Positions 1-64,000 of a stretch of DNA of 64,000 bases are shown here, one piece after another; within the stretch, counting starts at the first letter, position 1, and each line of letters starts with the position of its first letter. The stretch is from Acidimicrobiales bacterium (lineage in GTDB: Bacteria > Actinomycetota > Acidimicrobiia > Acidimicrobiales > Iamiaceae), in contig JAUJNP010000007.1 in the NCBI GenBank assembly GCA_030448105.1, positions 1 to 64,000 of the forward strand, given 5' to 3'. A program made the position numbers and the translations under genes. The notes under the pieces are model-generated. The model saw only the letters and a program-made list of their open reading frames with translations. It ran no database searches and had not been told where the DNA came from.

Positions 1-1
1 C

Positions 2-787
2 CGTGCCACCATGCCGTTGCTGCACCGGTTCCTCGGGACCCCGCTGATCACATTTCTGGTGGCCCGTGCCTGTGGCGGCCGAGTCGTCCGCGACAGCCAA
101 TCCGGCTTCCGAGCGTTCAGCCGGGAACGCATGCAAGCCTTGAACCTGCAGTCGACCGGTATGGAGCTGGCATCGGAGATGCTCATCCGTGCGGCGCGCG
201 CCGGGCTCCGCATCCAAGAGGTGCAGACCGGCTACCGCCCCCGAGTCGGCGAGTCGAAGCTCGATACGTTCTCGGACGGCTGGCGGCACCTTCAGCTCAT
301 CCTGCTTCTCGCGCCCGACCTCTTGTTGATCGGGCCGGGTGCCCTGCTGTTCGGCCTCGGCGCCGTGCTGTGCCTGTTGGGATTCGTTGACCCTTCCGGC
401 GTCGAGGTGGGCTCGTTCCGATGGCAACCGGTCTTCTTCTCCGGGATCGCCTTGGTGCTCGGACTCCAAGCCCTCTTGGCAGGAGCGGTCCGCGCATACC
501 GTTCCTCAGTCACCACTGCCGGGGTAAAGCGTCGCTTCGCCTTCGTTGGTCGACCGGGCTTTCCCGCACAGTGCGGTGTCACGGGCCTGCTAATGATCGT
601 CGCCGGTCTGGCCATCGACGCCGGCCTGTTCATCGGATGGCTGCGGGGCGCTGCGTCTCCACCCACCGCCAGCCTCGGATGGGCGTCGCTCGCCCAGAGC
701 TTGCTGATCGTCGGCGGCACGCTGGTCAGCTTCGGGGTCATCAGCCGATACATCTTCCCGCAAGACGGTCCAACCCGCACTCGCTGA
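2..787 (+). CDS. Glycosyltransferase family 2, C-terminal part (partial)
   Basis: The open frame enters from the left edge, so the N-terminal GT-A nucleotide-sugar domain lies outside the window. What remains starts with the end of a polyprenol-phosphate mannosyl/glucosyltransferase-like catalytic domain, with the family signature DSQSGFRAF followed by GMELASEMLIRAARAGLRI. About four hydrophobic segments follow (roughly residues 100-125, 140-160, 190-215, 225-250). This fits an enzyme that transfers sugar from a nucleotide donor to a lipid carrier at the membrane. The ATG at 11 is internal, because aligned family members continue upstream. The acceptor and pathway cannot be read from this fragment. 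Confidence 0.8.
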   Translation, partial: RATMPLLHRFLGTPLITFLVARACGGRVVRDSQSGFRAFSRERMQALNLQSTGMELASEMLIRAARAGLRIQEVQTGYRPRVGESKLDTFSDGWRHLQLILLLAPDLLLIGPGALLFGLGAVLCLLGFVDPSGVEVGSFRWQPVFFSGIALVLGLQALLAGAVRAYRSSVTTAGVKRRFAFVGRPGFPAQCGVTGLLMIVAGLAIDAGLFIGWLRGAASPPTASLGWASLAQSLLIVGGTLVSFGVISRYIFPQDGPTRTR

Positions 788-869
788 CCGACCCGGTCCG
801 ACCGACGCTGACAGCTTGAGCCGTCTGGGGGACCTATCCGAGACGCTTCCGTACCCGCGGGAGTCGTAG

Positions 870-1216
870 GCCGTAGCCCGAAACGTACGATGCGGGCTGG
901 CAGACTTACCCGGATGCCTGCGCCTCGGCCGCGGGACGATCAAGGTCCGGCTCCACGGCAACGATGACGACGTTCGGCGGAAGTCGAACGGGACCGGGAA
1001 CCTCCGGCCGATCCCGCAGACCGACCCGGACTTCAAGGCGCTCTACCGGCGGCGAAACGACGCCGAGTCCATCAACCGGCCACTCGACGACCCGCTCTGG
1101 CTCCGCCCGTGCCCACTCCGTTGGCAATGAGCGCCAGCACGCACCTGAACCTGCTGACCTACGCGCTTGTGGTGAACAGCCTGGCGCTGCACCGCCACGG
1201 GGCAGCGCGGCAGTGA
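870..1216 (+). pseudogene. Decayed transposase C-terminus
   Basis: Three consecutive frames carry pieces of one conserved tail. The first frame (open 870-1130) contains KALYRRRNDAESINRPLDD, the next gives RAHSVGNERQH, and the last ends LNLLTYALVVNSLALHRH before a stop at 1214-1216. A run of RRRNDAESINR..LDD..L..RAHSVG..RQ..LL.YALVVNSLALHRH is typical of the C-terminal end of actinobacterial DDE transposases. Two frameshifts and no upstream catalytic domain mean it is a dead fragment. No terminal inverted repeats were found. The family assignment is from memory of such proteins, not from a search. Confidence 0.55.
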
Positions 1217-1365
1217 CCCGCCGCTCACGGCGACGGGCGGAGGGCGAAGCTCTCGGGGACGTCCCGTGAGGTGGTGTAGGTCGGCGTAGGGGTCCACCAC
1301 TGGGGTGGGCCACCGGCGTGAGTGTCGACGTGTTCCTTGCCCGGATCACGAAGAGGAGAACACCG

Positions 1366-1571
1366 GTGGCCCTCACCGATCATGACCTGTCCGACCTGCT
1401 CGCCGCGCCGCGCCGTTCGTCGGTCTCGCGACCGGTCTCGCGTGGGAGGTCTCGGAGGCGGGGCTCGGCCTGGCGGTCGCGTTCCTCGGCGGCGGCGTCG
1501 TGCTCAACGTCCTGAAGGAGGAGCTACCGGAGGAGCGCGCCAGCAGGTTCGGAGCGTTCGCCACGCTGTCG
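1366..1571 (+). pseudogene. Broken small membrane-protein remnant
   Basis: A good ribosome-binding site (AGGAG, about 1350) precedes GTG 1366, which begins VALTDHDLSDLLAA. The frame then turns into arginine-rich nonsense. One frame over, the sequence reads as a hydrophobic helix followed by LNVLKEELPEERASRFGAF (about 1500-1560), a motif I associate with the end of actinobacterial integral membrane proteins of unknown role. After about 1570 the frame runs antisense into the channel-like gene. The frameshift near 1410 and the missing end suggest a decayed gene next to the transposase remnant. Low certainty. Confidence 0.3.
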
Positions 1572-1609
1572 CCGGGTGCCGTCCCGAGGGCGGCGCCTGT
1601 AGCAGGACG

Positions 1610-2380
1610 CTACAACTGGGCTGGGTCCGCAGGGCGCGGCGCAGGTGGGCGCTCCCGTCGCTGCTCGAGGAAGAACGCGCCGAGGATGCCGGCGAGGGTG
1701 GCGAAGAAGACGACGGCATACACCGCGAGTACTACGTCGAGCACCTGGGCGACGCCCTGGTTGCTCCCGGTGGGTTCGCCCGTGACCGCCGCCAGTGCAG
1801 CGGCATGGAGCGCATCGCCGTAAGGGTGGATCCCGACCACTTCGTAGAGCACGTCGGCGGCGGCGAACACGATGATCGTCGTCAGGACAGCCAGCCACGC
1901 TGTGCGCCCGGTCAAGGTCGCACGTGCTGAGCGTCCACCACGGATTGCGGCGAGCGCGACCCGGGTGGGTCGGGCGACCCGCAGGATGAGCAGCACCCGG
2001 AACAGGGTGAGGACGGGGACCACTAGGAACAGCAGCTGCCACCACGTCCGCTGGAGGAAGGTGGCCGTTGACGGCGCGATGACGAGGCGCAGGACGTACT
2101 CGGCGACGAACACGGCCCATAGGACCCAGGTGGACACCAGCAGCGCCCGCTGCAGCGGAGAACCTTCCCGGGCAGGACCCTGCGCGAGGACCAGGACGAC
2201 GAAGAGCAGACCGAGCGCGGCCATCGCGGGGTGGAGCCGGTAGTAGATGTCACCGGCGAGCCGCTCGCGCTCGGTCGGTGTGCGATCCAGGCAGCCACGC
2301 AGCGTCAGATCTGCGACGGCTGCGGCTCCCTCCCCGACGGGATCGGCCTCAGGAGCAACGGGCGCTCCGGGTTCAGTCAT
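1610..2380 (-). CDS. Channel-like membrane protein without a canonical selectivity filter
   Basis: This 256-residue protein has an acidic N-terminus and about five to six membrane segments. The layout resembles a voltage-sensor-like bundle (residues about 50-160, including the basic segment LFRVLLILRVARPTR) followed by a pore-like helix pair (about 170-235). This is the arrangement of the potassium-channel superfamily. The expected filter TVGYG is absent; the corresponding loop reads AAVTGEPTGSNQG. It may be a non-conducting or differently selective relative. ATG 2380 overlaps the stop of the preceding small frame (ATGA), suggesting coupled translation. The ion-channel call is by fold pattern only. 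Confidence 0.6.
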   Translation of the reverse strand: MTEPGAPVAPEADPVGEGAAAVADLTLRGCLDRTPTERERLAGDIYYRLHPAMAALGLLFVVLVLAQGPAREGSPLQRALLVSTWVLWAVFVAEYVLRLVIAPSTATFLQRTWWQLLFLVVPVLTLFRVLLILRVARPTRVALAAIRGGRSARATLTGRTAWLAVLTTIIVFAAADVLYEVVGIHPYGDALHAAALAAVTGEPTGSNQGVAQVLDVVLAVYAVVFFATLAGILGAFFLEQRRERPPAPRPADPAQL

Positions 2381-2532
2381 GTGGTTCGGTCGGGCAACAC
2401 CAGCGGCCGCACGACAACCGCGGTCACGGCCAGTGCCCCGAGGAACGTGCCCGCGCTGTCGCCGTCACTTGCGCCGGCGACGACAAGCACGTCGTTGCGG
2501 ACGAGGTCGTCGAACGCGCCCGGGTCGAGCAT
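2377..2532 (-). CDS. Small hypothetical protein upstream of the channel-like gene
   Basis: A 51-codon frame starts MLDPGAFDDLVRND and ends with a hydrophobic stretch (GALAVTAVVVRPLVL) just before the stop, which overlaps the start of the next gene by four bases. The overlap argues that it is translated. I recognise no family. The same frame is open further upstream into the tRNA, so the chosen ATG is only the most plausible start. It could encode a single-span membrane partner of the downstream protein. Confidence 0.3.
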   Translation of the reverse strand: MLDPGAFDDLVRNDVLVVAGASDGDSAGTFLGALAVTAVVVRPLVLPDRTT

Positions 2533-2636
2533 CCTCACGACCTCGACCGAGACATCGTGCTCGCCACTTCGAGGGCGTGCATCCCTTCGAGCGGGAGAGT
2601 GAGGGCCGGGCTTCGGCGTGCCCCTCGTGCGCCTCG

Positions 2637-2708
2637 AGCGGGTGACGGGAATCGAACCCGCATCACCTGCTTGGAAGGCAGGAGCTCTGGCCATTGAGCT
2701 ACACCCGC
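2637..2708 (-). tRNA. tRNA-Gly (anticodon UCC)
   Basis: Read on the minus strand this folds as a 72-base cloverleaf. It has a 7-bp acceptor stem GCGGGTG/CACCCGC, a D-arm, an anticodon stem CCTGC/GCAGG with loop CTTCCAA giving anticodon TCC, a four-base variable loop, a T-arm with TTCGATT, and discriminator T at 2637. The CCA end is not encoded. It decodes GGA/GGG glycine codons. Confidence 0.95.
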
Positions 2709-2730
2709 GGACTGGTGCGACCGTAGCCGG

Positions 2731-4338
2731 TCAGTCCTGGGTGACCAGCCCCGTGGCGGGGTCGTAGGTTAAGCGTCCCCGCTCGTAGCGTTGCCGGCGC
2801 AAGGTGCCGTCTGAGTAGGTGTCGGTGACCGGGTAGCCGAGCAGTCCACGGGGCCCGCCCCGGTTGAGGTAGGCGGCGAGGATGGGGCCGTGGACCTCGC
2901 AGGTGCCGACGTTGCTCGAGTAGACGTTGCCCCGCTCGAAGCGGCCGAAGCGTCCACGTTGGTCCCCGACGTCGGCGGTGTCGACGAGGGGGTATCCGAG
3001 GAGGCCGTGCACCCCTCCGAGGGACTCGTGCTTCATGTACACCGAGCCCTCCACTCCTGCGACCCAAGTGCCTGACAGAGCGTAGATCCGGCCCCGCTCG
3101 AAGTTCGAGTAGAACGACCGGTCGGTGCTTCGGGTGTCGCTCGTGGGGTACCCGTATCGGCCGTGGACGCCGCCGAGCCCCTCGTGGCGGGTGAAGATCG
3201 ACCCGTGGATCTCGAAGTTCCCGCGGTCGTAGAGGTAGATCCGTCCGCGCTCGAAGTTGACGTACTGAGACCGGCCCTCGCTGCTGGTCAACGTGTTCGA
3301 GGTCGGATAACCCAGCGCCCCGGTTACACCTCCGTTCGCCTCGTGGCGCAGACATATGGCGCCGTGCACCGCGAACGTGCCTCGCGCCCAGCGGTAGATA
3401 CGGCCAGCTTCGAAGCGGGAGTACCGGGAGCGACCGTCGGGATGCGAGAGCACATCGGACGTCGGGTAGCCGAGCGGGCCCCAGATGCCGCGGTGGAGCT
3501 GGTGGACGTCGAGGATCGAACCGTGCACCTCCCACGCTCCGGTGGCCGGGCGCCAGTAGATGCGGCCGTAGCGGTATATGGCGTAACGGCCGTCGGTTCC
3601 CGTAATCGCCCGCTCGGCCTGGACGACGGGGCCGAGGAACCCCCCCGACCCGCCGAGGCTGGCGTACTTCTTGTCGATCTCCGAGGGGGGCGGGGCGCAG
3701 CCCGGAAGGCAGGGGGCGCCGTGGTTGACCGTGCGGTTGTCGGTGGCGCTGCTCGTGGTGCAGGACGGGTCGTAGCGCCACGGCGGCGTGCACGTCGCCA
3801 CCCGGCACACCACCGGGCCGTAGCAGCGGATCTCCTGGTGGCACTGGCCGTAGCGGAACTGGTTGCAGCAGGTGCGGCGGCCGTCGCAGCTCGCCCCCGA
3901 GCACCGGCAGGAGCACGACGTGGGGCACGACGCGTTGCAGTCGATGATGTAGCGGGCGGCGCCGCAGCAGTAGGCGGCGTTGTCGGCCTTCCACCAGCCG
4001 GCCACGAAGCTGCCGGGCGGGCAGCTGTTGCGGCCACCGTTGATGGTGCAGCAGAACGCGGTCCAGCCGTCCGAACACGTCCCGCACAGGTACCCGTAGG
4101 CGGTGCCGGGCTTGAGGATGAAGTCGAAGGGGTTGACGGCCAGGGCGGAGCCCACCACCGCCGTCTTCACGAGGAAGCTGCGCCGGCTCGGGCGACCACC
4201 GAGCAGTGCCGAGGCGCGGGCCACGAAACGCTCGGACAGCGTGTCGTCGGGGCCGGGGCCGGGCACCGACGGCCGGGGGGCGGTCTGCGAGGCCGTGGCC
4301 GGGACGCTCTGACGGCGAAGGTCGCTGATGGTTCTCAT
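2731..4338 (-). CDS. Tat-exported MauA-like cysteine-rich / LGFP-repeat protein
   Basis: This protein has 535 residues. A twin-arginine signal (RPSRRSFLVKTAVVG, Arg 52-53) sends it across the membrane folded. Residues about 85-193 hold 20 cysteines, with GGRNSCPPG and GWWKAD resembling the light chain of methylamine dehydrogenase (MauA), whose six disulfides and tryptophan tryptophylquinone mature in the periplasm. The position of the second quinone tryptophan (before Cys-Phe in MauA) is Arg171-Cys172 here, so the cofactor probably does not form. Residues about 220-535 are five to six LGFP repeats (LGYPTSD, FERGRIY), which bind cell-wall glycan in actinobacteria. It is last in the mau-like operon; its ATG overlaps the upstream stop by four bases. 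Its reaction is unknown. Confidence 0.8.
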   Translation of the reverse strand: MRTISDLRRQSVPATASQTAPRPSVPGPGPDDTLSERFVARASALLGGRPSRRSFLVKTAVVGSALAVNPFDFILKPGTAYGYLCGTCSDGWTAFCCTINGGRNSCPPGSFVAGWWKADNAAYCCGAARYIIDCNASCPTSCSCRCSGASCDGRRTCCNQFRYGQCHQEIRCYGPVVCRVATCTPPWRYDPSCTTSSATDNRTVNHGAPCLPGCAPPPSEIDKKYASLGGSGGFLGPVVQAERAITGTDGRYAIYRYGRIYWRPATGAWEVHGSILDVHQLHRGIWGPLGYPTSDVLSHPDGRSRYSRFEAGRIYRWARGTFAVHGAICLRHEANGGVTGALGYPTSNTLTSSEGRSQYVNFERGRIYLYDRGNFEIHGSIFTRHEGLGGVHGRYGYPTSDTRSTDRSFYSNFERGRIYALSGTWVAGVEGSVYMKHESLGGVHGLLGYPLVDTADVGDQRGRFGRFERGNVYSSNVGTCEVHGPILAAYLNRGGPRGLLGYPVTDTYSDGTLRRQRYERGRLTYDPATGLVTQD

Positions 4339-4844
4339 CGGGGCGAGATCCTCGTGGCGCGGAGGGTTCGTTGGGCTTGGGGCACCAGAGTGGTGGCCCG
4401 GGCATGGCTGCCGAGCACCACGTAGAGGCAGAAAGCTCGCTCGGCGGTGGTGAAGAACCGCTGGCAGCCGGCCTGGCCCTTGATCACACGTTGCAGGGCA
4501 GAGGGGTTGAACATCGCTGGCTGGAGCGCGGGGATGCCTTGATCGGAGAACAGCGCCTGGCCGACGCTCTCGGGCCCGTACTCGAACAGGGTGAGGAAGA
4601 CGTGGTCGGGGCCCATGACGTCGACCGCGCCGCTCCCGAAGTCGCCCCGCTGTTCAGGCAGGGCGAAGTTGGCCAGGTGCGCCACCGGGCTCGGGACCTC
4701 GCCAGGGGTGCCTCGGGCGCCCGGGCGGTCGTCGGCCCCCGATGGCGACGGGGGCCCGGCGCGCCCCGGGGCTGTCCGCTTGGTGATGCGCCCTTCCCAC
4801 CCGGGGGGCAGGTCGGTGGTGATGCCGTACGCCGAGAGCCTCAT
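4335..4844 (-). CDS. Unknown protein of the mau-like operon
   Basis: This 169-residue protein begins MRLSAYGITTDLPPGWEGRI and has no signal peptide or membrane span. I recognise no family. The N-terminal YGITTDLPPGWEGRI pattern resembles actinobacterial proteins that hold a strand-rich domain after a lipid- or envelope-associated partner. The middle (residues 28-55) is proline/glycine-rich and probably disordered. Two cysteines lie near the C-terminus (about 127 and 139). It overlaps both neighbours by four bases (ATGA at each end), so it is translated in step with the MauA-like LGFP protein and the membrane protein. It likely serves the same process. Confidence 0.7.
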   Translation of the reverse strand: MRLSAYGITTDLPPGWEGRITKRTAPGRAGPPSPSGADDRPGARGTPGEVPSPVAHLANFALPEQRGDFGSGAVDVMGPDHVFLTLFEYGPESVGQALFSDQGIPALQPAMFNPSALQRVIKGQAGCQRFFTTAERAFCLYVVLGSHARATTLVPQAQRTLRATRISPR

Positions 4845-5458
4845 GTTCCGGCCTGCAGCGCGAGGAGTAGGGAAACGGCCACGGCAACAGTTTGCCCTCC
4901 CAGGGCGAGGCGCCGCGCCACCGGCGCCCAGCGCTGGTTGCGGCGGTGCAGGTCCCGCAGGGCGCCGGGGTGGTGCACGGGGGCGGTGAGCAGCACAGGC
5001 AACCCCCGCACGGCGCCGAACACGGCACCCACGACGAGGCCTCCCACCCAGGAGCCGGTGAGGACGGCGGCCGCGAGGGCCACCCACGTGATCGCGCTGC
5101 TGACGATGGTGACCACGGCCAGGCCGAGTTGCAACCCGTACCCGAGGCCGTACACCCAACCCCGGTAGCGGCCGATCCAGTCCTCGTCGACCTGTCGCCG
5201 GATGGTGGGGACGCGCGCGTGGGCCCATCCGAGGTCGGCGACCAGCCCGAGGGCCGCGATCACGCCAAGGGCGAGCAGGCGGGCGCGGGTCGAGGCGGGC
5301 GGTCCCGGGAGCAAGGCGTCGGCGAGCTGGCCGGCCGCCCCGAGCGCCAGGCCCATGGCGGCACCGCCCAGGGCCGAGCCGGCCATGTAGGCGCCGGCGG
5401 TGAGGGCCCAGCGGTTGTTCCGTCCCCGCTCCCCGAGCGGGGTGATGCTCGAGAGCAT
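4841..5458 (-). CDS. Multi-pass membrane protein of the mau-like operon
   Basis: This 205-residue protein begins MLSSITPLGERGRNNRWALTA and has about five hydrophobic helices (near 20-45, 60-80, 105-130, 133-155, 180-203). SITPLGERGR followed by a small-residue helix (AGSALGGAAMGLALG) recalls CcdA/DsbD-type electron-carrier membrane proteins. MauF, a required part of methylamine dehydrogenase maturation, belongs to that group. The cysteine pair of DsbD is not visible here, so electron transfer is doubtful. It sits between the MauD-like gene and the MauA-like partner genes and overlaps the next start by four bases. The MauF analogy is inference from position and topology only. Confidence 0.65.
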   Translation of the reverse strand: MLSSITPLGERGRNNRWALTAGAYMAGSALGGAAMGLALGAAGQLADALLPGPPASTRARLLALGVIAALGLVADLGWAHARVPTIRRQVDEDWIGRYRGWVYGLGYGLQLGLAVVTIVSSAITWVALAAAVLTGSWVGGLVVGAVFGAVRGLPVLLTAPVHHPGALRDLHRRNQRWAPVARRLALGGQTVAVAVSLLLALQAGT

Positions 5459-5467
5459 CGACTCCCC

Positions 5468-5545
5468 TCAGGGCGACCAGCTGCCGCGCACGGCAGCCAG
5501 GACGGCGAGGGGCACTCCCAGCAGGAGCAGGGCCAGGTCGGTCAC
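5468..5545 (-). CDS. Possible 25-residue membrane microprotein
   Basis: GTG 5545 opens VTDLALLLLGVPLAVLAAVRG, a single hydrophobic helix with a short polar tail, ending nine bases before the next gene. Its start overlaps (GTGA) the stop of a 23-codon frame made of Met-Pro repeats. Its position in a tightly coupled operon supports translation. No family is recognised. The same frame is open upstream through a His-Ala repeat but has no start codon there, so a longer frameshifted original is possible. Confidence 0.35.
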   Translation of the reverse strand: MTDLALLLLGVPLAVLAAVRGSWSP

Positions 5546-5613
5546 CGGGCCGGGCCGACCCTCGAGCGAGGCTCGCCGAGCCAGAGCATGGGCATGGGCA
5601 TGGGCATGGGCAT
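5542..5613 (-). CDS. Met-Pro-repeat leader-like mini frame
   Basis: Two bases after the stop of the MauD-like gene, five in-frame ATG codons are created by a CCCATG hexamer array. They are followed by LWLGEPRSRVGPAR and a stop that overlaps the next GTG. It may act as a translational coupler rather than a functional peptide. No direct evidence of function. Confidence 0.25.
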   Translation of the reverse strand: MPMPMPMPMLWLGEPRSRVGPAR

Positions 5614-5615
5614 GG
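5587..5615 (+). repeat. Hexanucleotide array (CATGGG)x4 plus CATGG
   Basis: Four perfect copies of CATGGG and one partial copy stand between two operon genes. On the coding (minus) strand each copy supplies an in-frame ATG. A change of copy number would not alter the frame, so it would tune length or the number of starts rather than switch a gene on or off. Confidence 0.9.
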
Positions 5616-6404
5616 TCACCGTTCGCCCGACTCCGGGTCTGTCAGCTCGTAGAGGCTCGGATCCCCGGGGGGCACGCCCGCGGCCAGCAGCTCCTGGTCG
5701 ATGCGGCGCTCGCGGGTGGCGTCGGCGCCCGGCTTGGACACACGGCGGGCCTCGAGCTCGGCGGCGAACACGTCGTCGTCGGCCACCTGGGACAGCAGGC
5801 CCCGGACCTGCGGCCAGTCGATCCCCGTGCCCTCGCCCCGGGCCTGGCCGCTCGGTCCGTCAACGAGCACGAAATACGGCGAGCCGGGCACGTCGTACGC
5901 GGACCACGCCTCGCTGGACATCACGAGCGGCACGGCGGCCGGCGCCAGCTCGGCGATGCGGGCCGGCAGCTCCTCGGAGGGGTCGCGGGTGACGATCACC
6001 AGCCGAACCCCGGGCGCCAGGCCGAGCTCGGCCGGGTCGGCGAAGGCGTCCCAGAACCGGTGGCAGGTGAGGCAGCTGCTGGAGAGGAACGCCACCAGCG
6101 TGGCGTGCTCGACCCCGACCACCCGGATGGACACGGCGTCGTCGGCCACTCCCACCCCGGCCAGGTCGCGACCGGCCGGCAGCTCCTCACGGTCGCCCGG
6201 GGCAGGTACCTCGGGGAAGACGTTGAACTGGTCCCGGGTCACGCCCCGGGACGCCCGCGAGGAACCCGGCGCGCCGCCCTGCTCGACGCCGGCGCCGAGG
6301 TCGTGGAGCCGGCGGAGGATCTCGGCGTGGCTGCGCAGCAGGCCGACCACCAGCAGCGTGAGCAAGGCCACGGCGGCCGCCAGCACCGCGACCAGCGCGG
6401 TCAT
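5616..6404 (-). CDS. MauD-like thioredoxin-fold redox protein
   Basis: This 262-residue protein has an N-terminal membrane anchor (residues about 3-25, MTALVAVLAAAVALLTLLVVG). The extracytoplasmic thioredoxin fold follows, with the redox motif SSSCLTCHRFW in the usual position after a beta strand (VEHATLVAFL) and a later cis-Pro-like segment (GSPYFVLVDG). MauD proteins share this plan and are needed to form the disulfides of the methylamine dehydrogenase light chain. The 20-cysteine protein of the same operon is the obvious client. I chose ATG 6404 because it overlaps the stop of the MauE-like gene (TGATG) and immediately starts the signal anchor; the frame is open further upstream with arginine-rich sequence. 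Confidence 0.8.
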   Translation of the reverse strand: MTALVAVLAAAVALLTLLVVGLLRSHAEILRRLHDLGAGVEQGGAPGSSRASRGVTRDQFNVFPEVPAPGDREELPAGRDLAGVGVADDAVSIRVVGVEHATLVAFLSSSCLTCHRFWDAFADPAELGLAPGVRLVIVTRDPSEELPARIAELAPAAVPLVMSSEAWSAYDVPGSPYFVLVDGPSGQARGEGTGIDWPQVRGLLSQVADDDVFAAELEARRVSKPGADATRERRIDQELLAAGVPPGDPSLYELTDPESGER

Positions 6405-6952
6405 CAGGCGGCCCGCTCGTCGGGGCCGCCGCCGTCGGCCACCGCGGCGACGAGGTCGGGCAGCGCGGTGAAGGCCACGTAGGCCAACCACGTGCAGAGC
6501 GCGACGAGGAGGGGGAAGGGCACGCCTCCCAACGGCTGGCCGGCCACCACGCCGGGCAGCCCACCGGGGGGGGCGACGGCGGCCAGCGCGGCGGTAGCGG
6601 CCATGGCGAGGTTGAGGGCCGCGTGCAGCGTGGACGCGGGGGTCTCGGACTCACCGAAGCAGCCGCAGCCGGCGGCGCCGCCCTGCCGGGCGATGAGGCG
6701 CATGGTGAAGGCGGCGAAGGCCAGATAGCTCGCCACCACCAGGAGGGCCATGGGCCGGGAGCCGAGCACCAGCGCGGCGGTGGCCACGCTCACCTCGAGC
6801 GCGCCGAGCGCCCGAGCCACGAGCGGCGAGCCGGCCAGGTCGGCCTCGTGAAGGGCGCGGACGGTGCCCGACGGGCGCACCAGCTTGACCAGGCCCGCCA
6901 CCCCGAGCAGGGCGGCGACGGCGAAGAAGGGCCCGGCGACGACGGAGGACAT
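6404..6952 (-). CDS. MauE/DoxX-like membrane protein
   Basis: This 182-residue protein has four to five membrane helices, starting MSSVVAGPFFAVAALLGVAGL. The GAAGCGCFGE motif in the middle loop is the hallmark of the MauE branch of the DoxX-like superfamily. These proteins are thought to pass reducing or oxidising equivalents to MauD-type thioredoxins. It is the first gene of the minus-strand operon and is transcribed divergently from trigger factor. An upstream TTG at 6970 is possible, but ATG 6952 directly precedes the first helix. The cysteine pair and the neighbour with a CxxC motif support a disulfide relay. Confidence 0.8.
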   Translation of the reverse strand: MSSVVAGPFFAVAALLGVAGLVKLVRPSGTVRALHEADLAGSPLVARALGALEVSVATAALVLGSRPMALLVVASYLAFAAFTMRLIARQGGAAGCGCFGESETPASTLHAALNLAMAATAALAAVAPPGGLPGVVAGQPLGGVPFPLLVALCTWLAYVAFTALPDLVAAVADGGGPDERAA

Positions 6953-7011
6953 CCGGACCGAGGGTACCAACGCAGGCCGCCGAGCACGTCGGGAAGGCGA
7001 TGGCCGTCACC

Positions 7012-7017
7012 TACACT
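7012..7017 (+). promoter_or_regulatory. -10 element of tig (leaderless)
   Basis: TACACT lies 10 bases before the tig ATG and no Shine-Dalgarno sequence is present. The transcript should begin at or within a few bases of the ATG. No convincing -35 is visible. Confidence 0.5.
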
Positions 7018-7027
7018 CGGCGACCTC

Positions 7028-8383
7028 ATGGAGTCCACGGTCGAGCCGCTCGAGGGCAACAAGGTCAAGGTCTCGGTCACCGTGGAGGAGACCGAGTTCG
7101 ACCATGAGGTCGACGCTGCCTTCCGCCGCATCGCCCGCGAGGTGCGCATCCCGGGCTTCCGTCCCGGCAAGGTGCCCCGCCGCATCCTGGAGGCCCGCGT
7201 CGGCACCGAGGCGGCCCGGGCCGACGCCCTGCAGCACGCCCTGCCGGAGTACTACGCCAAGGCCGTCACCGAGCACGACGTCGACGTGATCGCCGCCCCC
7301 GACATCGACATCACCTCCGGCCAGGAGACCGGCTCGGTGGCGTTCGACGCCGTGGTGGAGGTGCGGCCCCAGATCGTCATCGGCGGCTACGACAGCCTCC
7401 GGGTCACAATCGAGCGCCCCGAGGCGACCGACGACGACATCGACGCCCGCATCGACCACCTCCGCGAGCAGTACGCCGACCTGCAGACCGCCGACCGGCC
7501 GGCGCGCGACGGCGACCACGTCTCCATCGACATCGCCGGCTCCCAGGGCGGTGAGCCGCTCTCGGGGCTCACCGCCTCGGACTACCTCTACGAGGTCGGC
7601 AGCGGGTCGGTCGTGCCGGCCATGGACGAACAGCTCCGCGGGGCCAAGGTGGGCGACATCCTCACCTTCACCGCCGATCACCCGGATCCGAGCGAAGAGC
7701 CGGTCGACTTCCGCATCCTGGTGAAGGACGTGAAGGAGAAGGTGCTTCCCGAGCCTGACGACACCTGGGCGGCGGAGGCGTCGGAGTTCGAGACCTACGC
7801 CGAGCTGCGGGCCGACGTGGCCAAGCGGCTGGGGCTGATGAAGGTGGTCTCGGCCCAGATGGCCCTGCAGGAGCGCACGGGCGAGGCGTTGGCCGCGCTG
7901 GTCAGCGAGGAGGTGCCCGAACCCCTGGTCAACGCCGAGATGCAGAACCGCCTCCAGGACCTGGCCATGCGGCTCCAGGCCCAGGGCATGGAGCTCGGCC
8001 AGTACCTGGAGGCCACCGGCACCGACCAGGAGAGCTTCGTCGAGGACCTCCGCTCCACCGCCACGTCCGCCGTGCGGGTCGACCTCGCCCTGCGGGCGGT
8101 GGCCGACGCCGAGGGCATCGAGGCCACCGACGAGGACCTCGAAGCCGAGTACGCGTCGGTGGCCGAGCGGGTGAAGGAGACCCGCAAGGAGGTCCGGCGC
8201 CGCTTCGAGCGCGCCGACCAGGTGTCGGCGGTACGCTCCGACGTCAGGAAGCGCAAGGCTCTCGAGTGGCTCCTGGAGCAGGTCGAGGTGGTCGACGAGG
8301 CCGGAGCACCGATCGACCGCAGCCTGCTCGAGATCCCGAGCGAGACCCCCGAGGACACCGCCGAGACGGGAGAGGAAGAGTGA
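7028..8383 (+). CDS. tig: Trigger factor, ribosome-bound chaperone and peptidyl-prolyl isomerase
   Basis: This 451-residue protein has the full trigger-factor layout. The N-terminal ribosome-binding domain carries the signature [13 protein letters not shown] (about residues 42-54). A PPIase FKBP-like domain follows (about 155-240, [17 protein letters not shown]), and then a long helical C-terminal chaperone domain rich in charged residues. It meets nascent chains at the exit tunnel. ATG 7028 is the first start, follows the -10 at a leaderless distance and begins [20 protein letters not shown], as in homologues. The stop overlaps the clpP GTG by four bases, so the chaperone and the protease are made together. 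Confidence 0.97.
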
Positions 8384-9021
8384 CCATCCAGCCCGCCTAC
8401 AACTACCTGGTGCCGACGGTGGTGGAGCAGACCAACCGGGGCGAGCGCGCCTTCGACCTCTACTCCCGGCTGCTCAAGGACCACATCATCTTCCTGGGCA
8501 CGCCCATCGACGACACCATCGCCAACCTGGTCTGCGCCCAGCTGCTGCACCTCGAGTCGGAGAACCCCGACAAGGACATCAACGTCTACATCAACTCGCC
8601 CGGCGGTGACATCACCGCCCTGTTCGCCATCTACGACACCCTCCAGTACGTCAAGCCCGACATCACCACGATCTGCTTCGGGCAGGCGGCCTCGGCGGCG
8701 GCCGTGCTGCTGGCCGCGGGCACGCCGGGCAAGCGCCTGGCCCTGCCCCACGCCCGCGTGCTGCTGCACCAGCCGTGGGGCCAGGGCGGCGGGCAGGCCA
8801 CCGACATCGAGATCCAGGCCCGCGAGATCATGCGCATGCGGGACCTGCTCGACCAGATCCTCGCCCGCCACACCGGCCAGACGGTGGAGCGCATCAGCAA
8901 GGACACCGACCGCGACTTCGTGCTGTCCGCGGAGCAGGCCAGGGAGTACGGCATCATCGACGAGGTGATCTCCGCCCGGGAGCTCGCCGACAACCGCGGC
9001 CCGATCACGGCTGCCAGCTGA
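8380..9021 (+). CDS. clpP: ATP-dependent Clp protease proteolytic subunit
   Basis: This 213-residue serine protease forms the tetradecameric chamber fed by ClpX. The catalytic triad is Ser105 (GQAASAAAV, where most ClpPs have Met after the Ser), His130 (LLHQPWG) and Asp179 (KDTDRD), with the same spacing as the E. coli enzyme. GTG 8380 overlaps the tig stop (GTGA). No long propeptide is present. Actinobacteria usually carry two clpP genes; only one is in this window, so a second copy may lie elsewhere. Confidence 0.96.
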
Positions 9022-9049
9022 CCGACCGTCCTACAGGGGGAAGAGAAGC

Positions 9050-10330
9050 GTGGCCAAGTTCGGAGACGGGGGGGAGCTGCTGAAGTGCTCCTTCTGCGGC
9101 AAGTCGCAGAAGCAGGTGAAGAAGCTCATCGCCGGACCGGGCGTCTACATCTGCGACGAGTGCATCGACCTGTGCAACGAGATCATCGAGGAAGAGCTCT
9201 CCGAGACCTCCGAGCTGAACTTCGGTGACCTGCCGAAGCCGAAGGAGATCTTCGAGTTCCTGAACGACTACATCATCGGCCAGGACCACGCCAAGCGCAT
9301 CCTGTCGGTGGCGGTCTACAACCACTACAAGCGGATCCAGCTCGGCACCGGCCACCACCACGGCGACGACGTCGAGCTGGCCAAGTCGAACATCCTGCTC
9401 ATCGGGCCCACCGGCTGCGGCAAGACCCTGCTCGCCCAGACCCTCGCCCGCATGTTGAACGTGCCCTTCGCCATCGCCGACGCCACCGCCCTCACCGAGG
9501 CCGGCTACGTGGGCGAGGACGTCGAGAACATCCTGCTGAAGCTGATCCAGGCGGCCGACTACGACGTCAAGAAGGCCGAGACCGGGATCATCTACATCGA
9601 CGAGATCGACAAGGTGGCCCGCAAGGCCGAGAACCCCTCGATCACCCGGGACGTGTCCGGCGAGGGCGTGCAGCAGGCGCTGCTGAAGATCCTGGAGGGC
9701 ACCACCGCGTCGGTGCCGCCCCAGGGGGGTCGCAAGCACCCCCACCAGGAGTTCATCCAGATCGACACCACCAACATCCTCTTCATCTGCGGTGGCGCCT
9801 TCGCCGGGATCGAGCGGATCATCGAGAGCCGGGCGGGGGCCAAGGGTGTGGGCTTCGGCGCCGACATCCGCCGCTCCGACGAGAAGGATGTGGGCGAGCT
9901 GCTCGGCCAGGTCCTGCCCGAGGACCTGCTCAAGTTCGGCCTCATCCCCGAGTTCATCGGCCGCCTGCCGGTCATCGGGGCGGTGTCCAACCTCGACCGC
10001 GACGCCCTCATCCGCATCCTCGTCGAACCCAAGAACGCTCTGGTGAAGCAGTACCGCAAGTTCTTCGACTTCGAGAACGTGGAGCTCGAGTTCTCCGACG
10101 ACGCCCTCGACGCGGTGGCCGACCAGGCCATCCTGCGGGGCACCGGGGCCCGGGGCCTGCGGGCGATCCTCGAGGAGGTGCTGCTCAACGTCCAGTTCGA
10201 CCTGCCCGGCCGCACCGATGTGGAGAAGTGCGTGATCGACGCCTCGGTGGTGCTCGACAAGGTCAACCCCACGCTCGTGCCCCGCACCTCCGAGCGCCGC
10301 ACCCAGCGGCCGCGCCGCGCCGCTTCCTGA
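9050..10330 (+). CDS. clpX: Clp protease ATP-binding subunit ClpX
   Basis: This 426-residue AAA+ unfoldase delivers substrates to ClpP. The N-terminal C4 zinc finger is complete (CSFCGK ... CDECIDLC). It is followed by Walker A GPTGCGKT (residues 119-126), Walker [10 protein letters not shown], the substrate-gripping pore loop of this family and sensor-2 GARGLR. The GTG 9050 start has a strong purine-rich ribosome-binding site (AGGGGGAAGAG) just upstream, unlike the leaderless tig. It lies 28 bases after clpP, in the conserved tig-clpP-clpX order. Confidence 0.97.
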
Positions 10331-10402
10331 GGCCGTCGTCGGCCTCGGGCCGGGCGGTCGGGTAGGTTCCGCATCCCGGTCGGCGATGCGGAGGACGGTT
10401 CG

Positions 10403-11014
10403 ATGCACAAGGCGTTGAAGGGGGCGCTGCTCGGCGCCGCCGTGGGGGCGGGGGTGGCGGTCATGCGGGCACAGCGCAATCCCGACGGTTCCGACGACGT
10501 GGCCCAGGAGGCCGCGAAGGGAGCCGCCGCCGGCGCCGTGGCCGGCGGGCTGGTCGGCCTCTTCCTCCAGTGGCGGGCCTCGCACCGGGCCGCCAAGGCG
10601 GCGAGGGCGTTGGCCGGTCGCGGGGTTCGGGGCCGGGTGACCAGGCAGGCCGAGCGGGTGGCCGACCGGGTGCTGGATGCCGCCGGGGCCGCCCTCGTAC
10701 CCGTGGAGCAGCTGGCCGAGAAGGCCAACTCAACCTTCTTCGAGCTGGCCGAGGTGGCCATCGACGCCGCCCGGCCGCGGGCCGAGACGGCCCGGGAGAA
10801 GGCCGAGCACGCCGCCGAGGTGGCCCGGGAGAGGGCCGCCGACGTGGCCGAGCGGGCCCGGCCGGTGGTGCGAGAGGTGGCCACCACCGCCGTCGACCGG
10901 GCCGAGGCGGTGGGGGAGCGGGTGCGCGAGGCCGCCCTCGACGTGGCCGAGACCACCACGAAGCGGCTGAGCGACCCCAGCGGCGAGCCCCGCCTCCTCC
11001 TCGTCGGCCGCTGA
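10403..11014 (+). CDS. Alanine-rich hypothetical protein with glycine-zipper segment
   Basis: This 203-residue protein has an N-terminal small-residue hydrophobic region (LLGAAVGAGVAVM, then GAAAGAVAGGLVGLFLQW) like a glycine-zipper membrane insert. A long alanine/glutamate/arginine helix full of heptad repeats follows (about 60-190), likely a coiled coil. I recognise no family. A possible -10 (TAGGTT, 10363-10368) and a weak purine-rich site (GGAGGAC) precede ATG 10403. It sits alone between clpX and folC. The codon pattern and the clean start argue that it is real. Confidence 0.6.
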   Translation: MHKALKGALLGAAVGAGVAVMRAQRNPDGSDDVAQEAAKGAAAGAVAGGLVGLFLQWRASHRAAKAARALAGRGVRGRVTRQAERVADRVLDAAGAALVPVEQLAEKANSTFFELAEVAIDAARPRAETAREKAEHAAEVARERAADVAERARPVVREVATTAVDRAEAVGERVREAALDVAETTTKRLSDPSGEPRLLLVGR

Positions 11015-11085
11015 GGGGTCGCCGCCGCCGTTTTGGCGGTCATGCCTGCGGTTCGATCGCCTCCGGTGCTCGGCAGGGCCGCCGG

Positions 11086-11091
11086 TAGGCT
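11086..11091 (+). promoter_or_regulatory. -10 element of folC (leaderless)
   Basis: TAGGCT is placed ten bases before GTG 11102. The same hexamer at nearly the same distance precedes the radical-SAM gene and obgE, which supports both the promoter and the chosen GTG. Confidence 0.5.
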
Positions 11092-11101
11092 GGCCGGTGC
11101 C

Positions 11102-12409
11102 GTGAACCTGCCGAGCGCGCTGCGCTACCTCGATTCCCACGTCAACCTCGAGGCCACTGCCGGCTCGGTGCACGGCCTGTCGCTCGAGCGCATGAAGGAG
11201 CTGTGCGCCGTGCTGGGCGATCCGCAGCACGCGTACCCGGTGGTCCACGTCACCGGCACCAACGGCAAGGGCTCGACGGTGCGGATGATCTCGGCGTTGC
11301 TGCGGGCCGCCGGGCTGTCGGTGGGCACCTACACCAGCCCCCACCTGGAGCGGATCAACGAGCGCCTGGCGTGGGACGGCGCCGAGATCGACGACGACGC
11401 CCTCGGCGAGGCCATCGGGGCGGTGGCGGCCGTCGAGTCGATGGCCGGGGTGCGGCCCTCCTACTTCGAGATCCTCACCGCCGCCGCCTTCGCGTGGTTC
11501 GCCGACCTCGCAGTCGACGTGGCCGTGGTGGAGGTCGGGCTGCTGGGACGCTACGACGCCACCAACGTGGCCGACGCGTCGGTGGCGGTCCTCACCAACG
11601 TGGGCCGCGACCACACCGACGGCCGGGGCGCGTGGCGGGCCGCCATCGCCGAGGAGAAGGCCGGGATCGTCAAGCCCGGCAGCCACTTCGTCCTGGGCGA
11701 GGCCGACCCCGACCTGCGCCCGGTCTTGGCCGACGCCACCCCCCGGGTCGCCTCGGTCTGGGTGAGGGGGGCGGACTTCGACTGTGAGGTGAACCGGGTG
11801 GCCCACGGCGGCCGGCTGGTCGACCTGCGCACCCCGAAGGCCAACGTGGAGGAGGTGTTCCTGCCCCTCCACGGCGCCCACCAGGGCGACAACGCCGCCA
11901 TCGCCCTGGCCGCGGCCGAGGCCTTCTTCGACCGCCCCCTCGGCGACGACCTGGTCACCGACGCCTTCGCCCGGGTGCGGCTCCCCGGCCGCTTCGAGGT
12001 GGTCGACCGCGACCCCACGGTCGTCCTCGACGGCGCCCACAACGTCGACGGCGCCGCCGCCGCCGCCCGGACCCTGGCCGAGGACTTCACCCTCTCCGGC
12101 TCGGTCATCCTCGTCGTCGGCCTGCTCGAGGGGCGCGACCCGACCGAGGTGCTCGAGGCGCTCTGGGCGACCGAGGCCGGGTTCCTGGTGGCCTGCACGC
12201 CGCCGTCGCCGCGAGCCATCCCCGCGCCCGTGCTCGCCGCCGCCGCCGAGCGCCTCGGCATCCCCGCCGAGGCCGTGTCCTCGGTGCCCGACGCTGTCAC
12301 CCGCGCCCTCGCCGTGGCCGGGCCCGACGACCTCGTGCTCGTGACCGGATCCCTCTACGTGGTGGGCGAGGCCCGCCGGTCGCTGCTCGCCCGTGAGGTG
12401 GACGCATGA
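11102..12409 (+). CDS. folC: Folylpolyglutamate/dihydrofolate synthase
   Basis: This 435-residue Mur-ligase-family enzyme adds glutamates to folates in the cytoplasm. It has the P-loop TGTNGKGS (about residues 51-58), the folate-binding segment SPHLERINER, the central EVGLLGRYDATN, and the C-terminal ligase domain with LDGAHNVDGA. GTG 11102 was chosen because VNLPSALRYLDSHVN matches the usual N-terminus and lies ten bases after a -10 element. The frame itself is open to a TTG at 11033. The stop overlaps the map ATG (ATGA). Usual FolC motif DATN is preceded by Tyr rather than Leu, a minor change. Confidence 0.94.
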   Translation: MNLPSALRYLDSHVNLEATAGSVHGLSLERMKELCAVLGDPQHAYPVVHVTGTNGKGSTVRMISALLRAAGLSVGTYTSPHLERINERLAWDGAEIDDDALGEAIGAVAAVESMAGVRPSYFEILTAAAFAWFADLAVDVAVVEVGLLGRYDATNVADASVAVLTNVGRDHTDGRGAWRAAIAEEKAGIVKPGSHFVLGEADPDLRPVLADATPRVASVWVRGADFDCEVNRVAHGGRLVDLRTPKANVEEVFLPLHGAHQGDNAAIALAAAEAFFDRPLGDDLVTDAFARVRLPGRFEVVDRDPTVVLDGAHNVDGAAAAARTLAEDFTLSGSVILVVGLLEGRDPTEVLEALWATEAGFLVACTPPSPRAIPAPVLAAAAERLGIPAEAVSSVPDAVTRALAVAGPDDLVLVTGSLYVVGEARRSLLAREVDA

Positions 12410-13374
12410 GCCAGCTCGACACGCGCAAGCTCGGAGCCAACGACCCCTGCTGGTGCGGCAGCGGCCGCAAGTTCAAGCGCTGCCACAAGGTCGCCACCGA
12501 CCGGGTGCAGCGCGCCACCGTCACCCCGATGCGACCGGTGCCGGCGGGGATCGAGCGGCCTCACTACGCGGCGAGCGGGGGCACCAGCCGTCGCGACGAA
12601 GCGATGGTGAAGAGCCCCGAGGTCGTTGACCGGATGCGGCGAACGGGGCGTGCCGCGGCGCAGATCCTCCGCCAGCTCGGCGCCGCGGTGGCCCCCGGTG
12701 TCAGCACCGACGAGCTCGACGTGGCCTGCCACGAGGCCTGCATCGCCGCCGGCGGCTACCCGAGCCCGCTCAACTACGGGGCCTTCCCCAAGTCGGTGTG
12801 CACGTCGGTCAACGAGGTGATCTGCCACGGCATCCCCGACACCCGGCAGCTGCGCGACGGCGACATCGTCAACCTCGATGTCACCCTGTTCCGGGAGGGC
12901 GTCCACGGCGACACCAACGCCACCTTCCTCGTCGGCACCGTCGACGACGCCTCCCGTCACCTGGTGCGGGTCACCCGCGAGTGCCTCGAGCGCGGCATCG
13001 CCGCCGTCCGCCCCGGCCGTCCCGTCTCCGACATCGGCCGGGCCATCCAGGCCCACGCCGAGGCCAACCGCCTGGCCGTGGTGCGGTCCTTCGTCGGCCA
13101 CGGTGTCGGCACGGAGTTCCACACCGCCCCCGAGGTCCTCCACTACTACGACCCACGGGCCTCGGTGGTGATGGAGCCCGGCATGACCTTCACCATCGAA
13201 CCGATGATCGCCGCCGGAGCGTGGCAGCACCGGCTGTGGGACGACGGCTGGACGGCGGTCACCGTCGACGGCCGCCGTTCGGCCCAGTTCGAGCACACCG
13301 TGATCGTCACCGACGATGGCGTCGAGGTCCTCACCCTCCATCCGGACCGGGCATGGAGCGGCTGGCTGGGTTAG
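12406..13374 (+). CDS. map: Methionine aminopeptidase type I with SEC-C zinc tail at the N-terminus
   Basis: This 322-residue enzyme removes the initiator Met from new proteins. An N-terminal SEC-C motif (DPCWCGSGRKFKRCH, residues about 14-28), which binds zinc and probably helps ribosome contact, marks type Ic enzymes. The pita-bread domain has the five metal ligands: Asp in NLDVTL, Asp in HGDTNA, His in VGHGVG, Glu in TIEPM and Glu in FEHTV. The ATG overlaps the folC stop by four bases. The product acts on chains emerging at the same exit tunnel as trigger factor. Confidence 0.95.
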   Translation: MSQLDTRKLGANDPCWCGSGRKFKRCHKVATDRVQRATVTPMRPVPAGIERPHYAASGGTSRRDEAMVKSPEVVDRMRRTGRAAAQILRQLGAAVAPGVSTDELDVACHEACIAAGGYPSPLNYGAFPKSVCTSVNEVICHGIPDTRQLRDGDIVNLDVTLFREGVHGDTNATFLVGTVDDASRHLVRVTRECLERGIAAVRPGRPVSDIGRAIQAHAEANRLAVVRSFVGHGVGTEFHTAPEVLHYYDPRASVVMEPGMTFTIEPMIAAGAWQHRLWDDGWTAVTVDGRRSAQFEHTVIVTDDGVEVLTLHPDRAWSGWLG

Positions 13375-13503
13375 CCGACCTGGCGGCGCCGGCCGTACGG
13401 ATCCTTGGGCCGGGGCGCGATCCCGCGAACCACCTCGGGACTGCGAGAGCTGCTCAACCCGCCCGTGTAAACAAAACGGGCCGCCCAGGGTGTAGAGGTA
13501 GGT

Positions 13504-14049
13504 GTGGGAGCGAAACCGTCGGACACGGTCATCTCTGACCTCTTCGATGACCACTACCGCGCATTGGTTGCGACCGCCTACGTGATGGTCCGTGACCGTG
13601 GCTTGGCCGAGGAGATCGCCCAAGAGGCCTTCGTCCGCCTGATCGACCGGTGGGAACGGTTGCAGCACTTCGAGACCCCGCAGAACTGGCTGCGGCTGGT
13701 GACGGTCCGCCTCGCGGGCCGTTATAGGCTCCGTCGCTGGCGCGAGGGTCTGGGCGCGCCGGGCCGGGAGTCGGCGGCGCCCAGCCTGCCGTCCGGCGTC
13801 GGGAACGCGGTCACGGCGGCCATGGCCGCGCTTAGCCCCCTCGACCGCAAGGCGGTAGCCCTGCGCTACTTCGCCGACCAGTCGATTCAGCAGATCGCCC
13901 GCGAGTTGGACATGGCCGAGAGCACCGTCCGTGTCCACCTACATCGCGGCCGAAACGGCATCAAGGCCCGCCTGTCTCCCGAAATAGCCGAGGCCTGGAG
14001 TCGGTCCAGCGCGGCCCCACTACGAGCCGATTCGGCGACCAAGGAGTAG
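13504..14049 (+). CDS. ECF-type RNA polymerase sigma factor
   Basis: This 181-residue protein has sigma-70 region 2 (FDDHYRALVATAYVMVRD, then EEIAQEAFVRLIDRW) and region 4 (LSPLDRKAVALRYFADQS, then ESTVRVHLHRG) joined by a short linker, without regions 1 or 3. GTG 13504 follows GTAGAGGTAG. The next gene, four bases on, encodes a membrane protein with a short cytoplasmic N-terminus that may act as its anti-sigma partner. An A-rich stretch (GTAAACAAAAC, about 13467-13477) in the upstream gap may be part of an autoregulated promoter. The target genes are unknown. Confidence 0.85.
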   Translation: MGAKPSDTVISDLFDDHYRALVATAYVMVRDRGLAEEIAQEAFVRLIDRWERLQHFETPQNWLRLVTVRLAGRYRLRRWREGLGAPGRESAAPSLPSGVGNAVTAAMAALSPLDRKAVALRYFADQSIQQIARELDMAESTVRVHLHRGRNGIKARLSPEIAEAWSRSSAAPLRADSATKE

Positions 14050-14053
14050 ATGG

Positions 14054-15046
14054 ATGAGCGATGAAGAGTTCATGTTCGAGGCAGCTCGGGACGTGCGCCG
14101 ATCGCTGGAACTGGACGTCGGCGCCGCCCGGCGGCGAATCGAGACGAAGGTCCGCCACCGGCGCCGCTCTCGGAAGCTGATGGCGGGTGGCGGTGCCCTG
14201 GTCCTTGTGGCCGCGGTTGCCATGCTGGTCTTGGGCGGGACGGACCCCGGCGACGAGGACGTGGTGGCGGGACCTGGGCCAAGTACCGCCCAGCCCAGCT
14301 CTAGCACCGCTACGGCGCTGCCCATTACGTCGGGGTCCTCGGCCCCCTCTACGACGGCTCCGCTGACCGAGACCGAGGTGATACGGGTCGAAACTCTGGT
14401 GGGGGACATCTTCGAGCTCACGGTTCCCCGCGCGCCCGCCTTTGCGAAGCCGATAGTCGTGCATTACCCGTCGACGACGGGCGTCAGCCCAGGCAAGGCC
14501 GTCAGCTCCACCGTGGAGCGGGGATCGGGCGAAGAGGTCGCCCAGGCCTATTGCCGCAACCCAGTCGGACCGGGATGTGTCCCGAGCGAACGGGTCGACT
14601 TTGACAACGGCAATACGTTCGTGCGATGGCGGTTCATCAAGCCCGACGGATCCGTTGGGAGCTCGACCGGCCCCGAGTTGGCCACCGTTTCCAACGGGGA
14701 GTGGACCGTCCTCATCGAGGGCCCGGACGAGGTCGAAGCCCGGCGAGTTGCCGAAGGTCTCACCATCGCCACCAGCGGCACTGGCGGGCCCCGCCTCTCC
14801 TTCGCAGACCCCACCCTGCGGTCCCAGCCCAACCCAACGGGCGATGTCTCCCTCATCTTCCAGGAATCGCCCGATGACATACCGGTCTTCGTGTTCCTCT
14901 CTCACGACTGCTCATCGCTCGCTTCGACCGACGTGAACGATCCGGGCCGGGAGTGCATCGACGGCGTCGGGGTCAGAATTCGCGACGACAATCCCGCCTT
15001 GGCGGCTCAGCTCCGATCGGTGTTCCGGATCAAACGTGTCGCGTGA
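14054..15046 (+). CDS. Single-span membrane protein, probable partner of the sigma factor
   Basis: This 330-residue protein has a basic cytoplasmic N-terminus (about 40 residues, MSDEEFMFEAARDVRRSLEL), one membrane helix (LMAGGGALVLVAAVAMLVL), a Ser/Thr-rich linker and an extracytoplasmic strand-rich domain with a few cysteines. This is the topology of anti-sigma factors. However, no zinc-binding anti-sigma motif (HxxxCxxC) is visible in the N-terminus, so regulation by another mechanism or a plain effector role remains possible. It sits four bases after the sigma gene. AT content is slightly higher than neighbours, as is the sigma gene's. Confidence 0.6.
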   Translation: MSDEEFMFEAARDVRRSLELDVGAARRRIETKVRHRRRSRKLMAGGGALVLVAAVAMLVLGGTDPGDEDVVAGPGPSTAQPSSSTATALPITSGSSAPSTTAPLTETEVIRVETLVGDIFELTVPRAPAFAKPIVVHYPSTTGVSPGKAVSSTVERGSGEEVAQAYCRNPVGPGCVPSERVDFDNGNTFVRWRFIKPDGSVGSSTGPELATVSNGEWTVLIEGPDEVEARRVAEGLTIATSGTGGPRLSFADPTLRSQPNPTGDVSLIFQESPDDIPVFVFLSHDCSSLASTDVNDPGRECIDGVGVRIRDDNPALAAQLRSVFRIKRVA

Positions 15047-15097
15047 CCGGTGGTCGGATCCGTCCGCGCTGAGACGATCACGGCGTCTGCCGCCGTC

Positions 15098-15103
15098 TAC
15101 GGT
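15098..15103 (+). promoter_or_regulatory. -10 element of ndk (leaderless)
   Basis: TACGGT is found eight bases before the ndk ATG with no Shine-Dalgarno sequence between. It matches the layout at tig, folC and obgE. Confidence 0.4.
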
Positions 15104-15111
15104 CGGCCGTC

Positions 15112-15528
15112 ATGACAAACCGGACCTTCGTGATGTGCAAGCCCGACGCGGTGGAGCGGGGCCTGGTGGGTGAGATCGTCGGGCGGCTCGAGCGCAAGGG
15201 GCTGCGCCTGGTCGCCGCCGAGCTGCGGTCGGTCCCCAGGGACCTGGCCGAGGAGCACTACGACGAGCACCGCGGCAAGCCCTTCTACGGCGACCTGGTC
15301 GACTTCCTCACCCGGTCGCCCGTGCTGGCCATGGTGGTCGAGGGCCCCGAGGAGGGCACCTGGCACCTGGTGCGAACGCTCGTGGGCAAGACCAAGGTGG
15401 AGGACGCCCAGCCCGGCTCCATTCGCGGCGACTTCGCCACCACCACCAGCGAGAACCTGGTGCACGGTTCCGACGGCCCGGAGTCCGCCGCCCGCGAGCT
15501 GGCCCTCTGGTTCCCCGGCCTGATCTGA
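15112..15528 (+). CDS. ndk: Nucleoside diphosphate kinase
   Basis: This 138-residue protein equalises nucleoside di- and triphosphate pools through a phosphohistidine. The catalytic His118 lies in ENLVHGSD, and the N-terminal [15 protein letters not shown] and C-terminal [11 protein letters not shown] motifs are complete. The length is normal. It is leaderless by position of the -10. It is followed by a GC hairpin and the mreB promoter, so it is probably monocistronic. Confidence 0.97.
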
Positions 15529-15537
15529 GGCACGGCT

Positions 15538-15560
15538 CCCGCCGCCACCGGCCCGGCGGG
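15538..15560 (+). terminator. GC hairpin after ndk
   Basis: A perfect 7-bp stem CCCGCCG/CGGCGGG with a nine-base loop starts 10 bases after the ndk stop. There is no T-run, so it is at best a weak or Rho-assisted terminator. Confidence 0.35.
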
Positions 15561-15564
15561 GCGA

Positions 15565-15594
15565 TTGTTGCGATCCTGTGACGCCACCTAGACT
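15565..15594 (+). promoter_or_regulatory. Probable SigA promoter of the mre operon
   Basis: TTGTTG (15565-15570) and TAGACT (15589-15594) are spaced by 18 bases, about 48 bases before the mreB ATG. This is the only clear two-box promoter among those examined in this window. Confidence 0.5.
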
Positions 15595-15641
15595 CTGGCG
15601 CCAGCGTCGCCGACCCCTGCCCGCGGAGGCACCTGCACCCC

Positions 15642-16681
<1,040 letters not shown>

Positions 16682-16698
16682 CGTCTCCCCCCCCCGAC

Positions 16699-17535
16699 GT
16701 GGCCCTCTCCCGGCGCACCGGACGATCCCGCTTCACGCTGCTCCTGCTGGTCCTTTCATCGGTCACCATCCTCACCCTCGACTTCCGGGGGCCCGGGCCG
16801 GTCGACGGGCTGCGTGACGGCGCCGACAGCGTGGTCAGCCCCGTCCGTTCGGTGACCGACGCGGTGGCCGAGCCCTTCTCCAACGCCTGGGGCGGGGTCA
16901 CCGGCTACGACGACCTCGAGCGGGAGAACGAGGGGCTCCGGCGACGCGTCGACGCCCTCGAGGGCCAGCAGATCGGCGACGCGGTGGCCCGGCGCCAGAA
17001 CGCCGAGCTGAGGCGCCAACTCGCCATCCGCTCCACGAGCGACCTGCCCACCGTCGCCGCCCGGGTGGTGTCCGGGCCGCTCACCAGCTTCGAATCCACC
17101 GTCGAGATCGACCGGGGGAGCGGCGACGGGGTGAAGGAGGGCATGGCGGTGATCACCGACGCCGGCCTCGTGGGCCGAGTCGTGCGGGTCACCGGCGGCC
17201 GCTCGCAGATCGAGCTGCTCACCGACCCGTCCTTCACCCTGGGGGTGCGCCTGGCCGAACAGGGCGACGTCGGCATCGCCCGCGGCACGGGGCGCGGGGG
17301 CACCCTGGAGGTCGACCAGGGCATCGACGGCGACACCGCGGTCAAGCGGGGCGACGCCGTGATCACCAGCGGCCTCGAGGGCAGCGCCTTCCCCCCGGAC
17401 CTGCCGGTCGGGCGGGTCCGGTCGGTGGGCCGCACCGCCGATCGCACCGAGAAGACCCTCGTGCTCGACCCCGCCGCCAACCTCTCGGGGCTCAGCTACC
17501 TCACCGTCCTCCTGTGCGACGAGAACTGCTCGTGA
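16699..17535 (+). CDS. mreC: Rod-shape-determining protein MreC
   Basis: This 278-residue bitopic protein links the MreB filament to extracellular wall synthases. A cytoplasmic basic start is followed by a membrane helix (about residues 11-28, FTLLLLVLSSVTILTL). Next come a coiled coil (about 70-110) and the paired beta domains with the MreC signatures ARVVSGP and GLVGRVVRV. It ends with two cysteines (LLCDENCS), unusual for the family. GTG 16699 lies 17 bases after mreB; a run of nine C precedes it and no clear ribosome-binding site is present. Confidence 0.93.
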   Translation: MALSRRTGRSRFTLLLLVLSSVTILTLDFRGPGPVDGLRDGADSVVSPVRSVTDAVAEPFSNAWGGVTGYDDLERENEGLRRRVDALEGQQIGDAVARRQNAELRRQLAIRSTSDLPTVAARVVSGPLTSFESTVEIDRGSGDGVKEGMAVITDAGLVGRVVRVTGGRSQIELLTDPSFTLGVRLAEQGDVGIARGTGRGGTLEVDQGIDGDTAVKRGDAVITSGLEGSAFPPDLPVGRVRSVGRTADRTEKTLVLDPAANLSGLSYLTVLLCDENCS

Positions 17536-17726
17536 CGCGACATTGGCCCCTCCTCCGCTTCGCTCCCCTGGGGCGGCTTCGCCATCCGGCTGTCATGCTG
17601 GGGGCTGCTCCGCCTGGCGGCTGCGCAGCGTGACGCCACATTGCGACCTTCGTCGCTTCGCTCCTCAGGTCGGGCTTCGCCATCCGGCTGTCATGCTCCG
17701 CGCTGCTCCGCCTGGCGGCTGCGCAC
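17531..17726 (+). repeat. Two tandem copies of a 98-bp intergenic repeat
   Basis: Units at 17531-17628 and 17629-17726 both start CGTGACGC.ACATTG and end CTGCTCCGCCTGGCGGCTGC. The second half, GGCTTCGCCATCCGGCTGTC onward, is almost identical between them. The core CCGCCTGGCGG is a near-perfect palindrome and can form a hairpin. A related repeat in inverse orientation lies at 55057-55226. It begins inside the last codons of mreC and fills the gap to mreD. Function unknown; resembles REP-like elements in habit. Confidence 0.8.
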
Positions 17727-17744
17727 GCGTGGTGAACTCCTGAG

Positions 17745-18254
17745 GTGATCGCCCTTCGGGTCTCACTTGTCGTGTTCTTGATGATCGTCGTGCAGGTGTC
17801 GTTCGTGTCGCAGCTTCCGGTGTTCGGGGCTCGGGGCGACATCGTGCTGCTGGCCGCCATCGCCGCCGGGTTCGAGAGCAACGCGGCGCGGGGAGCGATC
17901 GTGGGCTTCGGCGCAGGGCTGGGCTTCGACCTCCTGTTGAACTCGCCGGTCGGCCTGTCGGCGCTGACCTACTGCCTCGTCGGGTACATGGTGGGAAGCC
18001 TGCAGGGTTCGGTGCTGCGGTCCAGCTGGTGGATCCCGGTGGTGGGCGCCATGGTCGCCAGCGCCGTCGGCGTGGTGCTGTTCGCCGTGTTCGACGAGGT
18101 GTTCGGCGAGTCGACGGTCGAGGTCGGGCGCCTCCCGACTATCGTGGCCGTCGTCGCCGTCCTGAACGGCCTGCTGAGCCCGCCCGCTCGTTGGGCCATG
18201 CGGCGGGCCTTCGCCGAGAGCCCCCGATCCCGCGACCGCTTCTTCCTCCGATGA
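17745..18254 (+). CDS. mreD: Rod-shape-determining protein MreD
   Basis: This 169-residue integral membrane protein has five to six helices. It begins VIALRVSLVVFLMIVVQVS and carries the MreD-typical FDLLLNSPVGLSALTYCLVGY. It works with MreC and the RodA/PBP2 synthase in sidewall elongation. GTG 17745 follows the repeat region; TCCTGAG before it is a weak ribosome-binding site. The next gene starts ten bases downstream, so the two are co-transcribed. Confidence 0.9.
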   Translation: MIALRVSLVVFLMIVVQVSFVSQLPVFGARGDIVLLAAIAAGFESNAARGAIVGFGAGLGFDLLLNSPVGLSALTYCLVGYMVGSLQGSVLRSSWWIPVVGAMVASAVGVVLFAVFDEVFGESTVEVGRLPTIVAVVAVLNGLLSPPARWAMRRAFAESPRSRDRFFLR

Positions 18255-18263
18255 CCCACTCCC

Positions 18264-20417
18264 ATGACCGCTGATTCGCAGCGGGTCCGCTTCGGCGTCG
18301 TCGGCATCGTGGCCGTCTCCCTGTTCGCCGCCCTCTTCGCCCGGCTCTGGTTCCTGCAGGTGATGACCGCACCTGAGTACCAGGTGGCGGCAGAGAACAA
18401 CCGGGTCCGGGTGGTGCAGGAGGAGGCGCCCCGGGGCCGGATCCGGGACCGCAACGGCAGGACCCTCGTCGACAACCGGCGCTCCATCGTCGTCTCGGTC
18501 GATTGGCAACGCTACGACGGGCTCGACGAGGCCGATCAGAACGCCCTCCTGGGCCGGCTGGCCCGCCTCCTCAGCATCGACCGGGCCCGCTTCCCATCGG
18601 GTGCCGCCGCCAGCACCACCAGCCCGGTCCCGCCGGGCACCCCACCGGGCACCCCACCGGGCACCCCAGCGGAAGGCATCGTCGACCCGCGACCGTCGGC
18701 CCCGGAGCCGGTCACCCCGGATCAGCTGCGCCGCCGACTGGCCGACCCCCGCTTCAGCCACTTCAAGCCGGTGCCGGTGGCCACCGACGTGAGCGAGGAG
18801 CTCGAGGTCTACCTGGCCGAGCACAGCGAGGAGTTCCCGACCGTGCGGGCCGAGCGCATCACCGTGCGCAACTACCAGTTCGGCCAGCTCCTGGCCCACG
18901 TGCTGGGCACGGTGGGCGCCATCAACTCCGACGAGGTGGCCGCCTTCCAGAACAAGGAGAAGCCCTACGAGGTCGACGACGAGATCGGCAAGACCGGCAT
19001 CGAGCGGGCAATGGAAGCCCGGTTGAGGGGCGTGCCCGGCGAGGTGCGCTACGAGGTCGACGCCCGCAACCGCCCCGTGCGCCGCATCGGAGGGCGCCCG
19101 CCGGTGCCGGGCGACGACGTGTACCTCTCGATTGACATCAACCTCCAGTACCAGGTGGAGAAGTCGCTCGCCGCCCAGATCAAGGCCACCGCCACCCAAG
19201 GCGACAACTGCGATGCCCGCGGCTGCTTCGACGGTCCCCGGTCGGGCTCGGCGGTGGTGCTCGACCCCCGCAACGGCCAGGTGCTCTCGATGGCGTCGTA
19301 CCCCACCTACGACCCGGCCGCCTTCGTCGGGGGGATCAGCAGCGAGGAGTACGGGGCCCTGGTGGCCAAGGAGAACCTGGTGCCGGCCGAGAACAAGGCC
19401 ATCGCCGGCCAGTACGCCCCCGGCTCCACCTGGAAGCTCTTCAGCGCCTACTCCGGCCTGGCCAACAACCAGATCCGCCCCCAGGACACCGTCTACGACC
19501 CCGGCTACTACACCATCCCCGGTTGCACGTCGGGCAGGTGCGAAAAGCAGAACGCCAACCGCCTGCGCATCGGCACGGTCAACCTGACCTCGGCCCTCAC
19601 GAAGTCCAGCGACGTGTACTTCTACAAGCTGGGCGACGAAATGTGGCGGCGGCGGGCGGAGGTGGGCGACGACGCCCTTGCCCGGACGTACCAGCAGTGG
19701 GGCTTCGGCACGCCGACCGGCAGCGGCCTGGTGGGTGAGTCCGACGGGCGGGTGCCGACTCCTGCCTGGAAGCGGGCCTTCGCCAAGGACCTCTACGCGG
19801 AGGATCCCAAGAAGGCCGAGTCCTACGGCGGCTGGTACTCGGGCGACAACATGAACACCGCCATCGGCCAGGGCGACGTGCTCGTCACCCCGCTGCAGCT
19901 GGCCAACGGCTACGCCGCCTTCGCCAACGGAGGCACCCTGTACACCCCGCAGTTCGTGCTCCAGGTGACCAAGGCCTACAGCGGCAGCATGGTCGACGCC
20001 TTCGCCCCCAAGCCGGTGCGCACCATCCCCATGCCGCCCGAGTGGCGGGCCCCGATGCTCGAGGGCTTCAAGGGCGTCACCGTGACCGGCACCGCCAAGG
20101 ACACCTTCGCGGGCTTCCCCCAGCACCGCATGGCGGTGGCGGGCAAGACCGGCACCGCCCAGGTGAACGACAAGCTCGACACGTCGCTCTTCGCCGCCTT
20201 CGCCCCCGCTGACGCCCCCGAGTACGCCGCCGCCGCCATCCTCCCCGAGGCGGGCAACGGCGGTGACGCCGCCGCCCCGCTCATCCGCCGGATCCTCGAG
20301 CCCCTGGCCCAGCCGTACGGGCTCAAGGGTCTGCCACCGGCGCCACCCGGCGGCGGGTTCGACGTCGACGCCGCCATCTCCGAGATCCCGGCCCCCCCGA
20401 GCGACACCGGGGACTGA
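18264..20417 (+). CDS. mrdA: Penicillin-binding protein 2 (peptidoglycan transpeptidase)
   Basis: This 717-residue class B PBP has an N-terminal membrane anchor (about 10-33), a pedestal domain with RGRIRDRNGRTLVDN, and a transpeptidase domain. The active site has Ser388 in GSTWK, the second motif Ser448-Ser-Asp450 and Lys628-Thr-Gly. It cross-links sidewall peptidoglycan with RodA. A proline-rich insert with three PPGT repeats (about residues 122-134, from a 12-bp DNA repeat) interrupts the pedestal. A cysteine-bearing loop (CTSGRCEK) lies in the transpeptidase domain. The C-terminal tail is proline-rich. The stop overlaps the rodA start (TGATG). Confidence 0.95.
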   Translation: MTADSQRVRFGVVGIVAVSLFAALFARLWFLQVMTAPEYQVAAENNRVRVVQEEAPRGRIRDRNGRTLVDNRRSIVVSVDWQRYDGLDEADQNALLGRLARLLSIDRARFPSGAAASTTSPVPPGTPPGTPPGTPAEGIVDPRPSAPEPVTPDQLRRRLADPRFSHFKPVPVATDVSEELEVYLAEHSEEFPTVRAERITVRNYQFGQLLAHVLGTVGAINSDEVAAFQNKEKPYEVDDEIGKTGIERAMEARLRGVPGEVRYEVDARNRPVRRIGGRPPVPGDDVYLSIDINLQYQVEKSLAAQIKATATQGDNCDARGCFDGPRSGSAVVLDPRNGQVLSMASYPTYDPAAFVGGISSEEYGALVAKENLVPAENKAIAGQYAPGSTWKLFSAYSGLANNQIRPQDTVYDPGYYTIPGCTSGRCEKQNANRLRIGTVNLTSALTKSSDVYFYKLGDEMWRRRAEVGDDALARTYQQWGFGTPTGSGLVGESDGRVPTPAWKRAFAKDLYAEDPKKAESYGGWYSGDNMNTAIGQGDVLVTPLQLANGYAAFANGGTLYTPQFVLQVTKAYSGSMVDAFAPKPVRTIPMPPEWRAPMLEGFKGVTVTGTAKDTFAGFPQHRMAVAGKTGTAQVNDKLDTSLFAAFAPADAPEYAAAAILPEAGNGGDAAAPLIRRILEPLAQPYGLKGLPPAPPGGGFDVDAAISEIPAPPSDTGD

Positions 20418-21577
20418 TGGCCACCACCCTCACCGCGCCCCGGCGGCCGGTCACCAACGTCCGGCGGAACCCGAGCGCCGCCTGGCACCACCTCGACGTG
20501 GTCCTGATCGGGTGCGTGGTCGCGGTATCGGCCCTCGGCCTGCTCATGATCTTCAGCGCCACGCGCGGACCCGAGCAGCCCTTCGACTACTCCTTCCTCG
20601 AACGCCAGACCACCTTCGTCGTGCTCGGGCTGGGGGCCATGGCCGTCACCGCCCTGTTCGACTACCGCAAGGTGCGGGACTACGCACCCTTCCTCTACGG
20701 CGGGGCCATGGTGCTCCTTGTGGCGGTGCTGGTGGTCGGCTCCCGCCAGAAGGGCACCCAGGGCTGGTTCCAGCTCGGGAAGTTCCAGCTCCAACCCTCG
20801 GAGCTGGCCAAGCTCGCCCTCATCGTGGCCTTCGCCTACCTGGGAGCGCAGTTCCGCAACGACGTCGACCTCCGGCGCTTCGCGGCGCTGCTCGGCCTGT
20901 GCCTCGTACCCATGGCGCTGGTGATGTTCCAGCCCGACCTCGGCACCACCCTCGTGTCGGCCGCCGTCACCGTCGCCCTGCTGGTGGTGGCGGGGTGCCG
21001 CTCGCGCCACCTCCTGGCCCTCGGCGTCGCCGGCCTCCTGGGCATCGCCGTCATCCTCCAGAGCGGCGCCCTCGACCAGTACCAGAAGGACCGCCTGACC
21101 ACCTTCATCTCCCAGGACGACTCCCGGGGAACGGGTCAGGTCGAGGAGGCGTCGTACAACCTGAACCAGTCGAAGATCGCCATCGGCTCCGGTGGGCTGT
21201 GGGGCAAGGGCCTGTTCCAGGGCACCCAGACGCGCCTCGGCAACGTGCCCGAGCAGCACACGGACTTCATCTTCACCGCGGTGGGCGAGGAGCTCGGCCT
21301 CCTCGGTGCGGCCAGCCTGCTCGCGCTCTACTCGGTGATCGTGTGGCGGGTGTGGCGCACCGCCCAGCTCGCCCGCGACGACTTCGGCTCGCTGCTGTGC
21401 GCCGGCGTGCTGGCCATGTTCGTGTTCCAGATCTTCGAGAACGTGGGCATGACCATGGGCATCATGCCCATCACCGGCATCCCGTTGCCGTTCATGTCCT
21501 ATGGCGGATCGGCCACCATCACCTCGTTCATGGCCATGGGCCTCGTGCTCAACGTCCACATGCGGCGCTTCACGTAG
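20417..21577 (+). CDS. rodA: SEDS peptidoglycan glycosyltransferase RodA
   Basis: This 386-residue membrane protein has about ten helices. SEDS family motifs are present: QPSELAKLALIVAFA, FQPDLGTTLV, the loop EQHTDFIFTAVGEELG and the C-terminal GIPLPFMSYGGSATI. It polymerises lipid II into glycan strands, paired with the PBP2 encoded just upstream. The first about 20 residues are cytoplasmic and arginine-rich. It is the last gene of the mre-mrd operon; the following 76 bases hold a new promoter. Confidence 0.96.
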   Translation: MATTLTAPRRPVTNVRRNPSAAWHHLDVVLIGCVVAVSALGLLMIFSATRGPEQPFDYSFLERQTTFVVLGLGAMAVTALFDYRKVRDYAPFLYGGAMVLLVAVLVVGSRQKGTQGWFQLGKFQLQPSELAKLALIVAFAYLGAQFRNDVDLRRFAALLGLCLVPMALVMFQPDLGTTLVSAAVTVALLVVAGCRSRHLLALGVAGLLGIAVILQSGALDQYQKDRLTTFISQDDSRGTGQVEEASYNLNQSKIAIGSGGLWGKGLFQGTQTRLGNVPEQHTDFIFTAVGEELGLLGAASLLALYSVIVWRVWRTAQLARDDFGSLLCAGVLAMFVFQIFENVGMTMGIMPITGIPLPFMSYGGSATITSFMAMGLVLNVHMRRFT

Positions 21578-21638
21578 CCAGTACCGGCGGACGGCGACCA
21601 CCGGCGCTCGAAACGGCAGGTCAGAGCTGTCCCTCCGG

Positions 21639-21644
21639 TAGGCT
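21639..21644 (+). promoter_or_regulatory. -10 element of the radical-SAM gene (leaderless)
   Basis: TAGGCT lies nine bases before ATG 21654, identical in sequence and almost in spacing to the elements at folC and obgE. Confidence 0.5.
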
Positions 21645-21653
21645 CGCTCGATC

Positions 21654-23605
21654 ATGACGTCGATCTGGGCCGAGCTCGAGGGGCTGTTGCCCCTGGTCCA
21701 GAAGCCGGCGCGCTACATCGGGTGCGAGGACGGGTCGCGGGTGGCCGAGCACGACCCGGCCAAGGTCTCCTGGCTGCTCACCTACCCCGACACCTACGAG
21801 ATCGGCCTGCCCAACCAGGGCCTGCAGATCCTCTACGAGATCCTCAACGAGCGCCCCGACGCCGTGGCCGAGCGGTCCTACGCGCCCTGGACCGACCTCG
21901 AGGACCTGCTCCGGGAGCGGGGCCTCCCGCTGTTCTCGGTCGACACCCACCGCCCGGCGGCGGGCGTTCGACATCCTCGCCTTCAACCTCTCGGCCGAGC
22001 TCGTCTACACCAACGTCCTGAACTGCATCGACCTGGCCGGCGCCGGTGCGGTCCGCCGACCGCGGCCCCGGGCACCCGCTCGTTGGCGCCGGCGGCCACT
22101 GCACCTACAACCCCGAGCCCCTGGCCGACTTCGTCGACTTCTTCGTCCTGGGCGACGGCGAGGAGGTGGTGGGGGAGATCACCGACGTGGTGAGCGCCTG
22201 GAAGGCCGCCGGCGGCGACGATCGCACCGCCGTGCTGCGGGCCGCGGGCACGGTGGCGGGGGTGTACGTGCCCTCGCTCTACGACGTCGCCTACGCCGGG
22301 CCGGAGGTGGCCGCGGTGACGCCGCGGTACCCCAGCGTGGCCGAGCGGGTCGAGAAGCGCACCATCGCCGACCTGGCCGCCTGGCCCTACCCCAAGTCGC
22401 AACTGGTGCCGCTCACCGAGGTCGTCCACGACCGGCTCAACGTGGAGGTCTTCCGGGGCTGCACCCGGGGCTGCCGGTTCTGCCAGGCCGGGATGATCAC
22501 CCGCCCGGTGCGCGAGCGCCCCGCCGACCAGGTCCGCCAGATGGTGGCCGACGGGCTGCGCCGCACCGGCTACGACGAGGTCACCCTCACCTCCCTCTCC
22601 ACCGCCGACTTCAGCGGCATCGGCGACGTCGTGGCCGACGTGGTCGGTGACCCCGCCAACTGTGGCCAGGTGTCGGTGTCGCTGCCCTCGCTGCGGGTCG
22701 ACGCCTTCACCGTCGGCATCGCCACCGAGCTGCAGAATGCTCGCCGGACGGGGCTCACCTTCGCCCCCGAAGCCGGGTCCTGGCGACTCCGGCAGGTCAT
22801 CAACAAGCTCATCCGCGAGGAGGACCTCTACGGGGCGGTCGAGTCGGCCTACAGCCAGGGGTGGCGGCGGATGAAGCTCTATTTCCTCACCGGCCTGCCC
22901 ACCGAGACCGACGAGGACACCCTCGGCATCGCCCGCCTGGCCCGCCACTGCGTGGAGATCGGCCGCAAGTACCACAAGAACCCGTCGGTCACCGTCTCGG
23001 TCGGCGGCTTCGTGCCGAAGCCGTTCACGCCGTTCCAGTGGTTCGGCCAGAACACCCTGGCCGAGCTGACCCGCAAGATGCACCTGTTGCGCGACGAGCT
23101 CCGCCGTGACCGGGGCGTGCAGTTCAAGTGGCACGACCCCAAGGCGACGACCGTGGAGGGCATCGTGTCGCGCGGCGACCGTCGCCTGGGCGCGGTCATC
23201 GAGGACGTGTGGCGCCACGGGGGCACCTTCCAGGAGTGGACCGAGCACTTCGACCTGGACCTGTGGCTCGACGCGCTCGACCGCCACGCCATGACCGTCG
23301 AGGACCTCGTGTACCGGCACCGCACCGAGGAGGAGGTGCTCCCCTGGGACCACCTGTCGGCCGGGCTCCACAAGGACTTCCTCTGGCAGGACTGGCGCGA
23401 CGCGCTGGCCGAGGTCGGCCTGGAGGACTGCCGGTGGACCCCCTGCTACGACTGCGGCGCCTGCACGGGCTACGGGATCGAGCACGTGGTGGCCTCGGCC
23501 GTGCCCCCTGCCGGCGGCAGCCAGGGCACCGGCCAGGACCTCGCCCGGGGCGGCGAGGTGCCCGTCACCCTGAGCCCCCGACCCGTGCCGGCCGGTGTCG
23601 GCTGA
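21654..23605 (+). CDS. Radical SAM protein with B12-binding-like N-terminus (TIGR03960-type), two frameshifts
   Basis: The radical SAM motif CTRGCRFCQAG binds the 4Fe-4S cluster. Upstream is the N-terminal domain of the family fused to this radical SAM core (YPDTYEIGLPNQGLQILYEI), and downstream a conserved cysteine cluster CYDCGACTG. The first frame runs to about 21960, a middle frame carries DILAFNLSAELVYTNVLNCI, and a third frame runs from about 22045 to the stop. Two extra bases (or one extra and two lost) near 21962 and 22042 explain this; removing them gives about 649 residues, the normal size. The partner with DUF2344 follows with a TGATG overlap. The substrate is unknown; a role in tRNA or ribosome modification is often suspected. 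Confidence 0.85.
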
Positions 23606-24330
23606 TGCGGGTGCGGGTGCGGTTCTCCAAGCTCGGCAAGGTGCGCTTCACCAGCCACCGCGACGTGGCCCGGATGTGGGAGCGGGCGCTACGCCGGATC
23701 GAGCTGCCGGTGGCGTGGTCCGAGGGGTTCTCCCCACGGCCGCGGCTGCACTTCGGCCTGGCCCTCTCCACCGGCCACGAGTCCGAGGCCGAGTACCTCG
23801 ATCTCGACCTCGACGAGGCGGCCGGCCTCGACGTCGACCTGGCGGCGCTGCCCGCTCGCCTGACCCCGGCCCTGCCCGTGGGCATCGACGTCGTCGCCGC
23901 CGCTGCCATCCCCCCCGGCACCCCGTCGCTCCAGGCGGTCGTCACCAGCTGCTCGTGGCGCATCGAGGTCGTCGGCGACGATGGGCGGCCCACCGAGGCG
24001 GAGGTCGGCGCCGCCGCCGAGCGGGTGCTCGCCACCTCCGAGATCGTCACCACGCGGACCCGCAAGGGCCAGGACGTCACCGACGACATCCGGCCCTACG
24101 TGCTCGCCGTCACCGTCGCCGGCCCCAGCACCGCCGGCATCGAGCTCGAGTGCGAGCTCGGCACCTCCCCCCGCGGGCTGCGACCCGCCGAGCTCGTCGC
24201 TGCCCTCGGCGACGGGTGGCGCGAGGGGCGGGTGCGCAGGACCCACCAGTGGATGCAGCTCGACGGCGCCCGGCAGGAACCCCTGCCCGTGGCGACGCCG
24301 GCTCCGCACGCGGAGGCGCGTGCGTCATGA
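23605..24330 (+). CDS. Radical-SAM-linked protein (DUF2344, TIGR03936-type)
   Basis: This 241-residue protein begins VRVRFSKLGKVRFTSHRDV, the family signature, and continues with GFSPRPRLHFGLALSTGHES. Such proteins are always next to, or fused with, the radical SAM protein encoded upstream, and share its unknown function. ATG 23605 overlaps the upstream stop. The final stretch is proline/alanine-rich. It is followed 15 bases later by the RNase E/G gene, an arrangement common in actinobacteria and linking the pair to RNA metabolism. Confidence 0.92.
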   Translation: MRVRVRFSKLGKVRFTSHRDVARMWERALRRIELPVAWSEGFSPRPRLHFGLALSTGHESEAEYLDLDLDEAAGLDVDLAALPARLTPALPVGIDVVAAAAIPPGTPSLQAVVTSCSWRIEVVGDDGRPTEAEVGAAAERVLATSEIVTTRTRKGQDVTDDIRPYVLAVTVAGPSTAGIELECELGTSPRGLRPAELVAALGDGWREGRVRRTHQWMQLDGARQEPLPVATPAPHAEARAS

Positions 24331-24345
24331 GAAGGGACCACCCCG

Positions 24346-26121
<1,776 letters not shown>

Positions 26122-26142
26122 CGGCGCCGAGGGGCGGCGCCG

Positions 26143-26148
26143 TACACT
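26143..26148 (+). promoter_or_regulatory. -10 element of rplU-rpmA
   Basis: TACACT stands 48 bases before the rplU ATG. Unlike tig, this leaves a leader of about 42 bases containing CCGGCCCCGGGCCG, which can pair with itself and with the following bases. It may be a short attenuating hairpin for ribosomal-protein feedback. Confidence 0.4.
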
Positions 26149-26196
26149 CGTCGGTCGGCCCGGCCCCGGGCCGCCACCCCTGAGGCCAAGAGGATC

Positions 26197-26502
26197 ATGT
26201 ACGCAGTCATCGCCACCGGCGGGAAGCAGTACCGGGTCACCGAGGGCCAGCGTCTCGACGTGGAGCGTCTGTCGTCGAACGACACCGAGGTCGAGCTCAC
26301 GCCGGTGCTCCTGGTCGACGACGACACCGTCGTCACCGGGCCGGACCTGGCGTCGTCCACGGTCAAGGCCAAGGTGGTGGGGGAGGCCAAGGGCCCGAAG
26401 ATCACCGGCTTCAAGTACAAGAACAAGAGCAACCAGCGCCGCCGCTGGGGCCACCGCCAGCACTACGCCACCATCGAGATCACCGCCATCACGAAGGGTT
26501 GA
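26197..26502 (+). CDS. rplU: Ribosomal protein bL21
   Basis: This 101-residue large-subunit protein begins MYAVIATGGKQYRVTEGQ, with the C-terminal RNA-binding segment KSNQRRRWGHRQHYATIEI. A ribosome-binding site AAGAGGA precedes ATG 26197. It is followed by rpmA after three bases, the universal bL21-bL27 order. Confidence 0.97.
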   Translation: MYAVIATGGKQYRVTEGQRLDVERLSSNDTEVELTPVLLVDDDTVVTGPDLASSTVKAKVVGEAKGPKITGFKYKNKSNQRRRWGHRQHYATIEITAITKG

Positions 26503-26505
26503 CCC

Positions 26506-26757
26506 ATGTCGAAGACCAAGGGCGGCGGTTCGACCCGCAACGGCCGTGACTCCCAGAGCCAGCGCCTCGGCGTGAAGGCGTTCGACGGCACCGTTGTCAA
26601 GGCGGGAGCCATCCTCGTGCGCCAGCGGGGCACCCGGTTCCACCCGGGCGACAACGTCGGGCGGGGCGGCGACGACACCCTCTTCGCCACCGCCCCCGGT
26701 GTGGTGAAGTTCGGTCGCCGCCGCGGCCGCAAGCTAATCGACGTGCGCGAGGGCTAG
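26506..26757 (+). CDS. rpmA: Ribosomal protein bL27
   Basis: This 83-residue protein has the glycine-rich N-terminal arm that reaches the peptidyl-transferase centre ([14 protein letters not shown]), followed by [20 protein letters not shown]. No N-terminal cleavage extension as in Firmicutes is seen. The stop codon overlaps, on the other strand, the stop of the dipeptidase gene, so the two genes converge with no spacer. Confidence 0.97.
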
Positions 26758-27791
26758 CCCGCCCCGTTGGCGGGCCGGCTCAGGCCCACCACCTCCATCA
26801 CCCGCAGGGCGTTGCCTCCGAGCGCCCCGGCGGCGTCGCGCTCGGAGAACCCGGCCCGGAGCAGCGCGCCGGCCAGCACCGCGAACTGGTGCTCCCCGGC
26901 GTAGCCGTCCATCAGACCCGTCACCCCGTTCATGTCGGTGCCGATGCAGAGGTGTTCGGGCCCGATCAGCTCGGCGAGGTAGGCGGCGTGACGGGAGAAG
27001 TCGGCGACGTCGGCCATGCCGTCCTCGCCGAAGCGAAACGGCCACAAGCCGACCAGCCCTCCTGTGGCGGCCACGGCAAGGGCCTCCTCGTCGGAGAGGT
27101 AGCGGCGGAAGTCCTGAAGGGCGCGGGCGCCGGTGTGGGAGGAGACCAGGGGCCGACGGGAGCGCTGGCACGCCGCCAGGCAGGTGGGGCGATCGGCGTG
27201 GGCCAGGTCGACGAGGATGCTGAGCTCGGCGCAACGGTCGATCACCTGCCCGCCGAAGGCGGTGAGGCCGGGTCGGTGACGCCGGGCGGGGACGGGCACC
27301 GGCAGCCAGTCCTGCCAGGGCAGGCACACCGAGCCGAGCGAGTTGTCGGCGTAGTGCACGAGGCCCAGCACCCGCACCCCGGCCTGGTGGAGCGCCTCCA
27401 GCCGGGCGAGGCGCCCGGCCAGGATGTCGGCGCCCTCGACCCCGAGGAAGACGGCCGGGCGGCCCCGGGCGCGGGCGCGGGCCAGGTCGCCGGTGTCGAG
27501 GACGATGTCCGCCCCTGCCGCGGCGCTCTGGTGGCGCAGGCTGTCGAGCTGGCGGCGCACGGCCCGCCACCGGGTGGTGGGGTGGAACCGGGTGACGATG
27601 CGATCGCCCACCGCCTTGGCCACCACCGCGTCCACCCCGGCCTCGGCCAGCACGTCGAGGGGCAGGTCGGGGGGCATGGAGGCGCCGACCGCCCGCCGGT
27701 AGGCGGCCCACAGCGGCGCCGGCACGAGGTGGCGGCCGTGGACGTGCACGTCGACCACCAGCGACTCGGACACCAAACTGGCCGGGTCCAT
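26754..27791 (-). CDS. Membrane dipeptidase-like zinc peptidase (M19)
   Basis: This 345-residue TIM-barrel metalloenzyme has the metal-binding start VDVHVHGR (HxH-type; most M19 members have DGHND), the bridging Glu in [10 protein letters not shown], the His in LVDLAHADR and the His in LVSSHTGAR. The end has IGTDMNG (usual GSDFDG). It should cleave dipeptides, possibly including D-amino-acid ones. ATG 27791 ([13 protein letters not shown]) is preferred to the far longer open frame, whose extra part is antisense to the TadE-like gene. It converges on rpmA with overlapping stop codons. Confidence 0.85.
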
Positions 27792-27869
27792 TCGCGCCGA
27801 TAGTAGGCATCTCCGCCTCGGATCTCGCGTTGCGTGGGCGTTTGGCTCAAGGCAGTTCCCGCCTCGCCG

Positions 27870-28394
27870 ATGAGTACGGGGATGGGCAACGTGGGGCATC
27901 GCCGGACCAGGCCGACGGCGGGTGCACCCGGTGCACGGTCCACCGGCCGCCGTGAGGGTGGGAACTCGATCGTGGAGTTCGCCCTCATCGCCCCGCTGCT
28001 CTTCCTCGTCCTCTTCGGGATCGTCGAGTTCGGCGTCGTGTTCAGCGACTCGCTCTCGCTGCGCCAGGGCGTCCGGGAGGGCGCCCGCCAGGGCGTGGTG
28101 GCGAGGTTCGACTCCTGCGGCGTGGCCGGCGACTCCAAGGTGGCCTGCACGACGAGGAGCCGAATCGGCTTGGGCGACGGGGTGGCGGTCAAGGTGGTGG
28201 TACCGGCGGGCTACGTGGTCGGCGACCCCCTGCTCGTCTGCGCCCAGAGGGAGATCGAGTCCTTCACCGGCCTGTTCGCCCCGGTGCTCAACGACCGGCA
28301 CCTGCGATCGAAGGTGAAGATGCGCATCGAGAAGGTCGGCACGCCGGCGATCTCCTCCAGCGAGGATGCCGGGAGCTGGTCGTGGTGCAGCTGA
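27870..28394 (+). CDS. TadE-like pilus/secretion pseudopilin
   Basis: This 174-residue protein has the TadE signature: an RREGGNSIVEFALIAPLLF segment, whose hydrophobic helix follows a conserved Glu (IVEF). An extracytoplasmic domain with three cysteines follows. TadE minor pseudopilins belong to tight-adherence (Flp) pili. ATG 27870 gives a short arginine-rich leader; an earlier ATG (27834) is also in frame. The next gene overlaps by 13 bases. No other tad genes (ATPase, prepilin, TadB/C) are in the window, so the pair may use a remote machinery. Confidence 0.8.
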   Translation: MSTGMGNVGHRRTRPTAGAPGARSTGRREGGNSIVEFALIAPLLFLVLFGIVEFGVVFSDSLSLRQGVREGARQGVVARFDSCGVAGDSKVACTTRSRIGLGDGVAVKVVVPAGYVVGDPLLVCAQREIESFTGLFAPVLNDRHLRSKVKMRIEKVGTPAISSSEDAGSWSWCS

Positions 28395-29794
28395 GGGCAC
28401 CCTCCCGGGGGGACGAGCGGGGTACCACCATCGTCCTCGCGGTGCTGCTGCTGACCGCGATGATGGCCATCGCCGCGTTGGTGGTGGACCTCGGCTACGC
28501 CCGCCAGAAGACCCGCCAGAGCCAGGGAGCGGCCGACGCCGCCGCCCTGGCCGGCGCGCAGGACCTGCCCCGGCGGGCCACGTCGGCCACCTACGCCGCC
28601 GACCTCGACGCCGCCCGCAACACCGCGGTCCGCTACCTGGCCAGTGATCTGAGCGACTCCGGCTCCTACAGCGTGCCCACCTGCCCCTCGGGCGTGGCCC
28701 GCTGCTCGGTGACGGTGGGCGACGTGGCCGTCACCGTCACCGCCCCTTACAGCCTTGCCGGCTCCGGCGTGCGCCCCTTCAACCTCATCCACGTGCGCGC
28801 CTGCCGGGACACGCCCACCTTCTTCGGCGGGGTCATCGGCCAGGGCTCGCCGCGGATCTGTCGCAGCGCTACCGCCCGCAAGCGGGTACGGGCGGCGGGC
28901 CTGCTCCGGGGGCTGGTGGCCCTCGATCCCCACCAGTGCCAGGCCCTCACCTTCTCCGGCAACAGCGAGACCATCCTGCACTCCAACGGCGCGGTGATCG
29001 TCGAGTCGGACTGCGCGAGCACCTCGGCCGGCGCGCTCGACGCCAGCGGCGCCTCCTGGGAGGTCGACGCCGGGGCCATCTCCGTGGTCGGCACCGCCAC
29101 CCTGGCGCCGTGCGACCCGACCCGCTGCACGGAGGGCGTCGTGCCCGAGACCGGCGCCGAGCCGATCGGCGATCCCCTCGGCGACATCGCCGAACCGGCG
29201 GTGCCGGCGACCACGTTCTCCAGCATCGCCACCGCCTGCCCACCGAGCGGGGTGAGGACCTTCACCTGCCTCCCGGGCCGCTACACGTTCAGCCTGTCGA
29301 TGGGCTCGAACGACACCTACCTGTTCCAACCGGGGATCTACTACCTGGACCCGAGCAGCGGGCCCGCCTTCGACACCAGGGGCGGCGTGAGCGTGGGCAG
29401 CGAGCCCTCCTTCCCGGCCTCCGCCGGCGGTCCACTGTTCTTCATCAAGCGGGGCAACGTCGAGATGAACGGCACCGGCGCGGTCGCCCTGCGCCCGTAC
29501 GCCACCCGGCCTTGGCAGGGAATGACCTTCTTCCAGGACCGGGCCGGGCCGGGCGATACCGGCAACCACGCCGCCATGGTGATCAACGGCACCGCCGACT
29601 TCCACATCGGCACCGTCTACGCCCCCGAGGCGCACATGAAGCTCACCGGTGCGGGGGGCGGCGCGGGGGTCAACGTCACCGGGCAGATGATCTCCAGGAC
29701 GGCCGAGCTCACCGGCTCGGTGAACATCGACATCCAGGTGGTCGAACCCCCCGACATCCGCCGCCTCGACCCTGACCTCGGCCTGGAGGAGTGA
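28382..29794 (+). CDS. TadG-like membrane-anchored surface protein
   Basis: This 470-residue protein starts with the Tad N-terminal segment GDERGTTIVLAVLLLTAMMA, a single membrane helix with the usual AADAAALAGAQDLP after it. The remainder is an extracytoplasmic beta-rich domain with regular Gly/Asn/Thr strands (residues about 180-450), resembling parallel-beta-helix surface proteins. GTG 28382 overlaps the TadE-like gene. The acidic C-terminus ends LDPDLGLEE. It probably serves as an exported adhesin-like component with its neighbour. A GC hairpin follows at 29836. Confidence 0.75.
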   Translation: MVQLRAPSRGDERGTTIVLAVLLLTAMMAIAALVVDLGYARQKTRQSQGAADAAALAGAQDLPRRATSATYAADLDAARNTAVRYLASDLSDSGSYSVPTCPSGVARCSVTVGDVAVTVTAPYSLAGSGVRPFNLIHVRACRDTPTFFGGVIGQGSPRICRSATARKRVRAAGLLRGLVALDPHQCQALTFSGNSETILHSNGAVIVESDCASTSAGALDASGASWEVDAGAISVVGTATLAPCDPTRCTEGVVPETGAEPIGDPLGDIAEPAVPATTFSSIATACPPSGVRTFTCLPGRYTFSLSMGSNDTYLFQPGIYYLDPSSGPAFDTRGGVSVGSEPSFPASAGGPLFFIKRGNVEMNGTGAVALRPYATRPWQGMTFFQDRAGPGDTGNHAAMVINGTADFHIGTVYAPEAHMKLTGAGGGAGVNVTGQMISRTAELTGSVNIDIQVVEPPDIRRLDPDLGLEE

Positions 29795-29835
29795 GCGAGC
29801 CCCAAGGGCGAGCGAACCATCAGCACGGCGCTTGT

Positions 29836-29852
29836 CCGCCGCGCAGCGGCGG
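29836..29852 (+). terminator. GC hairpin between the TadG-like gene and obgE
   Basis: CCGCCGC-GCA-GCGGCGG is a perfect 7-bp stem with a three-base loop. No T-run follows. It separates two transcription units. Confidence 0.3.
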
Positions 29853-29934
29853 CGCTCACTGGTGCGTTGCTGCTCCTGACGATGGTATGTGGTCCATCGG
29901 TGCCGATGCTGGACCAGTGAGCGGACCTACACCG

Positions 29935-29940
29935 TAGGCT
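29935..29940 (+). promoter_or_regulatory. -10 element of obgE (leaderless)
   Basis: TAGGCT eight bases before GTG 29949; no ribosome-binding site lies between. It supports the downstream GTG over an ATG-like start at 29889 in the same frame. Confidence 0.5.
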
Positions 29941-29948
29941 CCGCGGCC

Positions 29949-31220
29949 GTGTCCGGGTTCGTCGACGAGGCCACCCTCAACGTTCGCGGCGGCGATGGCG
30001 GTGCGGGGGCGGTGTCGTTCCGCCGGGAGGCCCACGTCCCCCGCGGTGGGCCCGACGGCGGCGACGGGGGCTCGGGCGGGTCGGTGTGGTTGGCGGCTGA
30101 CCACAACGTGGCGTCGCTGCTCGCCTTCCGCGACCACCCCCACCGCCGCGCCGCCAGCGGCACCCACGGGCAGGGCAAGAAACGCCACGGCTCGGCGGGT
30201 GCCGACCTCATCGTGGCCGTGCCGCAGGGCACGGTGGTGGCCGATCAGGAAGGCACCGTGTTGGCCGACCTGGTCCACCACGGCGACCGGTGGCGGGCCG
30301 CTGCTGGGGGTGAAGGCGGGCGGGGGAACGCCCGCTTCCTGTCCAACCGTCGGCGGGCGCCCGCCTTCGCCGAGCAGGGCGAGGAGGGAGAGGAGCGCTG
30401 GCTGCGCCTTGAGCTCAAGCTGATGGCCGACGTGGCCCTGGTGGGCTTGCCGAACGCCGGCAAGAGCACGCTGATCTCGCGAATCTCGGCGGCGAAGCCC
30501 AAGATCGCCGACTACCCCTTCACCACCCTCGAACCGAACCTCGGCGTGGTGCGCACCGACGACGGCGCCGAGTACGTGGTGGCCGACGTGCCCGGCCTCA
30601 TCGAGGGTGCCAGCGAGGGCCGGGGCCTCGGCGACCGGTTCCTCCGCCACGTGGAGCGGGCCAGGGTGCTGGCCCTGCTGGTGGACCTGTCGCCCTTCGC
30701 CGAGCACCGCCCCAAGGACCAGGAGCGCATCCTGCTCGGCGAGCTGGGCGCCTACCGCCCGGAGCTACTCGAGCGCCCCCGGATCGTGGTGGGCTCCCGC
30801 GCCGACCTGGCCGCCGAGGCGGAGGTCGCTGAGGCCGGCGACCGGATGGTGATCTCCGCGGTCACCGGGCGGGGCCTGAGCCCCCTGGTCGGGCGGTTGG
30901 CCACCCTCGTGCAGCGGGCCCGGGCCGGTGAGGTCCGCCCCGAGGGCTACGTGGTGCACCGCCCGGTGGTCGAAGGGATCCGGGTGGAGCGCCAGGACGA
31001 CGCCAGCTTCCGGGTGCTCGGGCGCCAAGCCGAGCGGGCGGTGGCGCTCTCCGACCTCACCTCGGCCGACGCGCTGGCCTACGCCCGGCGCCGGCTCGAG
31101 AAGCTGGGCGTGAACCGGGCGCTGGCCCGGGCCGGTGCTTCCAGCGGTGACGTGGTGCACATCGGTCACTTCTCCTTCGACTACGAGCCCGACGGCGAAC
31201 ACGCGGGCGATCGTGGTTGA
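29949..31220 (+). CDS. obgE: Obg GTPase
   Basis: This 423-residue essential GTPase acts in 50S ribosome assembly and the stringent response. The glycine-rich OBG fold is at residues 1-158 (VRGGDGGAGAVSFRREAHVP). The G domain has P-loop GLPNAGKST, switch DYPFTTLEPN and DVPGLIEGAS. A C-terminal OCT domain (about 340-423) holds VVHRPVVEGIRV. The guanine-specificity loop reads VVGSRAD, where most have NKxD, a notable change. It overlaps proB by eight bases. Confidence 0.95.
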   Translation: MSGFVDEATLNVRGGDGGAGAVSFRREAHVPRGGPDGGDGGSGGSVWLAADHNVASLLAFRDHPHRRAASGTHGQGKKRHGSAGADLIVAVPQGTVVADQEGTVLADLVHHGDRWRAAAGGEGGRGNARFLSNRRRAPAFAEQGEEGEERWLRLELKLMADVALVGLPNAGKSTLISRISAAKPKIADYPFTTLEPNLGVVRTDDGAEYVVADVPGLIEGASEGRGLGDRFLRHVERARVLALLVDLSPFAEHRPKDQERILLGELGAYRPELLERPRIVVGSRADLAAEAEVAEAGDRMVISAVTGRGLSPLVGRLATLVQRARAGEVRPEGYVVHRPVVEGIRVERQDDASFRVLGRQAERAVALSDLTSADALAYARRRLEKLGVNRALARAGASSGDVVHIGHFSFDYEPDGEHAGDRG

Positions 31221-32346
31221 CGCACCGTCGAGCGCCGGCACGGTCGGCGCCGAGGTGGTGGTGGCCAAGATCGGTACGTCCTCGGTCACCGATGGCCACG
31301 GCCAGGTCGACGAAGGGGCGCTGGCCAAGTTCTGCGCCGAGGTGGCCGAGCTGAGGGCGTCCGGCCACCGGGTGGTGGCGGTCACCTCGGGGGCGATCGC
31401 CGCCGGGCTGCCCGCCATCGGCTTCTCCGGGGGGCGACGACCCCGCGACTCCGCCACCCTCCAGGCGGTGTCGGCGGTCGGCCAGAGCCGCCTCATGGGC
31501 GTCTACGACCGCCTCCTCGCCGGCCACGGCCTGGTCAGCGGCCAGGTGCTGCTGGCCCCCCTCGACTTCATGGTGCGCCAGCAGTACCTCCACGCCCGGG
31601 GCACCCTGACCCGCCTGCTCGACCTCGGTGTGGTGCCCGTGGTGAACGAGAACGACGCCATCGCCGACGACGAGATCCGCTTCGGCGACAACGACCGGCT
31701 GGCCGCCCTCGTCGCCCACCTCGTGGGAGCCGGCGTGCTCGTGATGCTCACCGACACGGCCGGCCTGCTCACCGCCGACCCCCGCTTCGACTCCTCGGCG
31801 TCGCTCATCGAGGAGATCGTCGAGGTCGACCACACCTATGAAGCCCTCGCCGGCGGCGCCGGCTCGGTGCGGGGTAGCGGGGGCATGGCCTCCAAGGTGG
31901 CGGCGGCCAAGATGGCGACGTGGTCGGGCGTGCGGGCGGTGATCGCCTCTGCCCAGCGCGAGCACGTGTTGGCCGACGCCGTCGCCGGGACGCCCGGCAC
32001 GGGCACGGTGTTCCTGCCCCGGGAGCGGCGGCTCCCGGCCCGTAAGCTGTGGATCGCCTTCGCGGTCGGGTCCTCCGGCACCGTGGTGGTGGACCCCGGT
32101 GCCCGCCGGGCCCTTCAGGGCCACGGCCGCTCGCTGCTGCCGGCCGGCGTGGTGGACGTGCGAGGCTCCTTCGCCGCCGAGGAGGCGGTGGAGGTCACCG
32201 ACGTGGACGGCGCCGTCTTCGCCAAGGGCCTGGTGCGGATGTCGGCCCCCGCCCTGCGCTCGGTGGCCGGCCGCCGCAGCGCCGACCTTCCCGACGGCAC
32301 CCCCCACGAGGCCATCCACCGCGACGACCTGGTCATCCTGCCGTAA
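31213..32346 (+). CDS. proB: Glutamate 5-kinase
   Basis: This 377-residue enzyme catalyses the first step of proline synthesis. The amino-acid-kinase domain has VVAKIGTSSVTD, the SGAIAAG loop, VPVVNENDAI and FGDNDRLAA. A C-terminal PUA domain (about 275-377) is present, as in full-length feedback-inhibited forms. GTG 31213 is the first start after the obgE OCT domain and overlaps that gene by eight bases. Its pathway partner proA lies 9.5 kb downstream, separated by a block of minus-strand genes, whereas the two are usually adjacent. Confidence 0.95.
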   Translation: MVDAPSSAGTVGAEVVVAKIGTSSVTDGHGQVDEGALAKFCAEVAELRASGHRVVAVTSGAIAAGLPAIGFSGGRRPRDSATLQAVSAVGQSRLMGVYDRLLAGHGLVSGQVLLAPLDFMVRQQYLHARGTLTRLLDLGVVPVVNENDAIADDEIRFGDNDRLAALVAHLVGAGVLVMLTDTAGLLTADPRFDSSASLIEEIVEVDHTYEALAGGAGSVRGSGGMASKVAAAKMATWSGVRAVIASAQREHVLADAVAGTPGTGTVFLPRERRLPARKLWIAFAVGSSGTVVVDPGARRALQGHGRSLLPAGVVDVRGSFAAEEAVEVTDVDGAVFAKGLVRMSAPALRSVAGRRSADLPDGTPHEAIHRDDLVILP

Positions 32347-32351
32347 TATTG

Positions 32352-32372
32352 GCGACCGCCTCCGGCGGTCGC
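32352..32372 (+). terminator. Perfect GC hairpin between convergent proB and pspA
   Basis: GCGACCGCC-TCC-GGCGGTCGC is a 9-bp perfect stem and 3-base loop, six bases after the proB stop. It could stop transcription from both sides. The following bases (TTGG) give no real U-tract. Confidence 0.5.
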
Positions 32373-32456
32373 TTGGCGGCTGCTCGCATGGCGCTCGCGA
32401 CGCCGCCGCTGCTGGGCGGGGCCGCGCCGCTACACGCCCGGCGCTACACGCCCTCG

Positions 32457-33248
32457 CTACACACCCGGAGTGGGCTCCTGGGCGGGCTGGGGGGTGGTCT
32501 CCACCGCGGGGGCGCTGGTCTCGGCCGGGGTGAGGCCGAGCTGGGAGCGGATCTCGGCCAGGCGGACCTGGGCGTCGGAGTTCTGGGCGGCCTGTTCCAC
32601 CTCGAGCATCCGCACCTCGACCGACTCGCCCTGGAGCTCGGACATGCCCTTGGCCTGGGCGTAGCGCGCCTCGATCTTGTCGCGGACCTCGTTGATGCTG
32701 GGCACGTCCTCGCCGATGGTCTCCGACAGCGACGACATCGCCCGGTTCATCTGCTCCTGCATCTTGGCCTGCTCGAGCTGGGACAGCAGCTTCTGGCGCT
32801 CGGACAGCTTCTTCTGGAGCACCTGGCCGTTGGCTGCCACCGCCGCCTTGGCCTGGTCGGCCGCCTGGGTGGTCTGGAGGGCCATGGACTTGAGGTCGGC
32901 CACCTCGCGCTCGACCTGGATGAGGCGGTTGGCGAAGGTCTCAGCGGCCCGGGTGTACTCCGTCGCCTTGGCGGTGTCTCCCCGCTTGGTGGCCTCCTCG
33001 GCCATCAGGACCGCCTGGCGGGCGTTGGAGTTGACCTTCTCCAGCTCCTCCATGGCCCGGGCCATGCGCATCTCGGTCTGCTTCTGCTGAGCGATGACGC
33101 TGGCGGCCTGCTCCTTGAGGCGCCGGTGCTGATCCTGAGCCTCGAGGATCGCCTGCTCGAGCTGGATCTTCGGGTCCGCCCGCTCGTCGAACTTCTGGTT
33201 GGCCCCGGCCGTGAGGTACTTCCAGAATCGCCTGAAGAACTTGAACAT
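32457..33248 (-). CDS. pspA: PspA/IM30-family membrane-stress protein
   Basis: This 263-residue protein begins MFKFFRRFWKYLTAGANQKF, an amphipathic membrane-binding helix, followed by about 190 residues of coiled coil (LEQAILEAQDQHRRLKEQ). The tail is proline-rich (TPQPAQEPTPGV). ESCRT-III-like PspA proteins coat and repair damaged membranes. No PspC or PspF partner is nearby; actinobacterial systems use other partners. The downstream-most gene of the minus-strand block, it converges with proB across a hairpin. The stop region carries three short repeats of GTGTAGC. Confidence 0.9.
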   Translation of the reverse strand: MFKFFRRFWKYLTAGANQKFDERADPKIQLEQAILEAQDQHRRLKEQAASVIAQQKQTEMRMARAMEELEKVNSNARQAVLMAEEATKRGDTAKATEYTRAAETFANRLIQVEREVADLKSMALQTTQAADQAKAAVAANGQVLQKKLSERQKLLSQLEQAKMQEQMNRAMSSLSETIGEDVPSINEVRDKIEARYAQAKGMSELQGESVEVRMLEVEQAAQNSDAQVRLAEIRSQLGLTPAETSAPAVETTPQPAQEPTPGV

Positions 33249-33332
33249 GGCGGGCAGCCTATCCGGGGGGCTTCGACCCCCGCCCCAACCGGCGTCGGGC
33301 GGCCGAGCCGACCGACTCGACGGCCGGTCGGG

Positions 33333-35072
33333 TCAACGGCGGCGCAGCCGCCCCGTCACGGCGGACAGCTCGGGGACCCCGAGGACGAGCACCGATCCGG
33401 CGTACACCACGATCCCGGCGACGACCGCGACCGCCAGGCCGACGACCACACTGGTCGGGGAATCCCCCGCGATGGAGCGTGCGACCAGCCACACCGCGGC
33501 CGCCATCACCGCCGCCGCCACCAGCAGCCGCAGGTAGGTGTCCACCAGTCGGCGCAACTCGAACCCCGGCATCCGCTGCATCAGCACGATCAGGCTGAGC
33601 ACGGCGCCCACCGTGTACGCCGCCGCGTAGGCCCAGGCCAGGCCGACGACCCCGTAGCGGCCGACGAGCAGGAGGGCGAACACGATGTTGAGGGCGTTCT
33701 CCAGGCAGTTCAGCAGGAATGGCGTACGGGTGTCGGAGAGGGAGTAGAAGCCGCGCAGCACGAACGAGTAGGCCGAGAAGCCGATCAGTCCCAGGGCGAA
33801 CCCCGACAGCACCCGGGCCACCCCGATCATGTCCACCCGGGCACCGCCGAAGCCGGTGTCTCCCGCACCGGCGACGAAGGCCCGGGACAGCACCAGGTAG
33901 CCGACCGCGGCGGGCACGATGACCACGCCGAGGAGGCGCAGCCCCAGCAGCATCCGAGCGGCGAACTCGGGCTGGTCCCCCCGGCTGACGCTACGGGCCA
34001 GGTCGGGTTGGAACGTGGTCATGAGCGAGACGGCGAGGAGTCCGTGGGGGAGCTGGAAGAACACGAACGCCGCCTGGTAGTTGGTGACGTTCCCGGTGCC
34101 CGGCTCGGCCAGCACGTTCACCAGCTGCGCCGCCACCTGGTTGGCGACCACGTAGCCGATGGTCCAGCCCGAGAGGGTGAGCGCCTTGCGCACCGAGGGG
34201 TGCCGCCAGTCGGGCCGGTAGTGCAGGCGGACGCCGGCGCGGCGCAGGGCGGGCACGAGCACCAGCGCCATGAGCACGATGCCCGCGGTGGTGCCGAGCC
34301 CGAGCAGGAGGCGGAGGGAGCGGTCCGTGGCCGCCCGGTCGAGGTCGCGCCGGCCCGAGATCACGACCGGCACGCTGAACAGCACGATCGACACGAACAC
34401 GTTGTTCAGCACGGGCGCGCAGGCGGCGGCGAAGTACCGCTTGCGGGCGTTCAGGAGGGCCGAGAAGAGGGCCATGGCGCCGTAGAAGAACACCTGAGGG
34501 GCGAAGAGGAAGGCCAGGTTGGTTCCCACCGAGCGCAACACGGCCGGGTCGACTCCCCGGCCGGTGTTGGCCCCGTAGAGGGCGATGAGGAGGGGAGCGC
34601 CGAGGAAGGTAAGGCCGGTCACCACCACCAACGCCACGAGGGTGACCGAGGCGACCGCCGAGGTGGCCTCTTCGTCGCCCCGCACGAGGTGGTCGGTGAA
34701 GAGGGGCACCAGCGTGGCGGTGAGCACCCCGCCCAGGATCAGCTCGTAGATGATGTTCGGGGTGTTGTTGGCCAGCAGGTAGGCGTCGCGGAGGCTGGCG
34801 TCGACGGCGACGTACAGGGCGACGAGGCGCACCACCCCGGTGATCCGCGACAGCGCCGTGCCCGCAGCCACGCCGACGTTGTCGCGGAGCAGGCGCCCCC
34901 GCCCGGATGCGGGCGCCGAGCCCGGGTCGGCCTCCTCGCCCGAGCCCTCCTCGACCGCGGGCGGGAGCACGGTGGGCGGGGGAGCGGGCGCCCCGCCCGC
35001 CCCGCCCGCGTCGGCAGGGTCGGCCGGATCGGCCGCGTCGGTCGAGGCGGCCGGGTCGGGCGGCCTGTTCAC
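33333..35072 (-). CDS. murJ: Lipid II flippase MurJ
   Basis: This 579-residue MOP-family transporter moves lipid II to the outer face of the membrane. It has about 14 helices. The entry is GTALSRITGVVRLVALYVAV and the family loop is ANNTPNIIYELILGGVL. The N-terminal about 65 residues are proline/acid-rich and disordered. No C-terminal pseudokinase extension as in mycobacteria is present. GTG 35072 overlaps the stop of the upstream gene (GTGA), so it is translated together with the envelope-stress-like genes, while the mre/mrd synthases that use its product are 13 kb away. Confidence 0.93.
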   Translation of the reverse strand: MNRPPDPAASTDAADPADPADAGGAGGAPAPPPTVLPPAVEEGSGEEADPGSAPASGRGRLLRDNVGVAAGTALSRITGVVRLVALYVAVDASLRDAYLLANNTPNIIYELILGGVLTATLVPLFTDHLVRGDEEATSAVASVTLVALVVVTGLTFLGAPLLIALYGANTGRGVDPAVLRSVGTNLAFLFAPQVFFYGAMALFSALLNARKRYFAAACAPVLNNVFVSIVLFSVPVVISGRRDLDRAATDRSLRLLLGLGTTAGIVLMALVLVPALRRAGVRLHYRPDWRHPSVRKALTLSGWTIGYVVANQVAAQLVNVLAEPGTGNVTNYQAAFVFFQLPHGLLAVSLMTTFQPDLARSVSRGDQPEFAARMLLGLRLLGVVIVPAAVGYLVLSRAFVAGAGDTGFGGARVDMIGVARVLSGFALGLIGFSAYSFVLRGFYSLSDTRTPFLLNCLENALNIVFALLLVGRYGVVGLAWAYAAAYTVGAVLSLIVLMQRMPGFELRRLVDTYLRLLVAAAVMAAAVWLVARSIAGDSPTSVVVGLAVAVVAGIVVYAGSVLVLGVPELSAVTGRLRRR

Positions 35073-35863
35073 GCCGGGCCGGCGGCGCTCGTCGGGGGAT
35101 CGGGCAGGGCGACGGTGGGGGCACGGCCGCTGGTGTCCTCGAGGGCCTGGCGGAGGGCCTCCATCTCGGTGACGAGCCCGTCGACGTCGTTGCCGAGCCC
35201 TCCGAGGTCGGCCGAGGTGTCGGCTTGCACGGACAGCTCGACCGCCCGGGTGACCATCTCGTCGAGACGGGCGTCCATCAGGCGCAGCCGGTCTATGGTG
35301 TCGCGGATGACGCCGTCCATCCGGGCGGCGGTGTCGATCTGGGCCTGGAGGGCCTGGGCTGTCTGCTCCAACGGGCTGCCCCGGGCCCAGCCCTCCCCGG
35401 TGTTGGCCCGCACCTGTTGCAGCTCCCACTGCGCCTGGCGCACGTCGATCTGGCGACGGGCGTCGGCCAGGAGCTGGCCCCGCCGGGCGATGCGCCACAC
35501 CTCCTCCACGCCGGTGTCGAGGCGGGCGCCGATCTCGGTGAGGCGCTCCTGGAGCGGACCCGATGCCATGCCCCGGATGGCCTGGGCGAAGCGCCGCTGG
35601 GCCTGGACGGCCTCGGACACGAACCTGCGCCACGGCTCCTTGACCGCGAACGGGTCGATGCGCTCGCCCTTGGCGTTGCGGGGCACGGCCAGCGCCACCC
35701 GGGCGGCGTAGCCGACCAGGCCGGCGAGCACACCGAATGGTCCGAAGGCCAGCACACCGGCGGCGGCGGCCGCGCCGGTGACCAGGATGGCGCTGGGAGA
35801 GGTGGTGGCGCGCGCCACCGGACGGGTGAAGAACCGATCGCGGAAGCGCAGGCGGGCGGGCAC
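35069..35863 (-). CDS. Membrane-anchored coiled-coil protein, XpaC-like
   Basis: This 264-residue protein has two adjacent hydrophobic segments (about 20-60, ILVTGAAAAAGVLAFGPFG) forming a hairpin anchor. A long charged coiled coil follows (about 70-240). Family unknown to me; the pattern of short membrane hairpin plus helical domain near a PspA gene and VWA proteins resembles the XpaC/TelA-associated proteins of toxic-anion resistance loci, but no signature motif is visible. It overlaps murJ by four bases and lies seven bases after the VWA gene. Confidence 0.65.
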   Translation of the reverse strand: MPARLRFRDRFFTRPVARATTSPSAILVTGAAAAAGVLAFGPFGVLAGLVGYAARVALAVPRNAKGERIDPFAVKEPWRRFVSEAVQAQRRFAQAIRGMASGPLQERLTEIGARLDTGVEEVWRIARRGQLLADARRQIDVRQAQWELQQVRANTGEGWARGSPLEQTAQALQAQIDTAARMDGVIRDTIDRLRLMDARLDEMVTRAVELSVQADTSADLGGLGNDVDGLVTEMEALRQALEDTSGRAPTVALPDPPTSAAGPA

Positions 35864-35870
35864 GGCTGGC

Positions 35871-37691
35871 TCAGAAGTTGCTCACCACGGCGGTGAACAC
35901 CTTGGTGATGGTCTTCGGGTCGCTGGCGTTGTACGCCGCCGCGTTCGTGGCCTCGGCGATGGTGCGGAGGGTGTCCAGGTCGGCCTCGGCGCCGAACGCG
36001 ATCGGGAAGATGCGGACCGGCTTGGCCGACTCGCCCTCGCTGCCCTCTCGCAGCACCTTGAGCATCGATTCCAGCTGCTGCTCGTCGTCGCTCGAGTCGC
36101 CGTCGTCGTTCACACCGTCGGTGAGCAGCACCACCGCGTTGATGCGCTTCGGGTCGTAGCCCTCGAGCACCTCCTCGTAGGACTCCCGGGTGACGTCGTA
36201 GAGCGGGGTGGCGTTGCGGGGGAACTGCTCGGAGATCTGGCGTCGGAGCTGTTCCTTGTTCCCGCCGATCCGCTCGATGGGCACGAGGTCGATGAACGTG
36301 GCTCCACTCTGGTCGAGGTCGGTGGTGAACACCCGCAACCCCACCTCGTCGTCCTCCTTGAACTGGTCGAGGGCCTCGATGGCCGCCTTCTTGGCCAGAT
36401 CGAGGCGGGTCTCGCCGGAGTCCGGGTCGGCCAATTCCTTCATCGACCCGGACACGTCCAGCACCACCAGCACCCGGGCGCTCTTGCGCTGCTCGGACCA
36501 CTTGTCGAGCAGGTGGAGCACCACCGGGGGTGCGGGCACGTCGAGCAGGGTCTGGGGCTCGTTGGGGTCGACTCCGTTGGCGGACACGATCGGTGCGGCC
36601 ACGGCCACGTCGGGGTTGCCTGGGCGGAAGCCGAACTTCAGGACCTTGCGCTGGTTGGCCGGGCGCTTGATGTACGCCTCGAACTTCTTGGCCGCCTGCC
36701 GCTCCTGGCCCGAGACCCAGGGGGCGTCGAGGACGATGAAGGGGTTGTCGGAGAAGAGGGTGCCTTCCTTGGGGTACACGGCCACGAGCGGGATGCGGGG
36801 CTTGCGGGGGCGCTCGCCCGGGTCGAGGATGCCGTCGGGGTTGCCGGCGTTGTAGTCGATGAGCGACTTCTCCTCGACCGCCACCGCGGAGGCGTAGGTG
36901 AGCGACGTGCCCTCCCGGTCGGTGCGGAACCAGTTGTTGAGGAAGGTCATGGTGATGTCGCCGTAGTGCACCACCGACGACTCCACGCCCTTGGCGAAGG
37001 CCTCGGTCTTGGGGTTGTCGAGGTCTTCCTTGGACAGCCCGGTGGTCTTGCCGGTGGCGGCGTAGGCCTGGGCGATCAGGGCGGACAGGCCGCTGGTGGA
37101 GAAGTTGGGGTTGGTCTTGCCCAGGCGGAACGGACCCCACTCGGGGTGCCCGTACGCGGCCCATCCTTCGGCGCTCTGGGAGAGCTCGAGGATGTCGGCG
37201 AACCCCACGGGCTTGCCGGGATAGCCGAGGGCGTCGGCCATGGGTTTGGGCATGGCGATCACCAGGGGCGTCTGCATGAACGGCTCGGACTCGGGGGCCA
37301 TCGCTTTCTCGCCCCGGTCGGCCAGGCGCTGGTTGAGGACCGCTCCCCACGCGCTCGACGCCGGCGACCACACGACCGGCCGGGGGCCTTCGGCGTCCTC
37401 GTCCCACTCGGTGCCGAGGAGGGTGGCGGCCCCGCCCGACGCCTTGCTCTGAGGGCGGGCGAAGATGCAGTCGCCGCCCACCTTGGCCTCATCGGAGCGG
37501 TTGAACGACTTGGCCAGGTCGGTCATGAGGGAGATCTTCTCCGACGAGACGGCCAGGTCGACCACCACACAGTCGCCGGGATCACCGAGCCCGCCGTCGC
37601 TGCTGGTGATGCCGTCGTCGGAGCCCGGCGAGCACCCCGCCGCCACCAGTCCCAGGATGAGCACCATCGCCGCCCACCGCCGCTTCATCAC
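35871..37691 (-). CDS. Lipoprotein: extracellular solute-binding domain fused to a VWA domain
   Basis: This 606-residue protein has a lipoprotein signal with lipobox VAAGC (Cys about 20). A periplasmic binding-protein-like domain spans residues about 40-370 (VVDLAVSSEKISLMTDLAKSF). A von Willebrand A domain follows (about 405-600) with a complete metal site: DVSGS, a Thr in ATPLYD and an Asp in LLTDGVND. Such proteins sit outside the membrane and may hold partners in a metal-dependent way. The transport-like half is not next to a permease here. The upstream gene overlaps by four bases. Confidence 0.85.
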   Translation of the reverse strand: MMKRRWAAMVLILGLVAAGCSPGSDDGITSSDGGLGDPGDCVVVDLAVSSEKISLMTDLAKSFNRSDEAKVGGDCIFARPQSKASGGAATLLGTEWDEDAEGPRPVVWSPASSAWGAVLNQRLADRGEKAMAPESEPFMQTPLVIAMPKPMADALGYPGKPVGFADILELSQSAEGWAAYGHPEWGPFRLGKTNPNFSTSGLSALIAQAYAATGKTTGLSKEDLDNPKTEAFAKGVESSVVHYGDITMTFLNNWFRTDREGTSLTYASAVAVEEKSLIDYNAGNPDGILDPGERPRKPRIPLVAVYPKEGTLFSDNPFIVLDAPWVSGQERQAAKKFEAYIKRPANQRKVLKFGFRPGNPDVAVAAPIVSANGVDPNEPQTLLDVPAPPVVLHLLDKWSEQRKSARVLVVLDVSGSMKELADPDSGETRLDLAKKAAIEALDQFKEDDEVGLRVFTTDLDQSGATFIDLVPIERIGGNKEQLRRQISEQFPRNATPLYDVTRESYEEVLEGYDPKRINAVVLLTDGVNDDGDSSDDEQQLESMLKVLREGSEGESAKPVRIFPIAFGAEADLDTLRTIAEATNAAAYNASDPKTITKVFTAVVSNF

Positions 37692-38623
37692 CCGATCTCC
37701 TCTCGCAGGGCCACCAGCACATCAGGGTCCGGTAGCCCGGTGGGTTCCCTACCCGCAGGGACGGCCCACCCTTGGCCTCGGAGCGCTGTCGCGCCAGTCT
37801 CGCCGGTCAAGAGGACGATGGCCTGGTCGGCCCGGCTGCTGGCGGCCACCCGGGCCACCACCACGTCGGCCCGGGCCGCAGGGAGGGTCGGGATGACCAC
37901 CAGCCGTTGGCGCTGCGCCTCGGCGCTGCGGGCCACCCGGTTGACGAGGAACACCGGGCCGACGACGGCGTCGTAAGAGCCTTGGAGGGCGACCATTCGG
38001 AGCAGTTGCCGCTCGCTCGGCAGCCGGGGAGCCGAGTCGACGACGCCCTGGAGGACGGGGATCAGCTCGTCGAAGACCTCGCTCCCGAAGTCCGAGGAAC
38101 CCTCGATGCCCACCGCCGCCTGGCCTTCCACCACCGCGCCGAGGGCGGTCTCGTGAGACGGTACGCCCACGTTGTCACCCGCCTGGGCACGCGATGCGAG
38201 CCGCTCCCACGAACGGGCGTCGGTTCCGACCTCCGGCCGGGCCAGCGTGACCAGAGCGGCCGATGCCGGTCGGGGGACCTGGGCGGGGAACAGGCCGGGT
38301 TGCTGGGCAGCCGCCCGCTGCACGTCCACCATCTCGGGCCAGGGGTCGAGGGTCACCCACACGTCGAAGGGAGCCTCGCCCTGGAAGTCCTCCAACCTCG
38401 CCGCCGTCTCGGCGGCGTCGGCCACCGTCACCTCGAAGCCGTCGCCGTCGAGCACCGTTCGGCACACCTCGGCCAGCTCAGAGATGCAGGCCACGCGCAC
38501 CGCGCCATCGTCGCCGTCGCCGCCGCCGCCGCCACCCTCTCCCCGGGACCGGTACCAGAAGGCGCCGGCCACCATGGCGACGGCGACCACGAAGGCCAGG
38601 AGCTTGGCCAGCCGGGGCGGCAT
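37688..38623 (-). CDS. Membrane-anchored binding-protein-like domain
   Basis: This 311-residue protein has an N-terminal anchor (LAKLLAFVVAVAMVAGAFW), a glycine/aspartate linker and a soluble domain. The start VRVACISELAEVCRTVL and the body (APFDVWVTLDPWPEMV) follow the extracellular solute-binding-protein fold like the neighbour's N-half. It is shorter than a typical binding protein, and no permease is encoded nearby. The stop overlaps the VWA lipoprotein start (ATGA). It could be a second sensor or a partner that docks with the VWA protein. Confidence 0.65.
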   Translation of the reverse strand: MPPRLAKLLAFVVAVAMVAGAFWYRSRGEGGGGGGDGDDGAVRVACISELAEVCRTVLDGDGFEVTVADAAETAARLEDFQGEAPFDVWVTLDPWPEMVDVQRAAAQQPGLFPAQVPRPASAALVTLARPEVGTDARSWERLASRAQAGDNVGVPSHETALGAVVEGQAAVGIEGSSDFGSEVFDELIPVLQGVVDSAPRLPSERQLLRMVALQGSYDAVVGPVFLVNRVARSAEAQRQRLVVIPTLPAARADVVVARVAASSRADQAIVLLTGETGATALRGQGWAVPAGREPTGLPDPDVLVALREEIG

Positions 38624-38674
38624 CGGGGAGACGGTAGTGGCCTGAGGGGTCGACCCCTCGGCGAGCCGCTCCGG

Positions 38675-40105
38675 TCAGGCCACCGCGGTGCCGGCAGGCC
38701 CGTGGGGATCGCCGGGGTCGGGCACGTCGTCGGCGGTGAGGGTGGTGAGCTGGGCGTCGGTGGGCGCCTCGATGGCCACCACCCGGCTGGCCTGGCGGGC
38801 CACACAGAACTCGAAGAGGTTGCGGGCCACCCGCCCGTTGCCGAAGCCCTTGTCGCGGGTCTGCGCGGCGAACCAGGCCTTCACCGCAGCGGCGGCGCCT
38901 TCGTCGCAGTGGTAGCCGCCCTTTTCGCCGAGGCCGGTGAAGATGAGCATCAGCTCCTCGTCGGAGTAGTCGGGAAAAGTGATCGTCTTCGGGAACCGCG
39001 ACTTCAGGCCGGGGTTGGAGCCGATGAAGGTGGCCATCTCGGCGGGGTAGCCGGCGGCGATCACCACCACCGAGTCGCGACGATCCTCGATCAGCTTCAC
39101 CAGCGTGTCGATCGCCTCCTGGCCGAAGTCGCTGCCCTGCCCACCGCCGCGCGCCAGGGCGTAGGCCTCGTCGACCAGCAGCACCCCCTCGTCGGCGCGG
39201 TCGAACACCGCTCGCACCTGGATGGCGGTCTGGCCCACGAAGCCCGCCACCAGGCCGGATCGGTCGGTCTCCACCAGGTGGCCCTTGGCCACCACGCCGA
39301 GGGTCCGGTAGATCTGGGCCAGTAGCCGGGCGACGGTGGTCTTGCCGGTGCCCGGGTTGCCGGCGAACACGAGGTGGCGGCTCTGGTCGAGCACGGGCAG
39401 GTTGCGCTCCCGGCGCAGGTTCTGCACCCGGATGAGGTTGGTGACCAGCTTGACCTCGGACTTCACGCTCTCCAGCCCGACCAGCTCGTCGAGCTCGGCC
39501 ATGAGCTCTTCGATCGGGCGGGGAGGCGGGAGTGGCTCCTCTTCCGGGGCGCCGGCCACCGCTGCGCCGGCGGCGGTGGCCACCGGCACGCCCGGTCCGG
39601 GAGCGGGGCCGGCGGGGGCGCCCGCCCGGCCCAGGGTGGCGCGGAAGCGCTCGATGGCCTTCACCTCGGCCTCGGAGGTGTAGGGGTCGATGGCGGCCAC
39701 CGCGAAGGCGATGGCCATGGCGACGTCGTGGTAGGTGCGGGCGTGGCTGGTGCCTTCGCGCTGGTCGTAGCGGGCCAGCAGGTCCACCATCACCGACGGC
39801 TGGTCGAGCCAGGCCGCCCTGCCCTCGATCACCTTCGCCTGGCGGAGGTCGTCGGGCGCCGCCCGCAGCAGGTCGGTGCCGAGCCGCGGCCCGAACAGCA
39901 GGATGAGCGACCACAGCTCGGAGTCGGTGTGGATCCCGTCGCAGTCGACGAAGGCGGCGGCCAGGTTGTAGGCCTCGTGGACGACGTCACCGGCCAGCTT
40001 GGTGCGGTCGACGCCGTCGACGCCCTTGGCCAGGTCGCTGACCACCGGGGTGAGGGTGTCGATGAAGTGGCTGACGGCCTGCTCGAGGCCGGGGTCGGCG
40101 ATCAC
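38675..40105 (-). CDS. TerB-like / CbxX-CfqX-type AAA+ ATPase
   Basis: This 476-residue protein has an N-terminal helical domain of about 150 residues with acidic motifs (DCDGIHTDSELWSLI) that resembles TerB tellurite-resistance domains. The AAA+ domain follows: LDELVGLESVKSEVK, Walker A GNPGTGKTTVARL, Walker B GVLLVDEAYAL and the arginine-finger region NPGLKSRFP. This is the CbxX/EccA branch, which remodels large complexes. GTG 40105 overlaps the GNAT gene stop (GTGA); an alternative GTG at 40123 exists. It is the first of the envelope-stress-like genes and probably the energy source of the module. Confidence 0.85.
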   Translation of the reverse strand: MIADPGLEQAVSHFIDTLTPVVSDLAKGVDGVDRTKLAGDVVHEAYNLAAAFVDCDGIHTDSELWSLILLFGPRLGTDLLRAAPDDLRQAKVIEGRAAWLDQPSVMVDLLARYDQREGTSHARTYHDVAMAIAFAVAAIDPYTSEAEVKAIERFRATLGRAGAPAGPAPGPGVPVATAAGAAVAGAPEEEPLPPPRPIEELMAELDELVGLESVKSEVKLVTNLIRVQNLRRERNLPVLDQSRHLVFAGNPGTGKTTVARLLAQIYRTLGVVAKGHLVETDRSGLVAGFVGQTAIQVRAVFDRADEGVLLVDEAYALARGGGQGSDFGQEAIDTLVKLIEDRRDSVVVIAAGYPAEMATFIGSNPGLKSRFPKTITFPDYSDEELMLIFTGLGEKGGYHCDEGAAAAVKAWFAAQTRDKGFGNGRVARNLFEFCVARQASRVVAIEAPTDAQLTTLTADDVPDPGDPHGPAGTAVA

Positions 40106-40695
40106 CCCCGCGGCTCCCGCCACATGGGGTGGATGGTGGGGCCGTCGGGGATCACGATCGGGTCGCGGAGGTCGAAGCCGTGCCGGGCGTAGAAGGCGAT
40201 GTTGGCCTCCTTCGACGACTCCAGGTAGGCGGGGACGCCCTCGGCGTCACAGCGGTCGAGGACGGGCGCGAGCAGGGCCGAGCCCACGCCCTTGCCCTGC
40301 TGATCGGGGTCGGTGCCGAGCACGGCCAGGTACCAGTGCTCGGGTTCGCGGGGGTGGGCCTTCTCCACCTGGGCCAGCACCCGGAGCCCGCGCACCGTCC
40401 GCGGGCCGAACAGGCGCAAAGCCGCCGGCGCTTCCCGAGCGACGCTGGCGACGGTGGGTCGCCAACGGCCCGGCGGCGCCCAGAGCGCCGCCCCCTGGAC
40501 CGACGCGGTGGTGTAGGTGGCCCCCAGGCGAAGCCGGTTGGCGGTGTCGGCCTGGAAGTAGCGGGCGGCGTGGCGACCCCACCGGTCGTCCGAGGGCACG
40601 AGGTGGCGGAACACCGGATCGTCGGTGAAGGCGCGGGCCAGCGCTCGTCCCACGGCGGGGAGGTCCTCGGCGGTGGCGGCGCGCACTTCGGGCAT
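40102..40695 (-). CDS. GNAT-family N-acetyltransferase
   Basis: This 197-residue protein reads MPEVRAATAEDLPAVGRALA at the start. It carries the acetyl-CoA-binding motif GTDPDQQGKGVGSALLAPVL (about residues 133-152) and ends with the ESSKEANIAFYARHGF segment that closes the fold. The acyl acceptor is unknown. An upstream ATG (40713, MWFTRS) is also in frame; 40695 fits the family start better. It overlaps the AAA gene by four bases and may be co-transcribed with it, without clear functional link. Confidence 0.85.
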   Translation of the reverse strand: MPEVRAATAEDLPAVGRALARAFTDDPVFRHLVPSDDRWGRHAARYFQADTANRLRLGATYTTASVQGAALWAPPGRWRPTVASVAREAPAALRLFGPRTVRGLRVLAQVEKAHPREPEHWYLAVLGTDPDQQGKGVGSALLAPVLDRCDAEGVPAYLESSKEANIAFYARHGFDLRDPIVIPDGPTIHPMWREPRG

Positions 40696-40745
40696 CGATC
40701 GAGTGAACCACATGCCGGTCCGGCCGCCGACCGCCAGGGGAGGGT

Positions 40746-41117
40746 TCAACCGGCGCCGGGCAGCTGATCCTCGTGCTTGGCGAGCACCCGCTTGGGCGCC
40801 TTCAAGCGCCACGAGTCGACGATCAGCTCGGTGAGCTCGTCGAGCTCGATCTCATGGAGGTCCACCAGCACCGCCGGGTAGCCGTCGTAGTGCGGCGTGG
40901 TGAAGAACACGTCCGGCTCCGAAGCCAGCAGCGCCTCCTTCTCGTCGAGGTCGGCCACGAAGACGACGAGGCCGCCCTCGGCCTCGCTGCGGATGCGGAG
41001 GAACCCCTTGTCCTTCACCCGGAACCCGGGGCTGCCGTACCAGGGCTTCTCGGTGGTCTCCGGCAGGGCGAGGGCGATCCGGCGCACGTCGTCCTCGGTG
41101 GCCACGCCTCCGATCAT
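40746..41117 (-). CDS. MmcQ/YjbR-family protein
   Basis: This 123-residue protein has the YjbR-type fold: VRRIALALPETTEKPWYGSP, RVKDKGFLRI and a final WRLKAPKRVLA. This family is DNA-binding-like in structure but has no firm function. ATG 41117 or GTG 41102 (VATEDDV) could be the start. The upstream frame is open into the methyltransferase remnant. It lies 51 bases before the GNAT gene. Confidence 0.85.
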   Translation of the reverse strand: MIGGVATEDDVRRIALALPETTEKPWYGSPGFRVKDKGFLRIRSEAEGGLVVFVADLDEKEALLASEPDVFFTTPHYDGYPAVLVDLHEIELDELTELIVDSWRLKAPKRVLAKHEDQLPGAG

Positions 41118-41294
41118 ACGGAAGAGCCCGGCGGCGGGCTCCAAGGGTGGCGGCGGGGCCACCAGCCGGGCACGGTGGGAGCCCGCCAGCGGGTGAGCAG
41201 CCAGGGGACGACGCCACCATGGCCCCGGAGCGACGGCGAAGAACAGCGCGCTGCCGGCCGCGGCACGAAGCTGGCGACGGCGGACCCCGGCCAT
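41114..41294 (-). pseudogene. Truncated isoprenylcysteine methyltransferase-like remnant
   Basis: ATG 41294 starts MAGVRRRQLRAAAGSALFF and then AVAPG. The frame next to it continues GVVPWLLTRWRAPTVPGWW before a stop at 41114. Together they match the N-terminal pattern of ICMT/PEMT-like membrane methyltransferases (ALGSALFFxxAPGxVAGxVPWWLTGWR), but a frameshift interrupts it and the catalytic C-terminus is missing. Its start overlaps the DUF5990 stop (TGATG), a sign of a former operon partner. The family call is from pattern memory. Confidence 0.35.
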
Positions 41295-41734
41295 CACCGG
41301 TCGGCGGCGCTCCACCGGATGGCGGGCGGGCGGACCCTCGCGCACAGGGGCAGCCCACAGTTGTCGGTGAGGTCCAGGTCGGCCACGGCCCGGCCCGCCC
41401 GCACCACCTCTCCGGGCACGTCGGCCAACATCAGCTTCGCTCGGCGGAACATCTCGAAGGACCCGTCAGCGCCGACCTCGCCCCAAGTCAGGTACAGGAA
41501 GCGCTCCCCCCGCCGCCCCTGGACCGCCGGACCCCGGAAGTCGGCCTCGCCGCCCTTGTCGATCACGTTCACATCGGTGTGCCACTCCGCCGAGGCGGCG
41601 TCGCCCGGAACCAGATCAGCGGGCTGGCGCCCCACTTGCAGCCCGACGTGGACGTTGTCGTACTCCGCGCCCGGGGGCCGCCGGCCGGGGAGGTGATGGC
41701 CCCGGATGACGATCTGGAGCGTGCGCCCCTCCAC
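41294..41734 (-). CDS. DUF5990-family protein
   Basis: This 146-residue soluble protein begins MEGRTLQIVIRGHHLPGRRP and contains VHVGLQVGRQPADLVPGDA and FLYLTWGEV, the pattern of DUF5990. Strand-rich, no membrane segment; function unknown. It lies about 150 bases from proA, transcribed away from it. Confidence 0.7.
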   Translation of the reverse strand: MEGRTLQIVIRGHHLPGRRPPGAEYDNVHVGLQVGRQPADLVPGDAASAEWHTDVNVIDKGGEADFRGPAVQGRRGERFLYLTWGEVGADGSFEMFRRAKLMLADVPGEVVRAGRAVADLDLTDNCGLPLCARVRPPAIRWSAADR

Positions 41735-41868
41735 CGCTCAGGAGGGTGGCGTTGGGGGAGGGTCCGGGTCGCTGAAGACCACGATCGTCATCCCGCCGGT
41801 GTTACCACAGCCGAGGGCGAGGGCCGGAACGAGAGGGATCGCCTCCAGAGGGTGGCCCTTGGCGGCAG

Positions 41869-41874
41869 TACGCT
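41869..41874 (+). promoter_or_regulatory. -10 element of proA (leaderless)
   Basis: TACGCT is six bases before GTG 41881. This is the closest spacing seen; a transcript would begin at the start codon itself. Confidence 0.4.
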
Positions 41875-41880
41875 GTCGCC

Positions 41881-43134
41881 GTGGCCGACGCGACGAGTCC
41901 CATCGCCGAGCTGGGCCGGCGGGCCAAGGTGGCGGCCCGGCGGCTGGCCACCGCCTCGACCGCCCAGAAGGACGCCGCCCTCCACGCCGGGGCCGACCTC
42001 CTGGTGGACCGCTCCCACGACATCCTGGAGGCCAACGCCGCCGACCTGGCCCGGGCGGAGGAAGCCGGCGTGGCGGCCACCGTCACCGACCGGTTGCGGC
42101 TCGACCCGAAGCGGGTCGGCGCCATGGCCGACGGCCTGCGTCAGGTGGCCGCTCTGCCCGACCCGGTGGGCGAGGTGCTCGGCGGGTGGGTCCGCCCCAA
42201 CGGGCTGCGCATCGCCCAGGTGCGGGTGCCTCTCGGAGTGGTGGCCATCATCTACGAGAACCGGCCCAACGTCACCAGCGACGCCGCCGGTCTCTGCCTC
42301 AAGTCCGGCAACGCCGCCTTCCTGAGGGGCTCCTCGGGAGCCATCGCCTCCAACACCGCCATCGCCGCCGTCCTGCGCGAGGCCTGCGCCAAGGTCGACC
42401 TCCCGGCCGACGCCGTCGCGCTGGTGGAGGACACGTCCCGGGAGGCGGCCGTCGAGTTCATGCAGCAGCGCGACACGATCGACTGCCTCGTCCCCCGGGG
42501 TGGCCCGTCGCTGATCAAGTCGATCATCGAGCACGCCACCGTCCCCTACGTGATCGACGGTGACGGCAACTGCCACGTCTACGTCGACGCCGCCGCCGAC
42601 CTCGACATGGCCAGGGCCATCGTGGTCAACGCCAAGACGTCACGCCCCTCGGTGTGCAACGCCGCCGAGACGCTGCTCGTTCACGCCGACGTGGCCCCAC
42701 GGTTCCTGCCGGCACTGGCCGCCGACCTCGAGGGCGTCGCCCTGGTGGCCGACCCTGCCGCCGCCGCCCTGCTGGCAGGGGCCACCGCCGCCACCGAGGA
42801 CGACTGGGCCACCGAGTTCGTCGACCTCAAGCTGGCGGTGCGGGTGGTCGGCTCGCTCGACGACGCCATCGACCACATCGCCCGGTACGGGACGGGCCAC
42901 AGCGAGGCCATCGTCACCCGCGACCTGGCGGCCGCCGACCGCTTCACCGGCGAGGTCGACGCCGCCGCCGTGTTGGTGAACGCCTCAACCCGCTTCGTCG
43001 ACGGTGAGCAGTTCGGCTTCGGCGCCGAGATCGGCATCAGCACCCAGAAGCTGCACGCCCGGGGCCCCATGGGCCTGCGCCAGCTCACCACGGCCAAGTT
43101 CGTGGTGCGGGGTGACGGCCACGTGCGCACCTGA
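41881..43134 (+). CDS. proA: Glutamate-5-semialdehyde dehydrogenase (gamma-glutamyl phosphate reductase)
   Basis: This 417-residue NADPH-dependent enzyme reduces the product of ProB. The aldehyde-dehydrogenase-type fold shows [18 protein letters not shown], the catalytic Cys in [13 protein letters not shown] and a final [19 protein letters not shown]. Length is normal. It is separated from proB. The first 15 residues are alanine-rich as usual. A GC hairpin follows at 43145. Confidence 0.96.
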
Positions 43135-43320
43135 GAGTGCCTTCGCCCGGCTCGCCGGGCGGGCGGGGCGGGCTGGGCGAGCATCGCCCACCGTGCCGAC
43201 CGCGCCGCACCAGCACCGGAACTGCACGATCACGACGTCGCGCTGCACGTCCACCGCCAGGATGCGCCGTTCCGTGAGCAGCACCTCGGCCCCCTCGGCT
43301 GGGCACCAGCCCGAGAACAT
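42985..43320 (-). CDS. Small zinc-ribbon-like protein, overlapping proA antisense
   Basis: ATG 43320 ([20 protein letters not shown]) opens a frame with a cysteine pair CP near the start and CWCG about 30 residues later. This is the layout of a short zinc ribbon seen in small actinobacterial proteins. The conserved-looking part ends near residue 50; the frame then runs about 150 bases antisense into proA, which suggests that the real end is before this and that a frameshift hides it. Start overlaps the stop of a 49-codon frame (TGATG). Confidence 0.4.
43145..43160 (+). terminator. GC hairpin after proA
   Basis: GCCCGG-CTCG-CCGGGC (6-bp stem, 4-base loop), ten bases after the stop of proA, followed by G/C-rich sequence without U-tract. 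Confidence 0.35.
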
Positions 43321-43469
43321 CACGGCCCCCGTCGTGGCCGGCGGCGGCGCCGGGGTCGTGGCGAGCGGACCTCGCCCGTGCGGATCCAACCCATCTCGTC
43401 CTCACGGGCAGCGGGCGCCCGGCGGTTGCGGAGCTCGTACCAGAGAGGCTGGTTCGGTCGGGAGGTCAT
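43320..43469 (-). CDS. Small basic hypothetical protein
   Basis: A 49-residue frame: MTSRPNQPLWYELRNRRAP, then EMGWIRTGEVRSPRP and an arginine/proline tail. A short ORF in GC-rich DNA, supported only by the TGATG overlap with the zinc-ribbon frame and by a divergent gap upstream. It and the next frame could together be one frameshifted gene. No family recognised. Confidence 0.25.
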   Translation of the reverse strand: MTSRPNQPLWYELRNRRAPAAREDEMGWIRTGEVRSPRPRRRRRPRRGP

Positions 43470-43600
43470 GGCCCCATGGTGAGCCCACGCCGCCGCCAAC
43501 ACCATTGGCAGGAACGCCGATGTGCGCAAAGATCCAGCCAAACCCAAGCGGTGGGTAGGTTGCATGCCGGTTGAACGGCTGGCGGGGCGCCACCGTGAGG

Positions 43601-44575
43601 TCAGCTGGCCAGGTCGCCCCGGAACGTCCGGCGGTAGGCGGCGGGCGGGGCGCCGACCACCCGCTGGAAGTGCACCCGCAGCCCGGCGCCCGAGGAGAAG
43701 CCGCAGCGATGGGCGATCTGCTCCACGGCCAGGTCGGTGGTCTCGAGCAGGGCCCGGGCCCGCAGCACCCGTTGGGTGAGCAGCCACTGGAGCGGCGTGG
43801 TGCCGGTGACGTCGACGAACCGCCGGGCGAAGGTGCGGGCGCTCATGTCGGCCTGGCGGGCCAGGCTCTCCACCGTGACCTGCTCCTCGAGGTGCTCGGC
43901 CATCCAGGCCAGCAGCGGGCGCAGCGGGTCGTCGCGCGGGCAGTCGGGCACCGGGGTGCGCACGAACTGGGCCTGGCCGCCGTCGCGATGGGGCGGCACC
44001 ACCATCCGCCGGGCGACGGTGTTGGCCGCCTCGGCGCCGAGATCACGTCGCACCAGGTGGAGGCACAGGTCGATGCCGGCGGCGGTGCCGGCCGAGGTGA
44101 AGAGCGGGTCCTCGTCCACGTAGAGCACCGAGGGGTCGACGTCGACGGCGGGGAACCGGCGGGCCAGCTCCTCGGCGTGCATCCAGTGGGTGGTGGCGCG
44201 CTTGCCGTCGAGGAGACCGGTGGCGGCGAGGAGGAAGGCGCCGGTGCACACCGAGACGAGGCGGGCGCCCCGGGCATGGGCGGCGAGGAGGGCCGACACC
44301 ACCTCCGCCGGGTAGAGGTGGGGTTCGGTCTCGTTGCCCGACGCCGACCATGCCGGGATGAGCACGGTGTCGGCGGAGGCCACCGCCTCCACCCCGTGGG
44401 GTGCGGACACCCGCAGGCCACCCTGGCCGGCGTCGACGCTGGTGCTCACCGCGCAGACCACGTGCTCGTAGTCCCAGCTCGGGATCTCGGGGCGGTCGAT
44501 GCCGAAGACCTCGCACGCCACCGCCAGCTCGAACAGGGCGATCTTCGGACCCACGATGCTGACCACCCGGTGCAT
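43601..44575 (-). CDS. GlxA-type AraC-family transcriptional regulator
   Basis: This 324-residue protein has an N-terminal DJ-1/PfpI domain (about 1-190, with VSVCTGAFLLAATGLLDG) fused to a C-terminal AraC double helix-turn-helix (about 220-320; SLARQADMSARTFARRF and EQIAHRCGFSSGAGLRVHF). Such regulators sense small metabolites, sometimes amino acids or amines, but the ligand is unknown. No gene near it is an obvious target; the VOC gene lies upstream on the same strand. Confidence 0.9.
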   Translation of the reverse strand: MHRVVSIVGPKIALFELAVACEVFGIDRPEIPSWDYEHVVCAVSTSVDAGQGGLRVSAPHGVEAVASADTVLIPAWSASGNETEPHLYPAEVVSALLAAHARGARLVSVCTGAFLLAATGLLDGKRATTHWMHAEELARRFPAVDVDPSVLYVDEDPLFTSAGTAAGIDLCLHLVRRDLGAEAANTVARRMVVPPHRDGGQAQFVRTPVPDCPRDDPLRPLLAWMAEHLEEQVTVESLARQADMSARTFARRFVDVTGTTPLQWLLTQRVLRARALLETTDLAVEQIAHRCGFSSGAGLRVHFQRVVGAPPAAYRRTFRGDLAS

Positions 44576-44617
44576 GGCAGGAAAACGTACTAGAGCACGC
44601 TTCCTGCCGCCCGACGG

Positions 44618-45103
44618 TCACCCCTCGCCGGAGATGGTGGCCGTACGCCGCGCCACCTCCTCGGCGGAGACGTCCTCGATGCGCTGGCTGAGCATCCACT
44701 GCTGGCCGAACGGATCCCGCAGGCGCCCGCCCCGCTCGCCGTAGAACTGGTCGGCCAGGGGGTAGATCACCTCGGCGCCGGCGTCGAGGGCGCGCTGCCA
44801 CAGCGCGTCGACGTCTTCCACGTAGACGGCCATCACGGCGGTGGTGAGGCCGTCGAGCGACTGCGGTGAGCGGTTCGGCCCCTCGCCTTCGTCGGTGAGC
44901 ATCACCACCGAGTCGCCGATGCGGACCTCGGCGTGGATGAGGCTGCCGTCGGGCGCGGTGTGGCGGGGACCAAGCGGTTCCGCGCCGAACGCCGCCGCGT
45001 AGAACTCGATGGCGGCGGCGCCGTCGCGCACGACCAGCCGGGGCGTGACCGTGCCGAGGTGCTCGGGCACGGCGCGGATGGGCGGGCGGTCCGGTCGGGA
45101 CAT
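44618..45103 (-). CDS. VOC-superfamily (glyoxalase-fold, PhnB-like) protein
   Basis: This 161-residue protein has the PhnB-like layout: VTPRLVVRDGAAAIEFYAAA, DGSLIHAEVRIGDSVVML and YGERGGRLRDPFGQQW. Metal-binding residues of true glyoxalases are partly replaced, so it may bind but not catalyse as glyoxalase. It faces the MoxR gene divergently across a 125-bp gap that carries a palindromic operator. Confidence 0.88.
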   Translation of the reverse strand: MSRPDRPPIRAVPEHLGTVTPRLVVRDGAAAIEFYAAAFGAEPLGPRHTAPDGSLIHAEVRIGDSVVMLTDEGEGPNRSPQSLDGLTTAVMAVYVEDVDALWQRALDAGAEVIYPLADQFYGERGGRLRDPFGQQWMLSQRIEDVSAEEVARRTATISGEG

Positions 45104-45191
45104 GGGGACTCCTTCTCGTGGCGACGATGACGACCCATGATGACCTGCCCCCGGCGCGGGTGTCTTGGACGACGGGACGTGTTGGAACCGA

Positions 45192-45207
45192 TTGACCGGA
45201 CGGTCAA
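45192..45207 (+). promoter_or_regulatory. Palindromic operator TTGACCG-GA-CGGTCAA
   Basis: Two perfect 7-base half-sites with a two-base gap lie 21 bases before the MoxR start and 88 bases before the VOC gene. Symmetry and size suit a TetR-family dimer. No tetR gene is in the immediate surroundings. Confidence 0.6.
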
Positions 45208-45228
45208 GGCGGCCAGTAACTTCATGGC

Positions 45229-46134
45229 ATGGCCGACCACCGCTTCGAGTCCGTGCCGGCCGTCCGTGAGGGCCTGCGATCGGTCGGCTACCTGTCCGAC
45301 GAGGGCATCGCCGGCATCGTGTACCTGGCCGACCGCCTCCAGAAGCCGATCCTGGTGGAGGGGCCGGCGGGCACGGGCAAGACCCAGCTGGCCAAGTCGG
45401 TGGCCGAGATGAGCAGCGCCCGTCTCATCCGCCTGCAGTGCTACGAGGGCCTCGACGAGTCCAAGGCCCTCTTCGAGTGGAACTACAAGAAGCAGCTCCT
45501 GCGCATCCAGGCCGAGCGCAACGAGGGCGGCACCTGGTCGGATGTGGAGACCGACATCTTCTCCGACGACTTCCTCCTCACCCGGCCCCTGCTGGAGGCC
45601 ATCCGGGCGGCCGACCCGGTGGTGCTGCTGATCGACGAGGTGGACCGGGTGGAGGTGGAGACCGAGGCGCTGCTGCTCGAGATCCTCTCCGACTACCAGG
45701 TGTCGATCCCCGAGCTGGGCACCATCACCGCCCGCCAGATCCCGCTCGTGTTCCTCACGTCCAACAACACCCGGGAGCTGTCCGAGGCGCTCAAGCGTCG
45801 CTGCCTGTACCTGCACGTCGACTACCCCGACATGGACCGGGAGAAGGAGATCGTGCTCACCAAGGTGCCCGACATCACCGAGGCGCTGGCCGACCAGGTC
45901 GCCCGCATCGTCCGGTCCCTCCGCCAGCTCGAGCTGAAGAAGCCGCCGTCGGTCTCGGAGACGCTCGACTGGTCCCGCACCCTCCTGCTGCTCGGGGTCG
46001 AGACGGTCGACGCGGAGGTGGCCACGTCCACCGCCAACATCCTGCTCAAGTACCAGAGCGACATCGCCAAGGCGGTGAAGGAGTTCTCCTCCAACCAGCA
46101 GGCGGCCAAGGTCTTCGCCCCCGGCCCGAAGTGA
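45229..46134 (+). CDS. MoxR-family AAA+ ATPase
   Basis: This 301-residue protein has Walker A GPAGTGKTQLAKS, an ARLIRLQCYEGLDESKALFEW segment typical of MoxR/CoxD, Walker B VLLIDEVDR, and the sensor region TSNNTRELSEALKRRC. MoxR ATPases work with VWA-domain partners as chaperones that insert metals or assemble complexes. The partner gene follows ten bases on. CoxD/CoxE of carbon-monoxide dehydrogenase maturation is the closest analogue, but no coxL/M/S genes are in the window. Confidence 0.93.
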   Translation: MADHRFESVPAVREGLRSVGYLSDEGIAGIVYLADRLQKPILVEGPAGTGKTQLAKSVAEMSSARLIRLQCYEGLDESKALFEWNYKKQLLRIQAERNEGGTWSDVETDIFSDDFLLTRPLLEAIRAADPVVLLIDEVDRVEVETEALLLEILSDYQVSIPELGTITARQIPLVFLTSNNTRELSEALKRRCLYLHVDYPDMDREKEIVLTKVPDITEALADQVARIVRSLRQLELKKPPSVSETLDWSRTLLLLGVETVDAEVATSTANILLKYQSDIAKAVKEFSSNQQAAKVFAPGPK

Positions 46135-46144
46135 CGGTGCAGAG

Positions 46145-47619
46145 GTGACCGCCACCGGGTCGCCGATGCTCGAGCTGCTGGCCGGCTTCATCGGCGAGCT
46201 CCGTGAGGCCGGGCTGCCGGTCAGCCTCACCGAGAACCTCGACGCCATGGAGGCGGTGAAGCACATCCCCCTCGACGACCGCGAGGCGTTCAAGTACGCC
46301 CTGGCCGCCACCCTGGTGAAGAACAACGCCCACTGGCGGGCCTTCGAGACGGTGTTCGAGGTGTACTTCTCGCTGCGGGGCAGCCGCTACGCCATCGATG
46401 ACGACACCGACGAGCTCTCCGACCTGCTCGACGATCTCGACGGCGAGGGCGAGGGCCAGGGGGACCAGGGCGGCGAGGGCGCTCAGGGGGCGGCGGGGGC
46501 GGCGAGGCGCTCACCCCCGAGGAGCTGGCCCAGCTCCTCTACCAGGCCCTGCTCAACGGCAACGACGGGATGATGCGGGCCATCGCCCGCCAGGCGGTGC
46601 GCCGCTTCGCCGGCATGGAGCCGGGCCGGCCGGTGGGCGGCACCTACTACCTCTACCGCACCCTGCGGAACCTCGACCTCGACAGCGTGCTCGACAAGTT
46701 GATGCAGCAGGCCCGCAACCGGTCGGCCGAGGACGGTTCGCCCCTCACCCCTTCGAGGAGCGGCTGGAGGAGGACGAGTTCTCGATCCGCATCGAGGCGC
46801 TGAAGAAGGAGATCGAGGCCGAGATCCGCCGGCGCCTGGTGGCCGACAGGGGGTGGAGGCCATGGCCCGCACGCTGCGCAAGCCGCTGCCCGAGGACGTC
46901 GACTTCATGCACGCCAGCCGGGAGGAGATGGCCAACCTCCGCAAGGCGCTGTACCCCTCACCCGGCGCCTGGCCGTGCGCCTGGCCCGCAGCGTCGCCAC
47001 GGGCGCAAGGGCCCTCGACTTCCGCAACACGGTGCGCCACTCGCTCAGCTACGGCGGCGTGCCGGCCGAGCCGAAGTTCCGCTACCCCCGGCCCCACAAG
47101 CCCGAGATCTTCGTGGTGGCCGACATCTCCGGTTCGGTGGCCGCCTTCGCCCGCTTCACCCTGATGCTCGTGTACGCCATCAGCGGCCAGTTCTCCAAGG
47201 TGCGGTCGTTCGTGTTCATCGACGGGGTCGACGAGGTCACCCGCTTCTTCGAGGGCGTGGAGGACGTGACCGAGGCCGTGCACCGGGTCAACACCGAGGC
47301 CGACGTGGTGTGGGTGGACGGCCACTCCGACTACGGCCACGCCTTCGAGGTCTTCTGGGAGAAGTGGGGCAAGGAGATCGGCCCCAAGACCACGGTGATG
47401 ATCCTGGGCGACGCTCGCAACAACTACCACGCCTCCCAGAGCTGGGTGGTGAAGGAGATGCAGCACCGGGCCCGCCACGTGTACTGGCTGAACCCCGAGC
47501 CCAAGAGCTACTGGGACACCGGCGACTCGATCTTGGGGGAGTACGCCACCTTCTGCGACGGCACCTTCGAGTGTCGCAACCTCCGCCAGCTCGAGCGCTT
47601 CGTCGACCACCTCGCCTGA
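46145..47619 (+). CDS. CoxE-like VWA-domain protein, four single-base deletions
   Basis: Four clean joins turn five frames into one 492-residue protein. Pieces are GFIGELREAGLPVSLTEN (N-terminal), LTPEELAQLLYQALLNGND, PFEERLEEDEFSIRIEALKK, KPLPEDVDFMHASREEM, and the VWA domain (FVVADISGSVAAFARFTLM, then VWVDGHSDYGHAFEVFW). All four joins are one-base losses (near 46495, 46748, 46850, 46954), each in or beside a G or C run. The metal site DISGS has the needed Asp and Ser residues. I take this as sequencing error; it would be the VWA partner of the MoxR ATPase just upstream. Confidence 0.85.
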
Positions 47620-47653
47620 GGCGGGCTGGGTCGCCGCCCCGAACGAGAGGCTT

Positions 47654-49429
47654 TCAGCGGCGGGGCATCTCCTCGCGGGAGGACAGGTAGCCCGCCGTGC
47701 CGACCAGGGCGACGTGGGAGAACGCCTGGGGGAAGTTGCCGAGCATGCGCCCGGCGGCGGGGTCGTACTGCTCGGCGAGGAGGCCGACGTCGTTGCGGAG
47801 GGCGAGCAGCCGCTCGAACATGGCTCTCGCCTCCGCCGTGCGGCCCATCAGGGCGAGGTTGTCGGCCAGCCAGAACGAGCACATGAGGAACGTGCCCTCG
47901 CCGCCGCCCACCCCGTCGACGGTCTCGTGGGCCAGGTAGCGGTGCACGAACCCGTCGTGGGTGAGGTCGCGCTGGATGGCCTCCATGGTGGCCACCACCC
48001 GCTCGTCGGTCGCCGGCAGGAAGCCGACGAGGGGCACCATGAGCAGGCTGGCGTCGAGGGCGGAGGAGCCGTACGCCTGCACGAACACACCTCGGTCGTC
48101 CACGCCCCGCTCCAGCACCTCGGCGTGGATCTCGTCGCGCAAGGCCCGCCACCGATCGAGGGGCCCGGGCAGGCCGAAGCGCTCGGCGGACCGCAGCGCC
48201 CGATCGAGGGCGACCCAGGCCATCACCTTGGAGTGGGTGAAGTGCCGGCGCCCGCCCCGCACCTCCCAGATGCCGTCGTCCGGTTGTCGCCAGCAGTCCT
48301 CCACCACGCCCACGAGGGCGCGCTCCAGGGCCCATGCCGCGCCGTCGCCCTGGAGGCCCAGGGCGCGGGCCTGGTGGAGGGCGTCGAGCACCTCGCCGAA
48401 GACGTCGAGCTGGAACTGGCGGTGGGCGTCGTTGCCGATGCGCACCGGCCTCGACCCCTCGTAGCCCGGCAGCCAGTCGAGCTCCACCTCGGTGAGGCGG
48501 TGCTCGCCGGCCGGGCCGTACATGATCTGCACCTGGTCGGGGCGCCCGGCGACGGTGCGCAGGAGCCAGTCCCGCCAGGCTCGCGCCTCGTCGGTGTAGC
48601 CGCCGCTCATGAGGGCGAGGAGGCTGAAGGTGGCGTCGCGCAGCCAGCAGTAGCGGTAGTCCCAGTTGCGGGGACCGGCCACGGCTTCGGGCAGCGACGT
48701 GGTCGGCGCCGCCACCAGGCCACCGGTGGGCGCGTAGGTGAGGCCCTTCAGCACCACCAGCGAGGCGCGCACGGCGTCGGGCCAGTCGCCCACCGGCCGG
48801 CAGCGGTCGCTCCACGCCGTCCACCACCGCTCGGTGGCCGCGATGGCCGCGGGCACGTCGACCGGCGCCGGGGGCTGGAGGTGGGACTCGTACCAGACCA
48901 GCTCGAAGGGGACCCGGTCACCGGCGCGCACCTCGAACTCGGCCACGGTGGCGAAGCCCTCACCCTGCACCTCCACGGGCGTCCGCAGGCGCAGGGCGTC
49001 GGGGCCGGCCACCATGGCCAGCTCGCCGTCGAGGCGGCGCACCCACGGCACGATGGAGCCGTAGTCCATGCGGGCGGTGAGGTGCATGCGCATGGGCACG
49101 CGTCCCGAGCGCCCCTCCACCAGGCGCACCAGGTCGAGGCCGTCGCCCCGCAGGGGCATGCAGTCGATGATCACCACCACGCCGTCGTCGGTGTGCAGCT
49201 CGGTCTCGAGCACGAGCGTGCCCGGCCGGTAGCGGCGCTCGACCCGCCGCACCTCCCCGACCGGGGCCAGTTGCCAGCGGCCGTGGTCGGCGTCGCCCAG
49301 CAGGGCGGCGAAGCACGCCCGGGAGTCGAAACGGGGGAAGGTGAGCCAGTCGACCGACCCGTCCCTGGCCACCAGGGCGGCCGACTCCGTGTCGGACAGG
49401 AGGGCGTAGTCCTCGATCGGCGACGGCAC
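47654..49429 (-). CDS. Glycoside hydrolase family 15-like protein
   Basis: This 591-residue protein begins MPSPIEDYALLSDTESAALV. It has the N-terminal beta-sandwich and the (alpha/alpha)6 barrel with RNWDYRYCWLRDATFSLLA. The two catalytic acids are probably the Glu in GYEGSRPVRIGN and the Glu in GGEGTFLMCSFW. Members include glucoamylases and trehalases acting on alpha-glucosides. No signal peptide is seen, so it is probably cytoplasmic and perhaps degrades trehalose or glycogen-derived sugars. It converges on the VWA gene. Confidence 0.9.
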   Translation of the reverse strand: MPSPIEDYALLSDTESAALVARDGSVDWLTFPRFDSRACFAALLGDADHGRWQLAPVGEVRRVERRYRPGTLVLETELHTDDGVVVIIDCMPLRGDGLDLVRLVEGRSGRVPMRMHLTARMDYGSIVPWVRRLDGELAMVAGPDALRLRTPVEVQGEGFATVAEFEVRAGDRVPFELVWYESHLQPPAPVDVPAAIAATERWWTAWSDRCRPVGDWPDAVRASLVVLKGLTYAPTGGLVAAPTTSLPEAVAGPRNWDYRYCWLRDATFSLLALMSGGYTDEARAWRDWLLRTVAGRPDQVQIMYGPAGEHRLTEVELDWLPGYEGSRPVRIGNDAHRQFQLDVFGEVLDALHQARALGLQGDGAAWALERALVGVVEDCWRQPDDGIWEVRGGRRHFTHSKVMAWVALDRALRSAERFGLPGPLDRWRALRDEIHAEVLERGVDDRGVFVQAYGSSALDASLLMVPLVGFLPATDERVVATMEAIQRDLTHDGFVHRYLAHETVDGVGGGEGTFLMCSFWLADNLALMGRTAEARAMFERLLALRNDVGLLAEQYDPAAGRMLGNFPQAFSHVALVGTAGYLSSREEMPRR

Positions 49430-49449
49430 CCGGACTGCCTAGCCGACGG

Positions 49450-50693
49450 TCAGGGCTTCATCACCGCGCCGATGGTGTAGTCGGGCGCGGGCCGGGCCGG
49501 CTGCCGGCGGGCGAGGGCTGACTCCATGGCAGGGCCGAGCCGCTCGAGCTTGGCCTTCTCCCGGGCGTCGTCGCCGTCGTGGAGCTCGGGCATCACCTGC
49601 TCGGCGAACAGCTCGAGCGCCTCGCAGATGTGCTCGTGGCGGTTGCGGCCGGCCTGGCTCACGAAGATCACCTGGTCGACGCCGGCATCCTCGTAGCCCC
49701 TCAACAGATCTCGCACCTGGGCGGGCGTGCCCACCGCGCCGCGCAGCGAGCCGAGCCCCTGCTCGAAGATCTGGGCGCCGAGCTGGCCGCCGGTCTGCGA
49801 CGCCACCTGACGGTCGAAGCCGAAGGCGGCCCGGCGCTCCTGGAACTCGTCCCACACGTTGGTCCGGCCGGGCTGGTGCTGGCCGAAGACGTAGTAGTGG
49901 CCGAGGGAGTAGCCGAAGAAGTGACCGCCGTCGAGGCCGCGCTCGATGGCAGTCTCCTCGTCGGGGTGGCACATGAAGGGCAGCACGATGGCGACGTTGG
50001 GGTTCACCGCGAACCCACCGGCCACGCACTGGTCGCTGGCGATGGTGGCGTAGTAGTCGTCCACCCAGGTGCGGGCCTCGTCGGGGTTGATGAACGAGAA
50101 CGACAGGGCCCCGATCCCCTTGGTGGCGGCCAGGTGGATCGTCTCCCGCCGGGAGCAGGCCACCCACACCGGGGGGTGGGGCTTCTGCAGGGGCTTGGGC
50201 ACCACGTTGCGCGGCGGCATCGAGAGGAAACGGCCGTCGTAGCCGGCGAAGGGCTCCTCGACGAACATGCGGGTGACGGCGTCGAGCGCCTCCTCCCACT
50301 CCTGGCGCTTGGTGCCGCGGTCGACGCCGAACCCGCCAAGCTCCGCCTCCGAGGACGCCTCGCCGGTGCCGAAGTCGACCCGGCCGTCGCTCACCAGGTC
50401 TGGCGATGCGCTCGGCCACCCGGGCGGAGTGGTTGGTGGGGGAGCTGGACGATGCCGTGGCCCAGGCGGATGCGGCTGGTGCGCTGGCTGGCGGCGGCCA
50501 GGAAGACCTCCGGGGCCGAGGAGTGGCTGTACTCCTCGAGGAAGTGGTGCTCGACCTCCCAGACGTAGTCGAGGCCGAGGCGGTCAGCCAGCTCCACCTG
50601 CTCGGGAGCGCGCCCTGAGACGATGCCGTGCCCCCAGGCGGATGCCGCGGCTGGGCGCTGGCTGGCGGCGGCCAGGAACATGCCGAACTTCAC
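49450..50693 (-). pseudogene. Luciferase-like flavin-dependent oxidoreductase, damaged start
   Basis: The long 3' part reads VSDGRVDFGTGEASSEAEL through IGAVMKP and contains the typical EWEEALDAVTRMFVEEPF segment of F420/FMN monooxygenases. The 5' part has EQVELADRLGLDYVWEVEHH and LGHGIVQLPH. Two frameshifts near 50400-50435 separate the parts. The first residues MKFGMFL are followed by AAASQRPAAASAWGHGIVS, which is a garbled repeat of the later LAAASQRTSRIRLGHGIV, replacing the expected N-terminus. Sequence or assembly error is likely. Substrate unknown. Confidence 0.75.
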
Positions 50694-51118
50694 GGCTGCT
50701 CCCGAGGCGAGTGGCGGCGACGTAGTCGAGGCCGAGGCGGTCAGGCTCCACCTGCGTCGATGGTCCGCCCGAGGGAGAAGGCCCGGTGTCGGCGTCGCGA
50801 TCGGCCACGGGCGGTTCGCTCGAGGCGCGTACCGTGACGGCCGAACTGGTGGTGCTCCCAGGCGAGGGCGGCGACGAGCAGGATCCCGAGCAACCGATCG
50901 ACGGCGCCATATGCCGGGTCAGCGGGTTCACGGGCGTCCTCTGTCAGGCCGGCGATGCCTCGGTCGACGTCGCTCGTCGGTCCCGGCGCGGGGTTGTCCT
51001 CACCAGGCCTCGAGGACTCGGGGTGCAGGGCAGGCATGCCCAGCACGCACTCTGGTCGGAACCTCGACGGACCTTCCACGACCGTGAGCTTGACCCGGCG
51101 CAGGACCGATGCAGGCCG
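50619..51118. repeat. Noisy duplicate of the cysH end and oxidoreductase start
   Basis: On the plus strand, 50619-50755 aligns with 50448-50600 (shared GACGATGCCGTG, CTGGCTGGCGGCGGCCAGGAA, GACGTAGTCGAGGCCGAGGC pieces). 50880-51118 aligns with 51146-51350 (shared GTCAGCGGGTT, CACCAGGCCTCG, CCCGGCGCAGGAC). Both have many substitutions and indels, in the same gene order as the flanks. It therefore looks like a low-quality copy of the cysH-oxidoreductase junction spliced between two better copies. Confidence 0.7.
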
Positions 51119-51124
51119 CAGTTG

Positions 51125-51770
51125 TCCATCCGTCGAGGACCGGGTGGTGCAGGGCATGCACCCGATCGATGGGTAGCCCTGCTGCGTCAGCGGGTTGACG
51201 GGCACGTCGTGGTCGGCGATGTAGCCGTCCACGTCCTCGTCGGTCCAGGTGGCGATGGGGTTCACCTTCACCAGGCCTCGGAGGTCGCGGGCCACGACGG
51301 GCGTGGTGTCGCGGTTGGCCGCCTCGGCCCGGCGCAGGACGCTCATCCAGGCCGCCTTGCCGGCCCGCCCGGTCGAGCTGGCCCACCTTCACCGCCGAGC
51401 AGCAGTTCTCGGGGTCGGCCCGCCACAGCGCTTCGTCCTGGCGGGCGACGGTCATGATGCGATCCAGGTTCAGCCCGTAGTGGCGGCGCACCTCCTCGAC
51501 GGTCTGGAGCGTCTCGGGGAAGTGGTAGCCGGTGTCGATGAAGACCACCTCGATGGCCGGGTCCACCTGCACGGCGAGGTCGATCAGGACGGCGTCGGTC
51601 ATCGACGCCGTCATGCACAGGTGGGGTGAGAACGTCTCCACCGCCCACGAGATGATCTTCGTGGCCGGCTCGTGCTCGAAGGCGACGTTGAGCTCGCCCA
51701 GCTCCGAGTCGGTCAGGTCGCGGCGCTGGTCGAGCACCTCCGTTCGGGAACGGCCATCGACCACGGTCAC
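51125..51770 (-). CDS. cysH: Phosphoadenylyl-/adenylyl-sulfate reductase, frameshifted and truncated
   Basis: GTG 51770 starts VTVVDGRSRTEV, overlapping the sulfite-reductase stop (GTGA). The first frame reads ATKIISWAVETFSPHLCMTA, FIDTGYHFPETLQTVEEV and ENCCSAVKVGQL. A shift near 51370 moves the reading to ARDLRGLVKVNPIATWTDED and YPSIGCMPCTT. CC...C..C cysteines of the APS-type 4Fe-4S cluster are present. The usual end (ECGLH) is absent and the frame runs on to 50741 through the noisy duplicate. It reduces activated sulfate to sulfite for the downstream partner enzyme. Confidence 0.8.
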
Positions 51771-53560
51771 GTGGCGCACTCCGACTCGCCGATCTCCTTC
51801 ACGTAGGGCCCGGTCTCGTCGTAGTCGACGTAGAACTCCGGCCCGTCGGCCGGGGTCGGGAAATGGTCGAGGTCCCGGAGGCCGTCGGCGATGGCCTTGG
51901 CCCCGCCGGCCCGGTCCATCCACGCCCGGAACGTCTCGCCGGCGGTGCGCTCGTCGGCGAAGCGGCGAACCACCCGCACCGCCGCCTCCGGCGCCGCCTT
52001 GGCCGGGAGCCGCAGGGCCTTGTCGCCGAAGTGGATCTGCTCCTGGCCCACGTAGCCGCCGAGCAGCATCTGGTAACCCGGCGCCGCCTGGCCGTGGGCC
52101 CGGCGCTCGGCGCCGAAGAACCCGATGTCGGAGATGTGGTGCTGCCCGCAGGAGTTGGTGCAGCCCGAGATGTTGGTGCGGATCCCGCCCACGTCGGCCA
52201 GGCCCTCCTCCTCGAGGCGCACGCCGATGGCGTCGGCCAGGCCCCGGGACTGGGTGACGGCCAGGTTGCACGTGTCGGCTCCGGGGCAGGCCACCACGTC
52301 GCGGGCCAGCTCGGCGCCGGCCTCGGCCATGCCGATGGCCGACAGGCGCTCGTGGAGCACGGGGAGCTGGGCCTCCGTGAGCCCCCGGTACACCAGGTTC
52401 TGGCGGTTGGTGACCCGCACCTCGGCGCCCAGTTCCCGTTGGATGTCGGCCAGGGCCCGGAACTGGGCCGACGTGATGTCGCCGAGCCGGGCCCAGGCGT
52501 AGGCCGACACCGTCCCCTTGGCCACGCCCCGCACCACGTTGGCCCCCTCCCACCGCTGGTAGGGGTCGGCCGAGCCGATGGTGACCATGGTGCCCTGGCC
52601 CAGCGCGGTGGGGACCACCCCCTCGGCGGTGCCGGCGGGGGCGTCGCCGGCCTTGGACACCTCGTCGGGGATGCCACCGGGCCAGGTGGAGGAGGCCAGC
52701 AGGAACTTGCGCACCTTGAACACCTGGCGCTGGAGCTCTTCGAAGCCGAGCGTGTCGACCAGCCACTTCATGCGGGCCCGGAGCTTGTTGTCCCGGTTGC
52801 CGTTGTGGTCGAAGACCCGCAGGATTGCCTCGATGGTGGGGAGCAGGTCTTCCCGGGCGGTGAACTCCTCCAGGGCCAACGCGGGGTGCGGGTTGGCGCC
52901 GAGCCCGCCGGCCACGAACACCCGGAACCCGGGCTCGAGGGTGCCGTCGTCGAGCCGGCGGGCGGTGGCGATCACCCCCACGTCGTTGAACATGGCCTGC
53001 CCGCAGTCGGTGTTGCACCCCGAGAAGTTGATCTTGAACTTGCGGGGGAGGCGCTGGGCGATGGGGTTGTGCAGGAAGTGGCGGTAGGTGGCCTCGGCCC
53101 AGGCGCTGATGTCGAGTACCTCGAAGGGGCAGGCGCCGGCCAGGTGGCAACCCTGCACGTTGCGGACCGTGTCGCCGCACGCCTCCCGGGTGGTGAGCCC
53201 GGCGGCGGCCAGGTCCCGCATGGCGGCCGGGACCCGCTCGAGCTCCACGAAGTGGAACTGCAGGTTCTGGCGGGTGGTGATGTGGCCCCAGCCCCGGGAG
53301 TACTCATCGGCGATGTGGGCGAAGGCGTCGAGCTGGTCGGGGGTCAGCGACCCGTAGGGAACCTTCACCCGCAGCATCTGGGCGGTGCCGCCCTGGCGCT
53401 GGCCGTAGATGCCGTTGGTCAGGCGGAACACCCGGAACACTTCCTCGTCCAGCTCCCCGGTGAGATAGCGGTGCAGCTGGAGGTCGAACTTCTCGATGTC
53501 GGCGGCCAGGGCGGGATCGATCTCACGCTGGAGCACGGGTGGTGCCTCTCGCTGGTCCAT
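51767..53560 (-). CDS. Siroheme- and 4Fe-4S-dependent sulfite/nitrite reductase
   Basis: This 597-residue protein has the duplicated ferredoxin-nitrite/sulfite-reductase fold. Its siroheme/iron-sulfur cysteines lie in ACPGADTCNLAVTQSRG and NISGCTNSCGQHHISD, with substrate-binding arginines around RLTNGIYGQR and TTRQNLQFHF. It uses ferredoxin-type electrons. With cysH immediately downstream in the same operon, sulfite reduction is more likely than nitrite. ATG 53560 begins MDQREAPPVLQREIDP. Length is normal for the family. Confidence 0.93.
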   Translation of the reverse strand: MDQREAPPVLQREIDPALAADIEKFDLQLHRYLTGELDEEVFRVFRLTNGIYGQRQGGTAQMLRVKVPYGSLTPDQLDAFAHIADEYSRGWGHITTRQNLQFHFVELERVPAAMRDLAAAGLTTREACGDTVRNVQGCHLAGACPFEVLDISAWAEATYRHFLHNPIAQRLPRKFKINFSGCNTDCGQAMFNDVGVIATARRLDDGTLEPGFRVFVAGGLGANPHPALALEEFTAREDLLPTIEAILRVFDHNGNRDNKLRARMKWLVDTLGFEELQRQVFKVRKFLLASSTWPGGIPDEVSKAGDAPAGTAEGVVPTALGQGTMVTIGSADPYQRWEGANVVRGVAKGTVSAYAWARLGDITSAQFRALADIQRELGAEVRVTNRQNLVYRGLTEAQLPVLHERLSAIGMAEAGAELARDVVACPGADTCNLAVTQSRGLADAIGVRLEEEGLADVGGIRTNISGCTNSCGQHHISDIGFFGAERRAHGQAAPGYQMLLGGYVGQEQIHFGDKALRLPAKAAPEAAVRVVRRFADERTAGETFRAWMDRAGGAKAIADGLRDLDHFPTPADGPEFYVDYDETGPYVKEIGESECAT

Positions 53561-53657
53561 CGACGACAGAGAACCCGACCTACCCGGTCAGGAATTCCCG
53601 CCATGGTGACAAATCCCGATTCGTCAGGTCAAGATTCGTCCCTGTGACTTGTGGCGC

Positions 53658-55007
53658 TCAGCCGGCGCGGAGCAGCTCCGCCACCCGGAAGGCGAGGTCG
53701 AGGGACTGGCGGCCGTTGAGGCGGGGGTCGCACATCGTCTCGTAGCGGTCGTCGAGGCCGGACTCGAGCACGGCCCGGGAGCCGCCGAGGCACTCGGTGA
53801 CGTCGTCGCTGGTGAGTTCCACGTGCACCCCGCCCGGGGTGGTGCCGGCGGCGCGGTGGGCGGCGAAGAAGCCGGCGATCTCGGCGAGGATGTCGTCCAG
53901 ACGACGGGTCTTGCGGCCGCTGGCGGTGCTGAAGGTGTTGCCGTGCATGGGATCGCACGCCCACACCACCGGATGACCGGCGTCGCGGACGGCCCGCAGC
54001 AGCGGAGGCAGGGCCGCCTCGACCCGGGATGCGCCCATCCGGGTGATGAGGGTGAGGCGACCCGGCACCCGGCCGGGGTTGAGGGCCTCACAGAGGGCCA
54101 GCACCTCCTCCACCGACGCTCCCGGCCCGAGCTTGCAGCCCACCGGGTTGGCGATGCCGGCGAAGAACTCGAGGTGGGCGCCGCCGAGCTGGCGGGTGCG
54201 TTCCCCGATCCACACCAGGTGGGCGGAGGAGTCGTACCACGCCCCGCTGAGGGCGTCGCGCCGGGTGAGCGCCTCCTCGTAGCCCAGGATCAAGGCCTCG
54301 TGACTGGTGAAGAAGTTGGTCTCGTGGAGGGTCGGTTGGGAGCGGGTGTCGACCCCGCAGGCCTTCATGAACCGCAACGCCCGGTCGATCTCGTCGGCGA
54401 TGCGCTCGTAGCGCTCGCCCTCGGGGCTCTGGGCCACGAACTCCTGGGTCCAGGAGTGCACCCGGTTGAGGTCGGCGAAGCCGCCTTTGGTGAAGGATCG
54501 CAACAGGTTCAACGTGGCCGCCGACTGGTGGTAGGCCCGCAGGAGGCGCTCGGGGTCGGCGGCCCGACCGCCGGCGGTGAACGCGTGGTCGTTGACCATG
54601 TGGCCCCGGAACGAGGGGAGCTCGAGGTCGCCAGCGGCCTCGGTGGCAGCCGACCTGGGCTTGGCGAACTGACCGGCGATCCGGCCGATCTTCACGGTGG
54701 GCAGGCCGGAGCTGTAGGTGAGCACCACCGCCATCTGCAGGATCACCCGCAGCCGCTCGCGGACGGTGGTGGCGTTGAAGGCCTCGAAGGACTCGGCGCA
54801 GTCCCCGGCCTGGAGCAGGAAGGCGCGCCCCGCGGCCACCTCGGCTAGGTCGGCGGTGAGGTCCCGGGCCTCGCCGGCGAACACCAGCGGCGGGAGATCA
54901 GCCATCGACTTCAGCACCCGTTCGAGGGCGCCCTCGTCGGGCCAATCCGGCTGCTGGGCCGCGGGCCGCTCGCGCCAGGACGACGGCGACCACTCCCGGG
55001 GGCTCAC
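53658..55007 (-). CDS. aroG: 3-deoxy-7-phosphoheptulonate (DAHP) synthase, class II
   Basis: This 449-residue enzyme joins phosphoenolpyruvate and erythrose-4-phosphate, the first step to aromatic amino acids. Class II motifs: FLLQAGDCAESFEAF, GRIAGQFAKPRS, HETNFFTSHEALILGYEE, ANPVGCKLGP and WACDPMHGNTF with metal-binding Cys/His/Glu/Asp. GTG 55007 (VSPREWSPSSWRERPAAQQP) is the family start; the long open frame beyond it crosses the tandem repeats and is not coding. Unlike the mycobacterial enzyme it has no long N-terminal allosteric extension. Confidence 0.95.
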   Translation of the reverse strand: MSPREWSPSSWRERPAAQQPDWPDEGALERVLKSMADLPPLVFAGEARDLTADLAEVAAGRAFLLQAGDCAESFEAFNATTVRERLRVILQMAVVLTYSSGLPTVKIGRIAGQFAKPRSAATEAAGDLELPSFRGHMVNDHAFTAGGRAADPERLLRAYHQSAATLNLLRSFTKGGFADLNRVHSWTQEFVAQSPEGERYERIADEIDRALRFMKACGVDTRSQPTLHETNFFTSHEALILGYEEALTRRDALSGAWYDSSAHLVWIGERTRQLGGAHLEFFAGIANPVGCKLGPGASVEEVLALCEALNPGRVPGRLTLITRMGASRVEAALPPLLRAVRDAGHPVVWACDPMHGNTFSTASGRKTRRLDDILAEIAGFFAAHRAAGTTPGGVHVELTSDDVTECLGGSRAVLESGLDDRYETMCDPRLNGRQSLDLAFRVAELLRAG

Positions 55008-55056
55008 CGCTCCAGCGTTACCGGCGCCGACGGAGCGTGCAAAGCGAGAAGTCGGG

Positions 55057-55226
55057 CTGCGGAGCCGCCAGGCGGAGCAGCCCCCAGCGTGACACGCGGA
55101 TCGGCGAAGCCGGCTCCGGCGCAGTCGGAGCAAGCCAGCACTGCGGAGCCGCCAGGCGGAGCAGCTCCCGGCGTGACGGCCGGATCGGCGAAGCCGGCTC
55201 CGGCGGAGTCGGAGCAAGCCAGCACT
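55057..55226 (+). repeat. Two tandem copies of an 84-bp intergenic repeat
   Basis: Units start at 55057 and 55141, each CTGCGGAGCCGCCAGGCGGA onward, and end CAAGCCAGCACTG. The GCCGCCAGGCGGAGCAGC core is the inverse of the core found in the 17.5-kb repeats. GGCGAAGCCGG and ATCGG... pieces also match after inversion. It fills the gap between DAHP synthase and the sigma-factor gene and contains several short palindromes. It belongs to one dispersed repeat family. Confidence 0.8.
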
Positions 55227-55273
55227 GGCCCGCCCGGGCCAGCAGCGCTGCGCGATGTGCCGGACAGCACCAC

Positions 55274-56104
55274 CTAGGCGGCGTCGATGCGGGACTCGGC
55301 CTCGTGGCGGACGGTGGTGACCGCCCGCTTCACCAGCCGGCGGGCGGCCTCGGCGGTGACACCGAGCTCCTCGCCCACCTCCCGGTAGCTGCGCTTGCGG
55401 CCGTCGTTGATGCCGAAGCGCTGCTCCACCGCGTAGCGGGCCCGGTCGTCGAGCACGTCGAGCAGGTTGGTCGCCATCTGCTCCTCGGAGTGGGCCACCA
55501 CCTGGTCCTCCGGGGTGGGCACGTCGTCGGGGAGGATGTCGACCAGCTCGTTGCTGTCGTCGTCGCCGATGGTGCGGTCGAGCGAGGTGGGCGTGGTCAG
55601 GCGGTGCAGGGTGGCGTGCTCGTCGTCGAGCTCGTCGCCGTCGCCGGCGACCTGGCGCAGAGCCGCCCGCAGGCTGGCGGAGCGGTCACCGGGCAGCCGG
55701 ATGAGGCTGGCCTTCTGGTCGAGCGCCCGGCCGATGGCCTGGCGGATCCAGAACGTGGCGTAGGTGGAGAACTTGAAGCCCTTGCGCCAGTCGAACTTGT
55801 CGACGGCGTGCTCGAGGCCGAGGTTGCCCTCCTGGATCAGGTCGAGCAGCTCCATGCCCGGAGGCAGGGGATAGCGCCGGGCGACGCTGACGACCAGGCG
55901 GAGGTTGGCCCGGATGAACCGGTCCTTGGCCCGGGCCGCCTGGCGGACCACCCGGCGGAGCTCGGCGGTGTCCTCGCCCGCCTCCAGGCGGGCGGTGGCG
56001 GCGAACCCGGCCTCGATCAGCTTGGAGAGCTCGCGCTCCTCCTGGGCGGTGAGGAGGGGGACGAGCCCGATCTCGTTGAGGTACTGGCCGACAGAATCGC
56101 TCAT
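55274..56104 (-). CDS. SigA-family (group 1/2) RNA polymerase sigma factor
   Basis: This 276-residue sigma factor has region 1.2 (VGQYLNEIGLVPLLTAQEE), region 2 (NLRLVVSVARRYPLPPGMEL, FKFSTYATFWIRQAIGRAL), region 3 and region 4 with a helix-turn-helix (SYREVGEELGVTAEAARRLV). It lacks the acidic region 1.1 and so resembles SigB/HrdD alternative primary-type factors rather than the vegetative one. ATG 56104 follows CATGTGTC. The 182-bp divergent gap towards nadD presumably carries both promoters. Confidence 0.93.
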   Translation of the reverse strand: MSDSVGQYLNEIGLVPLLTAQEERELSKLIEAGFAATARLEAGEDTAELRRVVRQAARAKDRFIRANLRLVVSVARRYPLPPGMELLDLIQEGNLGLEHAVDKFDWRKGFKFSTYATFWIRQAIGRALDQKASLIRLPGDRSASLRAALRQVAGDGDELDDEHATLHRLTTPTSLDRTIGDDDSNELVDILPDDVPTPEDQVVAHSEEQMATNLLDVLDDRARYAVEQRFGINDGRKRSYREVGEELGVTAEAARRLVKRAVTTVRHEAESRIDAA

Positions 56105-56286
56105 GACACATGCTCCAACGGTGGTTCCGGGGCGAAGATTCCCTGCTGAGGCCGCTCGTTCGACCCTCAAGCGAACAGCTACGTTCCAACCGTGACCAGC
56201 GCTTTTCGCATTCCTCCCCGGAGGGTGACGTCGGTCACGGCTGTTTGTCTCGTCGCTCCGGGCACCTTCCCGAAGTGACCCGGCGA

Positions 56287-56889
56287 ATGAACATTCGGAG
56301 CGGCGAGCGGTTGGGGATTCTCGGAGGGACGTTCGACCCTCCTCACATCGGCCACATCTCCGCCGCTGTGAACGTTCGCCACGAGCTCGGACTGGACCGC
56401 GTCCTGCTGATGGTCGCCGGCGACCCCTGGCAGAAGCGGGCCCGGCCCTCGTTGACGCCCGCCGCCGACCGCCTGGCCATGGTGCAGGCGGCCGTCGGCG
56501 GCCTCTCGGGCGTCGAGGCCGGGGATCTGGAGGTCCGGCGGAACGGTGCTTCCTACACCGCCGACACCCTGGTGGCCCTCCGCCAGGAGGACCCTGCCCG
56601 GCAGATGTTCGTGGTGCTCGGCCGTGACGCCGCCGCCGGCCTCCTGACCTGGGAACGGGTGGAGGTGGTGCGCGAGCTCGCCACCATCGCCGTGGTGGAC
56701 CGCCCGGGGACCGAAAGGCACGTGCTGCCCACCGGGTTGCCCGTGGTGGAGGTGGCCGTGCCCGGAATCGACGTGTCGAGCAGCGACCTGCGGGCCCGGT
56801 TCGCCGACGGCCGCCCCACCGAGGTGCTGGTGCCTGTCGGCGTCGCCTCCTGCATCGCCGAGCGCCGCCTCTATGGTGTCGGGAGATGA
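56287..56889 (+). CDS. nadD: Nicotinate-nucleotide adenylyltransferase
   Basis: This 200-residue enzyme of NAD synthesis has the nucleotidylyltransferase signature GILGGTFDPPHIGH (HxGH) and the C-terminal VSSSDLRARF (ISxTxxR type). ATG 56287 (MNIRSGERLGILGG) was chosen over the open frame further upstream. The stop overlaps the LytR-like ATG by four bases, starting the conserved nadD-lytR-rsfS string. Confidence 0.95.
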   Translation: MNIRSGERLGILGGTFDPPHIGHISAAVNVRHELGLDRVLLMVAGDPWQKRARPSLTPAADRLAMVQAAVGGLSGVEAGDLEVRRNGASYTADTLVALRQEDPARQMFVVLGRDAAAGLLTWERVEVVRELATIAVVDRPGTERHVLPTGLPVVEVAVPGIDVSSSDLRARFADGRPTEVLVPVGVASCIAERRLYGVGR

Positions 56890-58610
56890 CGCACGAGCCG
56901 CGCCAGCGGGCCGGGCGACCCCGCTCTGCCGCTGCCAACCGCCTGGCCGAGCTCCTGGCGGAGTTCGACCGTACGGCCGAGCCCGCGCCCGCCGCGCCGC
57001 CCCCCCCCCCCACACCACCCCCACCGAACGCGGGCGCACGCGCCCCCCGAGACCCCGCCCCCGCCGCCCCGCCCCCGACGCCGCCGGAACCCCGCCCGCC
57101 CAGCGCCTCTGCCGGAACCGACGGCGCCCGCCCAGCACGGGCGACCCCGCCGTCTCCGGAACCGCCGGCCTCTGCGCCCCGGTGGCCGTACCCGAGCCGG
57201 GCCGGTCCGGGTGGTGCACCGGCCCCGCCGGCCGGCGGCGGGGGCCGCCTGAGTCCGCGGCGCCTCGGCTGCCGCGCTCGGCTGCCGCACCCCCCTGCCG
57301 CACCGCCCGCCCCCGCGCCCCCACCTCCCCCCGAGCCGCCCGCCGCCCCCGAACCCCCTGCGGCGGTGGCGCCGGAACCGCCGGCACCGGCCGCGCCGGT
57401 CCGGGCCGTCGGGCCGTCGCCACCGCCCGGGGAGCGCCACCGTCGGGCGGTCGGGGTGCGATCGGTGGCCTTCGTCACCGCCCTCGTCCTCCTCGTGCTG
57501 GCCATCCCTGCCCTGGGCTACGCGGGGCTGAGCACCATCAAGCGCAGCCGGGCCGGGCAGGTGTTCGACCCCGTCACCGACCCCCGCGCGCCCGGCTACC
57601 GGGCCATCGTCGAGCCCACGCCCACCGCCCTGGTCGTGCAGCGCGACGCCCTGGGCGCACCGGTGGCCCTCACCGCCCTCGCCCTGGGGGCCGGCGAGTC
57701 CGGGGGTACGGTGCTGTTCGTCCCCCTCGACACCAAGCTGGTGAAGCCGGCGTTCTACATCAACACCCTGCGCGCTGCGTACAACCTCTCCAAGGACCCC
57801 GGCCTGGTGGGCCAGACGGCCGGGCTGCTGGGCGTCGGCTTCGAGACGCTGATCGACCTCGACGACGAGGCATGGGCCGATGCGGTCGCCCCCGTCGCCC
57901 CCCTCCTCGTCGACAACCCCGATGACGTCAACGCCGCCGGGAAGTCGTTCCCCGCGGGGCCGATGGTCCTGGCCGCCGCCGACGTGGGGCCATACCTGGC
58001 CGCCATCGAGCCCGGCGAGAGCGACCTCAACCGCCTGATCCGCCACCAACTGGTGTGGGAGGCGTGGCTGAAGGCCATCGCCGCCTCCACCGATGACGAG
58101 CCCGTCCCCACCACCGAGTCCGGCATCGGCCCGTTCGTGCGCACGCTCGCCGCCGGGCCCTCCCGCGTCGACACCATCGACGTGGCGCCGGCCCCCGACA
58201 CGGGGAGCGACGGCCGCCCCCGCTTCCAGGTCGACGTCCAGGGCCTCCGGCGCCAGGTCACTGACGCCATCCCCTTCCCCGTTTCCCCCGGGCTCGGCGT
58301 GCGCTACTCCGTGCGGCTCCTGAACGGGGTGGACGGCCGCAGCATCGACCCCGGGATCGCCTACGACCTGGTCTACGCCGGTGCCCAGATCGACACCATC
58401 GGCAATGCCCGCCGCTTCGGCATCCGGCACACGACCGTCGAGTACCACTCCCGGCGGCGCAAGGCGGCCGCCCAGCAGGTCAGCCTGGTGTTGGGGGGGG
58501 CGCGCCTGGTGTACGACCCTCGCAGCAGCGAGTCGGTCGACCTCATCGTGGTGCTCGGGCGTGACGTGCTGGATCGACCCGGCGCCCGCCAGGGGAGCGG
58601 CGGTGACTGA
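56886..58610 (+). CDS. LytR-like membrane protein with proline-rich cytoplasmic arm
   Basis: This 574-residue protein has about 190 residues of proline/alanine-rich low complexity, one membrane helix (about 195-217, SVAFVTALVLLVLAIPALG), and an extracytoplasmic domain. That domain (PTALVVQRDALGAPVALTAL, then FVPLDTKLVKPAFYINTL) resembles LCP-type cell-wall-ligase folds but lacks the usual arginine/aspartate motif. A C-terminal LytR_C-like part follows (RRFGIRHTTVEYHSRR). It may bind wall polymers. A run of 12 C (57000-57011) lies inside the coding arm. Located between nadD and rsfS as in other Acidimicrobiia-like genomes. Confidence 0.7.
   Translation: MTHEPRQRAGRPRSAAANRLAELLAEFDRTAEPAPAAPPPPPTPPPPNAGARAPRDPAPAAPPPTPPEPRPPSASAGTDGARPARATPPSPEPPASAPRWPYPSRAGPGGAPAPPAGGGGRLSPRRLGCRARLPHPPAAPPAPAPPPPPEPPAAPEPPAAVAPEPPAPAAPVRAVGPSPPPGERHRRAVGVRSVAFVTALVLLVLAIPALGYAGLSTIKRSRAGQVFDPVTDPRAPGYRAIVEPTPTALVVQRDALGAPVALTALALGAGESGGTVLFVPLDTKLVKPAFYINTLRAAYNLSKDPGLVGQTAGLLGVGFETLIDLDDEAWADAVAPVAPLLVDNPDDVNAAGKSFPAGPMVLAAADVGPYLAAIEPGESDLNRLIRHQLVWEAWLKAIAASTDDEPVPTTESGIGPFVRTLAAGPSRVDTIDVAPAPDTGSDGRPRFQVDVQGLRRQVTDAIPFPVSPGLGVRYSVRLLNGVDGRSIDPGIAYDLVYAGAQIDTIGNARRFGIRHTTVEYHSRRRKAAAQQVSLVLGGARLVYDPRSSESVDLIVVLGRDVLDRPGARQGSGGD
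57000..57011 (+). repeat. Poly-C tract of 12 within the coding sequence
   Basis: Twelve consecutive C residues encode part of the proline-rich arm about 40 codons after the start. Slippage here would shift the frame and truncate the protein, either in the cell or in the sequencing chemistry. Confidence 0.9.
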
Positions 58611-58989
58611 GGCGGGACCGCTGGAGCGGTGGGCGGCGGTGGCGGCGCGGGCCTGCGACGCCAAGTCGGGTGATGAGACGGTCGTGCTCGACGTGGGCGA
58701 CGTGCTGGCCATCACCGACGCGTTCGTGATCACGTCGGCCACCAACACCCGCCTCGTGCGCACCATCGCCGAGGAGGTCGAGGAGCAGGTCGTCCTGGCC
58801 GGCGGCCCGAAACCGGCCCGCGTGGAAGGTCTCGACGACCTGCGCTGGGTGCTCCTCGACTACGGCAGCTTCGTGGTCCACGTGTTCCTCGACGAGGCCC
58901 GCCGCTACTACGAGCTGGAGCGCCTCTGGGCCGACGTGCCCCGCCTCGACTGGCGCCTCGTGCCCGAGCCCGCCCGTCGCCCCCGATAG
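58603..58989 (+). CDS. rsfS: Ribosomal silencing factor RsfS
   Basis: This 128-residue protein binds uL14 and blocks subunit joining in starvation. It has the family's AARACDAKSGDETVVLDV, ITDAFVITSATNTRLV and the core DYGSFVVHVFLDEARRYYEL. GTG 58603 (VTEAGPLERWAAV) overlaps the previous gene by eight bases. Usual size. Its link to nadD-lytR suggests growth-rate coordination. Confidence 0.95.
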   Translation: MTEAGPLERWAAVAARACDAKSGDETVVLDVGDVLAITDAFVITSATNTRLVRTIAEEVEEQVVLAGGPKPARVEGLDDLRWVLLDYGSFVVHVFLDEARRYYELERLWADVPRLDWRLVPEPARRPR

Positions 58990-59005
58990 CCGGAGCAGTC
59001 CGTCC

Positions 59006-61156
59006 TCAGCGGGGCTCGGGAGGCGGAGCGTCCAGGATGAGGTCGAGTTGGGCCCCCAGGACCTGGGCCAGCCACCCGGCGTAGGACGTGGTGACGTGGT
59101 TCTGGTCACGCCACACCAGCAGGTTGCCCACAATGACTGGGCAGCCGGTGGGCACGCAGAAGAACGGGGTGACGTCCAGGTAGTCGCCGCCGGCGTCGAC
59201 GACGGCCTTGCGCTCGGCGGGGATGCCGCCGGCGTCGACCGCCCGATCCACGGGCGGGGCGCACGCCCTGTCGTCGTCGAGGTGCTCGGAGAGGCAGTCG
59301 GGCACGTCGCCGCCCTGGTGAGGGGTGGGCCCGAGAACCACCACGCGCGCGCCGGTGGAGCGCACCCTTGCGACGGTGTCAGCCAGGCCTATGAGCCACT
59401 CGGGGCCGTACTCCTGCAACCGGTAGGCAGGCCCGTAGGCCCGGTTCATGCCCAGGATCACCAGCATCGGCCGCTCGGCGGCGATCCGGTCGAGGACTGC
59501 AGCGCGCCATGTGTCGCACTCCCGGTAGGAGCGACCGAAGTTCGGGCTCCAGACCTCGGCGGTGATCGGTGGGCAGGTCGCCTTGGTAGGGACGAAGAGC
59601 TCCCAACCCCGGGCGTCGGCCACCGGTTCGAGCGCCGGGAACCAGGCGGTGGCGTGGGAGTCGCCGTACAGCACGACCCGGGCCCGGGCGCCCTCCCAGC
59701 CGTAGATGCAGCGGTGCAGCCCCGAGTCGGCGAACCCGTTGAAGCAACCGTCGTTGAAGGGCCGGGCCCGGTCCCCGTGGGCCTCCTCGAGCGGCGGATC
59801 GAGGTTGGAGGGCACGGGCGCGGGGCCGACCGATCGCTCGATGCTCGCGGAGATCTGCGCCATCGCCGCCAGTGCGGCCCGGGCCTGCGGATCCACGGTG
59901 GTGGCGGTGGCACCGCCCCGTGTCCCGGGCGGTCCGGCAGGGTCCGACGCCGGCGGGACGGTGACCGGTACGGCGGCGGCCACCTCGCCACCGCCGTGCA
60001 GCGGCGGAACCGTCCTCCACGCCACCAGGCCGCCGGTCGCCGCCATCACGCTGAGCGCGCCCGCCAGTGCCAGGCTGAGCGTCGGCCGTACCGAGAGACG
60101 GGGTGAGAAGCGCACCGGCGCCTCCACCGCCACGACGGTGCTGGCGGAGAGCCCGGCGGCCGCCCCCACCAACAGGAGGCTCTCCCAGGTGCGGAGCGCA
60201 CGTCCGGCGGCGGCGGCGCCGAGCACGAGCAGCGGCCAGTGCCACAGGTACCACGAGTAGGAGAGGCGGCCGATCACCTGGAGCGGCCTCCAACCCAGCA
60301 CCCGGGCGGGGCCGAACCCGCCTCGGCGGACCCCGGCGATCACCACGGCGGCCGTCCCGGCGACCGGGGCCAGGGCGGCAACCCCGGGGAACGCGGTGGT
60401 GGCGTCGAACGCCGTGACCGACCACCCGATCAGCGCCAGTCCCGCCCACCCGACCAGCGCCCCGACCGTCGCCGGTACTCGGCGCAGCACGGGCACGCCC
60501 AGGGCGACGAGGGCGCCCACGCCCAGCTCCCATGCCCGGGTGGGCAGCGAGAAGAACGCCCACGGCTGGGACCGGTCCGTGAGCCACAACGACCCGGCGA
60601 AGGAGACGACGACCAAGCCGCCCAGAGCGGCGGCGGTCGTGGTCACCGAGGGTCGACCGCGCCTCCAGGCCCCCGAGGCGAGCACCAGCAACACCGGCCA
60701 CACCAGGTAGAACTGCTCCTCCACGGCCAAGGACCAGTAGTGCTGGAACGGCGAGGCGCTGCCCATCGACTCGAGGTAGCCGGTCTGCTGCACCGCGAAC
60801 CGCAGGTTGGCGACATAGAGCGCGCTGGCCAGCCCATCCTGGGCGGCGGCTCGTAGCGTCAGCGGGGCCAACCACAGCCACGATCCGACGAGGGTGGCGG
60901 CGATCACCAGCACCGAAGCGGGCACGAGCCGGCGGGCCCGCCGGGCGTAGAACGACCGGAACGACAACCGGCCCTGCTGGCCCAGCTCGCGCCACAGCAG
61001 GCCGGTGATCAAGAACCCGGACACGACGAAGAAGACGTCGACGCCGACGTAGCCACCGGACGCCTGGGTTAGCCCGACGTGGTACAGCACCACCGCCAGC
61101 ACCGCGACCGCTCGCAAGCCCTCGATGTCGGGCCGAAACGACCGCTCGCCTCGCAT
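59006..61156 (-). CDS. OafA/YrhL-type acyltransferase with SGNH domain
   Basis: This 716-residue membrane enzyme has about 11 helices (residues about 10-390), with the acyltransferase-3 start RPDIEGLRAVAVLAVVLYHV and the conserved FFVVSGFLITGLL and YWSLAVEEQFYLVWP. The C-terminal SGNH-type hydrolase-like domain (about 460-716) carries the catalytic Ser in GDSHATAW and an Asp/His pair in RDQNHVT. Such proteins O-acylate cell-surface polysaccharides. ATG 61156 begins MRGERSFRPDIEG; upstream arginine-rich frame is not used. Confidence 0.92.
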   Translation of the reverse strand: MRGERSFRPDIEGLRAVAVLAVVLYHVGLTQASGGYVGVDVFFVVSGFLITGLLWRELGQQGRLSFRSFYARRARRLVPASVLVIAATLVGSWLWLAPLTLRAAAQDGLASALYVANLRFAVQQTGYLESMGSASPFQHYWSLAVEEQFYLVWPVLLVLASGAWRRGRPSVTTTAAALGGLVVVSFAGSLWLTDRSQPWAFFSLPTRAWELGVGALVALGVPVLRRVPATVGALVGWAGLALIGWSVTAFDATTAFPGVAALAPVAGTAAVVIAGVRRGGFGPARVLGWRPLQVIGRLSYSWYLWHWPLLVLGAAAAGRALRTWESLLLVGAAAGLSASTVVAVEAPVRFSPRLSVRPTLSLALAGALSVMAATGGLVAWRTVPPLHGGGEVAAAVPVTVPPASDPAGPPGTRGGATATTVDPQARAALAAMAQISASIERSVGPAPVPSNLDPPLEEAHGDRARPFNDGCFNGFADSGLHRCIYGWEGARARVVLYGDSHATAWFPALEPVADARGWELFVPTKATCPPITAEVWSPNFGRSYRECDTWRAAVLDRIAAERPMLVILGMNRAYGPAYRLQEYGPEWLIGLADTVARVRSTGARVVVLGPTPHQGGDVPDCLSEHLDDDRACAPPVDRAVDAGGIPAERKAVVDAGGDYLDVTPFFCVPTGCPVIVGNLLVWRDQNHVTTSYAGWLAQVLGAQLDLILDAPPPEPR

Positions 61157-61323
61157 CACCCTCCCTGGTCCGCGCTCGTCCCGTGCAGGCCAGGCGAGTA
61201 TCCCACCCTGAAGGATCCATCGAACGCCGCCGGACTGCTCCTGCGGAGCGTTTACGGAGAGGAATTGGCCGCGAGGAAGGAGAAGGCGACAAAGAGGACC
61301 TGGCGAGCCGCCGCCGTGGCACC

Positions 61324-61626
61324 ATGAGGCCGGTGACCGACGACGAAGTGATCGACGACTCCGACCGGACCCGGTTCGTACTGGCACGCGATGGGGAGGA
61401 GGCGGAGCTGGTGTACCGCCGTCACGGGGACCGCCTCGTGCTCGTACACACCGGCGTGCCCGACGCACTCGAGGGCCAGGGGGTCGGCGGCACCCTGGTG
61501 GCGGCGGCGGTGGAACGGGCCGCGGCCGACGGCCTCACCGTGGTGCCCGAGTGCTCCTTCGCGGCGGGGTGGCTCGAGCGACACCCCGAGGAGGCTGCCC
61601 GGGTCACGGTGCACGCCCCCGAGTGA
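61324..61626 (+). CDS. Small GNAT-like acetyltransferase (YjdJ type)
   Basis: This 100-residue protein reads AELVYRRHGDRLVLVHTGVP, then the pantetheine-binding-like GQGVGGTLVAAAVERAAADG and a C-terminal CSFAAGWLERHPE. These short proteins are single-domain relatives of GNAT acetyltransferases; the acceptor is unknown. GTG 61333 is an alternative start. It stands between divergent acyltransferase and convergent OmpA-like genes. Confidence 0.85.
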   Translation: MRPVTDDEVIDDSDRTRFVLARDGEEAELVYRRHGDRLVLVHTGVPDALEGQGVGGTLVAAAVERAAADGLTVVPECSFAAGWLERHPEEAARVTVHAPE

Positions 61627-61645
61627 GCGGCGCCGGCCGGTCGGC

Positions 61646-62500
61646 CTAGGGCATGATCCCCTCGAGGGTGCCCTCGATGCGCCGGTTGCGCATCCGCCCC
61701 TCCAGGGTGGAGTTGTCGGCGATGGGTTCCGCCTCGCCCCGGCCCACCGCCTTGATGCGGTTGGCGGGGATGCCCTTGGAGACCATGTAGTCGACGATGG
61801 CCTGGGCCCGCTGGAGGGAGAGCCGCTGATTGAAGGCGGTGCTGCCCGAGCTGTCGGTGTGACCGGTGATGACCAGGGTGGCCTCGGGGACCTTCTCGAG
61901 GGCGTAGGCGCCGATGGCAAGGAGGCGGTCGAATTTGGGATCGATCGCCGCCGAGTTCAGCGGGAAGGTGAACTGCTCCTCGACGATCACCCGGGCAGGA
62001 CCCGCCGGCGCGCGCGGGTCGAGGGTCATCTCCACCACCACGTTGCCCTCGCCCAGGACCATGATCGCCTTGCGCACGTAGCCCTCGGCGACCTGGACCG
62101 AGGGCACTGATCCCCGCAGGTAGAGCTTGCCCGCGCGGAACACGCCGAACGGCGCTTGAGGGCGGGAGTTGGGGTCGGCCCGCGGGAGCTCGAGCCCTGT
62201 CGCGCCGGGTGCCGTGGTCGAGGTGGTCGACGTCGAGGCGGATGTCGGCGGTGCCGAGGAGGTCGACCGGGGCGCGGTCGACCTGGGTGCGGTGGTGGAC
62301 GAGGTCGGCTTCGAGCCGGCCGCGCCCTTCGCACTGGCGCGGGCGGCGGGTTCGTCGGCCCCGTCGCCGCTGCGGGCGAGCGCCACGGCGCCCAGCAGCA
62401 GCACCACCACCGCAGCCCCCATGACCAACGGGCGAAAGCGGTCGACCCCGTGCGCCGCCGCTTGGTCGGAAGGTGGATACGGCCGATCGTGACCGTTCAT
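61646..62500 (-). CDS. OmpA-family peptidoglycan-binding protein
   Basis: This 284-residue protein has a membrane anchor (about 25-43, PLVMGAAVVVLLLGAVAL), a Ser/Thr/Ala-rich linker (about 55-100), and a C-terminal OmpA-like domain (about 170-284). The signature ITGHTDSSGS and QRAQAIVDYMVSKGIP bind meso-diaminopimelate in peptidoglycan. It tethers the membrane to the wall in an organism without need for an outer-membrane porin. It is transcribed towards the small acetyltransferase gene. Confidence 0.93.
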   Translation of the reverse strand: MNGHDRPYPPSDQAAAHGVDRFRPLVMGAAVVVLLLGAVALARSGDGADEPAARASAKGAAGSKPTSSTTAPRSTAPRSTSSAPPTSASTSTTSTTAPGATGLELPRADPNSRPQAPFGVFRAGKLYLRGSVPSVQVAEGYVRKAIMVLGEGNVVVEMTLDPRAPAGPARVIVEEQFTFPLNSAAIDPKFDRLLAIGAYALEKVPEATLVITGHTDSSGSTAFNQRLSLQRAQAIVDYMVSKGIPANRIKAVGRGEAEPIADNSTLEGRMRNRRIEGTLEGIMP

Positions 62501-62564
62501 CGGTTACCTCGCAGCTCGCCGGTGCCTCACCGGGTTGTGGGGCGTTCTCCCATTTCGGGGCGGC

Positions 62565-62891
62565 CTAGAGCGAGGACGGCGGTGGGTCAGAATGACGGAC
62601 GCCAGCGGCGTCCTCGACGTGCTCGGTCCACCGGTTACCGTCGTACCACCGCTTGGCGAAACGGCTCGACGGGTCGGCGGCCCACCGCCCGGTCGCCTTC
62701 GGCTGCTCGACTTGGCGCTGCTGGGCCGCAAGCTGCGCCTGGAGGGCCGCCTGCTGGGCCGCTGCCTGTTGAACTGCCATCTGGGCCTGCTGGATCGCCG
62801 CCGTGGTGGCAGCCTCACCCTGGGCCGAGAGCAGGCGCGTCTGCTCCCTGGTGGCTCGAAGCTGCTTCTTGTCTCGTCGTCGCTCACCCAT
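62565..62891 (-). CDS. DUF2510-containing small protein
   Basis: This 108-residue protein has a charged N-terminus, an Ala/Gln-rich helix (about 28-60), and the DUF2510 motif WAADPSSRFAKRWYDGNRWT near the end, a short strand-turn unit found in many actinobacterial membrane and surface proteins. There is no membrane helix here. Function unknown. Confidence 0.75.
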   Translation of the reverse strand: MGERRRDKKQLRATREQTRLLSAQGEAATTAAIQQAQMAVQQAAAQQAALQAQLAAQQRQVEQPKATGRWAADPSSRFAKRWYDGNRWTEHVEDAAGVRHSDPPPSSL

Positions 62892-63131
62892 GGCCGCGGA
62901 CGGTAATGCGTTATCGACAACGCCGCCACGGTCCGGGGCGTGGACGGCCGCTGCGATCGCCGACGCCGTTCAGCCCCAGGAGCAGGTTCTCCGGTCCGAG
63001 GCCTGACGTAGCGACTGCGCCAGATCTGCCGTTGCGCCGCTCGCCCTCGTGACGAAGGGGTGGCCAATTCAGACTTCCAACGGGTTGGCAATCCGAAAGC
63101 CACTCTCCTCGGGATGGGGAATTTCCCACAT
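62892..63131. other. Intergenic region without recognised gene
   Basis: The 240 bases between the DUF2510 and Ltp genes are less GC-rich than the average and contain no convincing gene, tRNA or hairpin. It presumably carries the promoter of the DUF2510 gene and the terminator of the Ltp-repeat gene. Confidence 0.5.
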
Positions 63132-63875
63132 CTAGAGCCCTGTGGTGCTGACGCCGTACTCAGCCTCTGCCTGTGTGAAACCCTCAAAGACCAGTTGATC
63201 AATCAGACCACTACGTGAGAAGGACGAGTACTCCAGATACTTCTTGGCCATCTTCGCAGCCTGCTCGTTCCAATCCGCGTTCAGGGCATCCACGCCGTAG
63301 GTGGCGTCCTCCGGTGAGAAGCCCTCAAACTCCAGTTGCTTGATCAGGCCACTACGTGAGAAGGCCGAGTACTCCAGATAGTCCGCGGCCGTCTGACGCG
63401 CGTTCCTCTGGCTGACCGTCTCGCCAGCCTCGGGTCCCTCGGGGGGAGGGGGCGGTGGAGGCGGAGGCGGAGGCGGTGGCGGAGCGGTCGTTGGGGGCGG
63501 CGGTGGCGCAGTGGTGGTCGTCGTGGTGGGCGGCTTCGTCGTGGTGGTCGTCGTTGTCGGCTCGGTCGTCGTCGTCGTTGTCCGCTCGGTCGTCGTCGTT
63601 GTCCGCTCGGTCGTGGTCGTCTCCTCATCCTCCACGAGTTCTGTAGACACTCGCTCGTCGTCCTCGGAGTCGCCGAAGATCGCTCCGACGACGATCAGGA
63701 CTACAGCGAGGGACATGCAGATCCCAAGGGGTATGAGGAGCGCCTTGAAGCCGCCTTGCTTCAACTTCTGAGGCGGCCGAGGAGGAACGTAACGCTGCCC
63801 TTGCTGCCACCCGTGTTGCGGTGGCTGCTCTGGCCCGCCGGGAAAGCCCGATGGAGGCGGTGCCGTCACATTCAT
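63132..63875 (-). CDS. Membrane-anchored protein with two Ltp-like repeats
   Basis: This 247-residue protein has a proline-rich N-terminus, one membrane helix (about 48-68, ALLIPLGICMSLAVVLIVVG), a long Thr/Pro linker, and two copies of a helix-rich repeat (AADYLEYSAFSRSGLIKQLE and AKKYLEYSSFSRSGLIDQLV, both with F EGF). This is the Ltp family first known from a phage lipoprotein that blocks superinfection by preventing DNA injection. No lipobox is present. ATG 63875 (MNVTAPPPSGF) fits; nothing else is seen in the remaining 125 bases. Confidence 0.85.
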   Translation of the reverse strand: MNVTAPPPSGFPGGPEQPPQHGWQQGQRYVPPRPPQKLKQGGFKALLIPLGICMSLAVVLIVVGAIFGDSEDDERVSTELVEDEETTTTERTTTTTERTTTTTTEPTTTTTTTKPPTTTTTTAPPPPPTTAPPPPPPPPPPPPPPEGPEAGETVSQRNARQTAADYLEYSAFSRSGLIKQLEFEGFSPEDATYGVDALNADWNEQAAKMAKKYLEYSSFSRSGLIDQLVFEGFTQAEAEYGVSTTGL

Positions 63876-64000
63876 CCCCCCGTGACTCCGTTCGACGCCG
63901 GTGCGGCGCCGAGAACGGCACCGTACACCTGCCGAATACGGACATCCAGCGCCCACTATGGGTGCGGGCGCTACCGCTGCTCCCTCGCACTATCAGTGCC

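What the first reader, a model, noticed from the sequence alone, without database searches (positions are those of the whole stretch)
2731..6952. Mau-like redox operon that appears to build a wall-bound MauA-like protein
A MauE-like membrane protein (GCGCFG motif), a MauD-like thioredoxin-fold protein (SCLTC), an unknown membrane protein and an unknown soluble protein lead to a Tat-exported protein that joins a 20-cysteine MauA-like domain to LGFP repeats. Overlapping stop/start codons tie most of the genes together. In known mau operons MauE and MauD make the light-chain disulfides, but here there is no large subunit (MauB), no MauG and no amicyanin. It looks like the disulfide-building half of the methylamine system used for a cell-wall protein.
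Basis: partly seen in the sequence, partly recalled or inferred. Interest (0 to 1): 0.78.

Follow-up and report, generated by a model that had tools for sequence, protein, structure and literature searches.

The report
Mau-type folding operon, wall-anchored MauA-like protein
An actinobacterium keeps the three genes that other bacteria use to fold the small subunit of methylamine dehydrogenase, but appears to apply them to a different cysteine-rich protein that has lost the enzyme's cofactor site and carries cell-wall- or sugar-binding tails; this five-gene set recurs across several classes of Actinomycetota, and its key domain matches no Pfam family.

Summary
The operon is real. Five minus-strand genes (window 2731-6952) encode MauE, a MauD-like thioredoxin, a membrane protein that I identify as a MauF homologue (hhalign probability 98.2, E 2.9e-14), a small cytoplasmic protein with a PsbP/Mog1-like predicted fold, and a Tat-exported protein joining a 22-Cys head to six LGFP repeats. 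The set recurs in Acidimicrobiia, Nitriliruptoria and Actinomycetes: all five genes in 50 of 80 fetched loci. In 396 phylum genomes the head and the soluble protein occur in exactly the same 31. The head has no Pfam hit, but its predicted structure ranks MauA/AauA light chains first, and profile comparison with MauA beats all 399 column shuffles. The position aligned with TTQ Trp108 is never Trp in 121 sequences; the Trp57 and Asp76 positions are invariant. No MauB or MauG homologue was found in the genome, so it is not an amine dehydrogenase. Most likely the MauE/MauD/MauF oxidative-folding module has been kept for a TTQ-less MauA-fold surface head, while the tail swaps freely (LGFP, SLH, ricin-B, PLL lectin, others, none). 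What the head does is unknown.

The parts
6404..6952 (-). MauE-family membrane protein (182 aa), G-C-G-C-F-G motif
   Evidence: Pfam MauE E 8e-14, 52.5 bits over cut-off 27; hhalign vs proteobacterial MauE prob 96.5, E 8e-10; both Cys invariant in 97 relatives
5616..6404 (-). MauD-like, membrane-anchored thioredoxin-fold protein (262 aa), S-C-L-T-C
   Evidence: NCBIfam MauD weak, E 0.029, 13.8 bits vs cut-off 188.6; hhalign vs proteobacterial MauD prob 97.6, E 3.5e-12 over 182 columns; both Cys invariant in 96 relatives
4841..5458 (-). MauF-like membrane protein (205 aa), no cysteine
   Evidence: hhalign vs MauF prob 98.2, E 2.9e-14 over 180 columns, control vs MauE prob 0.2; Pfam DsbD_2 E 3e-6; Cys-free, no conserved Cys column in 81 relatives
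4335..4844 (-). small soluble protein (169 aa) without signal peptide, PsbP/Mog1/LpqN-like predicted fold; strict partner of the head domain
   Evidence: model pLDDT 92.8; VIA-align Z 6-7 to Tsi3, PsbP, MTC28, LpqN and Z 4.8 to Mog1; present in exactly the same 31 of 396 genomes as the head domain
2731..4338 (-). Tat-exported MauA-like protein: RR signal, 22-Cys head (aa 78-215), six LGFP repeats
   Evidence: fold and profile link to MauA
3694..4107 (-). Cys-rich MauA-like head domain (protein residues 78-215)
   Evidence: 77 of 298 order genomes; invariant W115, W116, R129, Y130, D133, F161-G164, R179
2749..3636 (-). six LGFP repeats (wall-binding module)
   Evidence: PF08310, six matches over the cut-off, the only LGFP matches in the genome
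5586..5615 (.). perfect 6-base tandem repeat (GCATGG)x5 in the gap between the MauD and MauF genes
   Evidence: function unknown

Best explanation
The operon builds a secreted, disulfide-stapled surface protein with the maturation half of the methylamine dehydrogenase system. Steps: (1) the precursor carries a twin-arginine signal and is exported by Tat (shown: motif in 128/130 relatives, TatC in the genome; inferred: actual export). (2) Outside the membrane, the MauD-like thioredoxin (CxxC) and MauE (CxC), with the Cys-free MauF-like protein as a membrane partner, make the roughly ten disulfides of the head (shown: invariant CxxC/CxC, linkage, cysteines lost in pairs; inferred: the oxidase/isomerase activity). 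(3) The cytoplasmic PsbP/Mog1-fold protein acts on the precursor before export, as a dedicated chaperone or holder (inferred from its lack of a signal, strict co-occurrence and gene linkage). (4) The folded head has a MauA-type fold but cannot form TTQ, because the Trp108 position is not Trp, and there is no heavy chain. (5) LGFP repeats hold it in the cell wall; other species use lectin, SLH or other tails, or none. The conserved head therefore carries the function, probably structural or ligand-binding at the cell surface, and the tail is an exchangeable tether.
For: MauE, MauD and MauF homology by Pfam and hhalign with negative controls. Co-occurrence: five genes in 50/80 loci, 49 of 50 co-directional, order E-D-F-sol-A in 36; head and soluble protein in the identical 31 of 396 genomes, MauF-like at E<=1e-38 in all 31. 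MauA link: all 13 entries with Z>=2, out of 102 chains aligned, are MauA/AauA light chains (Z 2.1-2.6), and Foldseek's top PDB hit is MauA, although E 4.3; hhalign vs MauA plus Thermomicrobium MauA relatives scores 25.8, E 0.0012, 0 of 399 column shuffles reach it (best 25.7), reversed 10.4. Bridge: a Thermomicrobium roseum plasmid has PF02975 proteins, MauE, a MauD-like redoxin and a homologue of the MauF-like protein together. Disulfides: C97-C210, C88-C146 and C142-C157 are lost or kept together on independent branches (5/5, 2/2, 2.9/3), other pairs are not. The Trp108 position is not Trp in any of 121 sequences; Trp57 and Asp76 positions invariant. No MauB or MauG (control 91). Tails: LGFP, SLH, RicinB, PLL lectin (E 1e-80), DUF4214, other repeats, none.
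Against: No sequence hit of the head to PF02975 in any of 41 members or to any PDB chain; structure Z is only about 2.5 with pLDDT 75, so MauA homology is not proven by any one test, and the best shuffled hhalign score (25.7) is close to the real one. The equivalence to Trp57, Trp108 and Asp76 depends on that alignment, and 3 of 121 sequences (Pseudonocardiales) have a Trp in a two-residue insertion at the Trp108 region. The role of MauE/MauD in disulfide formation is itself inferred in Paracoccus. Disulfides, export and wall location were not measured. The soluble partner's chaperone role has no direct support. In some loci the MauF-like gene is not next to the others (it lies elsewhere in the genome in G002 and G095).
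Confidence: 0.7

Rival explanations
1. The head is a redox enzyme or electron carrier with another protein-derived cofactor: the invariant Trp-Trp(-Lys) (W115, W116, K117) is cross-linked to a Cys, Tyr or Lys (CTQ- or LTQ-like) and the protein acts as a wall-bound oxidase or dehydrogenase.
For: W115, W116, R129, Y130, D133, F161-G164 and R179 are invariant in 121 sequences although members share only about half of their residues; the Trp57 and Asp76 positions of the TTQ site are kept; real MauA proteins are cofactor enzymes.
Against: The residue aligned with Trp108 is never Trp; no MauG, no heavy chain and no additional conserved gene next to the five; the 20 core cysteines can all be paired.
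Confidence: 0.08
2. The head is not homologous to MauA; an unrelated Cys-rich exported protein has recruited MauE/MauD/MauF.
For: No PF02975 or PDB sequence match; Foldseek E 4.3, Z about 2.5. A second, differently patterned 10-Cys Tat protein family sits in other MauE/MauD/MauF clusters, so the module does serve divergent clients.
Against: MauA/AauA are the only structures with Z>=2 among 102 chains; hhalign score above all 399 shuffles; same operon partners as MauA, including MauF; MauA-like Tat leader and CPPG..W..C..Y..DC core.
Confidence: 0.15
3. An incomplete or degenerate amine dehydrogenase operon whose heavy chain lies elsewhere in the genome.
For: Thermomicrobium roseum shows MauA-like proteins with propeller-like neighbours that PF06433 does not detect, so a diverged heavy chain could be missed; the genome is 94% complete.
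Against: The Trp108 position is not Trp in 121 sequences from many genera; no MauB, MauG or extra conserved neighbour; the head is strongly conserved.
Confidence: 0.05
4. The head is a ribosomal-peptide-like precursor (signal or antibiotic) whose cysteines are processed by MauE/MauD, as proposed for Streptomyces mauE/mauD clusters with Cys-rich precursors.
For: decRiPPter reports mauE/mauD next to >=8-Cys precursors in Streptomyces (PMC7794033); tail-less heads exist.
Against: Tat signal and not a peptide leader; most members are multi-domain proteins with anchoring modules; no protease, transporter or tailoring enzyme conserved nearby.
Confidence: 0.07

Closest known systems
mau operon (mauFBEDACJGMN) of Paracoccus denitrificans, MauA/MauB methylamine dehydrogenase
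   Same: MauF, MauE and MauD homologues beside a Tat-signalled, Cys-rich MauA-like protein
   Different: No MauB, amicyanin or MauG in the cluster; Trp108 position not Trp; extra PsbP/Mog1-fold protein; wall-binding tail
Aromatic amine dehydrogenase (aauBEDA) light chain AauA
   Same: E-D-A gene order; AauA structures are among the best structural matches
   Different: AauA has both TTQ Trp residues and a heavy chain; no MauF or soluble partner in the plasmid example read
Thermomicrobium roseum plasmid MauA-like cluster (NC_011961)
   Same: MauA-like + MauE + MauD-like redoxin + homologue of the MauF-like protein
   Different: Keeps both TTQ Trp positions in at least one copy and has propeller-like neighbour proteins; no soluble partner, no LGFP
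LGFP-repeat proteins such as Corynebacterium MytA/PS1
   Same: LGFP stalk; MytA LGFP domains bind peptidoglycan-arabinogalactan (Dietrich 2020, as cited in PMC11299179); direct sequence match to 6swz
   Different: Different head; MytA is a mycoloyltransferase
decRiPPter mauE/mauD candidate clusters in Streptomyces (PMC7794033)
   Same: mauE/mauD proposed to act on a Cys-rich partner other than MauA
   Different: Proposed as RiPP precursors; no MauA fold, MauF or wall tail reported in the passages read

Membership tests
TTQ amine dehydrogenase light chain (MauA/AauA, PF02975) | Pfam profile match over cut-off | tested here: not met
   0 of 41 members match PF02975 at E<=10; 0 of 396 phylum genomes over cut-off; control rings in Paracoccus and Thermomicrobium
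TTQ amine dehydrogenase light chain (MauA/AauA, PF02975) | MauA fold | tested here: inconclusive
   MauA ranked first by Foldseek (E 4.3); all 13 entries with Z>=2 are MauA/AauA (Z 2.1-2.6, 63-75 residues, rmsd about 3)
TTQ amine dehydrogenase light chain (MauA/AauA, PF02975) | both TTQ tryptophans (Trp57, Trp108) | tested here: not met
   Trp57 position invariant; Trp108 position not Trp in 121 of 121, with a Trp in a nearby insertion in 3
TTQ amine dehydrogenase light chain (MauA/AauA, PF02975) | Tat-type leader and linked mauE/mauD | tested here: met
   RR motif in 128 of 130; linkage
TTQ amine dehydrogenase light chain (MauA/AauA, PF02975) | MauA disulfide pattern | tested here: inconclusive
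   C88-C146 and, weakly, C138-C172 covary as expected for MauA 23-88 and 78-109; C97-C210 and C142-C157 are extra; the MauA pairs are from memory
Methylamine dehydrogenase operon | heavy chain MauB | tested here: not met
   PF06433 not found in the genome, 94% complete; positive control E 2e-212 in Paracoccus
Methylamine dehydrogenase operon | MauG | tested here: not met
   PF03150 not found; the model rings in 2 control genomes
MauE | Pfam MauE over cut-off and C-x-C | tested here: met
   52.5 vs 27 bits; Cys invariant 97/97
MauD | NCBIfam MauD equivalog cut-off | tested here: not met
   13.8 vs 188.6 bits
MauD | remote homology and C-x-x-C | tested here: met
   hhalign prob 97.6, E 3.5e-12; 96/96
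MauF | profile homology to MauF | tested here: met
   prob 98.2, E 2.9e-14; control vs MauE prob 0.2
LGFP repeat proteins (PF08310) | repeats over cut-off | tested here: met
   E 8e-53, six repeats, the only LGFP protein found in the genome
RiPP precursor | leader cleavage and mature peptide | not testable with these tools
   needs mass spectrometry

The most novel reading that the evidence does not exclude
MauE, MauD and MauF are a general Tat-coupled oxidative-folding machine for Cys-rich exported proteins, and methylamine dehydrogenase is only one client. At least three client families exist: TTQ light chains, this TTQ-less surface head, and a second 10-Cys Tat protein found in MauE/MauD/MauF clusters of other Actinomycetota.
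Probability: 0.45. Interest if true: 0.75.

Novelty: new variant of a known kind. Interest (0 to 1): 0.6.

Why it matters
MauE, MauD and MauF are known from methylamine dehydrogenase, and their biochemical roles are still inferred. Finding them tied to a MauA-like protein without the cofactor pair, without a heavy chain and with swappable wall- or sugar-binding tails separates disulfide folding from cofactor making, and offers a client on which the Mau folding machine can be studied alone. It also exposes a conserved surface-protein family that matches no Pfam entry, in roughly 8% of the sampled Actinomycetota genomes.

Tried and rejected
PDB sequence search with the head profile found nothing. 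Pfam on 41 heads found only chance hits. Plain BLASTP head vs MauA gave E 0.16, and hhalign with the small MauA set alone prob 2; only adding the Thermomicrobium MauA relatives gave E 0.0012. TGA inside the match in five genomes: in four it is the stop codon of tail-less heads; the fifth (L171) lies at a contig end, so no selenocysteine claim. The soluble protein as a heavy-chain remnant: no similarity to MauB or to a Thermomicrobium propeller-like protein. Extra conserved neighbour genes: none beyond the local tig-clpP-clpX context of close relatives. LGFP as a cis heavy chain: rejected, because MytA's LGFP domains form a stalk (PMC11299179) and tails are swapped freely. Promoter and terminator scan uninformative.
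Full report
Observation. The stop/start junctions TGATG, ATGA and ATGA are seen directly in the sequence; only MauD and the membrane gene are separated, by 157 bases with a perfect (GCATGG)x5 repeat. The last protein has an SRRSFL twin-arginine motif, 22 cysteines in residues 78-215 and six LGFP repeats. A tRNA-Gly lies just downstream and the trigger factor gene diverges upstream.

Conservation. The Cys-rich head matches 77 of 298 genomes of the order and 31 of 396 drawn from the phylum. A scan of GTDB genomes confirmed 262 encoding stretches; the best 80 loci include Acidimicrobiia, Nitriliruptoria and Actinomycetes such as Frankiales, Nakamurella, Kineococcus, Phycicoccus and Knoellia. Of the 80, 50 carry all five genes, 49 of these 50 on one strand, 36 in the order MauE-MauD-membrane-soluble-head; many of the rest are truncated contigs. 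The soluble protein occurs in exactly the same 31 phylum genomes as the head, and the membrane protein in all 31 at E 1e-38 or better, plus 35 others at weaker scores. No sixth gene is conserved nearby.

Identity of the accessory proteins. The first gene is a MauE by Pfam. The second fails the NCBIfam MauD cut-off, but a profile comparison with proteobacterial MauD gives probability 97.6. It has no cysteine, so it cannot pass electrons through thiols itself. The CxC of MauE and CxxC of MauD are invariant in about 97 relatives each. The soluble protein has a confident model (pLDDT 92.8) of PsbP/Mog1/LpqN type (Z 5-7); it has no signal peptide, so it is probably cytoplasmic. A chaperone role is inference.

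Is the head MauA? No single test settles it. Pfam and PDB sequence searches fail. The predicted structure (pLDDT 75) gives MauA as Foldseek's first hit but with E 4.3, and in the second aligner the 13 entries at Z 2 or more are all MauA or AauA light chains. A profile comparison with MauA/AauA plus two Thermomicrobium sequences scores 25.8 (E 0.0012, 97 columns); none of 399 column shuffles reaches it, the best being 25.7, and the reversed profile scores 10.4. Thermomicrobium roseum provides a bridge: its plasmid has PF02975 proteins with MauE, a MauD-like redoxin and a homologue of the membrane protein. Taken with the shared MauE/MauD/MauF context, common descent is the likeliest reading (about 0.85).

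What has been lost. In the alignment the residue before the cysteine that aligns with MauA Cys109 corresponds to Trp108. In 121 family sequences it is Ala, Ser, Arg, Gly, Pro, Lys, Thr, Glu, Asp or His, never Trp; three Pseudonocardiales sequences have a Trp in a two-residue insertion at this spot. The positions that align with Trp57 and Asp76 are invariant. No MauB or MauG homologue was found in the genome; the MauB model finds the Paracoccus gene at E 2e-212. A TTQ amine dehydrogenase is therefore excluded as far as sequence can show.

Cysteines. Twelve are invariant or nearly so. Among the variable ones C97-C210, C88-C146 and C142-C157 are gained or lost together on independent branches of the tree (5 of 5, 2 of 2 and 2.9 of 3 pairings), while other combinations are not; C138-C172 is weaker. 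The sign tests have too few pairs for formal significance, but the pattern is what disulfides give.

Tails. Among 131 sequences, 56 have LGFP, 17 GYWLVASDGG repeats, and smaller groups have ricin-B (Pfam E 6e-56), SLH (1e-31), DUF4214 (5e-38), a PLL-type lectin propeller (E 1e-80 to solved lectins), other repeats, or a short tail; nine end right after the head. LGFP domains of MytA bind peptidoglycan-arabinogalactan (PMC11299179, citing Dietrich 2020). In this genome all LGFP repeats found are in this one protein. The conserved part is the head and the tail is an exchangeable tether.

Mechanism. Tat export (TatC present), disulfide formation outside the membrane by MauD and MauE with MauF, then docking by the tail. 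Export, oxidation and docking are inferred from the families. The function of the head is open; structural or ligand-binding is favoured over catalytic because the cofactor pair is missing.

Wider finding. Where the MauF-like protein occurs without this head, six of seven inspected loci have a second Tat-exported, 10-Cys protein directly before the MauF-like gene; in five of them a MauD-like gene precedes it, and the sixth contig ends there. It has no Pfam family. This suggests that MauE/MauD/MauF serve several Cys-rich clients. A prior hint exists for Streptomyces mauE/mauD beside Cys-rich precursors (PMC7794033). In the literature library I found no description of this five-gene set; most subscription papers are not held.

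Noticed in passing
L183, L184, L185, L186, L187, L188: Second family of Tat-exported 10-Cys proteins (about 170-195 aa, GGGWSRCCGGRIRRIYDCCSYS...INGD...GYC..GR.VFCI.YRD) beside MauD- and MauF-like genes in other Actinomycetota; no Pfam family.
   Followed up: partly
L151:717-8131: Thermomicrobium roseum plasmid carries several PF02975 MauA-like proteins interleaved with propeller-like proteins (one fused to MauE) that the MauB profile does not detect: possibly an unrecognised set of TTQ dehydrogenases.
   Followed up: partly
window 5586-5615: Perfect (GCATGG)x5 repeat in the only intergenic gap of the operon; could be a phase-variable tract or chance.
   Followed up: no
window 2636-2708: tRNA-Gly (TCC) directly downstream of the LGFP gene; the operon sits between it and the divergent tig-clpP-clpX genes, a location at least partly shared by close relatives (L074, L079, L080).
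   Followed up: partly
L109, L128, L129: Three Pseudonocardiales heads lack the Cys after the Trp108 position and have an inserted Pro-Trp there (QIPWS); unexplained.
   Followed up: no
L171:4172-4276: TGA in place of the first Cys of the FCC motif at a contig end; probably an assembly error, selenocysteine not tested.
   Followed up: no
L116: Record titled Candidatus Melainabacteria carries the full actinobacterial cluster; likely a binning error.
   Followed up: no
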